Source: Halobacillus salinarum
GTDB lineage: Bacteria; Bacillota; Bacilli; Bacillales; Halobacillaceae
Reading direction: 5' to 3'
Assembly: GCF_022919095.1 (NCBI RefSeq)
Contig: NZ_CP095073.1
Span: 3,658,001 to 3,722,000 of the forward strand
Length of the DNA stretch: 64,000 nt
Under the pieces are notes generated by a model. That model ran no database searches, was not told the DNA's origin, and worked only from the letters and a program-made list of their open reading frames with translations. Positions within the stretch are counted from its first letter, which is position 1; the number at the start of each line of letters is the position of its first letter. The position numbers and the translations under genes are program-made. Positions 1 to 64,000 of the stretch are shown in pieces.

Positions 1-2153
1 ATGACACAAAGACAGAAAATGGTGAAGTCGTTTTCCTTAATACAGATGGTGAATTAATTGCATCCTATCAAGTTGGAGCACTGCCGGACATGCTTACTTT
101 TACAAGCGATGGAAGCAAACTATTAGTTGCAAATGAAGCAGAACCCAATGATGACTATACTAAAGATCCGGAGGGCAGTGTATCGATCATTGACATCAGC
201 TCCGGTCCTGCTAACGGAAAAGTAGCAACGGCAGGCTTTAAAAATCTTGATAACAGCAAAGTTGATGACAATGTTCGTACCTTTGGACCTGAAGCGACAG
301 CTGCACAAGATTTTGAACCGGAATATATAACTGTGAGCGATGATAACAAAAAAGCTTATGTATCCTTACAAGAAAACAACGCGATTGCAGAGCTGGATTT
401 AATGAATGGTGAGTTTACAGCTGTACATGGCCTGGGTTTCAAAGACCACTCGCTCGAAAGAAACGCACTGGACGCTTCCAATGATACGAATTCGATTAAC
501 ATGAAGCCGATGCCCGTACTCGGTATGTATCAGCCAGACGCTATTGCATCTTATACAGTAGATGGAAAAACCTATATCATTACACCAAATGAAGGAGATT
601 CTAGAGATTATGACGGTTACTCCGAAGAAACACGCGTCGGGGATTTAGAAGAAGATACCGGGAAAGACGTTCATTTAAATGCTGATTTTTATGAAGGGTT
701 CAACCAGGACGAATTAGATAAAATGGTTGAAAATGGATTGTTTGACGATGACCAGCTTGGCAGGCTTCATGTCACGACCGCAAACGGCTTGAATGAAGAC
801 GATGAATATGAAGCACTGTACAGCTTTGGCGGCCGTTCCTTTTCTATATACCAGGCAGATCAATTTCAACAAGTATACGACAGCGGAGATGAATTTGAAA
901 ATATCATTGCAGATGCCCGCCCTGAATACTTCAATACGAATAATGATGACAATGGTTTCAAAAGCCGCAGTGACGATAAAGGGCCAGAACCTGAATCCGC
1001 CGAAGTAGGTAAGATCAATGGGAAAACTTATGCCTTTATCGGATTGGAACGACAAGGAGGCATTATGGTGTACAACATTGATAACCCCGAGAAGCCATAT
1101 TTCGTCAATTATTTTTCAACGAGAGACTTTTCTTCAGAAGATGAAGCGATCAAAGGCGACAGCGCTCCAGAAGGATTGACTTTCATTGCTGCTGAGGATA
1201 GTCCTACCGACAAACCTATGCTTCTAGCAGGATATGAAGTATCTGGTACAGTAGCCGCTTACAACGTAGAGAGCTTACTCGGTGAAAAACGGCTTGCTGG
1301 AAAAAATAGATATGAAACAGCTGTTGAAATTTCAAAAGAAGGCTGGGAACAGGCAGATACAGTAGTTATTGCCCGTGGGGATATTTTTGCGGATGCACTC
1401 GCCGGTACCCCACTTGCCTATAAAGAAGATGCGCCTATTTTGCTTAGCCATAACGAGTATTTAGACGATTCAATTCGTGAAGAAGTAAGCCGGCTTCAAG
1501 CAAAGCACGCGATTATCTTAGGAGGACCAAATGCTGTCTCCAGTCATGTCCAATATCAACTCAGCGGTTTAGGGCTCTCCGTTGAACGGATTTACGGGGA
1601 CACACGCTTCGGAACAGCCGCTAATGTCGCGGCACGTTTGGATGGACAACCAGAAAAAGCGATCGTCGTCAATGGTGATCGATTTGCTGATGCTTTAGCT
1701 GCAGCCCCTTATGCAGCCAAACATGGCTATCCTATTCTCTTGAGCAAAGAAAATAAAATTCCTGAAAAAACGGAATTAGGGCTTACCAATATTGATTCTT
1801 CCATCGTAATTGGAGGAGAGGGCGTAGTGGGTCCTAAGGTTATGTCCATGCTTCCTGATGCGAAACGCTATGCCGGAACGAATCGCTTCGAGACAGCAGC
1901 AAAGGTTGTGAACGAATTATACGAATCGGGCAATACAGCCTTTGTCAGCACAGGTTATGAATTTGCCGACGCTCTTACCGGATCCGTGCTTGCAGCGAAA
2001 AAGAATGCTGCCGCCCTCCTGGTAAAACAAAATCAAATTCCTGACAGCATCGCAAAAGCTTACAATGATTTAAGCATAGAAAAACTTTATATCCTTGGTG
2101 GCCCGGGGGCTGTGAACGAAGAAGTTGCTGAACAATTAAAACCGGAATGGTAG
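1..2153 (+). CDS. Choice-of-anchor I-type secreted protein with three cell-wall-binding repeats (5' end outside window)
   Basis: The reading frame is already open at base 3, so the N-terminus, including any signal peptide, lies upstream of the window; the first in-window ATG at 90 is internal. The first ~400 residues resemble the beta-propeller-like 'choice-of-anchor I' domain: acidic, with phrases such as LLVANEAEPNDD, ITPNEGDSRDYDGY and SAPEGLTFI. The last ~280 residues hold three cell wall binding repeat 2 (PF04122-like) units, each with R(Y/F)xTA, a FADAL core and a LGGPxAV- or IGGEGVV-type ending. Such repeats anchor proteins non-covalently to the cell wall, so the protein is probably displayed on the surface. 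The propeller family is often linked to phosphatase or esterase proteins, but I see no catalytic motif here. The high acidic content fits a halophile. A strong terminator follows. Confidence 0.85.
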   Translation, partial: DTKTENGEVVFLNTDGELIASYQVGALPDMLTFTSDGSKLLVANEAEPNDDYTKDPEGSVSIIDISSGPANGKVATAGFKNLDNSKVDDNVRTFGPEATAAQDFEPEYITVSDDNKKAYVSLQENNAIAELDLMNGEFTAVHGLGFKDHSLERNALDASNDTNSINMKPMPVLGMYQPDAIASYTVDGKTYIITPNEGDSRDYDGYSEETRVGDLEEDTGKDVHLNADFYEGFNQDELDKMVENGLFDDDQLGRLHVTTANGLNEDDEYEALYSFGGRSFSIYQADQFQQVYDSGDEFENIIADARPEYFNTNNDDNGFKSRSDDKGPEPESAEVGKINGKTYAFIGLERQGGIMVYNIDNPEKPYFVNYFSTRDFSSEDEAIKGDSAPEGLTFIAAEDSPTDKPMLLAGYEVSGTVAAYNVESLLGEKRLAGKNRYETAVEISKEGWEQADTVVIARGDIFADALAGTPLAYKEDAPILLSHNEYLDDSIREEVSRLQAKHAIILGGPNAVSSHVQYQLSGLGLSVERIYGDTRFGTAANVAARLDGQPEKAIVVNGDRFADALAAAPYAAKHGYPILLSKENKIPEKTELGLTNIDSSIVIGGEGVVGPKVMSMLPDAKRYAGTNRFETAAKVVNELYESGNTAFVSTGYEFADALTGSVLAAKKNAAALLVKQNQIPDSIAKAYNDLSIEKLYILGGPGAVNEEVAEQLKPEW

Positions 2154-2160
2154 TAAACTT

Positions 2161-2200
2161 GAGGACTATAAGATTGCTCTTATAGTCCTCATTTATTTTC
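2161..2200. terminator. Intrinsic terminator after the surface protein
   Basis: A perfect 13-bp stem (2161-2173 with 2178-2190) around a TTGC loop is followed by ATTTATTTT. It sits between two convergent genes, and its end abuts the stop of the minus-strand gene, so it may serve both. Confidence 0.9.
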
Positions 2201-2201
2201 C

Positions 2202-2501
2202 TTACCCATTTTTAGAAACCGGAATAAAAGAATGGAAAATTCCAATAACCTTGACTTGTTTCCCCATAATTTCAGTCTTATATACTTTACAAACAAAGTA
2301 ATAGCTTTCTTCCGTGTGATTACTGATAATCTGTGGCCCGGCTAATTCAATACCGGCGCCAAGAAATGGATTGTCTCCCCCAATTCGTTCCCTCGCCTGG
2401 TCAACAGCCCAGTCTACATATTGTTCTTTTCCTGGAACTGTAGATGCCATGCTTACGATGAGTACTAGTATGATAGCAGCCATGATGATTCGTTTCTTCA
2501 T
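2202..2501 (-). CDS. Small exported protein of unknown function (DUF4359-like)
   Basis: A 99-residue protein with an N-terminal hydrophobic segment (KKRIIMAAIILVLIVS), which is either a signal peptide or a membrane anchor. The mature part contains YVDWAVDQ and a short C-terminal beta-rich segment (YYFVCKVYKTEI, KVIGIFHSFIPV). The layout resembles the small DUF4359 proteins of bacilli; this family call is from memory and tentative. An AGGAGAAAG ribosome binding site supports the ATG at 2501. It is a single-gene unit, convergent with the upstream surface protein. No function can be assigned. Confidence 0.7.
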   Translation of the reverse strand: MKKRIIMAAIILVLIVSMASTVPGKEQYVDWAVDQARERIGGDNPFLGAGIELAGPQIISNHTEESYYFVCKVYKTEIMGKQVKVIGIFHSFIPVSKNG

Positions 2502-2758
2502 AGCTTTCTCCTTTCAGATCTGTCTTCAGGTAAAGTTCTCGAATCCAGTTTCCCGCACCTGTAGTTCGTCACCTTTTATCGTTACCTACCAGGTTATTAA
2601 CATCATATCTGAAGATGATCGGGATCAAAAATTAGACGATTACAGTCTCCTAACGCTTATTGTATCATCCTTTTACGTGAAGTGACTTTTCAAAAACTAA
2701 GCAAAGATTTAGATTAGCACTGAAATGCATGAGATCCCTTTCATAAAAATTAGGAAAT
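2502..2758. other. Intergenic stretch, no recognised gene
   Basis: This stretch lies between the start of the small exported protein and the terminator of the siderophore operon. A possible minus-strand -10 (TACAAT, near 2660) would give that gene a leader of about 150 nt. A 6-bp AGGTAA/TTACCT pairing could close part of the leader, but I recognise no known riboswitch. The plus-strand reading frame here (2371-2685) has no ribosome binding site and is not believed. Confidence 0.4.
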
Positions 2759-2790
2759 AAAAAAGCTGCCGAGCATTTACCCAGCAGCTT
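2759..2790 (-). terminator. Terminator of the siderophore operon
   Basis: Read on the minus strand, a 7-bp AAGCTGC/GCAGCTT stem (2784-2790 with 2763-2769) is followed by TTTTATTT. It begins 17 bases past the last synthetase stop. Confidence 0.85.
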
Positions 2791-2806
2791 AAGATTCAAT
2801 TACATC

Positions 2807-4618
2807 TTACACCCGTTCTTCTACTTGAAAGAACGACAGGATATTTTTTACTTTTCCATATTCAGAAGCATGAGGACGATCGTCATCATCAGAATAACCG
2901 TAATCCACCATTCGGTTACGATTCAGGCAGAGCTTCGTCATTTCAGGTTTAAAGAAATCAAACAGTTCAAACCTCTCCTGTAAATGCGGGAAGCTGTGCT
3001 GGTATTGATGGATAGACTCTGCAAGAAGTCCCCAAAAGATCTCTTCGGACATTAATTCATGATTCACCACAATGTGGCTGAGATAACGTAAATGGCAGAT
3101 AAACAGCCCCGTAAAAATAAACTGAGTCAGTCCTTCCGGTGGTTCACTCCTGAGCACCGATTTCAGCTCATCCGTCACCTGATCAAGTTCAGGGAAGGGC
3201 TGATCTGTAATATTGACGTCATCAACAAAGTCCTTTACAGCCAGACGGTGCGGTTTTCCATCCTTAATGACGAGAATTGTATTTTGACCATGCGGAGAAA
3301 AGACTGTTCCGTACTGATAAAGAAAATGGAGCAGCGGGTCCATGGTTACTTTAAAAAATTGCTTCATCCATTCTTCCGCTTCTAATCCAGAAGCTTCGAT
3401 TAAACTTTTTATAAACGGCTTCCCTTGATGATCGATATGGAGAAGTGCAGCTAAAGTGATGGCCTGCTCCCCTTCTTCCAAATACGTGTAAATACTTTCC
3501 CTCCATATAGCTCCAAGCATTTCTAAGTATTGATACGGGGCTCCTTCCAACTGGGCGAAATGCTTTTGGTCGACATTTAAGCTTGCGATCTCTCCAGGTA
3601 AAATCACTCGGCACTCTTCTTTTAAGAAAGAATCGTTGTGATATATTCCTTTAATTAACTCCGTTACTTTAGGGGCAACCAACGTCCTCTCTGCAGGAAG
3701 ACCGCGATAGACAAGCGTGTTTAATATACTCATCGGCACCTTCACATGATGCTTCTCTTTATTTGATACATTCACGAAGGTACGGATCGACTGCTGAGGC
3801 AGGTACCAATCTTCTCCCTCCCCTAAAGGAACAATGGATTCATTAGCTAGTTCAAGAGGGAAATGCGGAATTATCATATTTTTCCACTGCCATTCGTGTA
3901 CAGGGAGGTAGTAATAATCCTCAAGCTGTTTCCCCCTGCTTAGCAGTTCATTCTCAAAGGAGTGTTTTTCCTCCTCGCTTAGCTCTTCCTGTATTAATTG
4001 CTGTGCGCTGAAATGAGTGACCGTTTGAAAAGAAGTAATTGATTTATGAACAGCTACCCACGAAAGCCGGACTTGCTTATGATTCTCGGGTGCATAATCA
4101 AGATAATCGTCATAACCAAACCCGATTCTTCCTTTATTATAAGTAATCCACGGGTGCCCCGTCATGTATCCCTCTAAGTCCGCATAATCTGTGTGGAGTA
4201 ACTCGTCTGCAGACTTATCATCCTTTTGCAGCAAATGAGCATCTGCGATCAATGTTGCATTTAGTTCCTTAATCAAATGAGCAGCAGTTTCTGAACTCAT
4301 CCCTATTACAGGTTTAAGATCAAGCAGAAAGTCGATCGCATTATCCGCTTTTTTCTGTGTTCCGTCTTCAATCACCTCGATGCTCGATTCAATCACATCA
4401 AAACTGTCAAAAAAGCGAGTGTAGGCAGTGTAACGGTACGCTTTCTTATCAGACACAGCTAATTCATAATGAATCTTGTTTTCCTTTTCAGCGAGCACCT
4501 CAGGGGTAATCATATCCTCATACATATATTCAGCAAGCATTTTTGCAAGCAAGTTCTTGTTCGCCGTCTGCCAGCTCTCTTCTGTTAATACTTTTTCGAG
4601 CTCATTTTTTAGAAACAT
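2807..4618 (-). CDS. IucA/IucC-family siderophore synthetase, second (RhbF-like)
   Basis: A 603-residue NRPS-independent siderophore (NIS) synthetase. The family uses ATP to adenylate a carboxylate, usually of citrate, and couples it to an amine or hydroxyl. Family motifs visible: LPVHEWQWKN, RTFVNVSNKEKHHVKVP, and near the C-terminus FSPHGQNTILVIKDGKP and AVKDFVDDVN. The length is typical. It is the last gene of the operon, 33 bases after the hydroxylase, where RhbF/IucC-type enzymes usually sit; these attach the second side arm to the citrate monoamide. Cytoplasmic. The family call is firm; which of the two synthetases acts first is inferred from order and from rhizobactin/schizokinen precedent. 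Confidence 0.9.
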   Translation of the reverse strand: MFLKNELEKVLTEESWQTANKNLLAKMLAEYMYEDMITPEVLAEKENKIHYELAVSDKKAYRYTAYTRFFDSFDVIESSIEVIEDGTQKKADNAIDFLLDLKPVIGMSSETAAHLIKELNATLIADAHLLQKDDKSADELLHTDYADLEGYMTGHPWITYNKGRIGFGYDDYLDYAPENHKQVRLSWVAVHKSITSFQTVTHFSAQQLIQEELSEEEKHSFENELLSRGKQLEDYYYLPVHEWQWKNMIIPHFPLELANESIVPLGEGEDWYLPQQSIRTFVNVSNKEKHHVKVPMSILNTLVYRGLPAERTLVAPKVTELIKGIYHNDSFLKEECRVILPGEIASLNVDQKHFAQLEGAPYQYLEMLGAIWRESIYTYLEEGEQAITLAALLHIDHQGKPFIKSLIEASGLEAEEWMKQFFKVTMDPLLHFLYQYGTVFSPHGQNTILVIKDGKPHRLAVKDFVDDVNITDQPFPELDQVTDELKSVLRSEPPEGLTQFIFTGLFICHLRYLSHIVVNHELMSEEIFWGLLAESIHQYQHSFPHLQERFELFDFFKPEMTKLCLNRNRMVDYGYSDDDDRPHASEYGKVKNILSFFQVEERV

Positions 4619-4651
4619 GGAATCCCCTCTTTCTTAAACTGATCTGCTATT

Positions 4652-6013
4652 CTAATAGGATGGGACTGTTATTCTCTTTTTGGAAGAACTTCCCTGCCCA
4701 AACGTTTGGAAGACCGTATCCGTAGATACTGAATAGACTTCTCTTCCTGCAAGCTGGTTAATAATTACGGAATTGCGGTACGCCCCTAAACCTAAATCAG
4801 GAGCTCCAACGCCATGCGTGTGCATTTCTCCATTTTGGATGAATAATTCCTGGCTTCCTTCCAGATGAGTTTTTAAGCAATAATCTTTTGTCACTTGGTA
4901 ACGTCCTTTTTCGTCCCATGCTATAAATTCTTTCATAGCACTGAGAAAACGGGGAATGGCTTCCCTGTACCCTGTGGCAAGAATTACGACATCCGCTTCA
5001 ACTTCAAATTTTTCTTCTTTTACGTTCTGCCATCCATAAAGCTTCCAAGTATCTTCAACTTTCTCGATCCCTGCCATCTCTGTCATGGCCTGGAGTTCGA
5101 TATCAGGCGTTTCATTACAGGCTGATCTTTCATAAAGGTAATCATAAATTTCTGCAATAGTATCCGCGCTTATTCCCTTGTAGAGCAGGTCTTGTTCTTG
5201 AAGAAGCGCATCTTTTTTCTCCTGAGGAAGTTCATAAAAAAAGTTGGTATAATCAGGAGAAAAATATTCCAAGCCCAATTTCGAATATTCCATTGGGAAA
5301 AACCCTTTAGAACGCGTAAACCAATGCACGGAGAAACGGTCTTCCTCCTGCTGTTTAGCTACATCAAGGAAGACTTCTGCTGCGCTCTGCCCTGAGCCAA
5401 TGACAGCTACTGAACGCGCCTCCCTGCAAATTGACTTCTTATGCATATAATCCGCAGTGTGAAAGACTGTTTTTCCGAGCGCATCCTCAAATGGTTTTGG
5501 AACAGAAGGTACTGAACCAATACCAATGGCCAGATGCTTCGTTAAATAAACGTCTTCGGTCCCGGTTTCAAAGTTCCAGGCGGTGACTTCAAAAAGCCGT
5601 ACTCCAGTAGAAGTCACATAAGGGGAAACAGACTGCACTTCCATCCCAAAACGGCAGGACGCAAGCTGGTTACTTACCCAACGGCAATAATGGTTGTATT
5701 CTTTTCTTGGAATGTGAAATTTTTCAAAAAAATAAAATTGATAGAGACGGTTGTGTTCCTGTAAATATCGTAGAAAACTATAGGAACTGCTGACATCTGC
5801 CATACTGACAAGGTCAGCAAGAAATGGTACTTGCAGCGTTGTTCCATTGATCATCATTCCTGGGTGCCAATCAAATTCAGCTTTCTGTTCAAGAAATAGA
5901 GCTTTTACGTCCGTCACAGGCTCAAGCAGCGCGGCCATTCCTAAATTAAACGGGCCAATACCTACGCCAATGACATCGTATATTTCAGTTGACCTGCTTA
6001 TAGAGTTTGTCAT
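4652..6013 (-). CDS. Siderophore N-hydroxylase (lysine/ornithine N-monooxygenase family, RhbE-like)
   Basis: A flavin- and NADPH-dependent N-hydroxylating monooxygenase of 453 residues. The FAD site is near the N-terminus (YDVIGVGIGPFNLGMAALL), the NADPH site is VAVIGSGQSAAEVFLD, and the ATGYRE motif lies toward the C-terminus. The start at 6013 (MTNSISRST) has an AGAGGTGG ribosome binding site; the longer frame to 6121 has none and its extra residues look non-coding. The start overlaps the end of the acetyltransferase by 29 bases. In a schizokinen/rhizobactin-type pathway the substrate would be 1,3-diaminopropane, consistent with the decarboxylase in the same operon. That substrate is inferred; lysine or ornithine cannot be excluded from sequence alone. 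Confidence 0.92.
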   Translation of the reverse strand: MTNSISRSTEIYDVIGVGIGPFNLGMAALLEPVTDVKALFLEQKAEFDWHPGMMINGTTLQVPFLADLVSMADVSSSYSFLRYLQEHNRLYQFYFFEKFHIPRKEYNHYCRWVSNQLASCRFGMEVQSVSPYVTSTGVRLFEVTAWNFETGTEDVYLTKHLAIGIGSVPSVPKPFEDALGKTVFHTADYMHKKSICREARSVAVIGSGQSAAEVFLDVAKQQEEDRFSVHWFTRSKGFFPMEYSKLGLEYFSPDYTNFFYELPQEKKDALLQEQDLLYKGISADTIAEIYDYLYERSACNETPDIELQAMTEMAGIEKVEDTWKLYGWQNVKEEKFEVEADVVILATGYREAIPRFLSAMKEFIAWDEKGRYQVTKDYCLKTHLEGSQELFIQNGEMHTHGVGAPDLGLGAYRNSVIINQLAGREVYSVSTDTVFQTFGQGSSSKKRITVPSY

Positions 6014-6572
6014 ACGGCCACCTCTTTTCAAAATCATTGCGGTCACAGAACATAAGCAAACCGGTTTTGTCAGGAAGTTCAATAGGTTTAATGGGTTTAA
6101 AACCACATTTTTTAAAGACATGAATCATTTTTTCATTTTGGATATCAGGTTCAGCAATCACTTTGTTCGTCATCGATTCTTGAAATTGATACTGTACCAT
6201 GGCTCTCAGCAACGGCAGAGAAAGCCCTTTTCCTAAGAATTCCTGTTCACCGATCAAAAGGTGGACTCCCTGATCATAAGGCATGGGAGAATACGTATCT
6301 TCCACCACATCCCCTTTTACCCAGTATGCTTCCCAATAGCTCATGGGGCGATCATCTAAAAAACCAATATACAGCGATTGATGTTGATCATTTATAGCTT
6401 TTTGTAAATGTTCTTTGTATTCACTGAAGGGAATATTCAGATGCCAAAAAGGATGTACGTGTTCTTCCAGCATCCAGCTATGGATGAGCTCGGCATCTTT
6501 CTCAAACGCTACCTTCCGAAACGCTACTGTCCTTTGCAATTTCTGATCAAACATCTCGTAATCATAAACCAT
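5985..6572 (-). CDS. GNAT acetyltransferase for the siderophore hydroxamate (RhbD/IucB-like)
   Basis: A 195-residue acyltransferase. Its core (FWHLNIPFSEYKEHLQKAI, then GVHLLIGEQEFLGKGLSLPL, then VIAEPDIQNEKMIHVFKKCG) is typical of the IucB/RhbD branch that acylates a hydroxylamine to a hydroxamate. The IGxxxxxGKG segment is the acetyl-CoA binding loop. It overlaps the synthetase upstream by 11 bases and the hydroxylase downstream by 29, so translation is probably coupled. The acyl group is predicted to be acetate, as in schizokinen and aerobactin. Cytoplasmic. Confidence 0.88.
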   Translation of the reverse strand: MVYDYEMFDQKLQRTVAFRKVAFEKDAELIHSWMLEEHVHPFWHLNIPFSEYKEHLQKAINDQHQSLYIGFLDDRPMSYWEAYWVKGDVVEDTYSPMPYDQGVHLLIGEQEFLGKGLSLPLLRAMVQYQFQESMTNKVIAEPDIQNEKMIHVFKKCGFKPIKPIELPDKTGLLMFCDRNDFEKRWPYDKLYKQVN

Positions 6573-8358
6573 GGTTAACTTTCACCTTCTTCACAAGCGG
6601 ATTGCTTACTGAAGCATACACCGATTGAGACTCGAGTGGCCCCACCAGTTCATCCATATCATAAAATCTCGTTAACAAATTAGCTTTGCAAGGCAGTTTG
6701 TCCATTTCTAACAGACTTTTCAATAGCTCTGGCGATTTTTGCAGCTCCCGGTGACGTTCCAGTCTGCTTCGTAACGCTTCCAGCAGCTTGCTTTCTGCGA
6801 TTAATCCATTAGAACCAAAACCATTAATTAATCCAAATAGATGGTTGAAGAAAAAGTAATAACGCAATCTTTCTTCTGCAACAGCATCTGAACAGATCGT
6901 ATCGCTTTGTTCATTTAAATTAGGCAGCAGATCAAACAGCTTATCTACTGTAGACTCCTTAAAATAGTAGCCTTGGTTATCACGGTAATAAAATTTAGAC
7001 GGATACCCCTGTTCTAAAGCAATGACCGAATTTTGCTGATGAGCCTCAAGTGCAATTCCATACGTATGAAAAAGCCAAAGCAGCGGCTCCAGCGTAATGT
7101 CTAAATATTTTTCAAACCAATCCAAGCTGACAGCCTCCAGTTGGCGATTTTCTCTCACAGCAATGCTGTTAATAATGGAAGCAATTCTTGTGCCTCCTCC
7201 ATAAGCGTGATCCTGGCAGAGGGCAGCTACAAGAGAGGATTGTCGCCTTGCTTCGAAAAACGGATTTTCCCGAATAACGACTTCAAATCCAGCGAGCCCA
7301 TCAGTCAGGTACACGTACGCAGGATCCTTTATAATATGAAAATCCGGAAAGTTCTCTTCCAATTCATCCCCTAGTCTTGTATTCATCAGCCTGGACACTT
7401 CTACTCCTCTGGCTAATTCCTTTGGCTGGTTAACTCGAAGAGAATTCGTTATTTTTATAGGTACTGAGAATTTATACATATACTTGGATGTTTGACTGTA
7501 CACCGTTCTAAAAGAAGATGTTGCTGTGAATATTTTTCCGAGCGGTCCTAAGTACGTAAGCATTCCAGCTTCTATCTGCTCCTGCACTTCACTTTGCTGC
7601 AGAAGATGCTTTGCCTGCAGGGGATGAACAGGGATTAATACTTCCTCACCACCTGCATATAACTGATTGAGCCACTTCTGGTTGACACTAGCATCCATTT
7701 TTAACTCTTCAAAGATGATTTCATGAGCAGTCGTGTCCGTACTGGAATCTTCGACTACGAGGGATTTGTTTACACAGAAATAATCCAGCTGGAACTCCCC
7801 TTTTCGTTCAGGGGAATAGACCTCATCTTCTCTTTCAGTTAACCCCTGCCGGCTTTTAGGAGTTGGGTGAAGCAAATGCCCAAAGATAAGGGATTGTTCG
7901 GCCTCAATGTATTCAAAATCTTCGTCACAAAGCTTATCAGAATCCTCTTTTCTCTCCGCCACGTAGGTTTTTATCTTCTGGCAGCTCAAGATTGCCCGAA
8001 GCATGAGTTCATCTTCTGCCAGGGTGCCGTCATTTTCGATCTGAAGCTCCTTGATAATCAGAGAAATGAGGGTCACGTAATCAACCGGAATCAGGTTGTC
8101 CTCTTTTTCACCACGATAATAAATGGGGAAATGAAACAAATGACGGTCTGTCAACGACCAGTACTTTATTGGAATGATGAGCTCTATCTTCTGATGTTCA
8201 AGCTTGGAAGCAGCGATTCCTGCGATTTCTTCTGAAGCAGGAACGGGAATAGAATTTTCATGCTCATGCAATTCACGATAATTTCCTGTTTCTCGTAAAT
8301 AGCAGTTTAAGAAGCTCTGTATGGTTGCCTTTTCAGCTAATTCTTTTGCATTAATCAT
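6562..8358 (-). CDS. IucA/IucC-family siderophore synthetase, first (RhbC-like)
   Basis: A 598-residue NIS synthetase. Family signatures: LIPVHPLQAKHLLQQ, GKIFTATSSFRTVYS, SLRVNQPKELARGVEVSRL and GIALEAHQQNSVIAL. The start overlaps the stop of the upstream decarboxylase by four bases (ATGA type). Position next to the decarboxylase matches rhbC of the rhizobactin cluster, whose product is thought to make the first citrate amide. The two synthetases in this operon are clearly different paralogues, as expected for a product with two arms on one citrate. Substrate order is inference. Confidence 0.9.
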   Translation of the reverse strand: MINAKELAEKATIQSFLNCYLRETGNYRELHEHENSIPVPASEEIAGIAASKLEHQKIELIIPIKYWSLTDRHLFHFPIYYRGEKEDNLIPVDYVTLISLIIKELQIENDGTLAEDELMLRAILSCQKIKTYVAERKEDSDKLCDEDFEYIEAEQSLIFGHLLHPTPKSRQGLTEREDEVYSPERKGEFQLDYFCVNKSLVVEDSSTDTTAHEIIFEELKMDASVNQKWLNQLYAGGEEVLIPVHPLQAKHLLQQSEVQEQIEAGMLTYLGPLGKIFTATSSFRTVYSQTSKYMYKFSVPIKITNSLRVNQPKELARGVEVSRLMNTRLGDELEENFPDFHIIKDPAYVYLTDGLAGFEVVIRENPFFEARRQSSLVAALCQDHAYGGGTRIASIINSIAVRENRQLEAVSLDWFEKYLDITLEPLLWLFHTYGIALEAHQQNSVIALEQGYPSKFYYRDNQGYYFKESTVDKLFDLLPNLNEQSDTICSDAVAEERLRYYFFFNHLFGLINGFGSNGLIAESKLLEALRSRLERHRELQKSPELLKSLLEMDKLPCKANLLTRFYDMDELVGPLESQSVYASVSNPLVKKVKVNHGL

Positions 8359-9878
8359 TTAAATCCTCCATTCACAAGTGTATTTCCAACCTTCTCTATT
8401 TCTCCAACCACCGTTTCAATATCTTCACGTCTCGTACGTGGATTCAGCAGCGTAAACTTCAAAAAAGTCTTTTCATTGATCGTTGTTTTAGCAAGCACTG
8501 CTTTTCCCTGTTGCAGCATTTCCTGCTGGATGCGCCGATTTAAAGAACTGTAATCCCTTGATTCGGAAGGCTGGTATTGAAACACGACCGTATTTAATTC
8601 TGGGTCTCTGTTTTCCACTTCAAACTCATTTTTCCCAGCTATATAATCAGCAGCATACTTGGCCATTTCAAGGGTAGAATCAATCATGTTCCCAAGTCTC
8701 CTGCTCCCGATCGTTTTAAGGGTGATGTATACTTTTAAAGCGTCGAACCTTCTAGTGGTCTGTACTGATTTATTTACTAAATTTAAGATCCCTTCTTCAT
8801 CATCTTTTAATGGATTTAAATAGTCAGCGTGATGACAGAGAGAAGCAAAGTTAGTTTGATCCTTCACTAGAAAAACTCCACAGCTGATTGGCTGGTAAAA
8901 CATCTTATGAAAATCAATGGTCATCGAATCAGCTTGGTTCAAGCCGTTAAGCTTTTGAAAATGATTATGGCTGAGCATTAAGCCCCCGCCAAAAGCTGCG
9001 TCTATGTGAAGCCATATTTTATGCTTTCTCGCTGTTTCTGCTAACTCAGCCATAGGATCTATACTTCCAAAATCGGTCGTTCCGCACGTTCCTACGATAG
9101 CAAAGGGAAGCGCGTTTTCTTTCTCCAGCCTGGCCAAGGCTTCTTCAAGCCTCGTCAAAGATATTTGATGTTTTTCATCCGATGCCACGGTAACCACAGC
9201 TCGTTCCCCGAGACCAAGCTGTGAAGCGGCCTGCTTGACTGTAAAATGAGCTTCCTCTGAGCACAAAATTCTTAACCGCTGAAATCCCTCAGGAAGTCCT
9301 TGCTGCTGGACATTAACTCCCCAGTATTCTGCACAGAAGGCATCCCTCGCAAGCAGGATTCCCATGTAATTAGACTGGGTGCCTCCAGTTGTAAACACGC
9401 CGTCAGCTTCCTTTGGATAACAAGCCATTTCTTTTAATCGATGAACAAGTTCTGCTTCTACATAGGTGGCGGCCGGACTTTGATCCCAGGAATCCATAGA
9501 TTGATTCAAGGCTGATATGATCGTATCGGCAGCTATCCCAGGAAGCAGCGGCGGGCAATGAAGGTGCGCCATGCTTTTTTCATGGGAAACGAAAATTCCA
9601 TTTTTCAAAATTGGATCTTCTATTTCATCAAGAACACTTTCTAATGGACTGCCATTCATTGAAAAGTCCATCATTTGTTCGATCTCTTTTCTAATCGTTT
9701 GGTGACTTTTTCCAACAAACGGTTGATCGGCTGAGGCAAACACCTGCTGCAGTTTCGTGCTGACTTGCTGCATTTGCAGTTGAAAAGCGTCCAATCCCTC
9801 TTTTCCGTGATGAAGGAAGGAATCATCGTAATGTTCTATATTTGAAATTATGGTTGGTTGGTTTAACTGTGTCGGCAT
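8355..9878 (-). CDS. PLP-dependent decarboxylase, probably L-2,4-diaminobutyrate decarboxylase (RhbB-like)
   Basis: A 507-residue group II decarboxylase fold. The PLP lysine is in SMTIDFHKMFYQP (about residue 325), preceded by the cofactor-binding segments GVFTTGGTQSNYMGI and WLHIDAAFGGGL. In the rhizobactin and schizokinen pathways this enzyme turns L-2,4-diaminobutyrate into 1,3-diaminopropane. It is the first gene of the operon, about 190 bases below the Fur-controlled promoter, with a GGAGATGAAAG ribosome binding site. The aminotransferase that makes diaminobutyrate (rhbA) is not in this operon (see findings). Other group II substrates, such as glutamate or tyrosine, are less likely given the neighbours. 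Confidence 0.88.
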   Translation of the reverse strand: MPTQLNQPTIISNIEHYDDSFLHHGKEGLDAFQLQMQQVSTKLQQVFASADQPFVGKSHQTIRKEIEQMMDFSMNGSPLESVLDEIEDPILKNGIFVSHEKSMAHLHCPPLLPGIAADTIISALNQSMDSWDQSPAATYVEAELVHRLKEMACYPKEADGVFTTGGTQSNYMGILLARDAFCAEYWGVNVQQQGLPEGFQRLRILCSEEAHFTVKQAASQLGLGERAVVTVASDEKHQISLTRLEEALARLEKENALPFAIVGTCGTTDFGSIDPMAELAETARKHKIWLHIDAAFGGGLMLSHNHFQKLNGLNQADSMTIDFHKMFYQPISCGVFLVKDQTNFASLCHHADYLNPLKDDEEGILNLVNKSVQTTRRFDALKVYITLKTIGSRRLGNMIDSTLEMAKYAADYIAGKNEFEVENRDPELNTVVFQYQPSESRDYSSLNRRIQQEMLQQGKAVLAKTTINEKTFLKFTLLNPRTRREDIETVVGEIEKVGNTLVNGGFK

Positions 9879-10073
9879 TCTTTCATCTCCTCACTAGACC
9901 TGTATCAGCTTTATCATTAAGAGCATTTCATGCTTATATAATCAGACGTGACTGCAGAACTCCTTCAAAGGATTAAATGCATTCTTTAAAGTTATCCTTA
10001 CATTCCTGAATAAATAAGGAATAGACTTCATCCCCCAGCTTACTCATAAGAGTAGATAAGGTAACGCAACGCC

Positions 10074-10103
10074 ATGTTAATTGAAAATGATTATCATCGT
10101 CAA
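10074..10103 (-). promoter_or_regulatory. Promoter of the siderophore operon
   Basis: Minus strand: -35 TTGACG (10098-10103), 18-base spacer, -10 TAACAT (10074-10079). The spacer contains a whole Fur box, which is the usual arrangement for iron repression. It implies a leader of about 190 nt before the decarboxylase start. Confidence 0.65.
10082..10096. promoter_or_regulatory. Fur box 1
   Basis: TGAAAATGATTATCA matches the B. subtilis 7-1-7 Fur consensus (TGATAATNATTATCA) at all but one defined position. It lies between the -35 and -10 of the siderophore promoter, so Fur-Fe(II) binding should block RNA polymerase. Confidence 0.9.
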
Positions 10104-10110
10104 TAGTAAT

Positions 10111-10125
10111 TGATAACCATTATCA
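10111..10125. promoter_or_regulatory. Fur box 2
   Basis: TGATAACCATTATCA, one mismatch to the 7-1-7 consensus, centred 29 bases from box 1 and just upstream of the -35. Two boxes suggest tight iron control. Confidence 0.85.
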
Positions 10126-10285
10126 GTTTATTTTAGAGCGTATAGTCAAAATTACACACCTGCAAATAACCTGCTATATCGCTTTCTGCAGCATTTTAAC
10201 ACTTCAACCTAATAAAATAATTTTGAGAAAAATTAAGAATATTTACTCCTCCTAAAACAATACTATGGAACTAGATAACTACTTC

Positions 10286-10391
10286 ATAAAAAAAGACTTT
10301 CCACTTCTGGAAAGTCAATTTCTTGAATATATCAACGAGCAATTGGAAAAATCGTAAAGACTTCATAAATATAAAGTAAAATCCTTGTCAA
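10286..10391 (-). ncRNA. Candidate small RNA between the siderophore operon and the glycosyltransferase
   Basis: Minus strand: a consensus -35 TTGACA (10386-10391), an 18-base spacer and a TATGAA -10 (10362-10367). About 40 bases later comes a perfect 9-bp hairpin (10308-10316 with 10295-10303) followed by seven T. A transcript of about 70 nt would begin near 10355 and end near 10288. No gene on this strand lies upstream that would need this terminator. I see no reading frame with a ribosome binding site. This is an inference from promoter plus terminator only. Confidence 0.4.
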
Positions 10392-10403
10392 ATTAACATG
10401 GGA

Positions 10404-10435
10404 TTGATACTAGCTACATAAATATTCTCTATAAT
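10404..10435 (+). promoter_or_regulatory. Probable promoter of the glycosyltransferase gene
   Basis: A consensus -10 TATAAT is at 10430-10435. The best -35 match, TTGATA at 10404-10409, is 20 bases away, longer than usual, so the -35 assignment is weak. Confidence 0.45.
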
Positions 10436-10487
10436 AAAACGTGAATAAGGAGAGGTATGGGACAAATAAAGACAAGGGGGAAAGAAC

Positions 10488-11627
10488 GTGAGAATCGCTA
10501 TTTTTACAGATACGTTTACACCACAGGTAAACGGCGTAGCCCGAACGCTGCAAAGGTATGTTGATTACTTGGAGCGTAAAGACATTAGTTATCGAATCTT
10601 TGTTCCAAAAGCCAATAAACATCAATTGTACTCAAGTGAAATCCACCGATTTAAAAGCATTCCCTTTCATTTGTATCCGGAATGCAGATTAGCTATCCCT
10701 AATGTGTATTCAATTCGAAAGCAGCTGGAATCATTCCATCCTGACCTTATCCACATTGCGACACCTTTCAATATTGGGTTAGCCGGATTATATTATGGCA
10801 AGAAGTTAGGAATTCCAATTGTTGGCTCCTACCACACAAACTTCGATGATTACTTAAAATACTATGACTTGCAATTTATGTCTAAATGGATATGGAAATA
10901 CATGCGCTGGTTTCACCATTCCTTTAGAAAAACATTTGTACCCTCTCAAGACACCCGGCAGGAACTTCTCCGCCATGGATTTACGAACCTTCATATATGG
11001 AGCCGTGGCGTCAATTGTGAACACTTCCACCCAATCAGCGACCCAGCCAGACTAAAAAAAGAGTATAAGATTACTGAACCTTATCTCCTCACCTATGTCG
11101 GACGCCTTGCTCCAGAAAAAGACTTGCATATTTTAATGGAAACAGCTAAACGCCTTCCTGAATCCATTCGAAAACAAGTGCATTGGATGGTAGTTGGGGA
11201 CGGTCCTATGTATGAACAGTTAAAGGCTGAAGCTCCAGGCAACATGACTTTCACGGGATACATGAAAGGAAATAAACTCGCAGAAATCTATGCAAGCTCA
11301 AGTTTATTTGTCTTTCCTTCAACTACCGAAACGTTTGGAAATGTAGTCCTGGAATCAATGGCTAGCGGAACCCCTGTAGTTGGAGCCCGTGCAGGTGGAG
11401 TGCAGGAAATCATTGAAGACCAAAAAACAGGGATTCTTTGTGAACCTGGGAAAACAGATGATTTCGTACAAGCTGTATCCCAACTAATCGAGCACCGTAT
11501 GAAGCTGAAATTGATGGGATATGAAGCCAGGCAGTATGCATTAGGCAGATCGTGGGACACGATTTTTGACGCCCTGCTTTTTGAATATGAACATGCGCTT
11601 GTGGACCACGAATACTCTTATGCTTGA
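10488..11627 (+). CDS. Family 4-type glycosyltransferase
   Basis: A 379-residue GT-B glycosyltransferase (GT4 family). The N-terminal acceptor domain opens with MRIAIFTDTFTPQVNGVART. The C-terminal domain has YVGRLAPEKDLHIL and the E-x7-E donor-sugar motif in ETFGNVVLE followed by SMASGTPVVG. Relatives include MgtA-type mannosyltransferases and glycolipid glycosyltransferases of bacilli; the sugar and acceptor cannot be read from sequence. It starts with GTG at 10488 behind AAGGGGG. No signal peptide or membrane span, so probably a cytoplasmic or peripheral membrane enzyme. Monocistronic, with its own terminator. Confidence 0.85.
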   Translation: MRIAIFTDTFTPQVNGVARTLQRYVDYLERKDISYRIFVPKANKHQLYSSEIHRFKSIPFHLYPECRLAIPNVYSIRKQLESFHPDLIHIATPFNIGLAGLYYGKKLGIPIVGSYHTNFDDYLKYYDLQFMSKWIWKYMRWFHHSFRKTFVPSQDTRQELLRHGFTNLHIWSRGVNCEHFHPISDPARLKKEYKITEPYLLTYVGRLAPEKDLHILMETAKRLPESIRKQVHWMVVGDGPMYEQLKAEAPGNMTFTGYMKGNKLAEIYASSSLFVFPSTTETFGNVVLESMASGTPVVGARAGGVQEIIEDQKTGILCEPGKTDDFVQAVSQLIEHRMKLKLMGYEARQYALGRSWDTIFDALLFEYEHALVDHEYSYA

Positions 11628-11666
11628 TTAATCCCGCTATTATTTATACTATTTTACTATTAGAAG

Positions 11667-11697
11667 TCACTTCTCTCATGGAGGAGTGATTTTTTAT
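11667..11697 (+). terminator. Terminator after the glycosyltransferase gene
   Basis: A 9-bp stem with one G-U pair (11667-11675 with 11681-11689), then six T. Confidence 0.85.
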
Positions 11698-11721
11698 AAC
11701 TTTATTGGGAGGAAATCGAGT

Positions 11722-12345
11722 ATGAACATAGCGCTAACTTTATCTTTCTTAGGCGCGGCCATCATTTTAACCGTGATGCCGGGACCGGATAACCTATTTG
11801 TCATCGCCCAAAGCATCGCACAGCAAAAGAAAGCGGGCATTGCCACTTCCCTTGGACTTTGTTCTGGTTTAATCGTACATATTACAGCAGCTGCCTTAGG
11901 TATTTCAGCAGCAGTCTACCATTCTGTTCTCATATTTAATCTTGTAAAAGCAGCCGGAGCCGTTTACCTTTTATATTTAGCCTGGCAGTCGTTCCGTTCC
12001 CAGCAAAGCTCCTTTGAACTGAATGGAGCAAAACAAGCTTCTTATTCAGCTCTTTATAAGAAAGGTATATTAATGAATCTGCTTAACCCAAAAGTATCTT
12101 TATTTTTCCTGGCTTTACTTCCCCAATTTGTAGATCGAAATCTAGGACATGTACCTGTTCAAATGCTCCTTCTTGGTGTACTTTTCTTGATTCAGGCATT
12201 CGTTATTTTTTCAGCTATTAGTATTTTTTCAGAAAAACTTAAAAAATGGTTAGACAAGAAGTCCAACATAGGACGAAAAATTAATATGATTCAGGGCAGT
12301 ATCTTTCTGCTTATCGGTCTCAAGCTGTTGTTAAGCGAAAAATAA
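11722..12345 (+). CDS. LysE/RhtB-family amino acid exporter
   Basis: A 207-residue membrane protein with about six hydrophobic segments. The N-terminus carries the family signature TVMPGPDNLFVIAQS followed by GIATSLGLCSG; the middle has GILMNLLNPKVSLFFLALLPQF. This family exports amino acids or small derivatives; the substrate is unknown here. The start at 11722 is chosen because GGGAGG lies 8 bases upstream; the longer frame from 11686 begins inside the preceding terminator. Monocistronic. Confidence 0.88.
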   Translation: MNIALTLSFLGAAIILTVMPGPDNLFVIAQSIAQQKKAGIATSLGLCSGLIVHITAAALGISAAVYHSVLIFNLVKAAGAVYLLYLAWQSFRSQQSSFELNGAKQASYSALYKKGILMNLLNPKVSLFFLALLPQFVDRNLGHVPVQMLLLGVLFLIQAFVIFSAISIFSEKLKKWLDKKSNIGRKINMIQGSIFLLIGLKLLLSEK

Positions 12346-12356
12346 TAGAAAGTGAA

Positions 12357-12385
12357 TTGAATGAAATCCTATGTTATGATATTTT
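12357..12385 (+). promoter_or_regulatory. Possible promoter of the folD transcript
   Basis: TTGAAT (12357-12362), a 17-base spacer and TATTTT (12380-12385) lie immediately upstream of the ZTP riboswitch. Both boxes match consensus only partly (4/6 each). Confidence 0.4.
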
Positions 12386-12395
12386 AGAGAAAAGC

Positions 12396-12480
12396 AAGAG
12401 CACGATGCAGTAACTGACGACAACAGTGGAAACAACCACATGGGAACTGCATTTCATTATACGTCGGGTCGTCTGGGCAG
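12396..12480 (+). ncRNA. ZTP (pfl) riboswitch controlling folD
   Basis: The segment shows the hallmark ZTP/ZMP riboswitch blocks in order: GTAACTGACG, a GTGGAA...CCACATGGGAACTG domain, and after a short linker CGTCTGGGCAG. It is followed at once by an intrinsic terminator and then folD. The class senses ZTP/ZMP, the purine intermediates that build up when 10-formyl-tetrahydrofolate runs short, and turns on one-carbon genes. Ligand binding should prevent terminator formation. Recognition is from motif memory, not a covariance search. Confidence 0.88.
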
Positions 12481-12520
12481 AGATAAGGAACAACAAATTT
12501 CCTTATCTCTTTTATTATTT
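12479..12520 (+). terminator. Expression-platform terminator of the ZTP riboswitch
   Basis: A perfect 12-bp stem (12479-12490 with 12499-12510), 8-base loop, then TTTTATTATTT. Its 5' arm touches the last conserved riboswitch bases, as expected for transcriptional control. Confidence 0.9.
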
Positions 12521-12559
12521 CAGCACTATTATTTTGTCCGTTAGGGAGGAGTTAAGTAA

Positions 12560-13399
12560 ATGGAAAAAGTAATCTTAGATGGTAAACAAGTTTCGCAGGA
12601 TATCCGTAAGAAACTGGCCGATCGCGTAGAGACCCTGAAAAACGAGTATGAAATCACTCCTTGTCTGGCTACTATTCTAGTTGGAGAAGATCCTTCATCA
12701 GAAACGTATGTAAGGATGAAAGGGAATGCATGTGAAAAACTCGGGATTAAATCTGAAAAGATCCATTTATCCGCAGATATTGACACGGAGGAACTTTTGA
12801 ACACGATTGAGCGATTGAATAATGACGCTTCTGTCCATGGAATTCTTCTTCAGCATCCTGTGCCTTCCCACATCGATGAACGGAAAGCATTTGAAAGTAT
12901 TGCCATCGAGAAAGATGTGGATGGGGTTACAAGCACAGGCTATGGTCAAACCGCTTTCGGTTTTGGAAAATATCCTTCCTGTACACCAGCAGCTATCATG
13001 GAAATCCTTCATTACTACGGTATTTCAGCTGAGGGAAAAAATGCTGTAGTCGTAGGAAGAAGTCCAATCCTCGGCAAACCCGTATCCGCGTTGCTGCTGA
13101 ATGAAAATGCTACGGTAACGACATGTCATTCCCATACGAAAGATTTGCCTGCTGTTTTAAGCAGTGCTGACATCGTGGTGGCGGCTATTGGAAAACCACA
13201 ATACATTCGAGGAGAATGGCTGAAGGAAGGAGTCGTGGTTCTCGATGCTGGTTACAACAAGGGAAATATCGGTGATGTTGACTATGATTCCTGTTATCAG
13301 CAGGCAAGTGCTATTACCCCTGTCCCTGGCGGGGTTGGTCCAGTCACCATCTCCATGTTATTAAAACATACCGTGGACGCAGCAGAAGAATCAAAATAA
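12560..13399 (+). CDS. folD: Bifunctional methylene-THF dehydrogenase / methenyl-THF cyclohydrolase
   Basis: A 279-residue FolD, the usual length. It interconverts 5,10-methylene-, 5,10-methenyl- and 10-formyl-tetrahydrofolate in the cytoplasm, supplying formyl groups for purine synthesis and fMet-tRNA. Signature segments: ETYVRMKGNACEKLGI, GILLQHPVPSHID, the VGRSPILGKPVSALL nucleotide-binding motif and the C-terminal PVPGGVGPVTISMLL. A GGGAGGAG ribosome binding site precedes the ATG. Expression is under the ZTP riboswitch just upstream, which fits the role of the enzyme in one-carbon supply. Terminated on its own. Confidence 0.97.
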   Translation: MEKVILDGKQVSQDIRKKLADRVETLKNEYEITPCLATILVGEDPSSETYVRMKGNACEKLGIKSEKIHLSADIDTEELLNTIERLNNDASVHGILLQHPVPSHIDERKAFESIAIEKDVDGVTSTGYGQTAFGFGKYPSCTPAAIMEILHYYGISAEGKNAVVVGRSPILGKPVSALLLNENATVTTCHSHTKDLPAVLSSADIVVAAIGKPQYIRGEWLKEGVVVLDAGYNKGNIGDVDYDSCYQQASAITPVPGGVGPVTISMLLKHTVDAAEESK

Positions 13400-13408
13400 T
13401 ACGACTAT

Positions 13409-13441
13409 AAGGCTGTTGGAGCTGTACTCGACAGCCTTTTC
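13409..13441 (+). terminator. Terminator after folD
   Basis: AAGGCTGT (13409-13416) pairs with ACAGCCTT (13431-13438), then TTC. Confidence 0.75.
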
Positions 13442-13469
13442 AGATTCTAATGGAAATCTTAACTTCTAT

Positions 13470-13505
13470 AAAAAATCAGCAGTCTGTTCATACACAGACT
13501 GCTGA
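13470..13505 (-). terminator. Terminator of the MocA-family oxidoreductase gene
   Basis: A perfect 12-bp stem (13494-13505 with 13476-13487) followed on the minus strand by TTTTTTAT. Confidence 0.9.
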
Positions 13506-13534
13506 ATAGTGTAATCCCTATTATGGAAATTCAT

Positions 13535-14527
13535 TCATTGGTTTATGGTCACTCTCCGCCCTTCCTGATGGGAACGAGCGGCAGCTTCATTAATCAAAGT
13601 TAAATGGAGAGCATCCTGCATTGAAATTGATACATCCTCCCCATTTTCAATCGCTGCTGCCCACTGCTCTAAAGGCATAGCTAAAGGAGCTGGACGTTTT
13701 GGTTCAATCCACTCATCAGTGCGGCCATTTCCTTTCATACGTATGTGTTTATCCTCAATTAAAATCGTGCCTTCAGTTCCATAAATTTCTAATTGAAAGG
13801 GGCTCCCGCTGGATAAGAAACTGGTTTCCAATGAAGCAAGAGCGCCGGATTGATATTCTACGATAGCTGCGGAATGGTCATCTACACCTCGTCCAAGCAA
13901 TGATTTAAGCCGAGCAGAAACTGCAGAGGGCTGGCCAAGCAGCCTGTTCGCAAGGTAAATGGGATGTGCGCCCAAATCTATGAATGCTCCTCCCCCACAT
14001 TGTTCTTCATTAAAAAACCTTCCTGGAAGCCATCCGTTTGGATGATTCTTAGTATCTACCGCTCCATTATGAGCGACACGGCAGCGAAGCATATTGACAG
14101 TTCCCAGCTTGCCATCGTTGATCGTATCATGAGCGTATATGTAATAGTCTTCCGTTAATCGTGGCAATGAAATCATAAAATTCACGTTACATTTTTCAAT
14201 GGTGTCCAGCACTTCTCTGCATTCCTGTCCCGATAAAGTCAATACCTTTTCAGTAAAAATGTGCTTCCCATGCTCAGCTGCAGCTGTAATGACTTCTTTG
14301 TGCATAGAAGTAGGTGTGGTAACAATTACCCCATCTATGGATGAATCATTCCAAATGTCCTCCAGGCGGTCTATAAAATCAACACCGAGCTCCTCTGCCC
14401 ATTCCCGTCCTCTTGCTGCTTCCTCATCCCAAACCGCTTCGATGGAAAGGTTCGGGTGATCCTGTGCTTGTTTTGCATAATCAACTGCATGAACGTGCCA
14501 CTTGCTTAGTAAAGCTACACGAATCAT
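13535..14527 (-). CDS. Gfo/Idh/MocA-family NAD(P)-dependent oxidoreductase
   Basis: A 330-residue two-domain oxidoreductase. The N-terminal Rossmann domain includes SIDGVIVTTPTSMHKEVITAA and HIFTEKVLTL (the EKP-like motif; here EKV, a variation from the usual EKP). The C-terminal sheet domain has GGGAFIDLGAHPIYLANRLLG. Substrates in this family are sugars, inositols and related polyols; this one cannot be narrowed. It stands alone with its own terminator. Confidence 0.82.
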   Translation of the reverse strand: MIRVALLSKWHVHAVDYAKQAQDHPNLSIEAVWDEEAARGREWAEELGVDFIDRLEDIWNDSSIDGVIVTTPTSMHKEVITAAAEHGKHIFTEKVLTLSGQECREVLDTIEKCNVNFMISLPRLTEDYYIYAHDTINDGKLGTVNMLRCRVAHNGAVDTKNHPNGWLPGRFFNEEQCGGGAFIDLGAHPIYLANRLLGQPSAVSARLKSLLGRGVDDHSAAIVEYQSGALASLETSFLSSGSPFQLEIYGTEGTILIEDKHIRMKGNGRTDEWIEPKRPAPLAMPLEQWAAAIENGEDVSISMQDALHLTLINEAAARSHQEGRRVTINQ

Positions 14528-14659
14528 TTGCTAACACCTCTTTTTCGTTATTTTGTTCTCCTGCTCTTATTCTACCATTAGAAATCCATCCATTGGGCCA
14601 AACACCATTTTACCCCCAAAGAATAAGATAGGTGTATCTTTCAAATGGGTGGTGTTTCC

Positions 14660-14974
14660 ATGGAAACTTACAGAGATCACGAATCTTCAAGTCATTATCA
14701 GGGTAGTCCCAAAAACATGAAAGATTCCTGCCAGCAGCATCTATACCAATTTATCCAGATTCAGATGCAGGATGGTTCGGTTTATCAGGGAATGCTTCAT
14801 AGTTATGACGACGAAAAAATGTACGTCATCATGCCAAATCAAAATGTTCAACAAGCGCAAGCCTCACAAGCGGGACAAAATCGATTCTTTCCATTCTTTG
14901 GACCCTTTGGGTTATTCGGATTTCCCTTCTTCGGTATTCGTGCGTTTGGGCCTTTCTTTCCTTTCTGGTGGTAA
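14660..14974 (+). CDS. Small protein with an Sm-like core and a Phe/Pro/Gly-rich tail
   Basis: 104 residues from the ATG at 14660 (GGGTGGTG five bases upstream; an in-frame ATG at 14645 is also possible). The middle, QFIQIQMQDGSVYQGMLHSY followed by DDEKMYVIMP, reads like the first beta strands of an Sm/LSm-type barrel. The last ~30 residues are almost only F, G, P, R, A and W. Bacilli carry several small proteins of this plan, some linked with spore surfaces, but I cannot name this one. The ribosome binding site could pair with an upstream AAACACC segment (14604-14610), a possible translational control. Confidence 0.65.
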   Translation: METYRDHESSSHYQGSPKNMKDSCQQHLYQFIQIQMQDGSVYQGMLHSYDDEKMYVIMPNQNVQQAQASQAGQNRFFPFFGPFGLFGFPFFGIRAFGPFFPFWW

Positions 14975-15134
14975 TGATCAATCGAAGCCATTGACTCTTT
15001 TCACCCGAAATGCATTATTTTTTACCTTATTTAAAAAGAAGAAAGGTTCCTATCTTTTCTTGCTGCCACAGCCTATCGTGACAGGACCGAAAGGTTGGAG
15101 TACGACGACATTACCTTTAAATTCATTATTCTTG

Positions 15135-15178
15135 AAAAGCCCATACCGCAGGAGAAACACACTCTGCAATATGGGCTG
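15135..15178 (-). terminator. Terminator of the endonuclease I gene
   Basis: A long imperfect stem read on the minus strand, with AGCCCATA/TATGGGCT at its base (15137-15144 with 15170-15177) and TTTTC after it. Confidence 0.75.
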
Positions 15179-15190
15179 ATTTCAATTCTT

Positions 15191-16102
15191 TTATTTTAAT
15201 TCTCCCATTTTTTCAGGGTGATCGATATAGGGGTTACGGTTTCCCTGCTCCTCATATATGGCCTGATTCCGATGTTTTTCATACAGGGCCGGCGGGAATT
15301 TCTTATGCCACTTCATTAACAGCTCAAGATCCAAGCCCTGCAAGTGTTTTGTTTCTATTTCATTTGGATATCTAAGGAGGAAATACAACACTCCCCGTGC
15401 TACTGTCCCTTTCCCGTGCTCAGGCTCGAATAATTCATTCTCAGCCTTCCCACAGCTGTCTTCAATTCTTTCTGCGTTTACACTGCCGGGTTTGTAGTCA
15501 GAAAAATCATGATACGGATAATTACTGCGGATGGAATTGCACAACGGCTCACAGGTGAATAAATGATGAAGATCCCCACGCATGGGCTCGTGTTCATCGA
15601 ACCACGACTGCGGTACAGAATGCTCACAGTTATACTTAAGCTTTGCCACAGCCTCAAGCATCTGAATATTCAACTGATCCGGATATTCAGCCGTCTTTAT
15701 TAGTTGTTCCTCCCTCTGTAGGGAGGCTTCAAAATCTTCCTGAATCACGTCTTCAGGCTTTCTGTTTTGGCCGGAATAAATACTCATCAACTCCCCGTCA
15801 GGTCGTAAATCCACCCATGGATAAAGATGTTCACTAGGATCGTAGGAAAGTTTTTTCTTGTGCGTATCTCGAAGCAGCTGACTTAATGATTCTCTAAGTT
15901 CATCGCTTTTCGAACTGGAAAAATCAATTTCTTTATAATAATTCTTCTTATCCCGATCATCCTGTTCATCGTCATAATAGGATTTTTGATCCTGTTGGAT
16001 TTTCTCCTTATTTTCCTTTAGACGCTGCAGATTAGCTTTCACATGCTCATGGTCAGTGGAACTAGGAACATACTTTTCTTTTTGCTGGGGAGTGATGGGC
16101 AC
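15191..16102 (-). CDS. Endonuclease I-family nuclease (EndA/NucM/BsnB type) without a signal peptide
   Basis: 303 residues from the GTG at 16102, which has AGGAGG seven bases upstream; the longer frame to 16165 lacks a ribosome binding site. The C-terminal two thirds hold the PF04231 signatures: YNCEHSVPQSWF, RGDLHHLFTCEP, CNSIRSNYPYHDF, HGKGTVARGVLYFLLRYP and NRNPYIDHPE. These contain the catalytic His and metal-binding Asn. The family cuts DNA or RNA nonspecifically and is usually secreted. Here the first ~90 residues are hydrophilic and strongly charged (KENKEKIQQDQKSYYDDEQD), with no signal peptide. Confidence 0.85.
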   Translation of the reverse strand: MPITPQQKEKYVPSSTDHEHVKANLQRLKENKEKIQQDQKSYYDDEQDDRDKKNYYKEIDFSSSKSDELRESLSQLLRDTHKKKLSYDPSEHLYPWVDLRPDGELMSIYSGQNRKPEDVIQEDFEASLQREEQLIKTAEYPDQLNIQMLEAVAKLKYNCEHSVPQSWFDEHEPMRGDLHHLFTCEPLCNSIRSNYPYHDFSDYKPGSVNAERIEDSCGKAENELFEPEHGKGTVARGVLYFLLRYPNEIETKHLQGLDLELLMKWHKKFPPALYEKHRNQAIYEEQGNRNPYIDHPEKMGELK

Positions 16103-16185
16103 AGTAATTCCTCCTTCAATAAGAATAACAGTAGTTAAATACCCATTTCTTTTTTTGAAAAACATGGAATTTTAATCACTCATAT

Positions 16186-16218
16186 AAAAAAAGCTTCCGC
16201 TTATCATAGCGAAAGCTT
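16186..16218. terminator. Terminator between the Ntn-hydrolase and endonuclease genes
   Basis: An 11-bp stem with one mismatch (AAGCTTCCGCT with AGCGAAAGCTT, 16191-16217). It has seven T on the minus strand, the direction of the gene above it. Confidence 0.8.
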
Positions 16219-16224
16219 TTCCAT

Positions 16225-17292
16225 TCACTTTCTACCTGTCCAAAAAGCTCCTTCGTCCATATGTACAAATGGAAGGTCTGTATCTATTTCCCCACCTATT
16301 GTGGAACGATTTACATCGCCGCCATTCAGCCATTGGGCAAAATCAAACTCGACCGGCTCTTGATCTCCTCCAAGAGCAAATAGTGTTTTCATTTCTTCAG
16401 GCATGTAACCAGAGGTATGAATCGTTCCAGCCCAATTACGGTACTGCTTCGAAAAAACACCTTGCCCCACACCGTTCATTAATCGAAAAGCATCTTTTAC
16501 TTCGAGGAGTTCAGCTTCAGGTATTTTCATAGCTGCTAGACGCTTATAGGAATCGGTAAGGTGGTTGCGATTTTCCTTCGTAAGAATCTCAAAATGATTG
16601 GTACAATAATTTGATTCTCTTACTTCTACTCCTCGCGGGGATGCTTCGACGATGAAAGTTTGATCGCTTTTATCAAATACAGTATAACTGAACGAGTGGC
16701 GGTGCGGAATTTCTTTCAGCATATGTACAGCTTCTTCAACATCTGCACAGGATTCCAAGACCATTCTTCCAATCATGCAGCATATAAACCCAAGCCCCGG
16801 CCTCTTGCGGTGCATAAAGTTGTACCCAAGGACCAAGCCTTTCTCATTCATCCCGTCCATTCGTCCGGTGATCCTCTGGGTAGGCCCTGCTATAGCGTAT
16901 CCATAATCATCCGGTTGAAAAAAGCTGTAACGACCTTCATAAGTTTTCGGCATATAATCATAATTTCTAATTAGAAATCCTTTGCCTGTCATAATGGAAC
17001 ATCCCGATTTTTTATAACCGATCCTGTACCCGCCGAATTCCATCATGATTCTTTCCATCGGCCATTCGAGCACATCCCTAAGACCAAGAAGCTCCTCCCA
17101 AATCCCGGGAGCAAATCTTTGAATGGCTGTCTTTACTTCTTGTTCTGCTACATGGAAGCGGGGAATGCGCACTTTCCACTGCTTTTCCCTGTTCCTAACG
17201 GTTAAAGATGCCTTTAACCTTCTCCCCTGCTCTCTGCCGAAATCATAATGGCTGCCTCTGAACTGAATAATCTCACTATATATTTCCTTCAT
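16225..17292 (-). CDS. C45-type Ntn hydrolase / acyltransferase (AAT-like)
   Basis: 355 residues from the ATG at 17292 (GAGAGGGA upstream). It resembles the peptidase C45 / acyl-CoA:6-aminopenicillanate acyltransferase family: the probable nucleophile Cys in KKSGCSIMTGKGFLIRNYDY, followed by AGPTQRITGRMDGMNEKGLV and YTVFDKSDQTFIVEASPRG. In related enzymes the Cys becomes N-terminal after self-cleavage and hydrolyses a linear amide. Here it lies about 100 residues in. The natural substrate of bacillar homologues is unclear, possibly N-acyl amino acids or acyl-homoserine-lactone-like amides. No signal peptide seen. Single-gene unit. Confidence 0.78.
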   Translation of the reverse strand: MKEIYSEIIQFRGSHYDFGREQGRRLKASLTVRNREKQWKVRIPRFHVAEQEVKTAIQRFAPGIWEELLGLRDVLEWPMERIMMEFGGYRIGYKKSGCSIMTGKGFLIRNYDYMPKTYEGRYSFFQPDDYGYAIAGPTQRITGRMDGMNEKGLVLGYNFMHRKRPGLGFICCMIGRMVLESCADVEEAVHMLKEIPHRHSFSYTVFDKSDQTFIVEASPRGVEVRESNYCTNHFEILTKENRNHLTDSYKRLAAMKIPEAELLEVKDAFRLMNGVGQGVFSKQYRNWAGTIHTSGYMPEEMKTLFALGGDQEPVEFDFAQWLNGGDVNRSTIGGEIDTDLPFVHMDEGAFWTGRK

Positions 17293-17369
17293 TCTAAGTC
17301 CCTCTCCCGAACGGATTGATATCATTCTCATCATAATAGATAGGCTCTTCCAAATAAAGAAATCCGCAT

Positions 17370-17395
17370 AAAAAAGCACGGCCAGCGCCGTGCTT
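17370..17395 (-). terminator. Terminator of the glutamate dehydrogenase gene
   Basis: A GC-rich perfect stem (AAGCACGGC with GCCGTGCTT, 17374-17395) and CAGC loop, followed on the minus strand by TTTTTTAT. Confidence 0.92.
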
Positions 17396-17405
17396 CTTAA
17401 TTGAA

Positions 17406-18782
17406 TTAATAGAGATTTCCCTGTCGGTACATAATGGTGGATATCTTCATCACGGTATGAATGTAGCAGTTCTGTCTTAGAGGAAATGGATCACCAAAAA
17501 ATTGCGGATAGATGGTATCCATCGTATGACGCAGCTTGTCATAAAGCCGTTCATAAACCTCATCTTCATCCATGAATTGCGTTTCCCTTCCTTGAACCCA
17601 TTCAAAGTAAGAAACGATAACACCACCGGCATTTGCGAGGATATCAGGTACAATCAAGATCCCTCTGTCAGCTAAATATTTGTCTGCCTCTTCTGTAATC
17701 GGGCTGTTCGCACCTTCAATAATCAACTTGGCTTTAATATCTTTAACGTTTCCTTCGTGAATTTGGTCTTCCAATGCAGCAAGCATAAGGACATCTACAT
17801 CAAGTTCAAGCAAATCATCACGATCTTTAATCTGTGCTGTAAGCTTACTCTTTCCTAACTCCTCTTCCGTACGGGGTAAATCTCCGTCATTGGCCTCCGC
17901 ATGTTTAACGAGCGCAGGGATATCCAGACCTGACTCATTATACAGCATTACGTTTTGGTCGCTGACTGCGACGATTTTATTTTGAAGATAATTACAGTGA
18001 TAAGCTTCTAAAGCTGCAACAGAACCTAAATTCCCAAAACCCTGTACAGCCATAGTTAAAGGCTGATCGGCATGCGCCAGTGCAGTCTTGGCAAATCGGT
18101 TGTCCGTCTCAGAAAGCCATTGCTTATTCTTATGAAGAAAGTCATGCATCATATAGCGAAAAGTAAAATAGACACCTTTCCCTGTAGCTTGTCTCCTTCC
18201 AAGTGATCCTCCATTGACAATGCTCTTCCCAGTAAAACTGCCCCGGTATTCTGTGCCGGGATGGTTTCCTTTAAATTCTCCCATCATCCAGTCCATTTCC
18301 CGTTCTCCGGTGCCTACATCAGGCGCAGGAATATCTTTATCCGGGCCTAAAATATCGTCAAAATATTGTACATACTTCTTACATATCAAATTTAACTCTT
18401 TATTAGAGTAGTCCTTAGGATTGATCACCACGCCACCTTTAGCCCCGCCAAATGGAAGTTCGTGAAGCGCATTTTTCAACGTCATCAGCTTTGCAAGATT
18501 AGCTACTTCGTCTTCATTTACTGATTCATGAAAACGTATTCCTCCTTTATAAGGACCAACAGTGTCGTTATGCTGCACTCGAAAAGCCGGCACGCGTATA
18601 ATCATGCCGTTTTCCAAAGCCACCCTTAAAAAGGATTTATGTATATGGTTAGGTGTGGATAATATAGCCACTAAGGATTTAAAAGCTTGATCTCTAGTCT
18701 GTTCCTGGAGATCAGGCAGAAATGACTCATCCTTTAATAAAGCAGTTAATGATTCTTCAATGATGGATTGTTGTTTGTGCAT
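17406..18782 (-). CDS. Glu/Leu/Phe/Val-type dehydrogenase, probably glutamate dehydrogenase
   Basis: 458 residues from the ATG at 18782, which has GGGGAG upstream; the frame extends to 18815 without support. The family deaminates an amino acid with NAD(P). Seen: VGPYKGGIRFH and PFGGAKGGVVINPKD (substrate site and catalytic Lys), PAPDVGTGEREMDWM, and the nucleotide loop AVQGFGNLGSVA. It is about 30 residues longer than B. subtilis RocG/GudB, with extra residues just before the nucleotide-binding domain (LHKNKQWLSETDNRF). Glutamate is the likely substrate, but leucine or other amino acids are possible. Monocistronic. Confidence 0.87.
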   Translation of the reverse strand: MHKQQSIIEESLTALLKDESFLPDLQEQTRDQAFKSLVAILSTPNHIHKSFLRVALENGMIIRVPAFRVQHNDTVGPYKGGIRFHESVNEDEVANLAKLMTLKNALHELPFGGAKGGVVINPKDYSNKELNLICKKYVQYFDDILGPDKDIPAPDVGTGEREMDWMMGEFKGNHPGTEYRGSFTGKSIVNGGSLGRRQATGKGVYFTFRYMMHDFLHKNKQWLSETDNRFAKTALAHADQPLTMAVQGFGNLGSVAALEAYHCNYLQNKIVAVSDQNVMLYNESGLDIPALVKHAEANDGDLPRTEEELGKSKLTAQIKDRDDLLELDVDVLMLAALEDQIHEGNVKDIKAKLIIEGANSPITEEADKYLADRGILIVPDILANAGGVIVSYFEWVQGRETQFMDEDEVYERLYDKLRHTMDTIYPQFFGDPFPLRQNCYIHTVMKISTIMYRQGNLY

Positions 18783-19046
18783 GTGTGTGATCTCCCCTTC
18801 ATAAAAATTTTCCATGACGATTTACCCATCTAAATGACTCATTCCCGATTCCTCACTTTCAAAACTTTTTAATAGGCTGCCTGCCTGATTATTTGGAAAA
18901 TGCGTAAATTATCGAGGTATATCTAGTTTTATGTTTCAATTTTTGGTACTCTTTAAGATGGAAGACAGGAGTAAGCGGTTACTGAAAAAGCATCATCCAT
19001 TTGAATGAAAAAACAACTCAGCTGGCACAAAAGGTGGTTATAACTA

Positions 19047-20108
19047 ATGAAGAAACTCGTGATATTAGGCGGCGGTTATGGAGGAATTAAAATTCTTCTC
19101 ACTCTACTAGATCAAGGTCTGCCTGAAGATATTCAAATTACTGTCATAGATCGCAATCCATACCATTCATTAAAAACAGAATTTTACGGAATTGCTGCGG
19201 GTACGGAATCCGATCGAAATGTACGCCTCGAATTTCCTGCTCATGAGCAGGTCGATTATGTGTACTCCGAAGTTAAAAAGATTGATACAGATAAAGACCA
19301 AGTGCTCGTTGAAGAGCCGCATGAACCCATTTCCTATGACTACCTCGTTGTAGCACTGGGTTGTGAAGACAACTACCACGGGATTGAGGGAGCTAAAGAA
19401 TTTACAAAAAGCGTCCAATCTATCTCTCAAGCGAGAGAAGCCGGGTTTGCTGTCAGTGAACTGAAAGCTTACGGCAAAGTGTCTGTGGTAGGAGCAGGAC
19501 TCAGCGGAATCGAAGTAGCTTCGGAAATCAGGGAAAGCCGACCTGATTTAAACATCCGGCTGCTGGATCGCGGTGAGACCGTACTCAGAGCCTTCGATTC
19601 AAAAATTCAAGATTATGTGGAAGAATGGTTTGCTAAAAATGATGTGGAAGTTCTGCATAATGCCAATGTAGGATATGTGGAAAAAGACGGGGTTTGCAAC
19701 AATGGAATCTGCTTTATTAATGACGTCACTATTTGGACTGCTGGCGTCCGTCCAAACCATCTGGCAAGAGAACTCCCTGTTGAAAAAGATACTCAGGAAA
19801 AAGTAGTAGTCAATGAATTCTATCAAGTACCGAAACGGCCGAATGTTTACATTGTCGGCGATTGCGCCTCCTCTGAGCATTCGCCTAGTGCCCAGCTGGC
19901 AGGACAGCAGGGAGAACAAATTGCGGACATCCTTTCATCTGTTTTAAGAGGCGAAACTCCTCAGAAACCAAAGCCGCTCAAACTGAAAGGCGCATTGGGA
20001 TCTCTTGGTAAATCAGACGGATTCGGAAATATGCTGCAAAAACCAGTTACAGGACTTCTGCCCCGTTTAGCTAAATCCGGTGTCCTTTGGCTGAATAAAC
20101 GCCACTAA
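19047..20108 (+). CDS. Type II NADH dehydrogenase-like FAD oxidoreductase (YutJ-like)
   Basis: 353 residues with two dinucleotide-binding motifs, VILGGGYGGIKIL at the N-terminus for FAD and VSVVGAGLSGIEVASEI around residue 150 for NAD(P)H. A C-terminal VYIVGDCASSEHSPSAQLAGQQG closes the FAD site. The length is close to YutJ of B. subtilis, and shorter than the ~400-residue NDH-2 Ndh/YumB. It lacks an obvious long C-terminal membrane helix. The role is likely electron transfer from NAD(P)H to quinone or another acceptor at the membrane. AAGGTGG precedes the ATG. Monocistronic. Confidence 0.8.
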   Translation: MKKLVILGGGYGGIKILLTLLDQGLPEDIQITVIDRNPYHSLKTEFYGIAAGTESDRNVRLEFPAHEQVDYVYSEVKKIDTDKDQVLVEEPHEPISYDYLVVALGCEDNYHGIEGAKEFTKSVQSISQAREAGFAVSELKAYGKVSVVGAGLSGIEVASEIRESRPDLNIRLLDRGETVLRAFDSKIQDYVEEWFAKNDVEVLHNANVGYVEKDGVCNNGICFINDVTIWTAGVRPNHLARELPVEKDTQEKVVVNEFYQVPKRPNVYIVGDCASSEHSPSAQLAGQQGEQIADILSSVLRGETPQKPKPLKLKGALGSLGKSDGFGNMLQKPVTGLLPRLAKSGVLWLNKRH

Positions 20109-20202
20109 GACTCAAGTCTTAGTTATCACTTGAAATCAATTCTTATTTATGGCAGAGTTTTAGATGATTACTAAATAGTTAACCAACTAAATGAAGATAA
20201 AT

Positions 20203-20292
20203 GTAGGGGGACCAGTAAAGCTGGTTGAGATTGTATCCGATAGATACTGACCCTTGGAACCTGACCTGGTTTATACCAGCGTAGGAAACATA
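20203..20292 (+). ncRNA. TPP riboswitch (THI box)
   Basis: Conserved TPP-riboswitch blocks are present: GCTGGTTGAGA, then ACTGACCCTTGGAACCTGA, then CTGGTT-loop-ACCAGCGTAGGAAA. A terminator 30 bases later and a thiamine-precursor transport operon complete the picture. TPP binding should favour the terminator and shut the operon. Confidence 0.95.
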
Positions 20293-20320
20293 ATGAACGA
20301 CTTATCGTTTATAATCATGT

Positions 20321-20353
20321 GCACCCTAGGCAAAGGTTCCAGGGTGCTTTTTA
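20321..20353 (+). terminator. Terminator of the TPP riboswitch
   Basis: GCACCCT (20321-20327) pairs with AGGGTGC (20341-20347), followed by TTTTTAT. It lies between the aptamer and the first gene. Confidence 0.85.
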
Positions 20354-20413
20354 TATGCTCATGGGTTCCACCAGGTATTCTTAAGTAGGTTAACAACATA
20401 AGGAGAATGAAAG

Positions 20414-21421
20414 ATGAACAAATTACTAATTTCTTTGGCAATCCTCATTTTTGGACTTGCTGCCTGCTCTGGTGACGACCATGCCTCCCAGTCCTCAAGC
20501 GGGGAAGGCCAAAAGACCAAGTCTGTGAAACTAGTCCTTGATTGGACGCCGAACACAAACCACACCGGCATTTATGTCGCAAAAGAGAAGGGTTACTTTG
20601 AAGAGGCCGGACTCAACGTGGAAATTCTGATGCCGGGAGAAACCGGTGCTGATCAACTCGTTGCTTCCGGAAAAGCTGACTTTGGAATCAGTGCGCAGGA
20701 AGCTTTGACACAGGCTCGTGTACAAGACATTCCGATCGTTTCTATCGGGGCTGTCATTCAGCATAATACTTCAGGATTTGCGTCTCCGAAAGAAAAAAAG
20801 ATTAGTTCACCTAAGGATTTTGAAGGTAAAACTTATGGCGGTTGGGGGGCACCTGTAGAGAAGGCGGTCATCTCCTCCATTATGAAAAAGGAAAACGCCG
20901 ATGTGAACAAAGTAGATATCGTAAATATGGGAAACACCGACTTTTTTACTGCTGTCAAAAGAGATGTCGATTTCGCATGGATCTACTATGGATGGACAGG
21001 CGTTGAAGCAGAGCTTCGCAATCAAGAGCTTAATATGCTCTATTTAACGGACTACTCCGAGAAGCTTGATTATTATACCCCTGTGCTCACGACTAGCGAA
21101 CGCATGATTGACAACCATGCCGATACCGTTAAAGCCTTTATGAAAGCCGTATCGGAAGGGTATCAATATTCCATCGACCACCCTGAAGAAGCCTCAGAAA
21201 TTCTAATCGATGCCGTACCTGACCTTGACCCTGAGCTCGTAAAAGCCAGCCAGAAGTGGCTCTCACCAAAGTATAAAGATGATGCCTCACAATGGGGAAT
21301 TCAGAAGGAAGAAGTCTGGCAAAATTATGCGGATTGGATGTACAACCATGATTTATTGGACAAACAATTAAACGCAAAAGACGCGTTCACCAATCAATTC
21401 CTGCCAGAAAATAAGGAGTGA
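20414..21421 (+). CDS. ThiY-like substrate-binding lipoprotein for thiamine pyrimidine precursor
   Basis: 335 residues with a lipoprotein signal (LIFGLAAC, Cys at 17). The mature part is an NMT1/THI5-type periplasmic-binding fold: VLDWTPNTNHTGIYVAKEKG, GADQLVASGKADFGISAQE and GGWGAPVEKAVISS. Members bind formylaminopyrimidine or hydroxymethylpyrimidine, the pyrimidine half of thiamine. It heads an operon under a TPP riboswitch with a permease and an ATPase, matching ThiXYZ. The precise ligand is not proven by sequence. Confidence 0.9.
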   Translation: MNKLLISLAILIFGLAACSGDDHASQSSSGEGQKTKSVKLVLDWTPNTNHTGIYVAKEKGYFEEAGLNVEILMPGETGADQLVASGKADFGISAQEALTQARVQDIPIVSIGAVIQHNTSGFASPKEKKISSPKDFEGKTYGGWGAPVEKAVISSIMKKENADVNKVDIVNMGNTDFFTAVKRDVDFAWIYYGWTGVEAELRNQELNMLYLTDYSEKLDYYTPVLTTSERMIDNHADTVKAFMKAVSEGYQYSIDHPEEASEILIDAVPDLDPELVKASQKWLSPKYKDDASQWGIQKEEVWQNYADWMYNHDLLDKQLNAKDAFTNQFLPENKE

Positions 21422-21427
21422 ATCGTA

Positions 21428-21718
21428 ATGGCGGACTCATTAGTAAGTATACAAATTATTCCTAAAACCAAAGGCGGAGAAGATGTGATTTCTTATGTGG
21501 ATGAAGCTATTTCATGCATCCAAAAATCAGGATTGAAGCACGAAGTCCACCCTTTGGAGACTACGATTGAAGGAAACTTAAGCGATATCTTTCAGCTGAT
21601 TGAAGAGATGAATGAAGCCATGATTGCCAAAGGCAGTATAAACGTAATATCCCAGATAAAAGTGCTGTACCAGCCAAGTGGTGCTTCTATGGATCAGCTC
21701 ACGGAGAAATACCGTTGA
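21428..21718 (+). CDS. Thiamine-binding MTH1187/YkoF-like protein
   Basis: A 96-residue single-domain protein of the MTH1187 (DUF77) family: MADSLVSIQIIPKT at the start, then EVHPLETTIEGNLSDIFQLI. Proteins of this fold, including YkoF, bind thiamine or related pyrimidines. Located seven bases after the binding lipoprotein; its stop overlaps the start of the permease (TTGA). It probably acts as a cytoplasmic ligand-binding partner or sensor of the transporter. That role is inferred. Confidence 0.82.
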   Translation: MADSLVSIQIIPKTKGGEDVISYVDEAISCIQKSGLKHEVHPLETTIEGNLSDIFQLIEEMNEAMIAKGSINVISQIKVLYQPSGASMDQLTEKYR

Positions 21719-22488
21719 GATTACTATTTCAAAGAGGATGGAGACCCATTACGGTCCTCATCCTTTTCCTTATCATTTGGGAATTTTTATGCCGTTTGTT
21801 TAACGTGCCAGCCTGGCTGTTACCTGCACCATCAGATATTTTGCATGAAGGAATCAACGGGTGGCCCTCTTATAAGCACCATCTTTATTCTACGATTGTC
21901 CTTACACTGCTTGGTTTTTTAACTGGAACAGTCATCGGACTGCTAACAGCGTTCGTATTGCACCTGCTTCCCGCGGTAAGGGAAGCTTTATATCCGCTTT
22001 TGATATTATCGCAAAACATTCCCATTATTGTGCTAGCCCCATTGCTCGTAATCTGGTTTGGCTTTGGATGGCTTCCCAAAATCCTCGTCATCGTACTCGT
22101 CTGTTTTTTTCCGATCGCTGTAGCAGCAATGGACGGTTTAAGACAGACCAGCCAGGAGCTTATGCACTATATGAAAATGGCAGGAGCTACAAAAGCACAA
22201 ATTTTCACAAAACTGGAATGGCCGCATGCCCTTCCGTCTATATTTTCCGGATTAAAAATTTCAGCTACTTATAGTGTAATGGGGGCTGTCATTTCTGAAT
22301 GGCTGGGAGCTAAAAATGGCATCGGTGTCTATATGACTTTAGCTTCCTCTTCCTTTCATACCGATCGTGTGTTTGTCGCTATTTTTTTAATTATGCTGCT
22401 GAGTTTATTATTCTTCCTTGTTATTTCTTTACTTGAGAGGCGGGCTGCGAAATGGCAGCAGAAGAAAGGTGAAAAAGCAAATGGCTGA
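21715..22488 (+). CDS. ThiX-like ABC permease
   Basis: 257 residues, about six membrane segments, of the nitrate/taurine/thiamine-precursor (BPD_transp_1) permease type. The EAA-like coupling loop is MKMAGATKAQIFTKLEWPHALPS. It starts with TTG, overlapping the preceding stop by four bases, with GGAG ahead. The C-terminal basic tail (RRAAKWQQKKGEKANG) overlaps the start of the ATPase gene by eight bases, so translation is coupled. Confidence 0.9.
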   Translation: MRLLFQRGWRPITVLILFLIIWEFLCRLFNVPAWLLPAPSDILHEGINGWPSYKHHLYSTIVLTLLGFLTGTVIGLLTAFVLHLLPAVREALYPLLILSQNIPIIVLAPLLVIWFGFGWLPKILVIVLVCFFPIAVAAMDGLRQTSQELMHYMKMAGATKAQIFTKLEWPHALPSIFSGLKISATYSVMGAVISEWLGAKNGIGVYMTLASSSFHTDRVFVAIFLIMLLSLLFFLVISLLERRAAKWQQKKGEKANG

Positions 22489-23209
22489 ACTAATCGTAAA
22501 TAACCTCCAAAAATCCTTCGATGAAAAAATGATAATAAAAAAATTATCGTTTACCATTCACGAAGGTGAGTTTGTATCCGTGATCGGTCCTTCCGGAAGT
22601 GGAAAAAGTACGCTGTTTCACCTGATTGGCGGGTTATACCAACCTGATTGCGGCAACATCCTGTTAAATGATCAGAATATCACCGGCAAACGAGGACACA
22701 TAAGCTATATGCCGCAGAGCCCTTCATTATTTCCGTGGAGAACCATCCTTGATAACGTTCAGCTCGGCCAGGAAATTTCGGGAAAACAGGATCAGTCTGC
22801 GGCGAAAGCAATGGTTAAGACTGCTGGTCTCGAAGGGTATGAGAATGCCTACCCAAGCCAGCTATCCGGCGGCATGAAACAGCGCGCTTCCTTTATCCGC
22901 TGTCTGTTAAGTCCACAGCCGTTGATGTGTCTGGATGAACCTTTTTCTGCCCTGGATGAGTTGACGCGGCTGGAAATGCAGAAGTGGCTGCTATCGATTT
23001 GGGAGCACCATAAGCATTCGGTCCTGTTTGTAACCCATAATATTGAAGAAGCGCTTTACCTTTCTGACCGAATCCTTGTGCTTTCCACAAGTCCTGCAGA
23101 AATTAAAAAAATCTACACCATTCCCTTCGAAAGACCGAGAGAACAATCGCTTATGTTATCGCAGGAGTTTTTAGAATGGAAACGGGAAATCTATCAGGAA
23201 TTGAGGTGA
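22481..23209 (+). CDS. ThiZ-like ABC ATPase
   Basis: 242 residues from the ATG at 22481 (AAAGGTG upstream; the longer frame from 22418 lies inside the permease). Walker A GPSGSGKST, Q-loop MPQSPSLFPW, signature LSGGMKQR, Walker B LMCLDEP, H-loop VTHN. It belongs to the nitrate/sulfonate/pyrimidine importer ATPases, matching the neighbouring permease and binding protein. Confidence 0.92.
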   Translation: MAELIVNNLQKSFDEKMIIKKLSFTIHEGEFVSVIGPSGSGKSTLFHLIGGLYQPDCGNILLNDQNITGKRGHISYMPQSPSLFPWRTILDNVQLGQEISGKQDQSAAKAMVKTAGLEGYENAYPSQLSGGMKQRASFIRCLLSPQPLMCLDEPFSALDELTRLEMQKWLLSIWEHHKHSVLFVTHNIEEALYLSDRILVLSTSPAEIKKIYTIPFERPREQSLMLSQEFLEWKREIYQELR

Positions 23210-23214
23210 GTTTA

Positions 23215-23997
23215 ATGAAGAATGCGATTATAGATGCTCATATCCACTTAGATATGTACGAAGAGTGTGAAAGAAACCAACTATTAAATGAGCTTGATAT
23301 GTACAAGGTTGAGAAGGTAATTGCTGTCTCGACCGACTACCAGTCTGCTTTAACCAACCTTGAATACAGTAAGCAAAATAAGAAGATAAAGCCAGCCGCA
23401 GGCTTTCATCCTGAACAGCCATTGCCTGAAGAAGCTGAGCTGCAAAAGCTCTTTTCCCTGATCGAACGAAAAAAGAATGAAATAGTTGCAATAGGTGAAG
23501 TCGGTCTTCCTTACTACTTGCGGAAAGAACAAAAACAACTTTCTCTTAATTCCTACATTGAAATTCTGGAAGTTTTCGTAAAGTATGCCGCTAAAACCGG
23601 TAAACCCATTGCCCTGCACGCCATTTATGAGGATGCTGAAATTGTCTGTGACTTACTAGAAAGGTATTCTGTCTCCAACGCCCATTTTCATTGGTTTAAA
23701 GGATCTGAAAAAATTTTGCAAAGGATGAAGGAAAACGGCTACTTCGTGTCGTTTACCCCAGATTGTCTTTACGAGGAAGAAATAAAGAGGATCATTAAAT
23801 CTTATCCAATAGAATTAATGATGGCAGAAACAGACGGTCCCTGGCCGTTTGCAGGACCATTTTCCGGAGAACTTACCCATCCCAAAATGATCCACTCTTC
23901 CATCAAGCAGATTTCCAGGCTTAAGAATGTTCCTATGCAGGATGTCTACTCCCGCTTTTTCAAAAACACCAGCATATTTTACGATTTGCAGGAATGA
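23215..23997 (+). CDS. TatD-family metal-dependent hydrolase, last gene of the thiamine-precursor operon
   Basis: 260 residues from the ATG at 23215 (GAGGTG upstream). TatD-type TIM-barrel metal ligands are visible: the N-terminal DAHIHLD, GFHPEQ, VAIGEVGLPY (Glu), ALHAIYED, AHFHWFKG and AETDGPWPF. It starts five bases after the ATPase stop, so it belongs to the TPP-regulated unit. TatD proteins are usually annotated as nucleases, but the superfamily also includes amidohydrolases. In this setting it may process an imported pyrimidine, such as removing a formyl group, the job YlmB does elsewhere. That is inference. Confidence 0.82.
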   Translation: MKNAIIDAHIHLDMYEECERNQLLNELDMYKVEKVIAVSTDYQSALTNLEYSKQNKKIKPAAGFHPEQPLPEEAELQKLFSLIERKKNEIVAIGEVGLPYYLRKEQKQLSLNSYIEILEVFVKYAAKTGKPIALHAIYEDAEIVCDLLERYSVSNAHFHWFKGSEKILQRMKENGYFVSFTPDCLYEEEIKRIIKSYPIELMMAETDGPWPFAGPFSGELTHPKMIHSSIKQISRLKNVPMQDVYSRFFKNTSIFYDLQE

Positions 23998-24104
23998 AAA
24001 CGAAGTAAAATGAGGTCGATGAATGGATGAAGAAAATTTTCCTTTTTAAATCCAAGGGAATCACTCTTTTTAGATTGGCCACTGTTGATTCCACGATGAG
24101 CGGG

Positions 24105-24207
24105 CGGTGGTGACGCCTGCGAAAACAGCGCGAGCCGAAGACCCACCTGGTCAAGTGATCTTCTGACCAAGGGAGCTTGAGGCCGTGCGAGCGGCAAGCA
24201 ACCACCG
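24105..24207 (+). repeat. GC-rich palindromic intergenic repeat, copy A
   Basis: A ~100-base element, clearly richer in GC than its surroundings, bounded by inverted ends CGGTGGT (24105-24111) and ACCACCG (24201-24207). Inside, CCTGCGAAAACAGCGCGAGC and GGGAGCTTGAGG...GCGGCAAG resemble a GC-rich repeat I recall from many Bacillaceae genomes. A second, opposite copy lies at 38613-38711. No credible reading frame. Confidence 0.7.
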
Positions 24208-24270
24208 ACAAGCGATTCGTGAGCATCAACGACAGACTTTAACAGCATTTCTAAATTAGAAGGAACTTTT

Positions 24271-24945
24271 TCAGGCTTCCTTTCTATTTTTCATTTCTTC
24301 CTGGACCTCTCGGATCAGATGAGGGGTTTGATTAATTATTCTGCCGGTATAGGCATAACCTGCCATAATGACTATGGATATTCCCCAGCTTAAAGCCTGC
24401 TTAAGAATAATTCCTTTATCAAACGCTTCAACACCGTACTCTTTAATAAGCCAGAATTTCACTGTGGCCAGGATAATATTTTGCAAGGCAAAAGCTAAAG
24501 TTATTAGATTCAGGAGCACAAAAAGCCTTTTTTTATGAAACAGTTTGTAGCTGAATTTACGATCATATCCCTGCAATTCTGTGAAATCAAGCAGAAAATA
24601 TAATGCGAGAGGTCTTCTTGCCAGCATAGTCAGCAAAAAGAAGACAGCCATCACATAAGCAAAGACCACATTATTCCACAATAACTGTAAAGCAGAACCG
24701 GCAAGCACATCGATCAAGGTGCCAATTACCAGGTTGCTTATCATAAAAATCCCAAATACATTCACTTTTTTAAGAGCAAGAAAACGATAAATCGTATAAA
24801 CGATGCCAGGCACTGTAGACAAGAGCATGGCATAGTAATCGCCGATAACATCACGGGTCAGGTGCCAGACAGCTAAAGGAAAAACTACATAACAAACAAT
24901 GTCTAATACAATAAAAGTACGATTATTCAAGTTTAAATCCCCCAT
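24271..24945 (-). CDS. Multi-pass membrane protein of unknown function (VC0807-like)
   Basis: 224 residues from the ATG at 24945, with about six hydrophobic segments (e.g. VCYVVFPLAVWHL, FGIFMISNLVIGTLIDVLAG, FVLLNLITLAFALQNIILA). The pattern resembles the VC0807-type/septation-like membrane proteins; this is tentative and says nothing about function. No good ribosome binding site precedes this ATG. A TTG at 25026 with GAGGGAG farther upstream is an alternative that would add 27 residues. A structured RNA with an intrinsic terminator lies directly upstream on the same strand. Confidence 0.7.
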   Translation of the reverse strand: MGDLNLNNRTFIVLDIVCYVVFPLAVWHLTRDVIGDYYAMLLSTVPGIVYTIYRFLALKKVNVFGIFMISNLVIGTLIDVLAGSALQLLWNNVVFAYVMAVFFLLTMLARRPLALYFLLDFTELQGYDRKFSYKLFHKKRLFVLLNLITLAFALQNIILATVKFWLIKEYGVEAFDKGIILKQALSWGISIVIMAGYAYTGRIINQTPHLIREVQEEMKNRKEA

Positions 24946-25062
24946 GAGCTTAGATACTACTGATACGAATTGGATATAAACTTCGTTTCGTAAAATTACA
25001 GTACCTGTTGTTTTGGAAGGTCCCAACAGCAGAATATCTCCCTCAGGTACGCCTTCTGAACC

Positions 25063-25200
25063 AAAAAAAACCGATCCTCTAGTTAGGACCGGTTTAATAT
25101 ATGTAGGCCTGCCATTCCATATGAAATGGTTAAGTTTCCCGCAGTCGTTTATGCGTTATGGAATGGCATTGATAAAACTGTATCACAGGCTTGCGGTTCA
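25063..25200 (-). ncRNA. Structured RNA ending in an intrinsic terminator (leader or stand-alone sRNA)
   Basis: On the minus strand, TGCCATTCCAT (25158-25168) pairs perfectly with 25110-25120 around a 37-base loop. A small hairpin TGATA/TATCA (25181-25185 with 25170-25174) precedes it, and GCCTG/CAGGC (25186-25190 with 25107-25111) can close both into a three-way junction. An 11-bp stem with one G-U (25085-25095 with 25068-25078) plus eight T follows. A possible promoter, TTGAGT-17-TATAGC (25211-25239), starts next to the Spo0E-family stop. I match it to no riboswitch class I know. Confidence 0.5.
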
Positions 25201-25239
25201 TTCAAGTAGAGCTATATTGAATCAGCGGGAGGGACTCAA

Positions 25240-25398
25240 TTAACGGTCTCTCGTGGAATCTCGCCATTTATTCAACAGACCATCCAGCTCTTGAGATATT
25301 TGCAGCAATTCTTCATCCTGAGGGTTGCTGTAATAGATTTGATACATGACTTCTCTCAAATCTTCAATCTGCTGCTCCAGCTTCAATTTATAATCCAA
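25240..25398 (-). CDS. Spo0E-family aspartyl-phosphate phosphatase
   Basis: A 52-residue gene starting with TTG at 25398, eight bases after AAAGGGG. The protein is two helices: an N-terminal KLKLEQQIEDLREVMYQIYY and, after SNPQDEELLQ, the Spo0E-type signature ISQELDGLLNKW. Spo0E-like proteins dephosphorylate Spo0A~P or related response regulators and delay sporulation; the S-x3-D segment (SQELD) is the catalytic site. It has its own promoter at 25435-25463 and sits downstream of the Ter operon terminator. Confidence 0.85.
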   Translation of the reverse strand: MDYKLKLEQQIEDLREVMYQIYYSNPQDEELLQISQELDGLLNKWRDSTRDR

Positions 25399-25434
25399 AT
25401 CATCAACCCCTTTAGTAATGAATTGCCTGATAAA

Positions 25435-25463
25435 GTTTTAATAAAACCTGGGATTTATTTCAA
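25435..25463 (-). promoter_or_regulatory. Promoter of the Spo0E-family gene
   Basis: Minus strand TTGAAA (25458-25463), 17-base spacer, TAAAAC (25435-25440), about 35 bases above the TTG start. Confidence 0.6.
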
Positions 25464-25470
25464 TCATGTA

Positions 25471-25509
25471 AAAAGAACAGAAGATGAACTCAGCCACCTT
25501 TCTGTTCTT
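25471..25509 (-). terminator. Terminator of the Ter operon
   Basis: AAGAACAGAA pairs with TTCTGTTCTT (25473-25482 with 25500-25509); TTTTT precedes ACATG on the minus strand. It begins right after the telA-like stop. Confidence 0.85.
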
Positions 25510-25514
25510 AATGG

Positions 25515-26609
25515 TTACTTTTGGCCGATTTGCTTCATATTTTCCTGAAGTTCCATTATCCTGCGGGTTCCATCTTCACGCAGCTTTTTATTCTCTTCTT
25601 CAATCGCTCGTGTTTCCTCCATACCTTTAACAATTGTATTCCAAGATTCTTCAATGGTTTCAATATCCACACTCGGTCGACCGGATAAGCGTGCGATTTC
25701 TGAGCTTTGACTGGCAATGTTTTCAGCATTCTTTTTCAACATTTCATTCGTACGACGGTCCAATTCACTCATAGAATCTGCAACAAGCTTCTGCCGTTTA
25801 GCGGTTACAGCTTGGATCACTCCATTCTTAAAAATAGGGATAGTAATGATGAACGCCGAGTTAATCTTTCCAATCAATTTCGTATTCCCTCGCTGCAGCA
25901 ATCTAATTTGTGGAGCCGTCTGGAGAGCTACCATACGGGCCATATCCAAATCATACACACGTTCCTCAAGAGCTTGGATCCCATTTTTCAATGTATCCAA
26001 TTCCATTTGGGCCATTTGATCTCCATTAGCAGCTTTTTCTTCGTATTGAGGGACAATCTGTTTGAGTTCTTCGATCTTCATCTGCCCTGCGACAACGTAT
26101 TTCTCCAGCTGCATATAATAGTTAATGTTGTTTTCATACATCTCATCCAGGGTTTGAGTTGATTTCGTCATTTCATCTTTGTATTTAGAAATCTCTGTGT
26201 GTACCTTTTCGATCTCCCCGCCAAGGGTCTGATATTTCCCAAAGATTTTTTCAATCATATCGTTGCCGCGTTTGAATATTTTTGAGAAGAGCCCTTTCTT
26301 TTCTTCTTCAAAATCTTTTTTATCGAATTTATCCATGATTTTTCCGAGCTGCGTCAACATAACCCCTGAGTCAGTTACACTGTTAGTCCTCATCATCGAA
26401 AGAATTCGATCAGAGAACTGGGAAATTTCATAAGCAGGCTCCTTTCCAAATTCCAGTAAAGCGATTTGATCTTTAGGGTCGATCTCGTTGGAAAGCTGCT
26501 GTACTTCCGGTTCCTTTCTTAACTGCGCTCTGTAATCATCTGCTTTCGATTCTGTAATTTCTTCCTTTTGTTCAAGCGTTGTAATTGCACTTTCATTTGA
26601 ATTGGTCAT
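25515..26609 (-). CDS. TelA/YceH-family toxic anion resistance protein
   Basis: 364 residues, soluble and mostly helical, with long predicted coiled-coil stretches and family segments such as TLGGEIEKVHTEISKYKDEM, LQTAPQIRLLQRGNTKLI and ITIPIFKNGVIQAVTAKRQK. TelA/KlaA proteins are linked to tellurite and other stress resistance in Ter systems; B. subtilis YceH is the closest named relative I recall. Biochemical role unknown. It is the last gene of the operon, 13 bases after the YceG-like gene. Confidence 0.9.
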   Translation of the reverse strand: MTNSNESAITTLEQKEEITESKADDYRAQLRKEPEVQQLSNEIDPKDQIALLEFGKEPAYEISQFSDRILSMMRTNSVTDSGVMLTQLGKIMDKFDKKDFEEEKKGLFSKIFKRGNDMIEKIFGKYQTLGGEIEKVHTEISKYKDEMTKSTQTLDEMYENNINYYMQLEKYVVAGQMKIEELKQIVPQYEEKAANGDQMAQMELDTLKNGIQALEERVYDLDMARMVALQTAPQIRLLQRGNTKLIGKINSAFIITIPIFKNGVIQAVTAKRQKLVADSMSELDRRTNEMLKKNAENIASQSSEIARLSGRPSVDIETIEESWNTIVKGMEETRAIEEENKKLREDGTRRIMELQENMKQIGQK

Positions 26610-26622
26610 AAGTTCCTCTCCC

Positions 26623-28245
26623 TTACTTAATGATAGAATTAATGAATTTTCTCATAAATGTAGGTTCTTTAAATTCCTGTCCAAATGACATTTCCTCAAG
26701 CCAATGCGTGTCAAATTCTTTTTTCTCAATAAATTGTTCAATGCAATTGTGGCCCGGAGGGTTATAGATTAACAGATCTAAACCAATTTCATTCAAAAAC
26801 AGTAAGACGGCTGCATCTGAACGGGCAAGCGTGCCGTTCATCTCTGTATTATAAAGAATCAGCTTAGGTACAGTTTGAGAATAATCAAAAGTCTGCACGA
26901 GATGCTGGATAGCAGGTGGAAGATTGGTTGCCTGAGCAAATAAATAATGCCGCACATCTTGAACTGATTCATTCGCTTTTGGCAGCAGTTTTGGCTTTTC
27001 GCAAATTCTTGAAATCGCTGCCGCCATTGCCCTTTGAGTACCGCTTGGAAGATGCTGGTACCGCCACACATTGGTATTCATTAACTGGTCAGGCTCAATA
27101 ATTCCTTTTTCGTTGACAGCGTCCTGATAATGAAACTGGTAATTGGCATTGACTTCATCTGTGAAAGGAAACTTCTTAACCAGCTCCGTTTCCTTCAAAT
27201 CTGTTAACGTTTGAATTCTGTCCCAGTATTCCTTTGAGTTAGTGGATACGCCCATAACTTTCGCAAATAAATTAGGTACTTGAACCATTTGTTTATCCAC
27301 TTCAAAATTTGGCCGGATAAACGCTTTTTCTTTAGCAATAAGAAACAATTCATCATAGGTAGTTTTTAGTGTAACTGATTTTGGAATATGGTTTCTGAAC
27401 TGCCAAGGTTTATATAGACTTGATCCTTCATGGTGAAGGACATGATCCATTTCCTGAGATGAACGGTAAGCTACCGTTGACTGACGTTTCGGTTCTTCTG
27501 TAGGAAAGGGCTGTAATTCCGTTCTAGCCGGATACTTATACGTCTTGGAAATCTCTTCTTTTCCATCCAGTTCAGCAAACTGGTCTTTAGCTTCAGGATG
27601 AAAGATCAGCACATCACAGCCTATAAGCATCAAGTAATATAAGAAATAAAGCTGGCTTGGCGAAGCTTCCCCATACCATATAACGTGAGGCATCTCTTCT
27701 TCGATGTTTACTTCTTGCAGCCAAACGTCCAAGTGGTTCCAGGACCACTTCACAAGATCCACCAGAACTCTGCGGAATTGAGAGTCCGTAAACCCCTTCT
27801 CATGACTACTATTAAATTTATCAAGCACTTTCATTAACGACAAGCGGATATGCTTGTTCATCACCGGATTGGGATGCTTTGGAGTCAGTTGTTCTCCATC
27901 TAGAAAGGCTACAAACCTGTTGGTCGATAGTCCTTTTTCTTCCTGATTAATCATGAGTATTTTTTGCACCGCTTGAAAGGTTTCCGGAGCAATCCGCTTA
28001 TTTAACTCTTCATTCAAAATGTGCACGGAATCCCTTTTGTATAATTCATGAAGCATCATAAAATACTCGGTTTCATCATACGAAGTGCCTAAAATCCTTC
28101 CTGAAAGGGCTGTGAATTCCAGCGTATGACCTTTTTCATAAACATCTCTTTCAGGTAGTTGATGATGAAGTACATCTTTCCAGCGATCCTCTTTGATGGG
28201 GCCGCGATGTATGGTTATGCTTTGATAATCACCCAAGGTGTACAC
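26623..28245 (-). CDS. YceG-family protein of the Ter operon
   Basis: 540 residues, no membrane span or signal peptide. It matches the plan of YceG-like proteins that accompany TelA in bacilli: VIWYGEASPSQLYFLYYLML, GCDVLIFHPE, WRYQHLPSGTQRAMAAAISR and ENEIGLDLLIYNPP-type segments; note the two parallel phrases 'DVLIFHPE' and 'DLLIYNPP', suggesting an internal duplication of a Rossmann-like unit. Function unknown. It lies directly before telA and 30 bases after the HAD gene. Confidence 0.82.
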   Translation of the reverse strand: MYTLGDYQSITIHRGPIKEDRWKDVLHHQLPERDVYEKGHTLEFTALSGRILGTSYDETEYFMMLHELYKRDSVHILNEELNKRIAPETFQAVQKILMINQEEKGLSTNRFVAFLDGEQLTPKHPNPVMNKHIRLSLMKVLDKFNSSHEKGFTDSQFRRVLVDLVKWSWNHLDVWLQEVNIEEEMPHVIWYGEASPSQLYFLYYLMLIGCDVLIFHPEAKDQFAELDGKEEISKTYKYPARTELQPFPTEEPKRQSTVAYRSSQEMDHVLHHEGSSLYKPWQFRNHIPKSVTLKTTYDELFLIAKEKAFIRPNFEVDKQMVQVPNLFAKVMGVSTNSKEYWDRIQTLTDLKETELVKKFPFTDEVNANYQFHYQDAVNEKGIIEPDQLMNTNVWRYQHLPSGTQRAMAAAISRICEKPKLLPKANESVQDVRHYLFAQATNLPPAIQHLVQTFDYSQTVPKLILYNTEMNGTLARSDAAVLLFLNEIGLDLLIYNPPGHNCIEQFIEKKEFDTHWLEEMSFGQEFKEPTFMRKFINSIIK

Positions 28246-28275
28246 CCCTTTTCTTGCAAATTTAGCGAGGTCGTT

Positions 28276-29082
28276 CTAGGTGAGGTCGACTTCTTTCTTG
28301 AGTAATCCTTCTATGGCTTGCTTAGTAATTTCAATAGATGCCTTTATCCCGGGACAGCGAGTACTAGAAAGCTGCATTTGGCTGTTCAGCAACTCCCCGT
28401 GCTTAGGTACGATTCCCCTGTCTGCGTTTTGGACAAGTGGTTGATCTAAATAGGAATCCCCTGCTGAGACAATCGCTGTCCATCCTAATTGCTCTTTTAA
28501 GTATTGAACTGCACGCCATTTATTGATCACTTCTGGTATAAAATAAATTTTTCTGCCCTGCCAAGAGACCTGCCAACGGCGTGCTCTTCCCCATGCCTGC
28601 AAAGTTTGAGGATCTACGTGATTTATTATAGTCGGATCTACGATATAATAAAAAAAGTAATTTTCCACTACTCTCACTTTTTTCACAGAGTCATAGATCG
28701 GCAAGGCTTCCGCCTCCTGCATCACTTCTTGCAGGGAAGGAAGGGAAGTGAGATCCTTCCTCATCTTTTCAGACCATTCCGCCACTTCATGATTGTTTTT
28801 CAAAATGACGGCTCCATTTGCAGTAATCGCAAACTCAGGCTTGATCTCATGCTGAAACAGATCAATACGTCTGTATTGAGCCGTTGTTCTAGTCGTGACC
28901 GGGAGAAAACAAACCTCATTTTTCAACTGCAGCAGATGCTCTTTCGTTTTTGTAGATATATACGAAAGCTCTTTTCCCTCGTACCTTTCAACCAGTTCGA
29001 CAGGTTCCTGCGAAGGGAATTGCTCCAGCATTTTTTTGGAAAAAATTAATGTACGATCCAAATCACTGGCAAAGGCTTTCAT
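28276..29082 (-). CDS. HAD-family phosphatase of the Ter biosynthetic module
   Basis: 268 residues from the ATG at 29082 (GGAG upstream), which overlaps the preceding stop by four bases. The HAD motif I is MKAFASDLDRTLIFS, motif II PVTTRTTAQYRR, and the distal motifs LKEQLGWTAIVSAGDSYLDQ (GDSxxD). It resembles sucrose-phosphatase/Cof-type HADs. In Ter operons such enzymes are predicted to dephosphorylate the product made by the phosphoribosyltransferases. That substrate is a prediction. Confidence 0.85.
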   Translation of the reverse strand: MKAFASDLDRTLIFSKKMLEQFPSQEPVELVERYEGKELSYISTKTKEHLLQLKNEVCFLPVTTRTTAQYRRIDLFQHEIKPEFAITANGAVILKNNHEVAEWSEKMRKDLTSLPSLQEVMQEAEALPIYDSVKKVRVVENYFFYYIVDPTIINHVDPQTLQAWGRARRWQVSWQGRKIYFIPEVINKWRAVQYLKEQLGWTAIVSAGDSYLDQPLVQNADRGIVPKHGELLNSQMQLSSTRCPGIKASIEITKQAIEGLLKKEVDLT

Positions 29083-30200
29083 CGTTTTTTCTCCAATGGT
29101 TTGATGATTCCGCAGCACGCGTAAGCCATATCGGAAAATTCCTCCACCGTCACGTTTCGATCCTCTGCCAGCATGAGGATATGAGCTAAGTCTTGCTCAC
29201 TTGACGGATTGATTAGTATTTTCCAAGGGATTCTTCTCAGGAGCACTCTCGTCGTTTCCCCTACGCCAGGTTTAACCAAATTGATGTCCTCAATGTCAAA
29301 CTGTTCTTGAATTCTTTTTATGGAGGCAAGTCCTTCCCAAGACGGAGGGGTGAAGTTCTGTTTAATTTCTGTTAAACGGGCCTCTACGAGTGGTTTTATC
29401 TCCGGAAACTCTTGACTAATTGTATCGACATAATAATTTGATAGATCTTTCGCTTTCAGTTCCTCATAATACTTTGCTCCGTGGAATTCATCTGGATTAA
29501 TCCATTGGGTATTTAACACAGAACGGCTGACCAGTCCGGAAATCGTAGAATTAAGGCAGGCGCTTGGAATGATAAAGTCCTCCCTCGTTCCGTAAAGGCT
29601 TGAACAATAGCCCGGATCTGCAAGAACCGCAAGCTCTGATGAATGCTCTGTCTTAAATAAACGGTTGTAGGACGTCAGTGCTTTTATGAGTTCCTGAGTG
29701 ATGGCACCTTTTCCTGTCCACCCGTCGATAAACATCAGCGAAAGGCCGGGATGATTTCTTTCGATATAGTGAAGTGCATTACGATCGATTCCACGGTCCC
29801 GGATGATCGATATACTATAGTGAGGGAGATCGACATTGTATTTAAAAAGAATATAGCGTTTAATTAAAACCCCGATGGGAGTTCCAGCTCGAGCCAAACT
29901 GCAGAGGACGGTTTGCCGCCCTTTTTTCTCCAAGATCTGCTCGGCTACCACTCCTGCTGCAAGAGCTACCCGCTGTTTATTTTCTTTTAGAGAACGGTAA
30001 AACAGCTGAAGATATTCATCCGTTGGTTCATACTCGACGGGGAGCATTTCAGAATAATGGACTCCTTGCTGAATTGCCCTCTCTCTCTCTTCCGTTGATC
30101 TCTCCATCCTCACCTCTGAGAGATCTTTTAATAAAAAAATCACGTCCTGACTGGAATAGCTTCCTTTAACGGTGTGTTTTATTTCAACGATGGTCATCAC
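29079..30200 (-). CDS. StiP-type phosphoribosyltransferase (PRTase_1) with C-terminal PELOTA-like domain
   Basis: 373 residues. The N-terminal ~280 carry the 'cysteine protease StiP' / PRTase_1 family (PF11202): VLCSLARAGTPIGVLIKRYI and SLMFIDGWTGKGAITQELIK, which replaces the usual PRPP loop, and VLADPGYCSSLYGTREDFIIPSACL. The last ~90 residues (RVLLRRIPWKILINPSSE, LAHILMLAEDRNVTVEEF) look like the PELOTA RNA-binding-type domain that accompanies this family. The start overlaps the preceding gene by 17 bases. These enzymes are proposed to build a nucleoside-like compound in Ter systems. Confidence 0.82.
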   Translation of the reverse strand: MMTIVEIKHTVKGSYSSQDVIFLLKDLSEVRMERSTEERERAIQQGVHYSEMLPVEYEPTDEYLQLFYRSLKENKQRVALAAGVVAEQILEKKGRQTVLCSLARAGTPIGVLIKRYILFKYNVDLPHYSISIIRDRGIDRNALHYIERNHPGLSLMFIDGWTGKGAITQELIKALTSYNRLFKTEHSSELAVLADPGYCSSLYGTREDFIIPSACLNSTISGLVSRSVLNTQWINPDEFHGAKYYEELKAKDLSNYYVDTISQEFPEIKPLVEARLTEIKQNFTPPSWEGLASIKRIQEQFDIEDINLVKPGVGETTRVLLRRIPWKILINPSSEQDLAHILMLAEDRNVTVEEFSDMAYACCGIIKPLEKKR

Positions 30201-31578
30201 TTCCTTTAGCTAAAGACACTACGTAAAGTTTCGCAATGCCGCACTCTTCACATAAAGATGCTATAGGCTGAATGGATGCCTTACTAACGGGTTTTTCTGT
30301 AAAAAAGAACAGCTCTTCATAGGTAGACTTTGGAATATTGTAGAGAAAATGCTGGATCTCAAAATTTTCCGGATTCGGAAAGGTAAAACCGTTCCGTATC
30401 GCATAGCCTTCTTTATCCACTGGATGAATCGGACTTCTTGTTGTCGAATGAAAATAGATTTCTTTTCCCATAAAAGCCGCCATTCTCATCGGCAGATACA
30501 TGAGCTCCCCCGCGCCAAGACAAAGGATTTTCCCGCTAGTTGATCGTACAGACCGTAAGTATTCACCGGCAGCTTTACAAGCAGCTGTCACAGAATCATG
30601 ATCATCCGCGGTTAAGCCGAACCTTCCTGTTTCATGAATATAATCCTTTTCTATAGATTGATTTCCCTCTACTGACTTCAACCAATCACTGCTCCGAAAA
30701 AAATTAGATACGTCAATGAATTGAAAATCCAACTTTGGAGGATCTTCCATTCGCGGACCATAAGAATAGGAAGCTTTACTTAAACTTTTTCCACGAAAGT
30801 TCATTTCTCCAGTCAATAGCGAATAAGATCGAATGGTGATTCCTAAATCCTTCTCGATATCACTGAACCGTCGACGGTCATCGGTTGATCTCCAGTCTAA
30901 AATAGATAAAACAGTATATTCGTCCCTTGGAAACTTGGAATGCATCTCGTTAATGATGTTAATGGCTGTCTTCCCCGTCGTAATTTCATCATCGACAAGG
31001 ATCACGGGTTTATCTGATTGTAACCATTCAGGTTTCGCGTAACAGAGCTGATCTACAGCATGGGAATGTTCTTCTTCAAACGTAACTAAAGGAGAATGTG
31101 GCAAGTCTTCACGAGTTGTATGCAAATAAGCACTTCCCCTCAGCATATCTGAGACCCCGTGCCCGAGGGCTGTCGCTGTTTCCGCAAACCCTATGACTAA
31201 CACATCTTCCTGGAAATGTGCCAATTGATCTTTAAGTTTGGAAAAAGCCTGGCCCAACCTTTCATCATCGTCTGACAAAAAATCAGAGAGAATGGCCTTA
31301 GTCTCTATATCTGCTTTATTATTCCTTTCAGCGTATAAAAGGGCAAGCAAACCGGAAGTGACTAATGGAACGAACGGCTTCACGGGAATATGCTTCCCGA
31401 GAAGCTCACTGACAAATAAAAAGGCACGCTTCTTATTGACTCTGGCAGCCATGGTAAACAATTGGTCTAACGAAAGGTCAAAGGGATTCTCGTTGACTTG
31501 CAGTTCTACGTTCATGTCCTTCAGGATCGGCAGTGTCTTCTTCTTTTGTGAGTAGATCGATGTAATTGTACTTTTCAT
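30184..31578 (-). CDS. Phosphoribosyltransferase (PRTase_2) with TRSP domain
   Basis: 464 residues. The PRPP-binding loop is PVILVDDEITTGKTAINII around residue 190; upstream, GFAETATALGHGVSDMLRGS is typical. The C-terminal ~170 residues form the TRSP domain, named for the motif seen here in FHSTTRSPIHPVDKEG, and end with CEECGIAKLYVVSLAKG. Start: the ATG at 31578 has GGGGTG four bases upstream and overlaps the previous gene by 101 bases; an ATG at 31515 would reduce this to 38 bases but its AAGGA is too close. Part of the predicted nucleotide-like metabolite module. Confidence 0.85.
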   Translation of the reverse strand: MKSTITSIYSQKKKTLPILKDMNVELQVNENPFDLSLDQLFTMAARVNKKRAFLFVSELLGKHIPVKPFVPLVTSGLLALLYAERNNKADIETKAILSDFLSDDDERLGQAFSKLKDQLAHFQEDVLVIGFAETATALGHGVSDMLRGSAYLHTTREDLPHSPLVTFEEEHSHAVDQLCYAKPEWLQSDKPVILVDDEITTGKTAINIINEMHSKFPRDEYTVLSILDWRSTDDRRRFSDIEKDLGITIRSYSLLTGEMNFRGKSLSKASYSYGPRMEDPPKLDFQFIDVSNFFRSSDWLKSVEGNQSIEKDYIHETGRFGLTADDHDSVTAACKAAGEYLRSVRSTSGKILCLGAGELMYLPMRMAAFMGKEIYFHSTTRSPIHPVDKEGYAIRNGFTFPNPENFEIQHFLYNIPKSTYEELFFFTEKPVSKASIQPIASLCEECGIAKLYVVSLAKGSDDHR

Positions 31579-32710
31579 GATACACCCCGAATACTTTAGA
31601 TTTTAAAAGAATTTTCTGTGCCCAGCGCCTATGAGGTTTTACTTCGTTCATTTTATTCGAATACGTACTCTTAACAGCCCCGGATTCCCGTTCCGAATGG
31701 TGATAAATACTTAAGGCATCTAAATACTCTTCTTTTGAAACGACATAGAGACTTTGTACGATATTCAAGTGAGAAGGATGGATAACTGTCTTGCCATCAA
31801 GACCATTTTCCAGGTCAAGAATGGTTTCCTTGATCAATCCATCTGCATATTCATTCAGCAGATGGGAACGGTATTCAAGCCCCGCCTCTCCATATTCTTT
31901 GTAGAAGGGAGTTTTTCGCAGCTCAGGCTTTAACACTCTGGAAGTCTGGTCAAAATATTCCCAAACAGGACCGGAAATAACAAAATCTCTAGCAAAGAAA
32001 TTAATGAGATCTGCAATAAAATCACGGATCAGTGAAATATCATAAATCGTTGTGTTGTACTTCCTTCGAATTCCATAAAGCCCGCATAAGTCGGTAGCCC
32101 CGATTCTTAGATTCAAAATGTAATCCTTATAAACTTGAAATTTTTCGGAAAGCTCTGTTAACCGCTGATATCTCGTCTTTTTATCAAGCAGATCCGGCGT
32201 TTCCAGTATTGGCATGCCGTAAAGAGGTTCCTGATGCTCTTCTACGATTTCAATTAACGCAGAAAAGTAATCTTCCACATTATTTGTACTCAATTTTGGA
32301 AACACAAATCCACTGATCATCTTAAGAGAATCTCCTAATTGATTTGCTACAAATTTCATTTGCCCTGCATCCCGGACACGAATAAAAATTAGAGGCAGCT
32401 CTTCCAGCAAAAGCTCGTGGTTCGCGTAAGACTCAGAGAGTTTTAAAACTTGTTCCACCACATTTTCTTCAGAAAACGCAACTTCTTCATCACCAATGGC
32501 ATCTTCCAGGCAGATAACCATGGAGCTAAGCTCAGGATACTTCTTTTTCAAAACAATCTGTGAAATTGAAGAACGTGTAGCAGGCATGTATAGCGTCCCC
32601 CCTAAAGCAAAGGCCAGTTCCTCTTTAGGAGAATGCTTCGAAATCACTTCTGGTTTTTTATAAAAGATCCCTGACTCTTCTAGAGCAGATAACCAATTAA
32701 AATATCTCAT
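31478..32710 (-). CDS. HpcH/HpaI / citrate lyase beta-like C-C lyase of the Ter module
   Basis: 410 residues from the ATG at 32710 (GAGGTG upstream). The core is a CitE-like TIM barrel: GGTLYMPATRSSISQIVLKK, MVICLEDAIGDEEV (Mg-binding Glu/Asp), IFIRVRDAGQ, GFVFPKLSTNN and LRIGATDLCGLYGIRR. Such enzymes cleave or form C-C bonds near a carboxylate. In Ter operons they are part of the predicted biosynthetic enzymes with the PRTases. It is longer than CitE (~300) by a C-terminal helical extension, the end of which overlaps the next gene. Confidence 0.82.
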   Translation of the reverse strand: MRYFNWLSALEESGIFYKKPEVISKHSPKEELAFALGGTLYMPATRSSISQIVLKKKYPELSSMVICLEDAIGDEEVAFSEENVVEQVLKLSESYANHELLLEELPLIFIRVRDAGQMKFVANQLGDSLKMISGFVFPKLSTNNVEDYFSALIEIVEEHQEPLYGMPILETPDLLDKKTRYQRLTELSEKFQVYKDYILNLRIGATDLCGLYGIRRKYNTTIYDISLIRDFIADLINFFARDFVISGPVWEYFDQTSRVLKPELRKTPFYKEYGEAGLEYRSHLLNEYADGLIKETILDLENGLDGKTVIHPSHLNIVQSLYVVSKEEYLDALSIYHHSERESGAVKSTYSNKMNEVKPHRRWAQKILLKSKVFGVYHEKYNYIDLLTKEEDTADPEGHERRTASQRESL

Positions 32711-32772
32711 TTCACACCTCGTTAGAATCAAAAGGGAAGGAGACCTAAATGCCCCTTCCCACATGAGTCCCT

Positions 32773-33561
32773 CTATTTCTCTTTAGAGGCAGCCACTTCT
32801 TTAAGTGAATCTGACTCATGTTTGCCTGATTTAGTGTTAAAGTAATGCACAACAAATGTAATTAAAAAGGCTGCGATCAATACGCTGAAGAAGACCAAAT
32901 GGTGCACATGAACGTCAAACGTGCTCAACCCCATCTTCACAGCAATAATTCCTATTAATACATAAGCAGTCGTTTCTAATTCCGGAACTTTATCAATTAG
33001 GACAAGAAAGACCTTGGCTACTGTTCTCATCATAAGGATACCGAGTGCGCCACCAAGGAAAAGAATCCACACTTCTTCAGAAACCGCAAAAGCTGCCAGA
33101 ATACTGTCCACAGAAAAAGCCAGGTCCATAATTTCCACGGAAATAACTGTCGCCCAAAACAAGCCAAAGGTGCGGGCGGCCCAGCCATTTTTATTCACGG
33201 CTCCTGCTTCATCATCATCCTCGCCCTTCCAGAAGTATTTAATGACGAGCCAGGCAAGATAGGCTGCCCCTAGTAATTTGATCCACCAGAATTTGACTAA
33301 GTAGACACCTAATCCAATAAACAACACTCTAAAGAAGTAAGCACCAAACAGCCCGTAAGTCAAAGCTTTTTTCTGCTGTTTTTTCGGAAGATGCTTAACC
33401 ATAACCGCTAAGACAAGAGCATTATCAGCCGATAACAATCCTTCAAGAACTACCAGGGTTCCTATATATCCCCAGGCTACTGGATCTGTGAGAACTTCTC
33501 CCCACATTTCCCAGTTAAAAAAGGATGCGTAGGTTGATAATATTTGATGTATAATTTCCAC
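32773..33561 (-). CDS. TerC-family integral membrane protein (YceF-like)
   Basis: 262 residues, about seven to eight membrane spans. TerC motifs: LEGLLSADNALVLAVMVKHL near the N-terminus and VEIMDLAFSVDSILAAFAV in the middle, with the conserved acidic residues in membrane segments thought to handle metal ions. TerC proteins are the membrane part of Ter systems; bacillar relatives have been linked with manganese homeostasis. The gene follows three terD genes, as in B. subtilis yceCDEF. Confidence 0.93.
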   Translation of the reverse strand: MEIIHQILSTYASFFNWEMWGEVLTDPVAWGYIGTLVVLEGLLSADNALVLAVMVKHLPKKQQKKALTYGLFGAYFFRVLFIGLGVYLVKFWWIKLLGAAYLAWLVIKYFWKGEDDDEAGAVNKNGWAARTFGLFWATVISVEIMDLAFSVDSILAAFAVSEEVWILFLGGALGILMMRTVAKVFLVLIDKVPELETTAYVLIGIIAVKMGLSTFDVHVHHLVFFSVLIAAFLITFVVHYFNTKSGKHESDSLKEVAASKEK

Positions 33562-33611
33562 TTCTAAATTCCTCCTAGTTCATAACGGGAAACTGTTGGC
33601 TTAAAGAACAT

Positions 33612-34190
33612 TTAAACCTCCAGCCCGTAATTCCGGCATAATGAAGCCAGTCCGCCTGAGAATCCGCTCCCAATTGCATTGAACTTCCACTCTCCATTGT
33701 GCCGGTACAACTCACAAACGACTACCGCTGTTTCGATAGAAAAGTCTTCACCAAGATCAAACCTGAGCAACTCCTCATGACTCGCTTCATCCGCCAGACG
33801 TACAAATGCATTGCTCACTTGGCCAAAATTCTGGCTTCTGGCTTCTGCTTCATGAATCGTTACAGCAATTCCTATTTTATCCACGTGAGAAGGCACTTTT
33901 GAAAACTCGACAACGAGCTGTTCGTCATCACCTTCCCCTTCTCCCGTACGGTTATCGCCTGTGTGCAGGACACCTCCGCTCGGGTGCTCCAAATTGTTAT
34001 AAAATACAAAGTCCTGATCATGTTCACACTTTCCCTGCTCGTTCACAAGAAAAGCAGAAGCATCCAGGTCAAAATCATCCCCGCCGTGATATTTATTAAT
34101 ATCCCAGCCAAGCCCAATGATCGCTTTCGTCAGGCCGGGATTTGATTTAGTTAAATCAATTCTCTGTCCTTTTGATAATTGCACTGCCAT
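33612..34190 (-). CDS. TerD-family stress protein 3 (YceE-like)
   Basis: 192 residues from the ATG at 34190, with GGAGGA ahead. Signature TerD segments: [49 protein letters not shown], and C-terminal [20 protein letters not shown]. The Asp-rich loops bind calcium in characterised TerD proteins. Cytoplasmic, with an unclear role in metal or oxidant stress. Third of three tandem paralogues. Confidence 0.93.
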
Positions 34191-34259
34191 TGCAGATCCT
34201 CCTTCAATCAAAGATTGCAAAGAAAAGCAAGAAGGAGCTTGTCCCTCTTGCATCAAGCA

Positions 34260-34841
34260 TTAACCGATTTCCAAGCCGCAGTCACTGGCGATCCGTGCCA
34301 GACCGCCTTGATAACCGGAACCTACAGCAGAGAACTTCCATTCTCCGCTATGACGGTATAATTCTCCTACAATAATCGCAGTCTCGATAGAGAAATCCTC
34401 CCCTAGATCATAACGGATTAATTCTTCATTGGAGTCCTTGTTTACAACACGGACGAATGCATTAGAAACCTGTCCGAAATTTTGGTTGCGGGATTCCCCT
34501 TCATGAATAGTAATCACAAAAGAAATCTTCTCAATTGAGGAAGGGACTTCAGGAAGATTAATATCGATCTGCTCGTCATCCCCTTCTCCTTCACCGGTAC
34601 GGTTGTCGCCTGTATGTACAACAGAGCCCGCCCCGCCTTCGAGCTGATTATAGAAGATAAAGTCTTTATCTGAATTACACTTTCCCTGTGCATTAAGTAA
34701 GAATACGCTGGCATCCAAGTCAAAGTCATGTCCGCCGTCATATTTGTTTGTATCCCAGCCTAAGCCTACGGTAACCTTAGTGAGTCCTGGGTTTGTCTTT
34801 GTTAAGTCGACTTTTTGTCCTTTTGATAATGAAACTGCCAT
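34260..34841 (-). CDS. TerD-family stress protein 2 (YceD-like)
   Basis: 193 residues with [50 protein letters not shown] and [20 protein letters not shown]. Very similar to the next copy (YceE-like), so the two arose by tandem duplication. GGAGAGAG precedes the ATG. Middle copy. Confidence 0.93.
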
Positions 34842-34869
34842 TTAAGCTCTCTCCTTTTTAATAATTATT

Positions 34870-35472
34870 TTATGCGTAGCGTTTCACGATATCTTTTAAA
34901 CCGCGGTCATTCGTTCCATTGCCAATTGCAGCAAATTTCCATTCCGTTTCATGACGATAGATTTCAGATACGATCAAGGAAGTCTTTCCTGCATAATTGT
35001 CTGTTAAGTTAAATTTTAGAAGTTCATTGCGGTTTCCAGTGTCGACCACACGGATGAAAGCATTTTGAATCATCCCGAAATCCTGTTTTCTTTTTACGGC
35101 ATCATAAATATTTACCACAAACACCAATTTATTGACTTTGGAAGGGATTTTATCAAGGTCGACTATAATCTGCTCATCGTCTCCTTCGCCTTCCCCCGTT
35201 AAGTTATCGCCGGTGTGCTGAATACTCCCATCCCTGCTTCTAAGGTTGCCGAAATAAATAAGATTTTGATTTTCGGTAAATTTATCATCTTCAAGCATGA
35301 GCACAGAAGCATCACAGTCAATTTCCGGACCGCCGCCTCCAAACAGACTGCCAAGCAGACCGCCGCCTTTTGACTGGACAGGGTCCCATCCGAGTCCTAC
35401 CATTATTTTTGAGAGTCCTGCATTCCCTTTGGTAAGGTCAATGCGCTGCCCTTTCTGTAAAGAAATAGCCAT
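34870..35472 (-). CDS. TerD-family stress protein 1 (YceC-like)
   Basis: 200 residues from the ATG at 35472 (GGAGGAG upstream). It differs from the other two by a glycine-rich insertion (SKGGGLLGSLFGGGGPEID) before the DCDASVLMLEDD loop, which is typical of YceC. Later segments [20 protein letters not shown] and KFNLTDNYAGKTSLIVSEIY are standard TerD. It is the first gene of the operon, with a leader of about 150 nt from the SigW promoter. Confidence 0.92.
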   Translation of the reverse strand: MAISLQKGQRIDLTKGNAGLSKIMVGLGWDPVQSKGGGLLGSLFGGGGPEIDCDASVLMLEDDKFTENQNLIYFGNLRSRDGSIQHTGDNLTGEGEGDDEQIIVDLDKIPSKVNKLVFVVNIYDAVKRKQDFGMIQNAFIRVVDTGNRNELLKFNLTDNYAGKTSLIVSEIYRHETEWKFAAIGNGTNDRGLKDIVKRYA

Positions 35473-35634
35473 ATTTTTCACTCCTCCGATTCCAATAATT
35501 AACCATGTAAGTATGATAGATTCTGCTATTATCATACACCATTCAACAATAAATTCCCATGAACTGACTAATGAAAAATTATACTTTTCTATTAGTTTAG
35601 TACTAGTAAGCTTGTAAATCGCTTATAGTTTTAG

Positions 35635-35660
35635 TACGAATCTACAGTAAAATGGTTTCA
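35635..35660 (-). promoter_or_regulatory. SigW-type ECF promoter of the Ter operon
   Basis: TGAAAC (35655-35660), exactly 16 bases, then CGTA (35635-35638) on the minus strand, an exact match to the SigW consensus TGAAAC-N16-CGTA. SigW responds to cell-envelope stress and antimicrobial compounds; the B. subtilis yce operon is known to be in ECF sigma and SigB regulons. Confidence 0.88.
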
Positions 35661-35779
35661 AATTTCGAGAATTTTTTTATACTGTTTGAACTATAGATGA
35701 CTATTAACAGACTTGTATCGAACTGGCATAGCCCTAAATAGCATGAGCTAAGTGCAAGGTGCAATACCCCGGGAACTAA
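35661..35779. other. Intergenic stretch above the Ter operon promoter, no recognised gene
   Basis: Between the SigW promoter and the terminator of the ABC permease gene. AT-rich; I see no convincing reading frame or further regulatory motif. Confidence 0.4.
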
Positions 35780-35809
35780 GAAAAAGCTTACAGAGTGAAT
35801 CTGCAAGCT
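35780..35809 (-). terminator. Terminator of the MacB-type ABC genes
   Basis: A 10-base arm with one mismatch (AGCTTACAGA with TCTGCAAGCT, 35785-35794 and 35800-35809), followed on the minus strand by TTTTTC. Confidence 0.8.
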
Positions 35810-35826
35810 ATAATTATGATAACCGT

Positions 35827-37203
35827 TTAGATGTCTCTTCGCAGCGCACTTAAAACATCAATTCTTGTCGCTTTATTTGCCGGCTTTATCCCTGATAATA
35901 TGGCTGTCCCGATACTAATCGCCACACAAATAAGCACGAGATAAGGAGGAATATAAGATAATTGAATCGCTTGCTCCGATGTTTGATCGAATACTTGCTT
36001 GATCACCACCGGCATGAGTTGATTCACCCCAAAGCTTACAAGGTAAGCAGCAGCTACTCCAACAACAGCGCCCATGAAGCCTATATAACTGCTTTCCATT
36101 AAAAAGATGTTTCGAATTAATTGCGGCTTGCCGCCAATAGCTTTCATAATTCCTATGTCATGTGTTCTTTCCGTAACCGCCATGGACATCGTGTTGTATA
36201 TTCCTATTGAGGCAATTACTAAGGCGATTAATCCGATGAGGCCGAGACCTATTTTTACTACTGCAAAGACTAGGTTTACTTGCTCTAATTCCTCCGTAAC
36301 AGAATAAATATAATACCCTTTGCCTTTCAGTTGGCTTGAAAGCGCGTCCACACTCTCCATATCATCAGCAATGACGTTTACTCCATTATAGGTTCTATCC
36401 TTCAACCCTTCGATATGCTGTTTCTCTTCAGAACTCATATCTGGAGTAATGACAGCTCCAAGAGGAGTACCTGTGAATTTTTCTACTTGGTTAAGTACTT
36501 CTTTTGATATGAGCACTCCATTATCTTGTTCCCAATCTTTAGCCGGCTCTTCTCTCACACCTACTACTTTAAGCGGAATCGTTTTCGTCTTCATACTTCC
36601 ACTCTTCCACTGTCTTACTTGCATTTCGATTTGTTTGCCTAGTAATTTGCCCTGGTATTGATATTGTTCTTTCACTTCCCCACTCTCATCAAGGATGTCA
36701 GCCTCATTCAATTCTTCCCCATTTAGTTTGGCTGAATGGAGTGCGCTTTTAAAATGATAACCTACAACGACTTCATTCTTCGTTTCAGGCATACGGCCCT
36801 TATCCAGTTTAAATCCTGCTTTTATCTCTGAAGGATAGTCGACGACACTTACAGGCAATTCAGATTGAAAATCATCCAATTTTATTTTTGCAGGATTCTG
36901 TAAAACCAGCTTTCGTGAAACAGCTTTTACGTGGTCCAACTGCTCGAAATTCTCAATATCCTTATTGGTAATTCCTTGAACATCTCCCTCTTCCTCAGCC
37001 TTTTTTCCATGAATCTCGATAGAAGTCAGCGAACGGTCTTGTAAAAGGTCATGAACGATGAACCGTTGGGCGCCAAATCCTACCGAAGCTAAGACAATTA
37101 AAAAAGCACAACCGATGGCAGTCGCCAAAGTGGTCATGAACACCCGCGATTTATTTTTTTTCATATTCTGATGGATGAACTTCCGCTTATCCTTCCATTT
37201 CAT
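35827..37203 (-). CDS. MacB/FtsX-type ABC transporter permease
   Basis: 458 residues. An N-terminal membrane helix (VFMTTLATAIGCAFLIVLASVG) is followed by a large extracellular MacB-core-like domain (about residues 50-300) and three C-terminal helices of the FtsX domain, with the conserved ERTHDIGIMKAIGGKPQLI loop. Such permeases work as mechanotransducers or exporters for peptides, lipoproteins or antibiotics. Its start overlaps the stop of the ATPase by four bases. Substrate unknown. Confidence 0.87.
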   Translation of the reverse strand: MKWKDKRKFIHQNMKKNKSRVFMTTLATAIGCAFLIVLASVGFGAQRFIVHDLLQDRSLTSIEIHGKKAEEEGDVQGITNKDIENFEQLDHVKAVSRKLVLQNPAKIKLDDFQSELPVSVVDYPSEIKAGFKLDKGRMPETKNEVVVGYHFKSALHSAKLNGEELNEADILDESGEVKEQYQYQGKLLGKQIEMQVRQWKSGSMKTKTIPLKVVGVREEPAKDWEQDNGVLISKEVLNQVEKFTGTPLGAVITPDMSSEEKQHIEGLKDRTYNGVNVIADDMESVDALSSQLKGKGYYIYSVTEELEQVNLVFAVVKIGLGLIGLIALVIASIGIYNTMSMAVTERTHDIGIMKAIGGKPQLIRNIFLMESSYIGFMGAVVGVAAAYLVSFGVNQLMPVVIKQVFDQTSEQAIQLSYIPPYLVLICVAISIGTAILSGIKPANKATRIDVLSALRRDI

Positions 37204-37895
37204 AAGCTCTTCTCCTTTTCTGCATGTACAGTTCCATTAGTTAGACGAATCGTTCGATCAGCAATAGCGGCCACTTCCTCATCGTGGGTAATCATCACAA
37301 ATGTAATGTCTTCTTCCTGATTTAATTGTTTTATGAATTGCAATAGTGATTTTTCTGTCTCCTGATCAAGACTCCCCGTAGGCTCATCTGCAAAAATAAT
37401 CGGAGGGTTGACGATTAAAGCCCGGGCAACGGAAACCCGCTGCTGCTGCCCGCCGGACAGCTCGGAAGGGTAATGTCCTTCCAAGCCTTCCAAATCGACA
37501 CGCTTCAATATATGAAAAACTTGTTTTTTCCTCTCTTTTTCATTCATCCCTTTCATAACTAAGGGCAGTTCTACGTTCTGGAAAGCTGTCATACTCGGAA
37601 TGAGCTGAAAGCTTTGAAAAATAAATCCTAAGTGAGCCGCTCGAAATTCTGCCCACTGTGTCTCAGAAAAATTCGTTACATTCCTTTCAAATAAATGAAT
37701 CTCACCTTTTACAGGCTTGATGTAGCCGCTCAGCAAATTAAGCAAGGTTGACTTCCCTGAACCGCTTTTGCCTGCTACCGCCACTATTTCCCCTTGTTCT
37801 ATATGAAGATTAATATTTCTCAGCACCGGTACTTCCTGCCGCTGATTCTTTTTACCGACATAAAACGAATGCTCCAGTCCTTTAACCTCTATCAT
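37200..37895 (-). CDS. MacB/LolD-type ABC transporter ATPase
   Basis: 231 residues. Walker [19 protein letters not shown]-loop [21 protein letters not shown], signature [15 protein letters not shown], Walker [14 protein letters not shown]-loop MITHDEEV. The LolD/MacB subfamily partners FtsX-type permeases, which is what follows. AGGAGGCT ribosome binding site. Divergent from ridA. Confidence 0.93.
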
Positions 37896-38115
37896 TACTC
37901 AGCCTCCTATTTTGTTCTCATTTGTATAGACGAGATAAATAAAAGAATTCCTTCATTTTTTTATGAATCCGCCAAATTTACTGCCTCGGCGAAAATTTGA
38001 TGAAATGATAGTTTGGTCGTAAAGCTTCTTCTAAGTATTAGAAAGGGATTTGGTTTTGGAATTAGAGAGGAACATGATAGGATGAATGAAAACTCTGCCG
38101 ATAGGAGGCTGAAAA

Positions 38116-38499
38116 ATGTTTAAAACACTATCTACAAATCAAGCACCCGCTGCAATCGGACCCTACTCACAGGCGGTGGATCTTGGCCAGATGATCTTTA
38201 TTTCCGGTCAGATTCCTTTAGACCCATCCACTCAGGAATTTGTCTCTGAAGATATTAAAGAACAAACGGAACAAGTCATGCAAAACATTGGTGGAATTCT
38301 AAAAGAAGCGGGACTCTCCTACCGCCATATTGCCAAGGCAAATATTTATCTTGATTCGATGGATGACTTTTCAACGGTGAATGAAATTTATGCCAGTTAT
38401 TTAAGCGAACCTTACCCCGCAAGAGCTGCAGTTGAAGTGAGCCGGCTTCCTAAAGGAGCAAAAGTGGAAATAGAAGCAATTGCCGTCAAAGAATTTTAA
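38116..38499 (+). CDS. RidA-family enamine/imine deaminase
   Basis: 127 residues, the usual size. RidA hydrolyses reactive enamines and imines made by PLP enzymes. Family features: GPYSQAVDLGQMIFISGQIP, and the catalytic Arg in YPARAAVEVSRLPKGAKVEIE. Ribosome binding site AGGAGGCTG. A possible promoter is TTGGTT-17-CATGAT (around 38052-38080). Cytoplasmic trimer by family precedent. Most like YabJ-group proteins, but this is not the purR-adjacent copy. Confidence 0.93.
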   Translation: MFKTLSTNQAPAAIGPYSQAVDLGQMIFISGQIPLDPSTQEFVSEDIKEQTEQVMQNIGGILKEAGLSYRHIAKANIYLDSMDDFSTVNEIYASYLSEPYPARAAVEVSRLPKGAKVEIEAIAVKEF

Positions 38500-38525
38500 T
38501 TCTTTATCTTATTTAGAAATGCATA

Positions 38526-38556
38526 CAAAAAAGCCATCTGCGGAACAGATGGCTTT
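38526..38556. terminator. Terminator after ridA
   Basis: A perfect 11-bp stem AAAGCCATCTG/CAGATGGCTTT (38530-38540 with 38546-38556), loop CGGAA. The T-run is short on the plus strand; six A upstream would give U on the minus strand. A near-copy of this hairpin is at 39081-39105. Confidence 0.75.
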
Positions 38557-39080
38557 CAGCTTGGAGAGAAACCCCGTGTTTTTCTACAAGTTTTCTTAAC
38601 GCCCGGAGCAATGGCCCCTTCCCTTTCCGCGGACGAGCGCCCGAGCTTCCTCGCGAAACCCACGCTCGGCGATCTCGGTTCACTCGTTCTTCCGCAGGAG
38701 TGGAAGGGACCTCGCTCCTTGGCATTCTTTAAAGACAGAAAAAGACTCTCCTTCACCTAGCTCACCTTTGCCAGATAGAGGGCAGTCTTCTTCATATTCT
38801 GTCAGGCGGTGGTCAACAACGCCTGTTGCCGCACATTTTCCTCTCCGCGTAAAAGGCAACAGAGCAGTCCATGCAGTTCTCTGCGAAGCTACTTTCCTTT
38901 TTCTCTTTCCGCATTCGATAACTCTACTTACCTTCATTTGAAAAACAGTTCAACCGAAACTCTTCTCATTCCCACAAATGACGTGTTACGGTTTTCTGGC
39001 ACTTCTGATCTAGTGTACTTTTCGTAAGTAAAGGGGCCCTTCACCTCCTAGAAAAAAGAAGTAACATTTTCGGCAGCCTG
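38557..39080. other. 520-base noncoding stretch between two matching hairpins
   Basis: No convincing gene. It contains the GC-rich repeat copy B (38613-38711), then a minus-strand open frame (38680-38937) without a ribosome binding site. The short frames here have odd, Arg/Cys-rich composition. Both ends carry a GCCATCTG hairpin. It may be a longer interspersed element or insertion. Confidence 0.5.
38613..38711 (-). repeat. GC-rich palindromic intergenic repeat, copy B
   Basis: Inverted ends CCCTTCC (38616-38622) and GGAAGGG (38702-38708). Read on the minus strand it shares with copy A, in order, CCTGCG, a GAxCCGA block, a GGxAGCT block and GCGGxAAG before the closing arm. GC content is well above the surroundings. 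Oriented opposite to copy A. Confidence 0.7.
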
Positions 39081-39105
39081 AAGCCATCTGCTGTAAAGAT
39101 GGCTT
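39081..39105. terminator. Hairpin downstream of the HTH gene, copy of the ridA hairpin
   Basis: AAGCCATCT (39081-39089) pairs with AGATGGCTT (39097-39105). It ends 11 bases from the stop of the minus-strand HTH gene. The T-run lies on the plus side (TTCTCTATTCTTT), so it works better for plus-strand transcripts. Confidence 0.5.
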
Positions 39106-39115
39106 TCTCTATTCT

Positions 39116-39355
39116 TTAATCTTCGTCTTTAACATCCGGATCCTCCGGGATGGGTTCACTTAAATAGGCGCGCAGCCATTCTCTGTACATCTCCAGCTGT
39201 TCAAAATAATTACTAAACTGATTCTTATTAATTAACACTTGAACGCCATCACTTACCGTTCTTATTTTTCTTTGGCGTATCATTTGGAGTACATATTCTT
39301 CGGGAAGATCTAAATAACCTGCAGTTTCTTCGACGGTTAAGTACACACTGCTCAC
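39116..39355 (-). CDS. Small excisionase-type helix-turn-helix protein
   Basis: 79 residues. The N-terminal half, YLTVEETAGYLDLPEEYVLQMIRQRKI followed by RTVSDGVQVLINKNQF, is the MerR-like/excisionase HTH_17 fold (winged helix). The C-terminal tail is acidic (EPIPEDPDVKDED). There is no integrase or phage gene nearby, so it is more likely a small host regulator than a phage excisionase. Target unknown. Confidence 0.78.
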   Translation of the reverse strand: MSSVYLTVEETAGYLDLPEEYVLQMIRQRKIRTVSDGVQVLINKNQFSNYFEQLEMYREWLRAYLSEPIPEDPDVKDED

Positions 39356-39372
39356 CCTTTATAAGGTATTAA

Positions 39373-39404
39373 AAAAGCTTTCCCGCCTATTGGGGAAAGC
39401 TTTT
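39373..39404 (-). terminator. Terminator ending the 39.4-39.5 kb minus-strand transcript
   Basis: A perfect 12-base arm AAAAGCTTTCCC/GGGAAAGCTTTT (39373-39384 with 39393-39404), with further T on the minus strand. It lies between two divergent gene starts, so it can only serve a short transcript made from 39.5 kb. Confidence 0.85.
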
Positions 39405-39486
39405 ACTTTTGCCGCGAACATACCGACGACCACATTCGCCGTTTAGCTTTTTCAAGCATATACTTCGTCTTACGCAAACAGCTCAT
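39403..39486 (-). CDS. Candidate 27-residue basic small protein, or the small RNA that contains it
   Basis: An ATG at 39486 opens 27 codons (MSCLRKTKYMLEKAKRRMW then SSVCSRQK) ending at TAA 39403, directly at a strong terminator. The promoter at 39496-39524 would start transcription near 39489, leaving almost no leader and no ribosome binding site. The peptide is strongly basic (nine Arg/Lys of 27, two Cys). Either a leaderless small gene or a ~120 nt noncoding RNA; inside are two short hairpins (GCTT-GAAA-AAGC and CGGCGA/TCGTCG). Confidence 0.45.
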   Translation of the reverse strand: MSCLRKTKYMLEKAKRRMWSSVCSRQK

Positions 39487-39495
39487 CGCCAGATT

Positions 39496-39524
39496 ACTAT
39501 ATCATGGACAACGATGAAAAACAA
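39496..39524 (-). promoter_or_regulatory. Promoter of the 39.4 kb small transcript
   Basis: Minus strand TTGTTT (39519-39524), 17-base spacer, TATAGT (39496-39501, five of six to consensus). Confidence 0.7.
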
Positions 39525-39552
39525 GCTTTTCTTATCTAACAGAGTAAGTTTA

Positions 39553-39561
39553 TGCTATAAT
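39553..39561 (+). promoter_or_regulatory. Extended -10 promoter of the 39.6 kb gene
   Basis: TGCTATAAT (39553-39561): a perfect TATAAT with the TGn extension; no good -35. It lies about 40 bases above the ATG at 39603. Confidence 0.65.
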
Positions 39562-39602
39562 AGACTACTGCTAAACACGGCTAGCTGACTAAGGAGGATT
39601 CG

Positions 39603-40058
39603 ATGCTTACATTTGAACAGAAGCTTGCTGTCATCGAAGAATTTAATGAGTTAACAAAAAAGGAAATTTCACTCGGACGAGTCAATTTTCATTATGAAGA
39701 CAGCCTTTATGATAAAAAGAACGTCGTCTATCATTTACATCCCAACGGAAACGGATTTGTTTATACAGGGCTGTTAGACGAATATCCTTCCGATGAAAAA
39801 GGAATGTTGAACATTAAGGATTACCGTGCCGACCACTTACGCGCAGTCATTACTAGGTCTATAGAATCTCTTTCTCTTTCTCCTTCCGAAAAAGATCCAG
39901 TGATGGAAGAGTGGATCAATGATGCTGACTACGGATTAGTATTAATGAGGGAAGAAGATGGGTATAACGTCTATGCAGAGGAAAACCTGGAAGGAACCTT
40001 TAATTCTTATAAAGAAGCTGCGAATTTTCTGGAGCAGGAAGGGTTCTACAAAATATAG
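39603..40058 (+). CDS. Conserved-type hypothetical protein
   Basis: 151 residues, acidic and soluble, without signal peptide or membrane span. Recognisable phrases: VNFHYEDSLYDKKNVVYHLHPNGNGFVYTGLL, and a C-terminal EDGYNVYAEENLEGTFNSYKEAANFLEQEG that looks like a short sheet-helix unit. AAGGAGG precedes the ATG, it has a good promoter and a terminator, so it is surely a gene. I do not recognise its family. Confidence 0.75.
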   Translation: MLTFEQKLAVIEEFNELTKKEISLGRVNFHYEDSLYDKKNVVYHLHPNGNGFVYTGLLDEYPSDEKGMLNIKDYRADHLRAVITRSIESLSLSPSEKDPVMEEWINDADYGLVLMREEDGYNVYAEENLEGTFNSYKEAANFLEQEGFYKI

Positions 40059-40064
40059 AAATTC

Positions 40065-40104
40065 AAAAGCATGGCTGCTTGATTTAAGAACCATGCTTTT
40101 TTTC
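40065..40104. terminator. Terminator between convergent genes
   Basis: AAAAGCATGG (40065-40074) pairs with CCATGCTTTT (40091-40100), then TTTC on the plus strand. The 3' arm and T-run lie in the last codons of the minus-strand acetyltransferase. Confidence 0.85.
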
Positions 40105-40533
40105 TTGTTTCCAAGCCGTTTTAAAAACATAGCTTACTTTCTTATAGTTCATTTTATTTTCATAAAAGCGGTGGGCTTTTTCACGCTGCAGCCCGGAAGA
40201 TAACGCTATATCCTCATATCCTCTTAGCTTTGCCCACTCTTCTACAAAAGAGAGCAATTTTCCTCCATGTCCCTGTGAGCGCGTACGCTCATCAGTCACT
40301 AGATCACAAACCCAGACAAAGCGGCCGTAATAAAGAGTAATCATCGGTTTAAAACCCGTGACAGCACTTATTTCACCTTCTATAAACACCGCAGCCATAT
40401 GATACATATCCTTGTCCATCGCTTCCTGTACTAACTCTATATATTCGTCTTCCAGCAAATGGGAGCGCAGCTGCTTCATTACCGGGTAGGCCTGTCTGAT
40501 CTCTTCCATGGTATGAATCTCTCTTACTTCCAT
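40084..40533 (-). CDS. GNAT-family N-acetyltransferase
   Basis: 149 residues. Acetyl-CoA loop: VCDLVTDERTRSQGHGGKLLSFVEEWA (V/T-x-x-x-x-R-x-x-G-x-G), then ALSSGLQREKAHRFYENKMNYKKVSYVF, the common C-terminal half of the fold. Substrate unknown. Start at 40533 has GAGAGGAG nearby. Confidence 0.87.
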   Translation of the reverse strand: MEVREIHTMEEIRQAYPVMKQLRSHLLEDEYIELVQEAMDKDMYHMAAVFIEGEISAVTGFKPMITLYYGRFVWVCDLVTDERTRSQGHGGKLLSFVEEWAKLRGYEDIALSSGLQREKAHRFYENKMNYKKVSYVFKTAWKQEKKHGS

Positions 40534-40608
40534 TGTTTCTCTCCTCTCTAAACTTTTTATCCCCGTTCAAAGAATACTTGAATTCAGCAAGGAAAGAAAT
40601 AGGAAGCA

Positions 40609-41091
40609 TTAATGAAAAAGATCAACCAGCGTTAGCAATTCTTTTTTTGTAAGAGATCGGGAACGACTTTTATAAAGATTTGTGATCTCATAAGAAATTT
40701 TATTTTTATTCCAAAATACATGTTTCCCATTAGAACCTTCATAGTAAGACACCTTTTTCCCCGCCGGTGTTTCAGCTTGTTTCCCTCCAATTTCCTCCTC
40801 AGGTTTTCCCTTCTTAATATGAATGTCTACAAAACCGATGGTCTGGTTCCTTAAATGAATCATCAACAAACCATTCTTCCCTGAAGCTGCTGAAATTTTA
40901 CTTGGATCAAAAGGAAGCTTGACTGGAAGCTGGGGGTTATAATTTAAATCTGCCACTTGCTGCTTTACTTCTTTATTGTCAAAAGAATAATAATGATCTG
41001 CATTTGCATTCGTAGTTTCGGTATTGCAGCCAGAGAGGTTGAGAAGAACGAACCACATACTAATAAATAGGGGAAGACATCGACGGAACAT
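40609..41091 (-). CDS. Lipoprotein of unknown function
   Basis: 160 residues from the ATG at 41091 (AAGGTGG upstream; the longer frame to 41139 has no site). The signal ends in LLNLSGC, a lipobox with Cys at position 21. The mature part has VKLPFDPSKISAASGKNGLLMIHLRNQTIGFVDIHI and KHVFWNKNKISYEI, which reads as an all-beta domain. Bacillar lipoproteins of this kind are mostly uncharacterised. Anchored outside the membrane. Confidence 0.72.
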   Translation of the reverse strand: MFRRCLPLFISMWFVLLNLSGCNTETTNANADHYYSFDNKEVKQQVADLNYNPQLPVKLPFDPSKISAASGKNGLLMIHLRNQTIGFVDIHIKKGKPEEEIGGKQAETPAGKKVSYYEGSNGKHVFWNKNKISYEITNLYKSRSRSLTKKELLTLVDLFH

Positions 41092-41281
41092 CACGGCACC
41101 ACCTTTACGCGTACATTTAAAGAAACAGTAAATTACCACTATTTAACAAATGAATACCCGTCGCACTAGAAGGGATAAACCTTTTTCCTGATACACGTAA
41201 AGCATTCACCAACTATGGACCCTGAAACATAATATGGTGTAAAACCTATTCCGGAAAATTACCGGTATTTTGGAGGACGCC

Positions 41282-42040
41282 ATGTACAATTATTTTCACC
41301 CCTATGCAATGAGGGAGCCTAATGGGGAATCCTATATTCTCGCTTTTCAACAAGGAGATGTAAATGGGGACTACATTCAAGACAATGTTTATCTAGTCGG
41401 ACAAAAGAATTCATCGAGTCCTTTCGTCCAGGACATTACCTTAATCATTCAAGATGGGAAGACAAACCAATTCTTTTCTGTTCCATTAAAAACGAACGAG
41501 GGCTACCAGCCCACGCTTTTTTTAGGAGACTTCACTGGTGATGGTGTGGATGATATTTTAATTAGTATCGATTCTGGGGGCAGCGGGGGATATGGCTTTT
41601 ATTATGCGTATTCCTTTGTAGAAAACAAACCAAAACTTCTCTTTGATTTTGAACAATTCAACAGAGAATTCAACTATGACGTCCTTTACAAAGACTACTA
41701 TAAAGTCGAGGTCATCAACAATACACTGGCATTACAATTTATCATTGATATTAGCGGACGTGGAAATGAATATCTATCTGAAATCTATGACACCAGTGGA
41801 AAATTAACTACTCCGATCAATGGCTGGGTATCAGGATTAAACAGACTCTATCCGATAGATTTCCAAGGGGATGGCGTGTATGAATTATACGCTCTGCAAA
41901 GAATCGCTGGAAGATATAGCGCAGACGGTCTGGGGCTGATTCAGACTGCCCTCTCGTGGAACGGAAGTTCATTCACAGCTGAAGATGTAGATCAGCAAGC
42001 AGCCATTTTTGGAACATCCATAAAAAACGAGCCCTCATGA
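41282..42040 (+). CDS. FG-GAP/VCBS-like repeat protein without signal peptide
   Basis: 252 residues from the ATG at 41282 (GGAGG five bases upstream). It carries three calcium-loop-like repeats: GDVNGDYIQDNVYLVG, GDFTGDGVDDILISID and IDFQGDGVYELYALQ, the DxDxDG pattern of FG-GAP/VCBS beta-propeller repeats. Most such proteins are exported, but this one begins MYNYFHPYAMREPNG and has no signal peptide; bacillar relatives may be spore-associated. Terminator overlaps the stop codon. Confidence 0.75.
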   Translation: MYNYFHPYAMREPNGESYILAFQQGDVNGDYIQDNVYLVGQKNSSSPFVQDITLIIQDGKTNQFFSVPLKTNEGYQPTLFLGDFTGDGVDDILISIDSGGSGGYGFYYAYSFVENKPKLLFDFEQFNREFNYDVLYKDYYKVEVINNTLALQFIIDISGRGNEYLSEIYDTSGKLTTPINGWVSGLNRLYPIDFQGDGVYELYALQRIAGRYSADGLGLIQTALSWNGSSFTAEDVDQQAAIFGTSIKNEPS

Positions 42041-42056
42041 CTTGGCTCGTTTTTTA
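42022..42056. terminator. Bidirectional terminator between convergent genes
   Basis: A perfect 12-base arm AAAAAACGAGCC/GGCTCGTTTTTT (42022-42033 with 42044-42055). The plus-strand stop codon is in the loop. Confidence 0.93.
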
Positions 42057-43157
42057 TTTCTTAAGTCCGGATCCGCACAGGGACATGACAACCTTTGCTT
42101 CTTTTGAAAGGTTGGCTTGCTTGTAATTCTTAAAGGCGGCATAAGTCGCGGCTGTCGTTGGTTCAACATAAAAACCTTTACTCGAAAGCTCCCCTCTTGC
42201 CGTTTCTATTTCGTTCTCTCTAGCGGTAATAATTGAACCGCCTGTCGTTTTTACCGCCTTCATAATTTGACTTCCACGGACAGGATCGGCAATCGCTATT
42301 CCTTCTGCTAAGGTCCCAGTGTTGCTTACAGGATTAATATCCCTCTTCCTATGAAAGGCTTGTGCGATCGGTGCACAATTTTCAGCCTGTACTCCTACAA
42401 GCTTGGGTAGACGCTGAATCATTCCGCTTTCCAATAGATTTTGAAAACCGATATATGCGCCGAGCAGCAGCGTTCCATTTCCTACAGGAAGGATTAGCTG
42501 ATCAGGGATTTGGTAATTCATCTGCTCCCAAATTTCGAAAGCAAAGGTCTTTGTTCCTTCGTGGAAAAAAGGATTGTAAACATGAGAAGCATAAAAGAGC
42601 TGTTCTTCTTCCACCGTTCTTTTCGCCGCAATAGCGGTATCCTCCCGTGATCCGGCAATTTTATGGATCTCTGCTCCATAGGCTTTCATTTGAGCAAGTT
42701 TGCGTTCTGATGTATTCTCCGGTACATAGATATAACTCTTTATTCCAGCTCGTGCGCAGTACGCGGCAATGGCTGTGCCTGCATTACCGCTGCTGTCTGC
42801 CAAAACTTCCTTTACGCCAAGCTCCCTTGCCTTTGAAATGAGAACAGCTGCCCCTCTATCTTTAAAAGAACCTGTAGGCATCAAATAATCTAATTTCACA
42901 AGTATATTAGGGTCATCCGCATTTAACGGAAGTAAAGGGGTCCCTCCTTCACCTAACGAGATGTTAAAACAACGCTGATCGTGAAATGGCAGTGCTTCTT
43001 TGTACCTCCACATCGTCCAGGAACGTAAAGCTATTTTCTCTCTAGGGAATTGGACTTTATACGGCTTGATATTAAAAATTCCCTGCTCAGGCTTCCACTG
43101 GGTCTGATTTGGTATATATTCTACTCCGTCAGCAGAATCAATAAATGTATAATCCAT
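42054..43157 (-). CDS. Threonine synthase-like PLP enzyme
   Basis: 367 residues, fold type II PLP enzyme. The cofactor lysine is in LMPTGSFKDRGAAVLISKA, followed by ADSSGNAGTAIAAYCARAGI and the phosphate-binding loop LPVGNGTLLLGAYIG, with CGSGLKK at the end. N-terminal CF-N-ISLGEGGTPLLPL matches threonine synthases. It is not next to hom or thrB, so it may act on another O-phospho or O-acyl amino acid or as a stand-alone threonine synthase. Single-gene unit. Confidence 0.82.
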   Translation of the reverse strand: MDYTFIDSADGVEYIPNQTQWKPEQGIFNIKPYKVQFPREKIALRSWTMWRYKEALPFHDQRCFNISLGEGGTPLLPLNADDPNILVKLDYLMPTGSFKDRGAAVLISKARELGVKEVLADSSGNAGTAIAAYCARAGIKSYIYVPENTSERKLAQMKAYGAEIHKIAGSREDTAIAAKRTVEEEQLFYASHVYNPFFHEGTKTFAFEIWEQMNYQIPDQLILPVGNGTLLLGAYIGFQNLLESGMIQRLPKLVGVQAENCAPIAQAFHRKRDINPVSNTGTLAEGIAIADPVRGSQIMKAVKTTGGSIITARENEIETARGELSSKGFYVEPTTAATYAAFKNYKQANLSKEAKVVMSLCGSGLKK

Positions 43158-43453
43158 TTGCTCCTCTTCCTTATCCTTAGTATAATTTCATAAAGAATAG
43201 CAGACTTATAGTCTTACAAACTATAAACTCCTGCCTATTAAAAGTTAATTTTTTCTTGCAAAGGGTATATTATACTACTCAGGATAAAAATAATTTTTAT
43301 TGAAAAAATAGAATTTTTTCTGGCTGAAATTTGGTTTTCGGGACTTTAGAACCTTTTTAAATAAATAAAGAGCGGGCTCCAGAGTTTCTAAACGTACAAT
43401 CCATTTTTCTCCCCATTAAGATAGAAAGCTTCCATTAGAAGAGGTGTATGAAT
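43158..43453. other. AT-rich intergenic stretch between divergent genes
   Basis: It must hold promoters for the threonine-synthase-like gene and the small plus-strand gene. A TATAAT-like -10 for the minus strand lies near 43270. No terminator, repeat or known riboswitch was recognised. Confidence 0.4.
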
Positions 43454-43744
43454 ATGAGTCTTATCTTGCTTCAAGATGGGTTTGGAAACGATAAATTTTT
43501 CCCCGCAGACAGCGAATTGAGAATACACTGTACTTCAGTAAGCCAAGGTACAAGGTATATTTATTTGCAATACTTAGATATGCCTTTCGGTTTTCGAAAA
43601 ATCAGCAGGAACAACGTTCTTTCCTTAGCCCCGCATGAAAGAAAATGTATTGAAAGCCGTTTGGAAGAGATTGATCAAGGTTTATTTGATGATGATTCAA
43701 AAGTACAGCACCTTCATCATCTATTAGATACTCCACCTAATTAA
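43454..43744 (+). CDS. Small hypothetical protein
   Basis: 96 residues from the ATG at 43454, which is seven bases from GAGGTG; the ATG at 43448 is too close to it. Content: MSLILLQDGFGNDKFFPADSELRIHCTSVSQG, then YLQYLDMPFGFRKISRNNV, and a helical C-terminus. No motif recognised. Convergent with, and overlapping by eight bases, the acetyltransferase gene. Confidence 0.6.
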   Translation: MSLILLQDGFGNDKFFPADSELRIHCTSVSQGTRYIYLQYLDMPFGFRKISRNNVLSLAPHERKCIESRLEEIDQGLFDDDSKVQHLHHLLDTPPN

Positions 43745-44294
43745 AAGGCTCAAAATCCTCCTTCTGCAATTGATAGAGAGACATTAGGCTGGTTGTTCCT
43801 TTCTTATTCATTTCCTCTATAAACCTCTTTCTCCTAAAGTGATTCCTTTCTAATAATCGAATCGATTTTAGATGATTGGCGTTTGTATATGCAAAGACAA
43901 CCGCTAACCCTAAAGTTGAAAATCCATAATGGAGAACAGTTCTTACTGTTTCCTGCATCAACCCTTCTCCTTGAAAATCCGGATGAAGTTCGTACCCAAG
44001 CTCGGCAGCTTGTTCATTAGGATTAAAATTCCATAAGCATACGGTTCCAATTACTTTTCCTGCTCCTCTGTGTTCTAGTGCCCACATGAACCAGTGACCA
44101 TAATGAACGCCATCATTAATGTTCTTAATAAACTCACTTGCCTGCTCAACTGTTTCATAGGGGGAACGGTCCAAGTATTGAAATAAACGCTCATCCATCC
44201 GTAAATGAAAAATATCAAGCACATCACTTGGCCATAATGCTCTCAAGATCAGACGGTTCGATTTCCATTGAGGCAGTACAGGAGTATTTCTCAA
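43737..44294 (-). CDS. RimJ/RimL-type GNAT acetyltransferase
   Basis: 185 residues. It begins with the RimJ/L pattern SNRLILRALWPSDVLDIFHL, followed by GTVCLWNFNPNEQAAELGYELHPDFQGEGLMQE (acetyl-CoA site) and AYTNANHLKSIRLLERNHFRR. Such enzymes acetylate protein N-termini or small amines; the target is unknown. Confidence 0.88.
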   Translation of the reverse strand: MRNTPVLPQWKSNRLILRALWPSDVLDIFHLRMDERLFQYLDRSPYETVEQASEFIKNINDGVHYGHWFMWALEHRGAGKVIGTVCLWNFNPNEQAAELGYELHPDFQGEGLMQETVRTVLHYGFSTLGLAVVFAYTNANHLKSIRLLERNHFRRKRFIEEMNKKGTTSLMSLYQLQKEDFEPFN

Positions 44295-44327
44295 CGTTTT
44301 CTTCTCCCTTTATTATTAAGTGTCATC

Positions 44328-45305
44328 TCACGTTAAGACTAATTGTAACCAATCCAGAGCCTTATGCCCAGAAATTTCATGACCTCCGTTAAATACTTCC
44401 GAGCTGAAATTAGGGGCAGCGCCGCTGTTTTCATACATCGAACCGATCGTATTCAATGCTTCCTCCGTGTGAGGGAAAGGAAACAATTTGTCATACCTGC
44501 CTGCTTCAACAAACAGAAACCCAGGTGCAATCGCCCCTATGAGCTCAGGCATCTCTCCCAGATTTATAATATCCGGAATATAATTATCAAGGCAGTGGTT
44601 GATAGAAAGAATACTTCCCTTGTAGGTGTTACAGCATCCACTTAATACGGTTGCATGGACTCGTTCATCCAGCATTGATGTATAGGCGCTGATCACACCC
44701 CCTCCGGAAAATCCCATGATCCCTATTCTATTTTCCTGAACATCCTGATAGGTACACATATAATCGATCAGCCGGCGCGCTTCTGCTACCCTCAACCCCG
44801 CAAGCGTCTTCCCGCACATGAGCAAATGAACGGCCATTGAATAACAGGAATTGCTTTTATTTTCTTTTACATCCTGTTTCAGCATACGGCTGCCTATCCC
44901 TGCCACTTGAGGCGCAAAAACTTTGAAGCCTCTTTTCACTAAAGACAGGGCAAAATGCTGAGCACTATGATTATTCGTATCCACACCGGAGATTTCTTTA
45001 TTGCTGCTTCCATGGCCATGTAATGCAAGAACAGCCGGATAGTTCTTCTTCCTTTGTTTAGGTGTCAACACGTACACATCTGTGCTCAAACCTTCTATCG
45101 TATTTAAGGTATGACGCTCACGATAATAATCACTACATTCAACGTGTTCTTCTAATGCATCCGCAAATTCAGGAGCGTAATCAAACTCCCCTAACAAACC
45201 ATTTAGTTGATCTTTAACTCTCTTTTTGTCTTCGGTTACATTAAGAATCATCTTTCCTCTTGTCTGATCGTACAATTGCTCTAAATAATCATTTAACGAA
45301 GTCAC
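44328..45305 (-). CDS. Alpha/beta hydrolase (acetyl-esterase/dienelactone-hydrolase-like)
   Basis: 325 residues. Nucleophile elbow GIMGFSGGGVISAYTS (G-x-S-x-G), oxyanion region PAVLALHGHGSSNKE, likely acid in EAGRYDKLFPFP and catalytic His in FNGGHEISGHKAL. No signal peptide. Related enzymes remove acetyl or other acyl groups from sugars. Its place 30 bases downstream of an AEC transporter, near a carbohydrate operon, fits deacetylation of an imported glycoside; this is inference. Confidence 0.83.
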   Translation of the reverse strand: MTSLNDYLEQLYDQTRGKMILNVTEDKKRVKDQLNGLLGEFDYAPEFADALEEHVECSDYYRERHTLNTIEGLSTDVYVLTPKQRKKNYPAVLALHGHGSSNKEISGVDTNNHSAQHFALSLVKRGFKVFAPQVAGIGSRMLKQDVKENKSNSCYSMAVHLLMCGKTLAGLRVAEARRLIDYMCTYQDVQENRIGIMGFSGGGVISAYTSMLDERVHATVLSGCCNTYKGSILSINHCLDNYIPDIINLGEMPELIGAIAPGFLFVEAGRYDKLFPFPHTEEALNTIGSMYENSGAAPNFSSEVFNGGHEISGHKALDWLQLVLT

Positions 45306-45335
45306 CAGGAATCCACCTTCTCCTTTTCTCGTTAC

Positions 45336-46259
45336 TTATGAAAAAATGATGTGTGAACAGTAGATTGTCAACGTTACAGTTATCATACTAAAAATGGTAG
45401 AAGCAAGAACGATTTGCGCAGCAAGCTCAGGTTCATTCCGGAATTCCTGGGCGATAATAGCACTATTTACCGAACTTGGCATGGCCGATGAAATAAGCAG
45501 GGCCTGGGCAAGCATTCCATCATAACCAAACAGCCAGATAATCCCGCATGCAAGGATGGGGCCGAGAATCAACCGAATCCCAACACTTATGTAGACAGGT
45601 AATAATTTGGGGTTAAATTTCAACTGCGCCACCTGTGCACCGAGAGTGAGCAAAGCCATCCCGATCATCGCATTAGCAATATACTCACCGGGCTGCAGTA
45701 GAAAATCAGGCAGTTGAAAGGGAAGAACGTTCAGCAGGATCCCTAAAGCCATCGCATAGATCGCTGGCATTCTAAGCAAGCCGACTAATGCTTGAAACCT
45801 GCCTTCTTCAACGGCTTTTAAAGAAAAGATCCCAAACGTGTACGACAACACATTTTGGAAGGTCATGACAATGACCTGAATCGTAGCAGCGTACGGGTTC
45901 CCATTAAAAACAAGGTCATTAACAGGTACTCCATAATTTCCAGAATTATAGAGTACTACACTGTTCGTAAAAACCCCGCGGACGCTCTTACTGTATTGCC
46001 CAGCCCTTGCTATTCCTTGAACCACGAGATACAAAAGGGTGATGAATACGATAAAAAAACCAAAAACTTTTCCTAATAAGCTGAATGAGAAGTCAGATTC
46101 ATATAAGTTTATTAATACAAATCCAGGACTTAGAAAATAAATATTCAGTTTAGCAAGACTGTACAAATCAAGCTTAAAAACTTTGTGCATCCAAGCTCCA
46201 AGTCCTATTAGGATAAAAACCGGTACGATAATGTTTAAGAAGATAAATAGTATGGCCAT
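45336..46259 (-). CDS. AEC-family (auxin efflux carrier-like) transporter
   Basis: 307 residues from the ATG at 46259 (AAGGG nine bases upstream; the frame extends to 46295 without support). About ten membrane spans in two halves; conserved NSVVLYNSGNYGVPVNDLVF in the first half and ALLISSAMPSSVNSAIIAQEF in the second. The family moves carboxylates such as malate, or auxin-like acids. It may form a small operon with the esterase. Direction and substrate unknown. Confidence 0.87.
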   Translation of the reverse strand: MAILFIFLNIIVPVFILIGLGAWMHKVFKLDLYSLAKLNIYFLSPGFVLINLYESDFSFSLLGKVFGFFIVFITLLYLVVQGIARAGQYSKSVRGVFTNSVVLYNSGNYGVPVNDLVFNGNPYAATIQVIVMTFQNVLSYTFGIFSLKAVEEGRFQALVGLLRMPAIYAMALGILLNVLPFQLPDFLLQPGEYIANAMIGMALLTLGAQVAQLKFNPKLLPVYISVGIRLILGPILACGIIWLFGYDGMLAQALLISSAMPSSVNSAIIAQEFRNEPELAAQIVLASTIFSMITVTLTIYCSHIIFS

Positions 46260-46279
46260 AAAAATAACCCTTCTCCCAT

Positions 46280-46328
46280 GAAAAGAAATAAACATGGCCC
46301 TTTAAGGTTTCCCTGATTGGACCATGTT
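46280..46328 (-). terminator. Probable terminator of the carbohydrate operon
   Basis: Stem AACATGG-CC/GG-A-CCATGTT (46291-46299 with 46319-46328), with a one-base bulge, followed on the minus strand by TTTATTTCTTTT. Confidence 0.6.
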
Positions 46329-46353
46329 CAAATGACATAATATTACTTTATCA

Positions 46354-46989
46354 TTATGCTGCTTTTTGTTCCATTTTCATTTCTTCAATCTCTGTAAAAC
46401 ACTTCATGGATAGCCACATGTTCAAATGGGCAAACAATGTAAAACCAAATAACGGAATAAACCCAGGGAAATAGATAAAGAAGTAATAGGTCGTCAAAGC
46501 TGTAACTACACTAATCACTAAATTTGCCGGGCGAAGAAACCCTATGAACAGCGCCTGTTTAATAGATTGAAAGATAGTTAATCGAAAGTGAACATACACA
46601 GGCAGCAGATAGACAAGCATAATAATAAAGGATAGAGAAGCTAAAACCATTACATAAGAGAGCAGATGGTAGACTTCCCCTTCAAACTGACGAAAAAATT
46701 GCAAGTCGAAATAGCAGAGCAGTCCAAGAAAGATAAGAATTACGGCAAGACCATTGGCCCGGAAGAATTCTTGGCGGAAAGTCTTCCAGAAATGGCTGAA
46801 GAGTTTTACCTCCTCATCTCCTGTAACAACCTCTCTCGTAACACTATACATGGCAACCGTACTCGGTCCGATTCCAAAGATCACTCCTCCCAGAAGCGTA
46901 CATCCTGCCCACATTAAATTTAAGAGAGCAAAATGAGTCACCCAATGGCAGAAAGCAAGTACACCTGTCAGCAACCTTCCCATTTGCAT
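46354..46989 (-). CDS. YesL-like membrane protein (DUF624)
   Basis: 211 residues, four to five membrane spans. DUF624 pattern: HFALLNLMWAGCTLLGGVIFGIGPSTVAMYSVTRE near the N-terminus and FWKTFRQEFFRAN in the first loop. YesL-type proteins are regularly encoded beside carbohydrate ABC transporters and YesM/YesN two-component systems; their role is unclear. It follows the dehydrogenase by 30 bases. Confidence 0.87.
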   Translation of the reverse strand: MQMGRLLTGVLAFCHWVTHFALLNLMWAGCTLLGGVIFGIGPSTVAMYSVTREVVTGDEEVKLFSHFWKTFRQEFFRANGLAVILIFLGLLCYFDLQFFRQFEGEVYHLLSYVMVLASLSFIIMLVYLLPVYVHFRLTIFQSIKQALFIGFLRPANLVISVVTALTTYYFFIYFPGFIPLFGFTLFAHLNMWLSMKCFTEIEEMKMEQKAA

Positions 46990-47019
46990 TTTAACAACCT
47001 CCCTATCCCCAGTCGTTCA

Positions 47020-48309
47020 TCACGTGAATGAAGGTGCAGTAAACAGTTCATCTATCGTTACAGCCCGTTTTTCCTTTACCGAGCGCCAGACCGCTTCCCC
47101 CGTCATTACCGCATATGCGCCATCCTGGCTCCCTGATAGTGTTGTAAAGCTTCTTTTCGGGTCCTCTCCGATAAACAAATCCTCCTGTATAACTGGATCT
47201 CCTCCTCCGTGTCCTCCCTGCTGGGTGAGAACTTGAATGGTTTCCTTCGCGCCAAACAAAGGGAAATATTCAATCGTTTGCTCTGGAACAGGGAATGGAA
47301 CCCTGGAAGGCGCGTGAAACTCTTTCGTCTCCAACCTTCCTTTCGTTCCGTTTATCGCTAACCGGTACCCTTCATAAGGAAGAGAGAAATTAATAGAGTA
47401 GCTCAATAGCGCTCCCCGGTCATATTTTACGGTCGCGGTGTACGTATCTTCAATTTCGATTTCCGAATCAAAAATACATTGATCAGGTCTGTAATTGGTA
47501 TAGCTCTCTTTTCTTGCCTCATCAGAAGCAATATGATCATCCTGGACAAAGAGTTGGTCACTTCGCGTGTTCCATCTTCTATAATAGGCACAATCATCTT
47601 TTACATGGCACGTTTTGCAGTTGCGGCCGTCTTCCTTTAGCGGATTATATTCACTTTCCGGTCCGTAATAATTCAAGGCACCGAATGAAAACACTTCTTC
47701 GGGCTTTTGATCCAGCCACCAGTGAATCAAATCAAAATGGTGCGAGCTTTTATGGATGGATAATCCTCCTGAATACTCCCGCTTGCGGTTCCAGCGTTGA
47801 AAATAACTGGAGCCGTGATAAGTATCGATATACCAATTCAAATCCACTGAAGTAATACGGCCAAGCTTTCCGGATTGGATCAATTCTTTTATTTTCATAT
47901 GATAAGGGTTGTATCGATAATTGAAAGTAACGGTGACCTTCCCTTTGCTCCTCTTTTCTGCTTCTACCACCCTCCTGCTGTCTTCCGCTGTCGTAGTCAT
48001 TGGTTTTTCTGTAATCACATCCAGGTCATGAGCAAGTGCTTCTAATATATAGTTCACATGTGTATCGTCACGACTTGCCACAATGACAACATCTGGTTTC
48101 GTCTCTTTTATCATGCGGTCAAATTCATCATGTTGATACACAGGCACATCTTTCACTTCCGGAACCTCTTGCTTACACACAGTAAACCGCTTCGAATCTC
48201 TATCCAGCAGCCCCACAACTCTGCTTGAAGCGGAAAATTTTTTAACCATTGGCTGGATAAACATTCCGATTGCCCGATTGCTTACGCCGCAAATTGCATA
48301 TTTTTTCAT
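47020..48309 (-). CDS. Gfo/Idh/MocA-family dehydrogenase of the carbohydrate operon
   Basis: 429 residues from the ATG at 48309 (AGAGGTT upstream). The Rossmann domain has YAICGVSNRAIGMFIQP and DVITEKPMTTTAEDSRRV with the EKP motif; the second domain has SGGLSIHKSSHHFDLIHWWL. It contains an unusual cysteine cluster, NCKTCHVKDDCAYY, around residue 245, which could bind metal or an Fe-S centre. The closest relatives act on sugars or uronates imported by the neighbouring ABC transporter; substrate is inferred. Confidence 0.85.
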   Translation of the reverse strand: MKKYAICGVSNRAIGMFIQPMVKKFSASSRVVGLLDRDSKRFTVCKQEVPEVKDVPVYQHDEFDRMIKETKPDVVIVASRDDTHVNYILEALAHDLDVITEKPMTTTAEDSRRVVEAEKRSKGKVTVTFNYRYNPYHMKIKELIQSGKLGRITSVDLNWYIDTYHGSSYFQRWNRKREYSGGLSIHKSSHHFDLIHWWLDQKPEEVFSFGALNYYGPESEYNPLKEDGRNCKTCHVKDDCAYYRRWNTRSDQLFVQDDHIASDEARKESYTNYRPDQCIFDSEIEIEDTYTATVKYDRGALLSYSINFSLPYEGYRLAINGTKGRLETKEFHAPSRVPFPVPEQTIEYFPLFGAKETIQVLTQQGGHGGGDPVIQEDLFIGEDPKRSFTTLSGSQDGAYAVMTGEAVWRSVKEKRAVTIDELFTAPSFT

Positions 48310-48361
48310 AACTTCAACCTCTTTTATTAAAAAATAGAAACCCTTATGACGTGTAGTCAAG

Positions 48362-49201
48362 TTACGCCTTCATACCACTTGAGCTTATTCCTTCCACTAT
48401 ATAGCGCTGGAAGATAAAGAAAATGATAAATATAGGCAGAATACTTAAAGTGGACATGGCGAACATCGCTCCCCAATTCGTCACCGAGTTAGGGTCAGAG
48501 AACAATTTAAGCGCCAGTGAAACTGGATACTTTTCTGGAGTCGATAAATAGATCAGTGGTCCCATAAAATCGTCCCATCTCCAATAAAAAGAGAAGATAG
48601 CGGAGGTCATCATGGCCGGCACTACCAGGGGTACGATAACTCGAATAAAGATATCAAAGGAATTACAACCGTCGATTTTTGCTGCTTCATCCAATTCCCT
48701 CGGGATTGTCCGGATGAATTGCATGATAAGAAAAATGAAAAATGGAATACCAAAAAATGTGGGGAGGATTAATGGAAGGTAAGTATCGATCCATCCAAAT
48801 TTATTAAACATGATATATTGCGGAATCATTACCATCTCAAATGGCAGCATCATTGTAGCCATCATACAGACGAACCAAATTCTTTTCCCGGCAAATTTGA
48901 TCCGCGCAAATCCGTAAGCAATAATTGTAGAGGATGCGATACTCCCCACAGTCGCCACGACGGAGATAATTGTTGAATTAATAAAGAATTTACCAAATGT
49001 GATCCCAGCGAAGCCTTGCCAGCCAACGATGTAATTTTCAAAATGCAGTTCCTCGGGTATAAGGGAATAAGCATCTACAAACACCTGAGAGCTTTCCTTT
49101 AATGAACTGCTGACCATCCAGGCTAAAGGGTAAATCATAATCATGGAAAACAGGGCCATTAATACGTGCTGAATGGTCTTTTTCGTTTTATTATTTTTCA
49201 T
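48362..49201 (-). CDS. Carbohydrate ABC permease, MalG/YesQ type
   Basis: 279 residues with six membrane spans. The C-terminal coupling loop is IPRELDEAAKIDGCNSFDIFIRVIVPL (EAA motif), typical of CUT1 sugar permeases. It pairs with the preceding MalF-type gene, 17 bases away. Substrate likely an oligosaccharide. Confidence 0.93.
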   Translation of the reverse strand: MKNNKTKKTIQHVLMALFSMIMIYPLAWMVSSSLKESSQVFVDAYSLIPEELHFENYIVGWQGFAGITFGKFFINSTIISVVATVGSIASSTIIAYGFARIKFAGKRIWFVCMMATMMLPFEMVMIPQYIMFNKFGWIDTYLPLILPTFFGIPFFIFLIMQFIRTIPRELDEAAKIDGCNSFDIFIRVIVPLVVPAMMTSAIFSFYWRWDDFMGPLIYLSTPEKYPVSLALKLFSDPNSVTNWGAMFAMSTLSILPIFIIFFIFQRYIVEGISSSGMKA

Positions 49202-49218
49202 GGAGACTTCTCCTTCCT

Positions 49219-50205
49219 CTATTTACTGTCTGACTCATAATGAACCCAATGTTCGGAGCTTTTGAAGATCAGGGCTGTGAAGATCGCAATGATCACAAGC
49301 ATCACCCAGGCCATCGCTGAAGCATAACCCATATCAAAGTACTCGAACGCCCGGCGGTACATATAGAGCACATAGAGCAAGGTACTGTTTACAGGACCCC
49401 CGTTCGTTACGACAAAGCTCGGTGTAAAAGCCATAAATCCTTGAATTACCTGCATGATGGTATTAAACAATATAACAGGTGTCAGCAAAGGCAAAGTAAT
49501 GATAAAAAACTGTCGGATTGGACCCGCACCATCCACACTGGACGCTTCATAATATGTTTTCGGAATATTCCGGAGTCCTGCAAGGAAAATCAGCATCGAT
49601 GATCCAAACTGCCATCCATAAAGCAGGATCAACGTCCAAATGGCCGTATCGGGATCCCCAAGCCACGAGTGAGTCGGGAAACCAAGCATCGATAATATGG
49701 AATTCACCGCTCCATCGTTACCAAATAACTGCCGCCACATAATAGATACGGCGATACTTCCGCCAACAACAGAAGGCAGATACAACAGCGTTCTGTACAG
49801 ACCGACCATTTCGACTACTTTGTTTAAAGCAAGGGCAACAAGTAAGGCAAATACGAGACGGAATGGCACCGCTATTCCTGCATAGAAAAAAGTAACCTTC
49901 ATTGCTTTCCAGTACATGGGATCATTAGTAAACATCCGAACGTAATTATCCAAGCCGATCCAATGCGGCGTGCCCATTAAATCAAAATCTGTAAACGACA
50001 AATATAAGGAATATAGAATTGGAAAAAGCGTCAGTCCCAAAAATCCTATAAGGAAAGGTGAGATAAACAAATAACCAGCCACGTTATTATTACCGGTTTT
50101 AAGAGGCTTACCGGATGGTGAACCTCCAGCTTTTTTTTGTTTAGTATGTCGGGTCGGCGGCTGTGTTTGCTGGACTTTATTCAAATCATCTTTTTCTGGT
50201 AGCAT
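49219..50205 (-). CDS. Carbohydrate ABC permease, MalF/YesP type
   Basis: 328 residues from the ATG at 50205 (GAGG three bases upstream); an in-frame TTG at 50214 is the alternative start. Six membrane spans after a ~50-residue hydrophilic N-terminus. EAA loop: IPKTYYEASSVDGAGPIRQFFIITLPL. The motif PSVVGGSIAVSIMWRQLFG is common to CUT1 family. Partner of the MalG-type permease. Confidence 0.92.
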   Translation of the reverse strand: MLPEKDDLNKVQQTQPPTRHTKQKKAGGSPSGKPLKTGNNNVAGYLFISPFLIGFLGLTLFPILYSLYLSFTDFDLMGTPHWIGLDNYVRMFTNDPMYWKAMKVTFFYAGIAVPFRLVFALLVALALNKVVEMVGLYRTLLYLPSVVGGSIAVSIMWRQLFGNDGAVNSILSMLGFPTHSWLGDPDTAIWTLILLYGWQFGSSMLIFLAGLRNIPKTYYEASSVDGAGPIRQFFIITLPLLTPVILFNTIMQVIQGFMAFTPSFVVTNGGPVNSTLLYVLYMYRRAFEYFDMGYASAMAWVMLVIIAIFTALIFKSSEHWVHYESDSK

Positions 50206-50274
50206 CGTCCTCAACTCTTTCTATAAAAATTTAAATCCCCGTAAAGGCAGCCGGACAAAATCGTTTAAAGAAAA

Positions 50275-50297
50275 TGGCCCTGAACATCTCAGGACCA
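50275..50297 (-). terminator. Stem-loop between binding protein and permease genes
   Basis: TGGCCCTGA (50275-50283) pairs with TCAGGACCA (50289-50297), one mismatch, followed on the minus strand by TTTTCTTT. Probably a leaky terminator or mRNA-stabilising hairpin that keeps the binding protein in excess over the permeases. Confidence 0.65.
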
Positions 50298-50315
50298 TCT
50301 GTCAGTGACCTTCGT

Positions 50316-51626
50316 TTATCGTGAAAGTATTCTTTCCGATTCGTCTCTGAATTGCTTTGCCCCTTGCTCTGGAGTGAGCTCTTCATACATGACTAATTCA
50401 TCTATCTTTTGGAGGGAAGCCATGATTTCAGATGCTTGAGGCGGGTAGTTCGAATCGATCGGTGAACTATGTTTAGTTACTTTATCGATGTACTCATAGA
50501 CCTTTTTATCGGTATCACTTAAATCAGATTTCATTTCTTCACGAATTTCTTCTTTAATTGGAACGCCGCGGTCGGAGCCTGCAATTTTATACACTTCAAT
50601 ATTATTTGTGAAGAAATTAATGAATTTAGCAGCTTCATCTTTATGTTTGGAATTTTTACTAATTGACCACAGCATTGCCGGTTTTAAATACATGCCTTGG
50701 TCATTGTTTTCACCTGGCATAAGAGTCATTTGAATATTTTTTCCGTTTGAAGCACTGTCCAGTGCTGTGGCCTGGTTGGACCAGCGAAGATCAAATGCTG
50801 CTTCGCCGCGGGTGATCAGTTCGTCCTCCACCCCTTTGATTTGCTGAATGACTTCATATCCAGGAGCAGCACCTTTTTCCACCAATTCTTTGTTCATGTT
50901 GAAATAATCCACCATTAGCTGATCATCTTCATAACCAAGCGCAGATCCGTCTTCATTAAACAGCTTCTTGCCATTTTCTCGTAAGTAATATTCAAACGCG
51001 ACGGTTGGGTCCATTAAACGTGTCCCGTATTTACCTGTTTTCGCATGAACCTTTTCACTGATTTGCATGTAGTCATCCCAAGTCCATTCTCCACTTTCAG
51101 GAATAGTCACTCCTGACTTATCGAGCATATCCTTGTTATAAAAGGCAGCCAATGCATTCGTACCTGTAGGAATCCCGAGTAGTTTGCCATTCTTTTTTCC
51201 CGACTTCATAACCGTATCACTGACTCCGTCTACGTCGATCGTTCCGTCTTCTACATAAGGAGTAAGATCAGTAAGTAAATTTTTGTCTGCATATTGCGTT
51301 AAGTATTCGCCAAAATTCTGCTGCATAATATCCGGAAGGTTATTCCCGGCCGCCTGGGCTGCCATTTTTTCAAAATAGCCGTCCCAGCCTGTAAACTCAG
51401 CATCGATCTTAATATCAGGATTTTCCTCTTCAAACTTTTTAATAATTTCTTGTGTCTGATCGTGCCTGCTTTGGGATCCCCACCATGTCATCCTTAACGT
51501 AACCGTTCCATCATCACTTTCTCCACTGTCTCCCGAAGCTTCTTTAGAACCGCTGGAACAAGCGGAAAGGATTACTGCTAATACCATTGTCAGAACGAAG
51601 CTGAACCATAATTTTTTATGATGCAT
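50316..51626 (-). CDS. Extracellular sugar-binding lipoprotein (CUT1, YesO-like)
   Basis: 436 residues from the ATG at 51626; the frame opens three codons earlier. Lipobox VILSAC (Cys at about 23), then an Asp/Glu/Ser-rich linker (SGSKEASGDSGESDDG). The solute-binding domain contains VTLRMTWWGSQSRHDQTQEI, AYFNKDMLDKSGV-like AFYNKDMLDKSGVTIPE and GEWTWDDYMQISEKV. It feeds the two downstream permeases. The ATPase of the system is not encoded here and may be a shared MsmX-type protein. Confidence 0.92.
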   Translation of the reverse strand: MHHKKLWFSFVLTMVLAVILSACSSGSKEASGDSGESDDGTVTLRMTWWGSQSRHDQTQEIIKKFEEENPDIKIDAEFTGWDGYFEKMAAQAAGNNLPDIMQQNFGEYLTQYADKNLLTDLTPYVEDGTIDVDGVSDTVMKSGKKNGKLLGIPTGTNALAAFYNKDMLDKSGVTIPESGEWTWDDYMQISEKVHAKTGKYGTRLMDPTVAFEYYLRENGKKLFNEDGSALGYEDDQLMVDYFNMNKELVEKGAAPGYEVIQQIKGVEDELITRGEAAFDLRWSNQATALDSASNGKNIQMTLMPGENNDQGMYLKPAMLWSISKNSKHKDEAAKFINFFTNNIEVYKIAGSDRGVPIKEEIREEMKSDLSDTDKKVYEYIDKVTKHSSPIDSNYPPQASEIMASLQKIDELVMYEELTPEQGAKQFRDESERILSR

Positions 51627-51652
51627 AAAGATCAAGTCCCTTCCTCGTATTT

Positions 51653-51666
51653 TGAAAGCGCTTTCT
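51653..51666. promoter_or_regulatory. cre (catabolite-responsive element) for the sugar-uptake operon
   Basis: TGAAAGCGCTTTCT, a near-perfect palindrome matching the CcpA cre consensus, 12 bases below the -10 of the operon promoter. Binding there should repress transcription when preferred sugars are present. A LacI-type local repressor could also use it. Confidence 0.88.
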
Positions 51667-51677
51667 GTTGATCTGTT

Positions 51678-51705
51678 TCTATAATAATCTTCATTCTTTT
51701 TTCAA
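51678..51705 (-). promoter_or_regulatory. Promoter of the sugar-uptake operon
   Basis: Minus strand TTGAAA (51700-51705), 16-base spacer, TATAGA (51678-51683). The cre lies right after the expected start. Confidence 0.6.
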
Positions 51706-51761
51706 TAAATAAAATTTTCAGATATTTATGTTAAAAAAACCGACTTCTCTGTCTGTGTCAT

Positions 51762-51794
51762 AAAAACAGCTTATAGAGATCGTCTCTATAAGCT
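51762..51794 (-). terminator. Terminator of the two-component system
   Basis: A perfect 12-base arm AGCTTATAGAGA/TCTCTATAAGCT (51768-51779 with 51783-51794) followed on the minus strand by GTTTTTAT. It separates the regulators from the transporter operon. Confidence 0.92.
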
Positions 51795-51798
51795 CCCG

Positions 51799-53360
51799 TT
51801 AAGTTTTCAAATTTTTATATTCCGAAGGCGTCATGCCCGTATATTTCTTAAACACCTGGCCGAAGTAGCGAGGATTATTTCCAAATCCGACTGTTTCGGC
51901 CACTTCAAACACTTTCACACTATCCGATCGTTCAATAACCTCAATGGCTTTATTAATTCGCAGCTGAATAAGAAAGTTTGAAAAGCGCTCCCCTTTTTGT
52001 TTTTTAAAAAGTTTCCCCAAATAATCAGGGTTCATATATAGAACTTCTGATGCAATTCTTGCAAGGGAGAGATTTTCATCATCGATATGTTCAACGACAA
52101 AATCGGTGACTCGATCTATGAGATGGCTTTGAGATTGCTTCGTTTTCTCATAATGCTCTTGAGTAATTTTCGCAGCTGCATCTTCAATAAAAGCTTTCAT
52201 CTCGTGAAAGGATTGGTTTTGATGAAAATGCATCATGTCTTGGAACAAATGATCCATATCTTCTTTTTCAGCTTGTCTAGTAATCGTCATAAATAATTCC
52301 AAACCATGAGATTTTACTAACGGAACAGCAAGCTGTTCTCGTTCCATCTGGGTGAAAAAGCGGCGTAGATATTGCTGAACTTCTTCCAGATTTCCACTTC
52401 TGACAGCCAGGATCAAATCCTCATGATCATATTGAAGCTCGTCAAACCCTTGCTCGTCTGTTTTTAAATCCTGGACCATAATCATACTGCCTTCAGCCAA
52501 GTAAAACCGTTTCGTTAAACACTGCAGCGTTTCATTATACATTTTTCTGAGTTGACTGATGCTTCCAGGATCACTGATCGAAGTAGTGAATTCCTGCTGA
52601 TAGAAATTACGGAAAATCTCTTTTGTTTTCTTTATATGTTCCATTAAATCTTCAACATCTCTGTCTTCTGTCAGCAGAACAATTCGTTCACCAATCGTTG
52701 TGGCCATCGAAATGGTATAGGTTTGCCCAATTTCCTCTGCGGCCATTTCCTTTAATGCCAGCTGGCATTCATAATCGACTGACGGTGTACCATCGACCAC
52801 CATTACCACAAGGCGGAAGGCTTCTTTTTCCGTATCCATGCCGAACAGACTGCTGAAGTATGCCCAATCCTGCTCTCCGTACTTTTTATTTGTAATATAA
52901 TCTTTCAAAAACTGCTCTTTTGCTTTTGGAAGGATCAGCTGGAGACGCTGCTGCATGTTTTCCAAAAAATCGTCTCTTTCCTGAAGTTCGTTTAATTCAT
53001 TAACCACACTTTTTAAAGCCTCTTCAATTTTTTCCTCATTACTTGGCTTTAGAAGATAATGCTTCACATTACATTCCATTACAGTCTTGGCAAAATCAAA
53101 TTCGTCGTAGCCTGATAAAACGATGAATTTCATTTGGGGAAATTCCTTATGTACCTTTTGTATTAATTCCACCCCGTTTAAGCCTGGCATTTTGATATCC
53201 GTAACTACTATATCGGGGGGTTCTGCTTAATCAGTTCATAGGCCATTTGTCCATTAGAAGCCTTTTTCACAAGCTCTGTTTCACAACTATTCCAATCGAC
53301 AATAGCCGCAATACCTTCTAAAATATTCACTTCATCATCCACTAACAAGACTTTGTACAT
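51799..53360 (-). pseudogene. YesN-like AraC-type response regulator broken by a frameshift
   Basis: Starting at the ATG at 53360 (GAGGG upstream), the first 50 codons encode a normal receiver start (MYKVLLVDDEVNILEGIAA) but hit a TAG at ...KQNPPI. The other frame continues at once with DIVVTDIKMPGLNGVELI, carrying the phospho-acceptor Asp, through a linker to a C-terminal AraC HTH (RINKAIEVIERS and VAETVGFGNNPRYFGQVFKK). The break is at a run of six G on the plus strand (53215-53220); one more G would restore a ~520-residue protein. It is the partner of the kinase upstream, six bases away. Confidence 0.88.
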
Positions 53361-53366
53361 ACACCC

Positions 53367-55082
53367 TCACTCCGTTACCAATGGAATTAAAAGATTGACC
53401 GTAGTGCCTTGGCCGAACTTACTATCAATCGTGAGTCCATATCGTTCCCCGAACATCATTTTTATCCGCTCATTAATATTCTTTAATCCGATGCCAGAGC
53501 TTTTGGATTTAATCTCACCCCGATAAATACCTTCAAGCTTATCTTCCTCAATTCCTGGTCCATTATCGGAAACCATGATCAGCAAATCTTCTTCCTGCTG
53601 TCTCAATTCCACGTCTACTTTGCAGGCAGTTACCATTTCCTCCAGCCCATGCTGTATGGCATTTTCCACCACAGGCTGGATCGTAAGCTTTGGAATTTGA
53701 ACCCTATCAAATTCAGGATCAGTCGTTAACGTAAAATCAAGACGGTCCTCATACCTGTACTTTTGTATCGTAATATAGTTCCGCACAATTTCCATTTCTT
53801 CTTGGACTGTAATCGTAGCTTCCTTCTTGCTTATAATATTCCTCATCATGCTGCCCAGATTTTCAGCCATAACCGATATTTTTTTCTGCTGATTGATTTT
53901 GGCAAGCCAGTTGATGGAATCGAGTGTATTGTACAAAAAGTGGGGATTAATCTGGGCCTGGAGGGCCTTATATTCGGTCTCTTTAATCATGAGCTGCTTC
54001 GTATAATTTTCTTTGATTAATTCATTGATTTTATTCAGCATCACTCTGAAATTGTGGTGCAGCTGACCTACTTCATCATCATGATACGAGGTTGTTGGAA
54101 CTTCGAAATTTCCATTTTCAACTTGCTTCATCCCAGCTGATAAATCCTCCAGCGGCTTTGAGATATTTTGGGCAGCCCTCCGGCTCAGCCAAATAGTCAA
54201 CGTTAACATAAACAGAAAACAGATAATCATAATCCTTTTTATAGTTCTAGTCTGTTTGGTGATATCTTCATAAGGAAGCAGGTGATAATAATTCAAATCG
54301 GAAAAGCGGGAATGCGTATACGTCAATAAATAGTCGCTTCCATTGATTTCCTTCACCATGTAACCGTTTCCATTATTGTTGATTTGAAAGTCAGAAATCT
54401 TCCACTTATCTTCATCTCGTTGATAAAAAATTTCATCCTTACTTGTAATGACAAAGTTTTTATTAGGTGAAAAGTTTAATGTTTTATTAACAAATTCATC
54501 CATGTCAATAGAAATGATCAGTTTTCCTAAATTGTCTAAACCCAAATTCTCTTTTCTGCGGATCAATCGGGCAGAGGATATGGCATTTGCCCCCTCAATG
54601 TTTGTCCACACATTTGATCCTTTCGTATTCAACAGAAGCGAGCCAATCTTTCCAGGGTCGTTCTCCACGCTGGTATTATAGCCCGTCGTATATTTCTCTC
54701 CATTCGCATCGATCACCTGCATAGAGGAAATATATTTCTTAGTCGAAGCAAAGTCGAGCAGCCTTCCAAGAAGTCTTGTTTTTGTCTGATAAAGTTCATA
54801 GCTGACTTCACTTTCATTTATGGTTTGTAAATAGGTTTGAATGAGCACATCCGTGCTGACTTGGAAAGATAAATTTTCTACTTTATTCAGCTCCTCATCA
54901 AGAACTGAAGAAGACAGCTGAAGCATATCTGCGGATTCCTGGTAAATGCGTTTTTCATAGAGGGTGGTGAAATACTGGTAGGTGACCATTCCTATTAAGC
55001 AGAAAATCAATAAAAGCAGGAGAGAGATGGAAAAGATTTTATTTTTAATTTTAAAATTTCGATAAAATGGTTGTACACTCAA
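53367..55082 (-). CDS. YesM-like sensor histidine kinase
   Basis: 571 residues. Membrane helix at the N-terminus (IFSISLLLLLIFCLIGMVTYQYF), an extracellular dCache/sensor-like region to ~280, a second helix (RIMIICFLFMLTLTIWLS), HAMP (ISKPLEDLSAGMKQVENGNF), a His_kinase domain with LQAQINPHFLYNTLDSINWL, and HATPase motifs (VENAIQHGLEE, DNGPGIEEDKL, GIGLKNINERI). It should sense a sugar or its breakdown product and phosphorylate the response regulator that follows, which here is frameshifted. Confidence 0.93.
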   Translation of the reverse strand: MSVQPFYRNFKIKNKIFSISLLLLLIFCLIGMVTYQYFTTLYEKRIYQESADMLQLSSSVLDEELNKVENLSFQVSTDVLIQTYLQTINESEVSYELYQTKTRLLGRLLDFASTKKYISSMQVIDANGEKYTTGYNTSVENDPGKIGSLLLNTKGSNVWTNIEGANAISSARLIRRKENLGLDNLGKLIISIDMDEFVNKTLNFSPNKNFVITSKDEIFYQRDEDKWKISDFQINNNGNGYMVKEINGSDYLLTYTHSRFSDLNYYHLLPYEDITKQTRTIKRIMIICFLFMLTLTIWLSRRAAQNISKPLEDLSAGMKQVENGNFEVPTTSYHDDEVGQLHHNFRVMLNKINELIKENYTKQLMIKETEYKALQAQINPHFLYNTLDSINWLAKINQQKKISVMAENLGSMMRNIISKKEATITVQEEMEIVRNYITIQKYRYEDRLDFTLTTDPEFDRVQIPKLTIQPVVENAIQHGLEEMVTACKVDVELRQQEEDLLIMVSDNGPGIEEDKLEGIYRGEIKSKSSGIGLKNINERIKMMFGERYGLTIDSKFGQGTTVNLLIPLVTE

Positions 55083-55108
55083 GCTTCTCCCCTCCCTATT
55101 TGTCTAGC

Positions 55109-55117
55109 ATTATATCA
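55109..55117 (-). promoter_or_regulatory. Promoter -10 of the kinase gene
   Basis: A TGATATAAT extended -10 on the minus strand (TATAAT at 55109-55114), about 27 bases above the start. No good -35. Confidence 0.55.
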
Positions 55118-55145
55118 CAGGCCAAAATTCGGAAGGAGGCTTTTT

Positions 55146-56477
55146 TTATGTACCACTTGCTGCGTAACGCTTTTCCTTTCCTCTTCTTTTATTTTCCAGC
55201 ATTTTAACTACGATCACAGCGACAAGGATAAGGCCGGCAAGTTCCCCAACAGATGCGGCCAAGGAGCCGCTTTTTCCATTCCATTCAGGGTGATACAAAA
55301 CGAAATACATGAGCACTCCAATCACTGTGGCCAGATTCACCACCTGCGCCACCATCATCTTCCCTGTGTTTCGATAGAGCATGAGAAAACCATTTAGAAA
55401 GTCCACCCAGGGAAACACTAGTGTTTTGATCATAAAAAACTTCAATACTCCCAAAGTCGTCACAGAAAGCTCCATATCTGCCCCCATAACAGTTTGCATA
55501 AACCATAGTCCTGCCGGAGTAAAGCATAGAACAGCCAGTAAAATGGAAGGAAGTATACTCAAAATGATCATAAATTTTACGACTTTTTGTTTGTTATTAA
55601 GATAGAGCTGAAGCACTAATTGATGAGTGTACATAAAAAAGCTTAAGAGCATTTGTGTAATGCTGAAGGCTAGAGCAAAGGAAGCAATTCCCATTTCAAT
55701 GTTATCTGTCTTCGCGAGGAACACATAGATAATTGGTACCACCACTGTCTGGACGACAAAATAAAAGACAAGCGGCAGGTAGAAATTAAAAATTTCCCGT
55801 TTTTTTAAAGCATGGTGTTTATTTGATGAGGAAGCAGGCTTAAGTAGGGCATGGCCTTTCCAAATACTCATTAAACACTCCACAAACATCCCTGTAAGGA
55901 ATAAAATCGCACCGGTTGCACTCGTTATATACTGAAAGGTGACGAACAAATAGGCAGCCAGAAACATTACTGCCAGCCGGATAACAACCATAATGGAGAT
56001 CCACTTTGTCGCAAAACGGTTGATGATCACACCTTGGTAAATCCCTCTTATTCCAGAAAGAATGATTACAAACACAATAATTTTAAACGTATTGGAGATC
56101 GTCTCAACCATACTTTGATCCGCCTGAAACAAACGGATATACACCCAGCTGCCTGCAGAGGTATAAATCATGATAAGACTGACTGCGACAATTATTCCCA
56201 AAGCATACATCATAAATCTAGAAAGCATCCTAAAGGAAGATTGATCATGGACTAATGCAGAACTTGTCTGTCGGAAAACAATAATGGGCCGTTCAATAAT
56301 TCCAAATAACGCAAAAGCAACTGCATAACAAGCGATGATAAAAGTTGCATTATCCCCTCTGCTTAGAGTCCCGTTAATAATTACGTGGGTGATGGAAGTT
56401 AAACTTCCGGAAATTCCTAAAGGAATGAAAAATCCCGCCAAGTGTCGGTAAGTCAAACGGTTTGTGTCCCCAGTCAA
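55146..56477 (-). CDS. MATE/MOP-type multidrug or lipid flippase-like transporter
   Basis: 443 residues, about twelve membrane spans in two similar halves (IPLGISGSLTSITHVIINGTLSRG and FNFYLPLVFYFVVQTVVVPIIYVFLAKT). The plan fits the MOP superfamily (MATE efflux or related). It starts with TTG at 56477, seven bases after AAGGA. A 16-base palindrome 25 bases upstream suggests control by a dedicated repressor. Substrate unknown; efflux of a toxic compound is most likely. Confidence 0.72.
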   Translation of the reverse strand: MTGDTNRLTYRHLAGFFIPLGISGSLTSITHVIINGTLSRGDNATFIIACYAVAFALFGIIERPIIVFRQTSSALVHDQSSFRMLSRFMMYALGIIVAVSLIMIYTSAGSWVYIRLFQADQSMVETISNTFKIIVFVIILSGIRGIYQGVIINRFATKWISIMVVIRLAVMFLAAYLFVTFQYITSATGAILFLTGMFVECLMSIWKGHALLKPASSSNKHHALKKREIFNFYLPLVFYFVVQTVVVPIIYVFLAKTDNIEMGIASFALAFSITQMLLSFFMYTHQLVLQLYLNNKQKVVKFMIILSILPSILLAVLCFTPAGLWFMQTVMGADMELSVTTLGVLKFFMIKTLVFPWVDFLNGFLMLYRNTGKMMVAQVVNLATVIGVLMYFVLYHPEWNGKSGSLAASVGELAGLILVAVIVVKMLENKRRGKEKRYAASGT

Positions 56478-56501
56478 CCGGCATCCTTCTTTCGTTTTTT
56501 G

Positions 56502-56517
56502 ATAACAACGTTGTTAT
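56502..56517. promoter_or_regulatory. Palindromic operator upstream of the MATE-like gene
   Basis: ATAACAACGTTGTTAT, a perfect 16-base inverted repeat, 25 bases above the TTG start and below a consensus -35 TTGACA (56543-56548, minus strand). TetR- or MarR-type repressors commonly use such sites. Confidence 0.7.
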
Positions 56518-56548
56518 TGAGATTATTACGTTTCCTCCTATTTGTCAA

Positions 56549-56862
56549 TAAATCAGCCCTCTATACGGTTTCAAAAAAACAAATTACATATGTGACTTGC
56601 CAGCTGCTTCGCAGTTTAAAAATATGTACCCCTTTCTTGAATGAACCCCAGAATAAAATGAGACATGATAGAAAGGTTTCCGTCTGCTGTTCATTCATTG
56701 CTGGCGATTTTTTGTCAATCATTCTTAACCGTTCTGCCAATAGAAGATGGTTAGAGAAACATCTGTTGTCATTGACTTTTCTCCTTAAAAAGGGAGCTAT
56801 GATCATTCATCAACGGTTTCTTCTTTCACTACCTCAAAATCTGTCAAAACGCGTTGAATATT
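56549..56862. other. Intergenic stretch between the divergent MATE-like and BCCT genes
   Basis: About 300 bases with no supported gene. The plus-strand frame from 56442 has no ribosome binding site and overlaps regulatory sites at both ends. No riboswitch or repeat recognised. Confidence 0.45.
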
Positions 56863-56887
56863 GTTTATGTTTCCATACTATGGGTAT
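56863..56887 (+). promoter_or_regulatory. SigB general-stress promoter of the BCCT gene
   Basis: GTTTAT (56863-56868), 13-base spacer, GGGTAT (56882-56887) match the SigB consensus (GTTTaa-N13-15-GGGwAw). A weaker SigA-like pair, TTGAAT-16-TACTAT (56854-56881), overlaps it. Osmotic and general stress control is expected. Confidence 0.8.
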
Positions 56888-56940
56888 AGGATAATCATAC
56901 TACAAGTTAGCAAACAGGACTTTTCAGAAAGGAGACAACC

Positions 56941-58455
56941 ATGAAAAGAGTAACTTCAGTCTTTTGGATCACCTTAGCCATTACATTAGCTGCTTCCTTC
57001 TGGGGAATTTTTGCCCCTAAGAATTTCGAAACCATTTCCGGAAATGTGATGAACTTTATATCCACTCATTTCGGATGGTATTATTTAATGATTGTGACCC
57101 TCTTTGTTATCTTCTGCGTCTATTTAATCTTCAGCCCTTATGGAAAGATTAAACTAGGCAAACCCAAAGATAAGCCCGATTACAGCTATTCCACCTGGTT
57201 TGCGATGTTGTTCAGCGCAGGTATGGGAATCGGCCTGGTTTTTTACGGGGCAGCTTCTCCTATTTCCCACTATGTAAAGACTCCTCCAACGGCAGAACCC
57301 GGAACAACGGAAGCGATCAGAGACTCTATGAGGATTACCTTCTTCCACTACGGTATTCATGCCTGGGCCATTTATGCAATCGTAGCTCTCGTGCTCGCTT
57401 ATTTTAAGTTCAGGCATAATAAACCAGGACTGATTAGTGCGACCCTTGAACCGATTTTCGGAGATAAAATGAAAGGACCATGGGGTACAGCCATAGACGT
57501 CATTGCTGTGTTTGCCACAATTGTTGGTGTCGCGACCACTCTTGGGTTCGGAGCCGCCCAGATTAACGGTGGCTTCACTTTTCTTCTGGATATTGAAAAG
57601 CAATTCTGGCTCCAATTAGTGATCATTGTCGTTGTAACGATTCTGTTTATGTTTTCGGCTTACACTGGTCTAAGCAAAGGAATTAAATATTTGAGTAACG
57701 CCAACATGATCCTTGCAACCATTCTTTTCGCAATTATGCTGATCATCGGCCCTACTCTCTATATATTTAACACCTTCGCAGACACGCTTGGATCCTACGT
57801 GTCAAGCCTGGCAAGCGAAAGCATGCGGATAGCGCCGAATAATGAAGATGAACACAAATGGGTTTTGAACTGGACAGTCTTTTTCTGGGCATGGTGGATA
57901 GCCTGGTCCCCATTTGTCGGCATCTTCATTGCCCGCGTTTCAAAAGGAAGAACCATTCGTGAATTCTTATCCGGAGTTCTTTTAGTACCTTCGGTTGTCA
58001 GCTTTTTATGGATGAGCGCTTTTGGAGCAACAGGAATTCAAACGCAAAAAGGCGGCGCAGATATAGCAAGCCTGCCTGATGAACAAGCACTTTTTGCTGT
58101 TTTTGATCACTTCCCGTTAAGTGTAGTAATGTCGATTATTGCCATGATGTTAATCGGTACCTTTTTCATCACTTCCGCGGATTCTGCCACCTTTGTTTTA
58201 GGGATGCAGACCACTAATGGATCACTTAATCCACCGAAAACCGTCAAATTTGTATGGGGAGTGGCTCAATCTGCCATAGCAGCAGTGCTTCTTTACACAG
58301 GGGGATTGCAAGCTTTGCAAAACGCGTTAATTTCAGCAGCACTGCCCTTTTCCTTTATTATGCTGCTCATGGTTTACTCACTCTACAAAACTCTGCGACA
58401 GGATAAAGCAGAACTTGAATTGCAACAATCAAAAGAAGGAAGTAAAACAGCTTAA
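56941..58455 (+). CDS. BCCT-family osmolyte transporter (OpuD-like)
   Basis: 504 residues, twelve membrane spans. BCCT signatures: YSYSTWFAMLFSAGMGIGLV, GAASPISHY, the Trp-rich VFFWAWWIAWSPFVGIFIAR followed by VSKGRTIREF. These sodium-coupled carriers import glycine betaine, choline or related solutes as osmoprotectants. AAAGGAG ribosome binding site. Transcribed from a SigB-type promoter, consistent with OpuD regulation in B. subtilis. Substrate not determinable. Confidence 0.94.
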   Translation: MKRVTSVFWITLAITLAASFWGIFAPKNFETISGNVMNFISTHFGWYYLMIVTLFVIFCVYLIFSPYGKIKLGKPKDKPDYSYSTWFAMLFSAGMGIGLVFYGAASPISHYVKTPPTAEPGTTEAIRDSMRITFFHYGIHAWAIYAIVALVLAYFKFRHNKPGLISATLEPIFGDKMKGPWGTAIDVIAVFATIVGVATTLGFGAAQINGGFTFLLDIEKQFWLQLVIIVVVTILFMFSAYTGLSKGIKYLSNANMILATILFAIMLIIGPTLYIFNTFADTLGSYVSSLASESMRIAPNNEDEHKWVLNWTVFFWAWWIAWSPFVGIFIARVSKGRTIREFLSGVLLVPSVVSFLWMSAFGATGIQTQKGGADIASLPDEQALFAVFDHFPLSVVMSIIAMMLIGTFFITSADSATFVLGMQTTNGSLNPPKTVKFVWGVAQSAIAAVLLYTGGLQALQNALISAALPFSFIMLLMVYSLYKTLRQDKAELELQQSKEGSKTA

Positions 58456-58505
58456 AATTCATCAGCAACTATCTATTTAAGCTCCAGGGACACTTACTAG
58501 AGCAG

Positions 58506-58536
58506 AAAAGCTGCCGAACGTTTCGGCAGCTTTTTT
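58506..58536. terminator. Bidirectional terminator between BCCT and YrzQ-like genes
   Basis: A perfect 13-base arm AAAAGCTGCCGAA/TTCGGCAGCTTTT (58506-58518 with 58522-58534) with T after it. Confidence 0.92.
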
Positions 58537-58539
58537 CAT

Positions 58540-58701
58540 TTATCGATGCTGGCGGTTTTTTTGTCCGGCACTGAGCATCGAAGCAACCCCGGGCATGACA
58601 TTTTGCAATTGACCTGATTGGCCGGTCATCATGCTGTAAGTTGCTGCTCCAATACCTATAGAAGCGATCATTGGCAACCACTGAACATTTCTTTTTTTCA
58701 C
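58540..58701 (-). CDS. Small YrzQ-like (DUF3918-type) membrane-associated protein
   Basis: 53 residues, GTG start at 58701 with GAGGAGTG about eight bases upstream. MKKRNVQWLPMIASIGIGAA followed by TYSMMTGQSGQLQNVMPGVA: a basic start, one short hydrophobic segment with small residues, and a polar tail rich in Gln/Arg. The plan is like YrzQ/DUF3918 proteins of bacilli. Function unknown. It is in a different frame from the longer but unlikely 58469-58705 frame. Confidence 0.72.
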   Translation of the reverse strand: MKKRNVQWLPMIASIGIGAATYSMMTGQSGQLQNVMPGVASMLSAGQKNRQHR

Positions 58702-58850
58702 GCAAAATACACTCCTCTATACATATAGTCAGAAGCCTTTATATTGTGTGCGCATCGCCTAATAATATAACATGGAACAATTTCCATGCTTGAATCATTT
58801 TATTTATTGGATAGAAAGGGTATAAGAACATTATCTAAGGAGGGATACTT

Positions 58851-59843
58851 ATGAAAAAAATAATGAACGAACCAAATCAAATGGTTGATCAAATGCTTGA
58901 CGGACTCGTAAAAGCTTACCCGGACCAATTAAAAAGGTTAGAGGATACGACTGTTCTCGTCAGAAAAGAACTTTCCCCTGATAAAGTTGGAATTGTAAGC
59001 GGCGGCGGTAGCGGACATGAACCCGCCCATGCAGGTTACATAGGAGAAGGAATGCTCGATGCTGCTGTCAGCGGTGAAGTTTTTACTTCCCCTACTCCTG
59101 ATCAAGTGTTTGAAGCGATTAAGGCAGTTGATCAAGGGAAAGGTGTTCTGCTTGTCATAAAAAATTATACAGGCGACGTCATGAACTTTGAAATGGCTGC
59201 AGAAATGGCTGAAGACGAAGGCATCAACGTGGAATATGTAACGGTAAATGACGACGTGGCGGTGGAAGACAGCACGCATACGACAGGAAGACGCGGTGTG
59301 GCAGGAACAATTTTTGTGCACAAAATTGCCGGTGCTGCCGCTGCTTCAGGAGCTTCCCTATCAGAAGTAAAAGAATTAGCTGCCAGGGTAATCCAGCATA
59401 CACGATCAATTGGTGCTGCATTATATCCCGCAGAAGTGCCCGGTTCAGGTAATCCAGGATTTGAGCTTGGTGACAATGAAATAGAAGTCGGGATTGGAAT
59501 TCACGGCGAGCCAGGCATGGAAAAAACGGACCTGCCCTCCGCTGATCAGCTCAGCGAAAAACTGCTTGACGAAGTAATGCCTGAACTTGAGTTAAAGCAG
59601 GGAGATGAAGTAGCGTTAATGGTTAACGGTATGGGAGCTACTCCGCTGATGGAGCTGTATATTCTAAACAATCATCTGCATGATTTGCTGACAAACAAAG
59701 GAATAACGGTCGCAGATACTAAAGTTGGTAATTTTATGACCGCCCTTGAAATGGCCGGGGCTTCCATTACAATTCTAAAATTGGACAACGAGCTTAAAAC
59801 ACAATTGCAAGCACCAAGCAAGACCATTGCTTTCACTATTTAG
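58851..59843 (+). CDS. dhaK: Dihydroxyacetone kinase, substrate-binding subunit DhaK
   Basis: 330 residues, typical. Dihydroxyacetone is bound through a histidine; the family's catalytic His lies in EVGIGIHGEPGMEK (about residue 220), and SGGGSGHEPAHAGYIGEGML supplies other ligands. It works with DhaL and the PEP-driven donor DhaM to make dihydroxyacetone phosphate. AGGAGG precedes the ATG. First gene of a dhaKLM operon with 18- and 2-base gaps. Confidence 0.96.
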   Translation: MKKIMNEPNQMVDQMLDGLVKAYPDQLKRLEDTTVLVRKELSPDKVGIVSGGGSGHEPAHAGYIGEGMLDAAVSGEVFTSPTPDQVFEAIKAVDQGKGVLLVIKNYTGDVMNFEMAAEMAEDEGINVEYVTVNDDVAVEDSTHTTGRRGVAGTIFVHKIAGAAAASGASLSEVKELAARVIQHTRSIGAALYPAEVPGSGNPGFELGDNEIEVGIGIHGEPGMEKTDLPSADQLSEKLLDEVMPELELKQGDEVALMVNGMGATPLMELYILNNHLHDLLTNKGITVADTKVGNFMTALEMAGASITILKLDNELKTQLQAPSKTIAFTI

Positions 59844-59861
59844 CAGAGGAGGTCACTGATT

Positions 59862-60473
59862 ATGAAGGCAGAAACCGCAAGAAAATGGATTCATGAATCA
59901 GCCAGGCAGATCGAAGCAAACAAAGAACAGTTAACTCAATTAGATCAGACCCTTGGGGATGGTGACCATGGCCTGAATATGGGGCGGGGCTTCCAGGCTG
60001 CCGTCGAACAGCTTGATCAGGATACCAGCGATGTAGGAAAAGTGCTTAAAGGCGCCGGCACCTCACTACTCTCAAAAATAGGCGGTGCTTCGGGACCCTT
60101 ATACGGGACTTTTTTTATGAAACTGGGGGCACATTTGGCCGGTGAAGAGAATCCCGACCTGAAACAGCTTACAGAAGGATTTCGCAGCGCCGTTGACAGT
60201 ATGAAAAAACGCGGTAAAGCAGAAGCTGGTGAAAAAACAATGATCGATGTCTTTGAGCCCGTCACCGAATTTTTAGAAACTGAAAACGTCTCCAATTTGG
60301 ACAACCTGAGGGAAAAAGCTGAAGCTTCCCTTGAGGAAGTACAAGGGTTTGAAGCTAAAAAAGGGCGGGCAGCTTATTATAAAGAAAAATCGGTTGGAAA
60401 ACAGGATGCAGGGGCTCAATCCGCTTATTATATTCTAAGCTCCTTAGTCACAGTATTAAAGGAGGAACAATAG
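59862..60473 (+). CDS. dhaL: Dihydroxyacetone kinase, ADP-binding subunit DhaL
   Basis: 203 residues, all helical. The ADP/Mg site is LDQTLGDGDHGLNMGRGFQA, with GGASGPLYGTFFMKLG and GEKTMIDVFEPVTEF as other conserved segments. DhaL carries a bound ADP that is rephosphorylated by DhaM and transfers phosphate to dihydroxyacetone on DhaK. GAGGAGG before the ATG. Confidence 0.95.
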   Translation: MKAETARKWIHESARQIEANKEQLTQLDQTLGDGDHGLNMGRGFQAAVEQLDQDTSDVGKVLKGAGTSLLSKIGGASGPLYGTFFMKLGAHLAGEENPDLKQLTEGFRSAVDSMKKRGKAEAGEKTMIDVFEPVTEFLETENVSNLDNLREKAEASLEEVQGFEAKKGRAAYYKEKSVGKQDAGAQSAYYILSSLVTVLKEEQ

Positions 60474-60475
60474 TA

Positions 60476-60874
60476 ATGGAAATGGTCGGTTTAGTTATCG
60501 TTTCACACAGTCCCGATATTTCTAAAGGGTTAAAAACCATGCTTTCTGAAGCGCAGCCCGAAGTCACCGTCATTGATGCTGGCGGCACAGATGAAAAAGA
60601 AATGGGGACAAGTGCTATAAAAATCCAGCAGGCCATTGAACAAGCAAACAAAGGGAAAGGTGTTGCTGTGCTCGTCGATTTTGGTAGTTCAGTAATGAAC
60701 GCCGAAATGGCCATTGATATGCTGGATGAGGAGGTTCAGAACCAAGTAAAGATTGCCGACGCTCCTTTAATTGAAGGTGCTTACAGTGCTGTAATGGAAG
60801 CTGGATTTGGCAAAGAAGTCCTCGAGGTTGTCAAAGCTGCAGAAAAAGCTAAAAATACGAACAAAATCAACTGA
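60476..60874 (+). CDS. dhaM: PTS-dependent dihydroxyacetone kinase phosphotransferase subunit DhaM
   Basis: 132 residues, the short form with only the EIIA-like (PTS-EIIA_4/mannose-type) domain. The phospho-histidine is in GLVIVSHSPDISKGL (His 11 from this ATG). It takes phosphate from HPr. The E. coli DhaM has extra HPr and EI-like domains that are absent here, as usual in Firmicutes. Two bases after dhaL. Confidence 0.95.
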   Translation: MEMVGLVIVSHSPDISKGLKTMLSEAQPEVTVIDAGGTDEKEMGTSAIKIQQAIEQANKGKGVAVLVDFGSSVMNAEMAIDMLDEEVQNQVKIADAPLIEGAYSAVMEAGFGKEVLEVVKAAEKAKNTNKIN

Positions 60875-60946
60875 GAAAACCACCCAGCAGGAATCATCCA
60901 GTCCTTCCGGCCATGAAAGAATTCAATGAATAAGGGAGTTTATACT

Positions 60947-61113
60947 ATGAAGATGTTTGATGTTACTGCACCCGTATATGAAGGAATGCCGGTATTATCG
61001 TGATTGAAGGACTGCGTTTAAAAGACATTTCACCCGGACGATACCAGATGGCAGCTGCACCGCTCAAGCCTGAAGCCGCACCTGCCCGAGTCCTATTATT
61101 TGGTGAAGAATAA
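60947..61113 (+). pseudogene. Cyclase-family (kynurenine formamidase-like) pseudogene with internal deletion
   Basis: A good ribosome binding site (GGGAG) and ATG start MKMFDVTAPVYEGMPV, which is the classic N-terminus of cyclase-family metal hydrolases (PF04199). After a TGA at 61001, another frame continues VIEGLRLKDISPGRYQM and ends ARVLLFGEE, the classic C-terminus of the same family. The ~150 codons in between, including the metal site, are missing. Remnant of a gene lost by one internal deletion near 60996. Confidence 0.8.
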
Positions 61114-61117
61114 TAAT

Positions 61118-61150
61118 AAGACCACCAGCTTTTTGATGACTGGTGGTCTT
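61118..61150. terminator. Terminator between the pseudogene and gnd
   Basis: AAGACCACCAG (61118-61128) pairs with CTGGTGGTCTT (61140-61150), perfect, then TATT on the plus strand and TATTATT on the minus strand. Confidence 0.85.
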
Positions 61151-61160
61151 TATTAAAATC

Positions 61161-62549
61161 TTAATTGTCGAGCCAATTCGTATGGAACGAACCTTCTTCA
61201 TCAATTCGTTGGTACGTATGACCCCCAAAGTAATCACGCTGAGCCTGCAGTAAATTGGCAGGCAGCCTTTCCGAACGATAACTGTCAAAATACGCAAGTG
61301 CACTGGACAGTGCCGGAACCGGAATGCCATTCTTGATCGCCATGGAGAGAACTTCCCTAAGAGCCGACTGATAACGATCTGTAATTTCTTTAAAATGCGG
61401 ATCCAATAAAAGATTGCTTAATTGAGGATCCAGATCGTAAGCGTCTTTAATTTTCTGGAGAAACTGTGCTCTAATAATACAGCCTCCTCGAAAGATCATC
61501 GCGATTTTTCCATATTCAAGTTCCCATTGATATTCTTCAGAAGCTGCACGCATCTGCGCAAATCCTTGAGCGTAAGAACAGACTTTGCTTAAATAAAGAG
61601 CTTGACGAACGGATTCAATTAAGTCCTCTTTATTGCCAGTAAAATCAGGGATATCAGGACCATTTAAAATCCTGCTTGCTTTTACCCGCTCCTCCTTCAT
61701 AGCAGAAATAAACCGTGCAAAAACGGACTCCGTAATTATCGGCAGAGGAACTCCCAGCTCAAGAGCATTGACACTGGTCCACTTCCCTGTACCTTTTTGG
61801 CCGGCAGTATCAAGGATAACATCAATAAGCGGTTTTCCTGTTTTATCGTCTACTTTAGTAAAGATGTTTGCCGTAATTTCTATTAAATAGCTGTCAAGTT
61901 CTCCTTTGTTCCATTCAGTAAACACTTCATGGAGTTCTTCAGGAGACAGGCCCCCTACATACTTTAAAATATAGTAGGCTTCACAAATTAACTGCATGTC
62001 CCCATATTCAATTCCATTATGAACCATTTTCACATAATGCCCTGCTCCGTCCGAGCCGATGTAGGTCGTACATGGAATATTGTCTACCTTCGCAGCTATG
62101 GATTCAAAAATTGGGCGGACGATTTCATAAGCTTCTTTCTGCCCTCCAGGCATAAGAGACGGACCTTTTAAGGCTCCTTCTTCCCCTCCTGAAACTCCGG
62201 TGCCAATAAAATGAATGCCTCTGTTTTCTAAATTTTTATTTCTTTGAACGGTATGTTCATAAAAGGTATTTCCACCGTCAATGAGTACATCGCCTTTGTT
62301 TAATAGAGGAACAAGCTCCTCAATTAGATCATCCACAACCGTATGAGGAACCATCAGCCAGATCACTCTCGGAGATTCCAAAGATAAAGCCAGTTCCTTC
62401 AAACTGTATACTTCTTGAGCTCCCTTTTCTCCGATACGTTTCACAAACTCAGCGTTAACATCGTAAGCGAATACTTCATTTCCGTTATTCATTAAGTTCT
62501 GCCCTAAATTATACCCCATGTTTCCTAAGCCGATTAATCCAATCTTCAT
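61161..62549 (-). CDS. gnd: 6-phosphogluconate dehydrogenase, decarboxylating
   Basis: 462 residues, the long homodimeric type. It oxidises 6-phosphogluconate to ribulose 5-phosphate. Segments: [20 protein letters not shown] (dinucleotide loop), [22 protein letters not shown] (substrate site), [21 protein letters not shown] and [20 protein letters not shown]. After the second strand of the Rossmann fold it has VFAYDVN instead of the Asn-Arg-(Ser/Thr) of NADP enzymes. This acidic residue suggests NAD preference. It is 33 bases after zwf on the minus strand. Confidence 0.93.
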
Positions 62550-62582
62550 AAGTCTTTCTCCTTTATTTCCAAATTCAATTCT

Positions 62583-64000
62583 TTACCACCAATTAAACCC
62601 ATCATCGTTGACCAATTGATCGGCAGCCTTTGGCCCCATAGTTCCTGCTTCATAGTATTCTAAAGGAATTAAGTCATTTTCGAAGGCTTCCAATATAGGC
62701 TGGATCCATTTCCAGGACAATTCAACTTCATTCCAATGAGCAAAAAAGGTCGGGTCGCCTTTTAATGCATCAAAAATCAAAAGCTCGTAAGCTTCCGGAA
62801 GGTGTTTATCCTTAGCTGAGAAGTTGATATGGACAGGCTCAATTTTACCATCTCTCGTTAAACTTTTACTGTTCAGTTGAAGAGTAATACTCTCATTCGG
62901 ATTAATTTCAATGGTTAACAAATTAGGAGATGTAGACTCCTCTTCGTTGTTATATAGATCTTTCAAAGGGTTTTTAAATTCAATGACAATTCGAGTAGAC
63001 TTTTGTTCCAAACGTTTGCCTGTCCGTAAATAAAAAGGAACGCCTCTCCAGAAATCATTATCAATGAGCAGTTTAGCCGCTACAAAGGTATCTGTTTTGG
63101 AAGTGCTGCTGACTCCATCTTCTTCCGTATAGCCTGCGACAAGCTCGCCGTCCACTTCACCTCGGGTATACTGACCTCTGACTACTTGTTTCTTTAGAGT
63201 GGAAGCATTTAAAGGCACTAAAGCATCCATTACTTTTCTTTTTACTTCACGGATATCCTTAGGACTGATTTTCTGAGGTACATGCATCGCAGTCATCATC
63301 AGCATTTGCAGCATATGATTTTGCAGCATGTCCCGCACGGCCCCGGCATGTTCATAATAGCCAGCTCGTTTTTCAACTCCAACCGTTTCACTTGCAGTAA
63401 TCTGCACATTGGAAACATATTGGTTATTCCATAGTGACTGAAGAACAGGATTCGCAAATTCAAGCGTTTCAAGATTCTGTATCATCGGTTTTCCGAGATA
63501 ATGGTCAATCCTGAAAATTTCTTCTTCATTAAAAGAACGGCTCAGCTTTCTGTTCAGCTGCCGAGCAGTTTCTAAATCATTCCCAAATGGTTTTTCAATG
63601 ATTAACCTTCTCCATCCTTTTGTACTGCTTAAACCGCTCTCTTTAATATTTGCTGCAATACCTTCGAAAAACTTAGGGGCTACAGATAAGTAAAATAAAC
63701 GATTTTCGGGCAGCTTTAGTTCCTCTTCCCGCTGCTTAATCAAATCATGCAAGCGGCCAAAATCTTCCAGGTTCGTAATGTTCAATCGGCAATACCGAAG
63801 CGCCTCAAGAAAGCTTTGTAATTTTTCTTCATCTATTTCTCGCTTGCAATGGGCCGTTACCGCTTCTCTCACATGAGATTGAAGCCGCTCATTATTCCAC
63901 TCTCTTCTCCCAAGACCGATAATGGACATGGCCGCTGGTAATGATTGATCCATATATAAATTGAACAAGGCAGGATAAATTTTCCTTTTTGCCAAATCCC
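62583..64000 (-). CDS. zwf: Glucose-6-phosphate 1-dehydrogenase (N-terminus cut by window end)
   Basis: The frame runs off the window: the visible start reads GDLAKRKIYPALFNLY, the end of the usual FGATGDLAKRK cofactor loop, so only about 15-20 residues are missing; the TTG at 63995 is internal. Other signatures: RLIIEKPFGNDLETARQLN and the substrate site RIDHYLGKPMIQN, with VQITASETVGVEKRAGYYE. It oxidises glucose 6-phosphate to 6-phosphogluconolactone with NADP. Forms an oxidative pentose phosphate pair with gnd. Confidence 0.95.
   Translation of the reverse strand, partial: DLAKRKIYPALFNLYMDQSLPAAMSIIGLGRREWNNERLQSHVREAVTAHCKREIDEEKLQSFLEALRYCRLNITNLEDFGRLHDLIKQREEELKLPENRLFYLSVAPKFFEGIAANIKESGLSSTKGWRRLIIEKPFGNDLETARQLNRKLSRSFNEEEIFRIDHYLGKPMIQNLETLEFANPVLQSLWNNQYVSNVQITASETVGVEKRAGYYEHAGAVRDMLQNHMLQMLMMTAMHVPQKISPKDIREVKRKVMDALVPLNASTLKKQVVRGQYTRGEVDGELVAGYTEEDGVSSTSKTDTFVAAKLLIDNDFWRGVPFYLRTGKRLEQKSTRIVIEFKNPLKDLYNNEEESTSPNLLTIEINPNESITLQLNSKSLTRDGKIEPVHINFSAKDKHLPEAYELLIFDALKGDPTFFAHWNEVELSWKWIQPILEAFENDLIPLEYYEAGTMGPKAADQLVNDDGFNWW

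Follow-up and report, generated by a model that had tools for sequence, protein, structure and literature searches.

The window, namely the whole stretch of 64,000 nucleotides of DNA that was analysed, carries on its minus strand a Spo0E-like gene (25240..25398; PF09388, E 1.5e-12) and, downstream of it, an open reading frame for a membrane protein (24271..25026), which matches no Pfam family at E <= 0.001 and whose true start may lie further in, for example at the TTG at 24930. Between these two, on the same strand, lies a predicted small RNA gene of about 108 nt (25063..25170), which is delineated by conserved promoter columns, covariation in its closing helix P1, an intrinsic terminator and a fold with a z score of -6.52, while 25171-25239 holds the promoter and an upstream spacer and falls outside the predicted RNA. 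Two riboswitch aptamers were also recognized in the window on the plus strand, a ZTP aptamer at 12400-12485 (42 bits, gathering score 39) and a TPP aptamer at 20195-20304 (75.3 bits, gathering score 54.3). A RidA-family gene (PF01042; 38116-38499, plus strand), which lies within 1 kb in many Halobacillus loci, stands about 13 kb from the Spo0E-like gene here, with telA and yceG-type genes in between, and this separation is a rearrangement or an insertion.

Folding of the complete interval 25063-25239 gave -46.1 kcal/mol (z -3.31), and the predicted transcript (25170-25063, 108 nt) reached -37.2 kcal/mol, compared with -17.97 on average for 200 shuffles, none of which was as low. Removal of the terminator from the 108-nt RNA still left a z score of -4.64, again with 0 of 200 shuffles as low. 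The original prediction of a structured RNA with its own terminator is thus borne out on the minus strand. That prediction had left a choice between a riboswitch or attenuator for the membrane gene and a stand-alone RNA of about 150 nt; the stand-alone character is supported by promoter, terminator and genomic context, and the length is to be corrected to about 108 nt.

The promoter (25177..25205, minus strand) is composed of a -35 element TTGAAT (25205-25200), a spacer of 17 nt, an extended -10 TG (25185-25184) and a -10 element TACAGT (25182-25177). Its columns were counted in 36 distinct upstream sequences, which were aligned ungapped and anchored on AATGCC. The -35 region showed T at -35 in all 36, T at -34 in 27 and G at -33 in 28; the extended -10 showed T at -15 in 34 and G at -14 in 36; and the -10 region showed T at -12 and A at -11 in 34 each, T at -8 in 33 and T at -7 in 36, while position -1 was a pyrimidine in 36/36. 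As judged from these sequences, a putative sigma-A-like promoter at fixed spacing is conserved throughout, and since the conserved columns fall at TTGAAT-17-TACAGT (25205-25177), the RNA would start at about 25170, the A of AAUGCC, a position derived from promoter spacing. The earlier proposal of TTGAGT-17-TATAGC, at the Spo0E stop, does not coincide with the conserved promoter, because identity stays below 70% in every column from -60 to -36.

The intrinsic terminator (25063..25095, minus strand) has 11 pairs, five of them G-C, a loop of 6 and the tail TTTTTGGTTC. Its stem (25095-25068) ends in three further T and is followed by TTTTT, which together account for the 11-bp terminator with eight U described before. 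Of 31 distinct homologues, 29 have a hairpin of -11.8 kcal/mol or lower ahead of a T run, and no clear terminator was seen in the other two (L049 and L082); in L013 the hairpin lies further off, which gives an RNA of 151 nt. The terminator sequences vary widely between homologues, in contrast to the core.

A DNA search found matches in 29 of the 44 genomes of the window's family, and a covariance model, in which P1 was the sole helix, raised this to 31 of 44. By genus, the RNA occurs in the single genome of the window's genus, in 19/22 and 11/11 genomes of two Halobacillus genera and in none of 10 from the other three; it was also found in 7 of 9 genomes of a second family, which holds Pontibacillus. 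Each genome of both families that has the RNA holds one strong copy; G058 has an additional weak match (E 0.003), which was left out of the counts. Among 249 genomes sampled across the order, 15 matched at E <= 0.01, comprising 12 strong matches in the two families and three weak ones elsewhere, and a sample of 398 genomes across the class, searched with stricter filters, gave nothing at E <= 1e-4 except the window's own RNA. The best match in 15 genomes without the RNA had an E value of 0.5 (G014). A weak model match in L089 (414-474; E 5e-5) shows CTGCGGGAAACT, a short stem and then a terminator-like hairpin, and nothing like it was found in the genus mate G080. Two others, L090 and L091 (E 0.0036 and 0.0083), are without the core and were read as chance.

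An exact-core pattern in named genomes returned 26 stretches, 24 of which came from Halobacillus or Pontibacillus; in the other two, L039 and L055, the rest of the RNA is missing. These two were dropped as chance matches together with L014 and L015, and L016 was dropped as a repeat of L001. The resulting alignment, A1, contains 33 distinct sequences. A1 and the sets used for the neighbours, the promoter, the terminator and the P2 and P3 shuffles were all collected by means of an expression that includes TGCGGGA..CTTAACC, and A1 and the promoter, terminator and P2/P3 sets also required AATG[CT]C.

The closing helix P1 (25110..25168, minus strand) pairs 25168-25157 with 25121-25110, and constitutes in the window a perfect stem of 12 bp rather than the 11 bp first described. 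Across A1, 98.3% of its cells are paired and 5 of 9 pairs changed on both sides, so that the compensatory changes whose absence would have spoken against the structure are present. Such two-sided changes affect 34 cells, where shuffles average 9.9, and sliding the P1 partner by 1 to 3 columns left only 38.0-56.4% of cells paired. The P2 hairpin (25140..25155) pairs CGCA (25155-25152) with UGCG (25143-25140) in the window, and its register differs between lineages. The P3 hairpin, GGGAAA[CUUAACCA]UUUC (25123..25140, both on the minus strand), has its loop at 25134-25127; in the window's own minimum-energy fold it is reduced to two pairs, GG with CC of the loop. On A1, 72.5% and 87.9% of the P2 and P3 cells are paired with one two-sided change, such changes being scarce because one strand is nearly fixed in each helix, and therefore only the variable strand was shuffled. 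The variable P2 strand folded onto CGACUGC with a summed energy of -41.1 against -12.5 (sd 4.3) for 27 distinct strands, and the variable 3' strand of P3 gave -45.0 against -36.7 (sd 2.3) for 22 distinct strands, with 0 of 300 shuffles as low in both cases; these counts, like that for the tail below, come from related sequences and are not independent probabilities. P1, P2 and P3 are thereby predicted to form a three-way junction, and the small hairpin and possible junction of the original prediction gain the support of homologues in addition to folding.

The most constant part of the RNA is the strand ACUGCGGGAA(A)CUUAACCA (25127..25145, minus strand), which is the presumed functional region on the ground of its conservation. 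Save for a two-A or three-A variant, it is identical in all 33 rows of A1, where the fixity of the motif letters is partly due to selection because the rows were collected with those motifs. The stretch is also carried by all 29 DNA-search matches and by the model match in G003 (L013), which were chosen without the motif, and by the model-found G058, which has CAACTGC where others have CGACTGC. A parse of 31 distinct cores displayed the same fixed strand with variable lids. Because it stays fixed while its pairing partners vary, ACUGCGGGAA(A)CUUAACCA is probably the working part of the RNA, as far as comparison of sequences can tell, and a fixed strand with varying partners is to be expected where the strand is itself the thing recognized, in the simplest case by another RNA once the lids have opened. 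Among distinct homologues, the CUUAACC segment has a median unpaired probability of 0.93 (range 0.82 to 1.00). The 3' tail after P1 can pair with this loop (GGUUA with UAACC) in most distinct tails: the best helices of 27 tails sum to 122, whereas shuffles gave 96.9 (sd 4.1) and reached that sum in 0 of 1000 cases; the window's own tail has GGCCU in place of GGUUA, and 3 of 27 tails reach three pairs or fewer.

Comparison with the 4227 families of Rfam 15, in which covariance-model scores were set against gathering scores, revealed no family at gathering score over 25063-25170; below it, at E up to 10, the matches that overlap the RNA were MicF (4.2), GlsR21 (3.9) and a betaproteobacterial sRNA (8.4). 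The earlier failure to assign the RNA to a known class therefore stands. In 20 homologue loci, all above-gathering matches (SAM and Bacillaceae-1) lie elsewhere than the RNA, and weak overlaps with the RNA, such as that of AaHKsRNA41 in L013 (26.6 bits against a gathering score of 97), were not counted. SAM riboswitches are situated near the RNA in four Pontibacillus loci (L079 742-863, L081 744-862, L083 1243-1359 and L085 718-841). The Bacillaceae-1 RNA (RF01690) is likewise a small RNA gene of Bacillaceae, and two copies in opposite orientation are found near the homologue in L010 (1765-1831 on the minus and 2390-2456 on the plus strand), but its model matches the present RNA neither in the window nor in the 20 homologue loci. 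BsrF (RF01411), a further sRNA gene in the same window (39376-39489, minus strand; 60.5 bits, gathering score 50), differs in model and place and gives no match at this RNA. The trans-acting sRNAs RoxS/RsaE, SR1 and FsrA of Bacillus are also short stand-alone RNAs, each with a promoter and a terminator to itself and an exposed stretch that is conserved; in contrast, the present RNA, compared with them through Rfam, has no C-rich seed and holds its fixed strand inside a three-way junction. Among the titles given by literature searches, none dealt with an sRNA of Halobacillus or Pontibacillus. For this RNA family, common to salt-loving relatives of Bacillus, we thus found no counterpart in Rfam 15 or in those literature titles, while its kind, the stand-alone bacterial sRNA, is already known.

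The surroundings of the RNA were compared in 36 distinct loci. Upstream, 20 of them have a Spo0E-like ORF, and downstream, 28 have cstA (with family names verified for examples; among the eight loci without cstA, L053 spans just 605 nt past the core). The window's membrane gene adjoins the RNA in the window only, a check in which 15 of 107 overlapping loci hold at least 2.5 kb downstream. CstA has no match at E <= 1e-20 in the window's genome, and because a membrane protein homologue (61% identity) is located 3.1 kb downstream of the RNA in L036, beyond cstA, the window's lineage may have lost cstA between the RNA and the membrane gene. In Pontibacillus the RNA has msrA, RidA and methyltransferase-domain genes as its neighbours. 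The next ORF, counting those of at least 90 aa, is convergent in L035, L081, L052 and L106; L080 shows a shorter convergent ORF of 101 aa. Two genomes, G007 and G051 (L094 and L096), keep the RidA, Spo0E-like and cstA neighbours without the RNA, and a terminator-like hairpin remains (hairpin, RidA and Spo0E assigned by eye). Since the RNA is absent from 3 of the 22 genomes of one Halobacillus genus, it is dispensable there, and the varying neighbours, together with its being kept or lost on its own, make it an independent unit that can be lost.

This context bears directly on the readings in which the RNA belongs to a neighbouring gene. A riboswitch or attenuator of the downstream membrane gene would account for a structured RNA and a terminator ahead of a same-strand ORF, yet it is very improbable, because the neighbourhood is not the same from genus to genus and the four Pontibacillus loci named above have a convergent next gene. 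No same-strand downstream gene is conserved over the 36 loci, cstA being replaced by other genes outside the 28, and a constant core with widely differing terminators speaks against alternative pairing between the two and thus against a shared antiterminator. A reading of the RNA as nothing more than a stabiliser and terminator processed from the 3' end of the spo0E-like message is suggested by the Spo0E-like ORF upstream in more than half of the loci; such an origin is nevertheless hard to credit, as the promoter columns between gene and RNA are conserved and 16 of 36 loci have no Spo0E-like ORF, including those of Pontibacillus with msrA upstream (L035, L080 and L081). Flanks that vary between genera might also betray a mobile or repeat element, against which stand the single strong copy per genome, the lack of any match in plasmids or phages at E 0.01 and of an exact core in viral contigs, so that this origin seems the most far-fetched of all. 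A leaderless peptide beginning with the AUG at +2 was rejected too, as the reading frames are not alike and several end after a few codons in transcripts read by eye. Overall, a minus-strand small RNA gene of about 108 nt fits the evidence better than a leader of the membrane gene does.

We consider it rather probable that this gene, presumably transcribed from its own sigma-A-type extended -10 promoter to its own terminator, yields a stand-alone sRNA with a P1/P2/P3 three-way junction that acts in trans through the CUUAACCA loop. The sRNA would act on target RNAs, with the exposed CUUAACCA loop making the first contact by short pairing; P2 and P3 may then open as lids and allow the pairing to extend. 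What counts against this pairing model is that the fixed strand is largely base-paired in its CTGCGGGA half (median unpaired probability 0.29). The target searches covered long complements and one start-codon seed. The full complement of the fixed strand, with up to three mismatches, matched nothing in 44 genomes apart from the RNA gene and a single site in G045, which yielded no near-perfect antisense target, although the pattern had the three-A form and misses even the RNA gene in 9 two-A RNA-bearing genomes of the family, so that targets there are less well tested. Wobble complements gave 75 matches, RNA genes included, against 99 for the control in 31 RNA-bearing genomes, and thus no excess. 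Seven of the non-RNA wobble sites were read and none was convincing: that in L167, 28 nt into a sense ORF of 136 aa, also stands opposite an ORF of 359 aa, and that in L165 is 172 nt inside a 412-aa ORF. Blocking of start codons through AUGGUUAAG behind AGGA likewise showed no excess, as 60 sites stood against 54 in the genomes with the RNA (31) and 17 against 18 in those without it (13).

The main rival to pairing is that the same stand-alone RNA binds a protein or a small molecule through its junction and loop without pairing to messages, which we regard as possible but tentative. It would suit a fixed region that spans a P2 strand, a P3 strand and the loop, as well as the empty outcome of the long-complement and start-codon-seed searches, and the tail-loop pairing would allow a pseudoknot. 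The deviating tail of the window and the three poorly pairing tails speak against it, as do the lid strands, which vary freely; a binding site made of both strands would not usually leave them free to vary. In its boldest form, this binding alternative would make the RNA a new class of the halophilic Halobacillus, Pontibacillus and the window's genus, in which the three-way junction is joined by a loop-tail pseudoknot in most members. The fixed 18-nt strand of the junction would then bind a ligand or protein and exert direct control over a cellular factor, in a manner resembling 6S RNA rather than antisense RNA, a proposal that we hold to be doubtful.

Whether it acts by pairing or by binding, the RNA described here adds a well-supported family that Rfam 15 does not match. 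Because the fixed strand is kept under changing lids and a few Halobacillus genomes naturally lack the RNA, deletion and pull-down can test its role directly.
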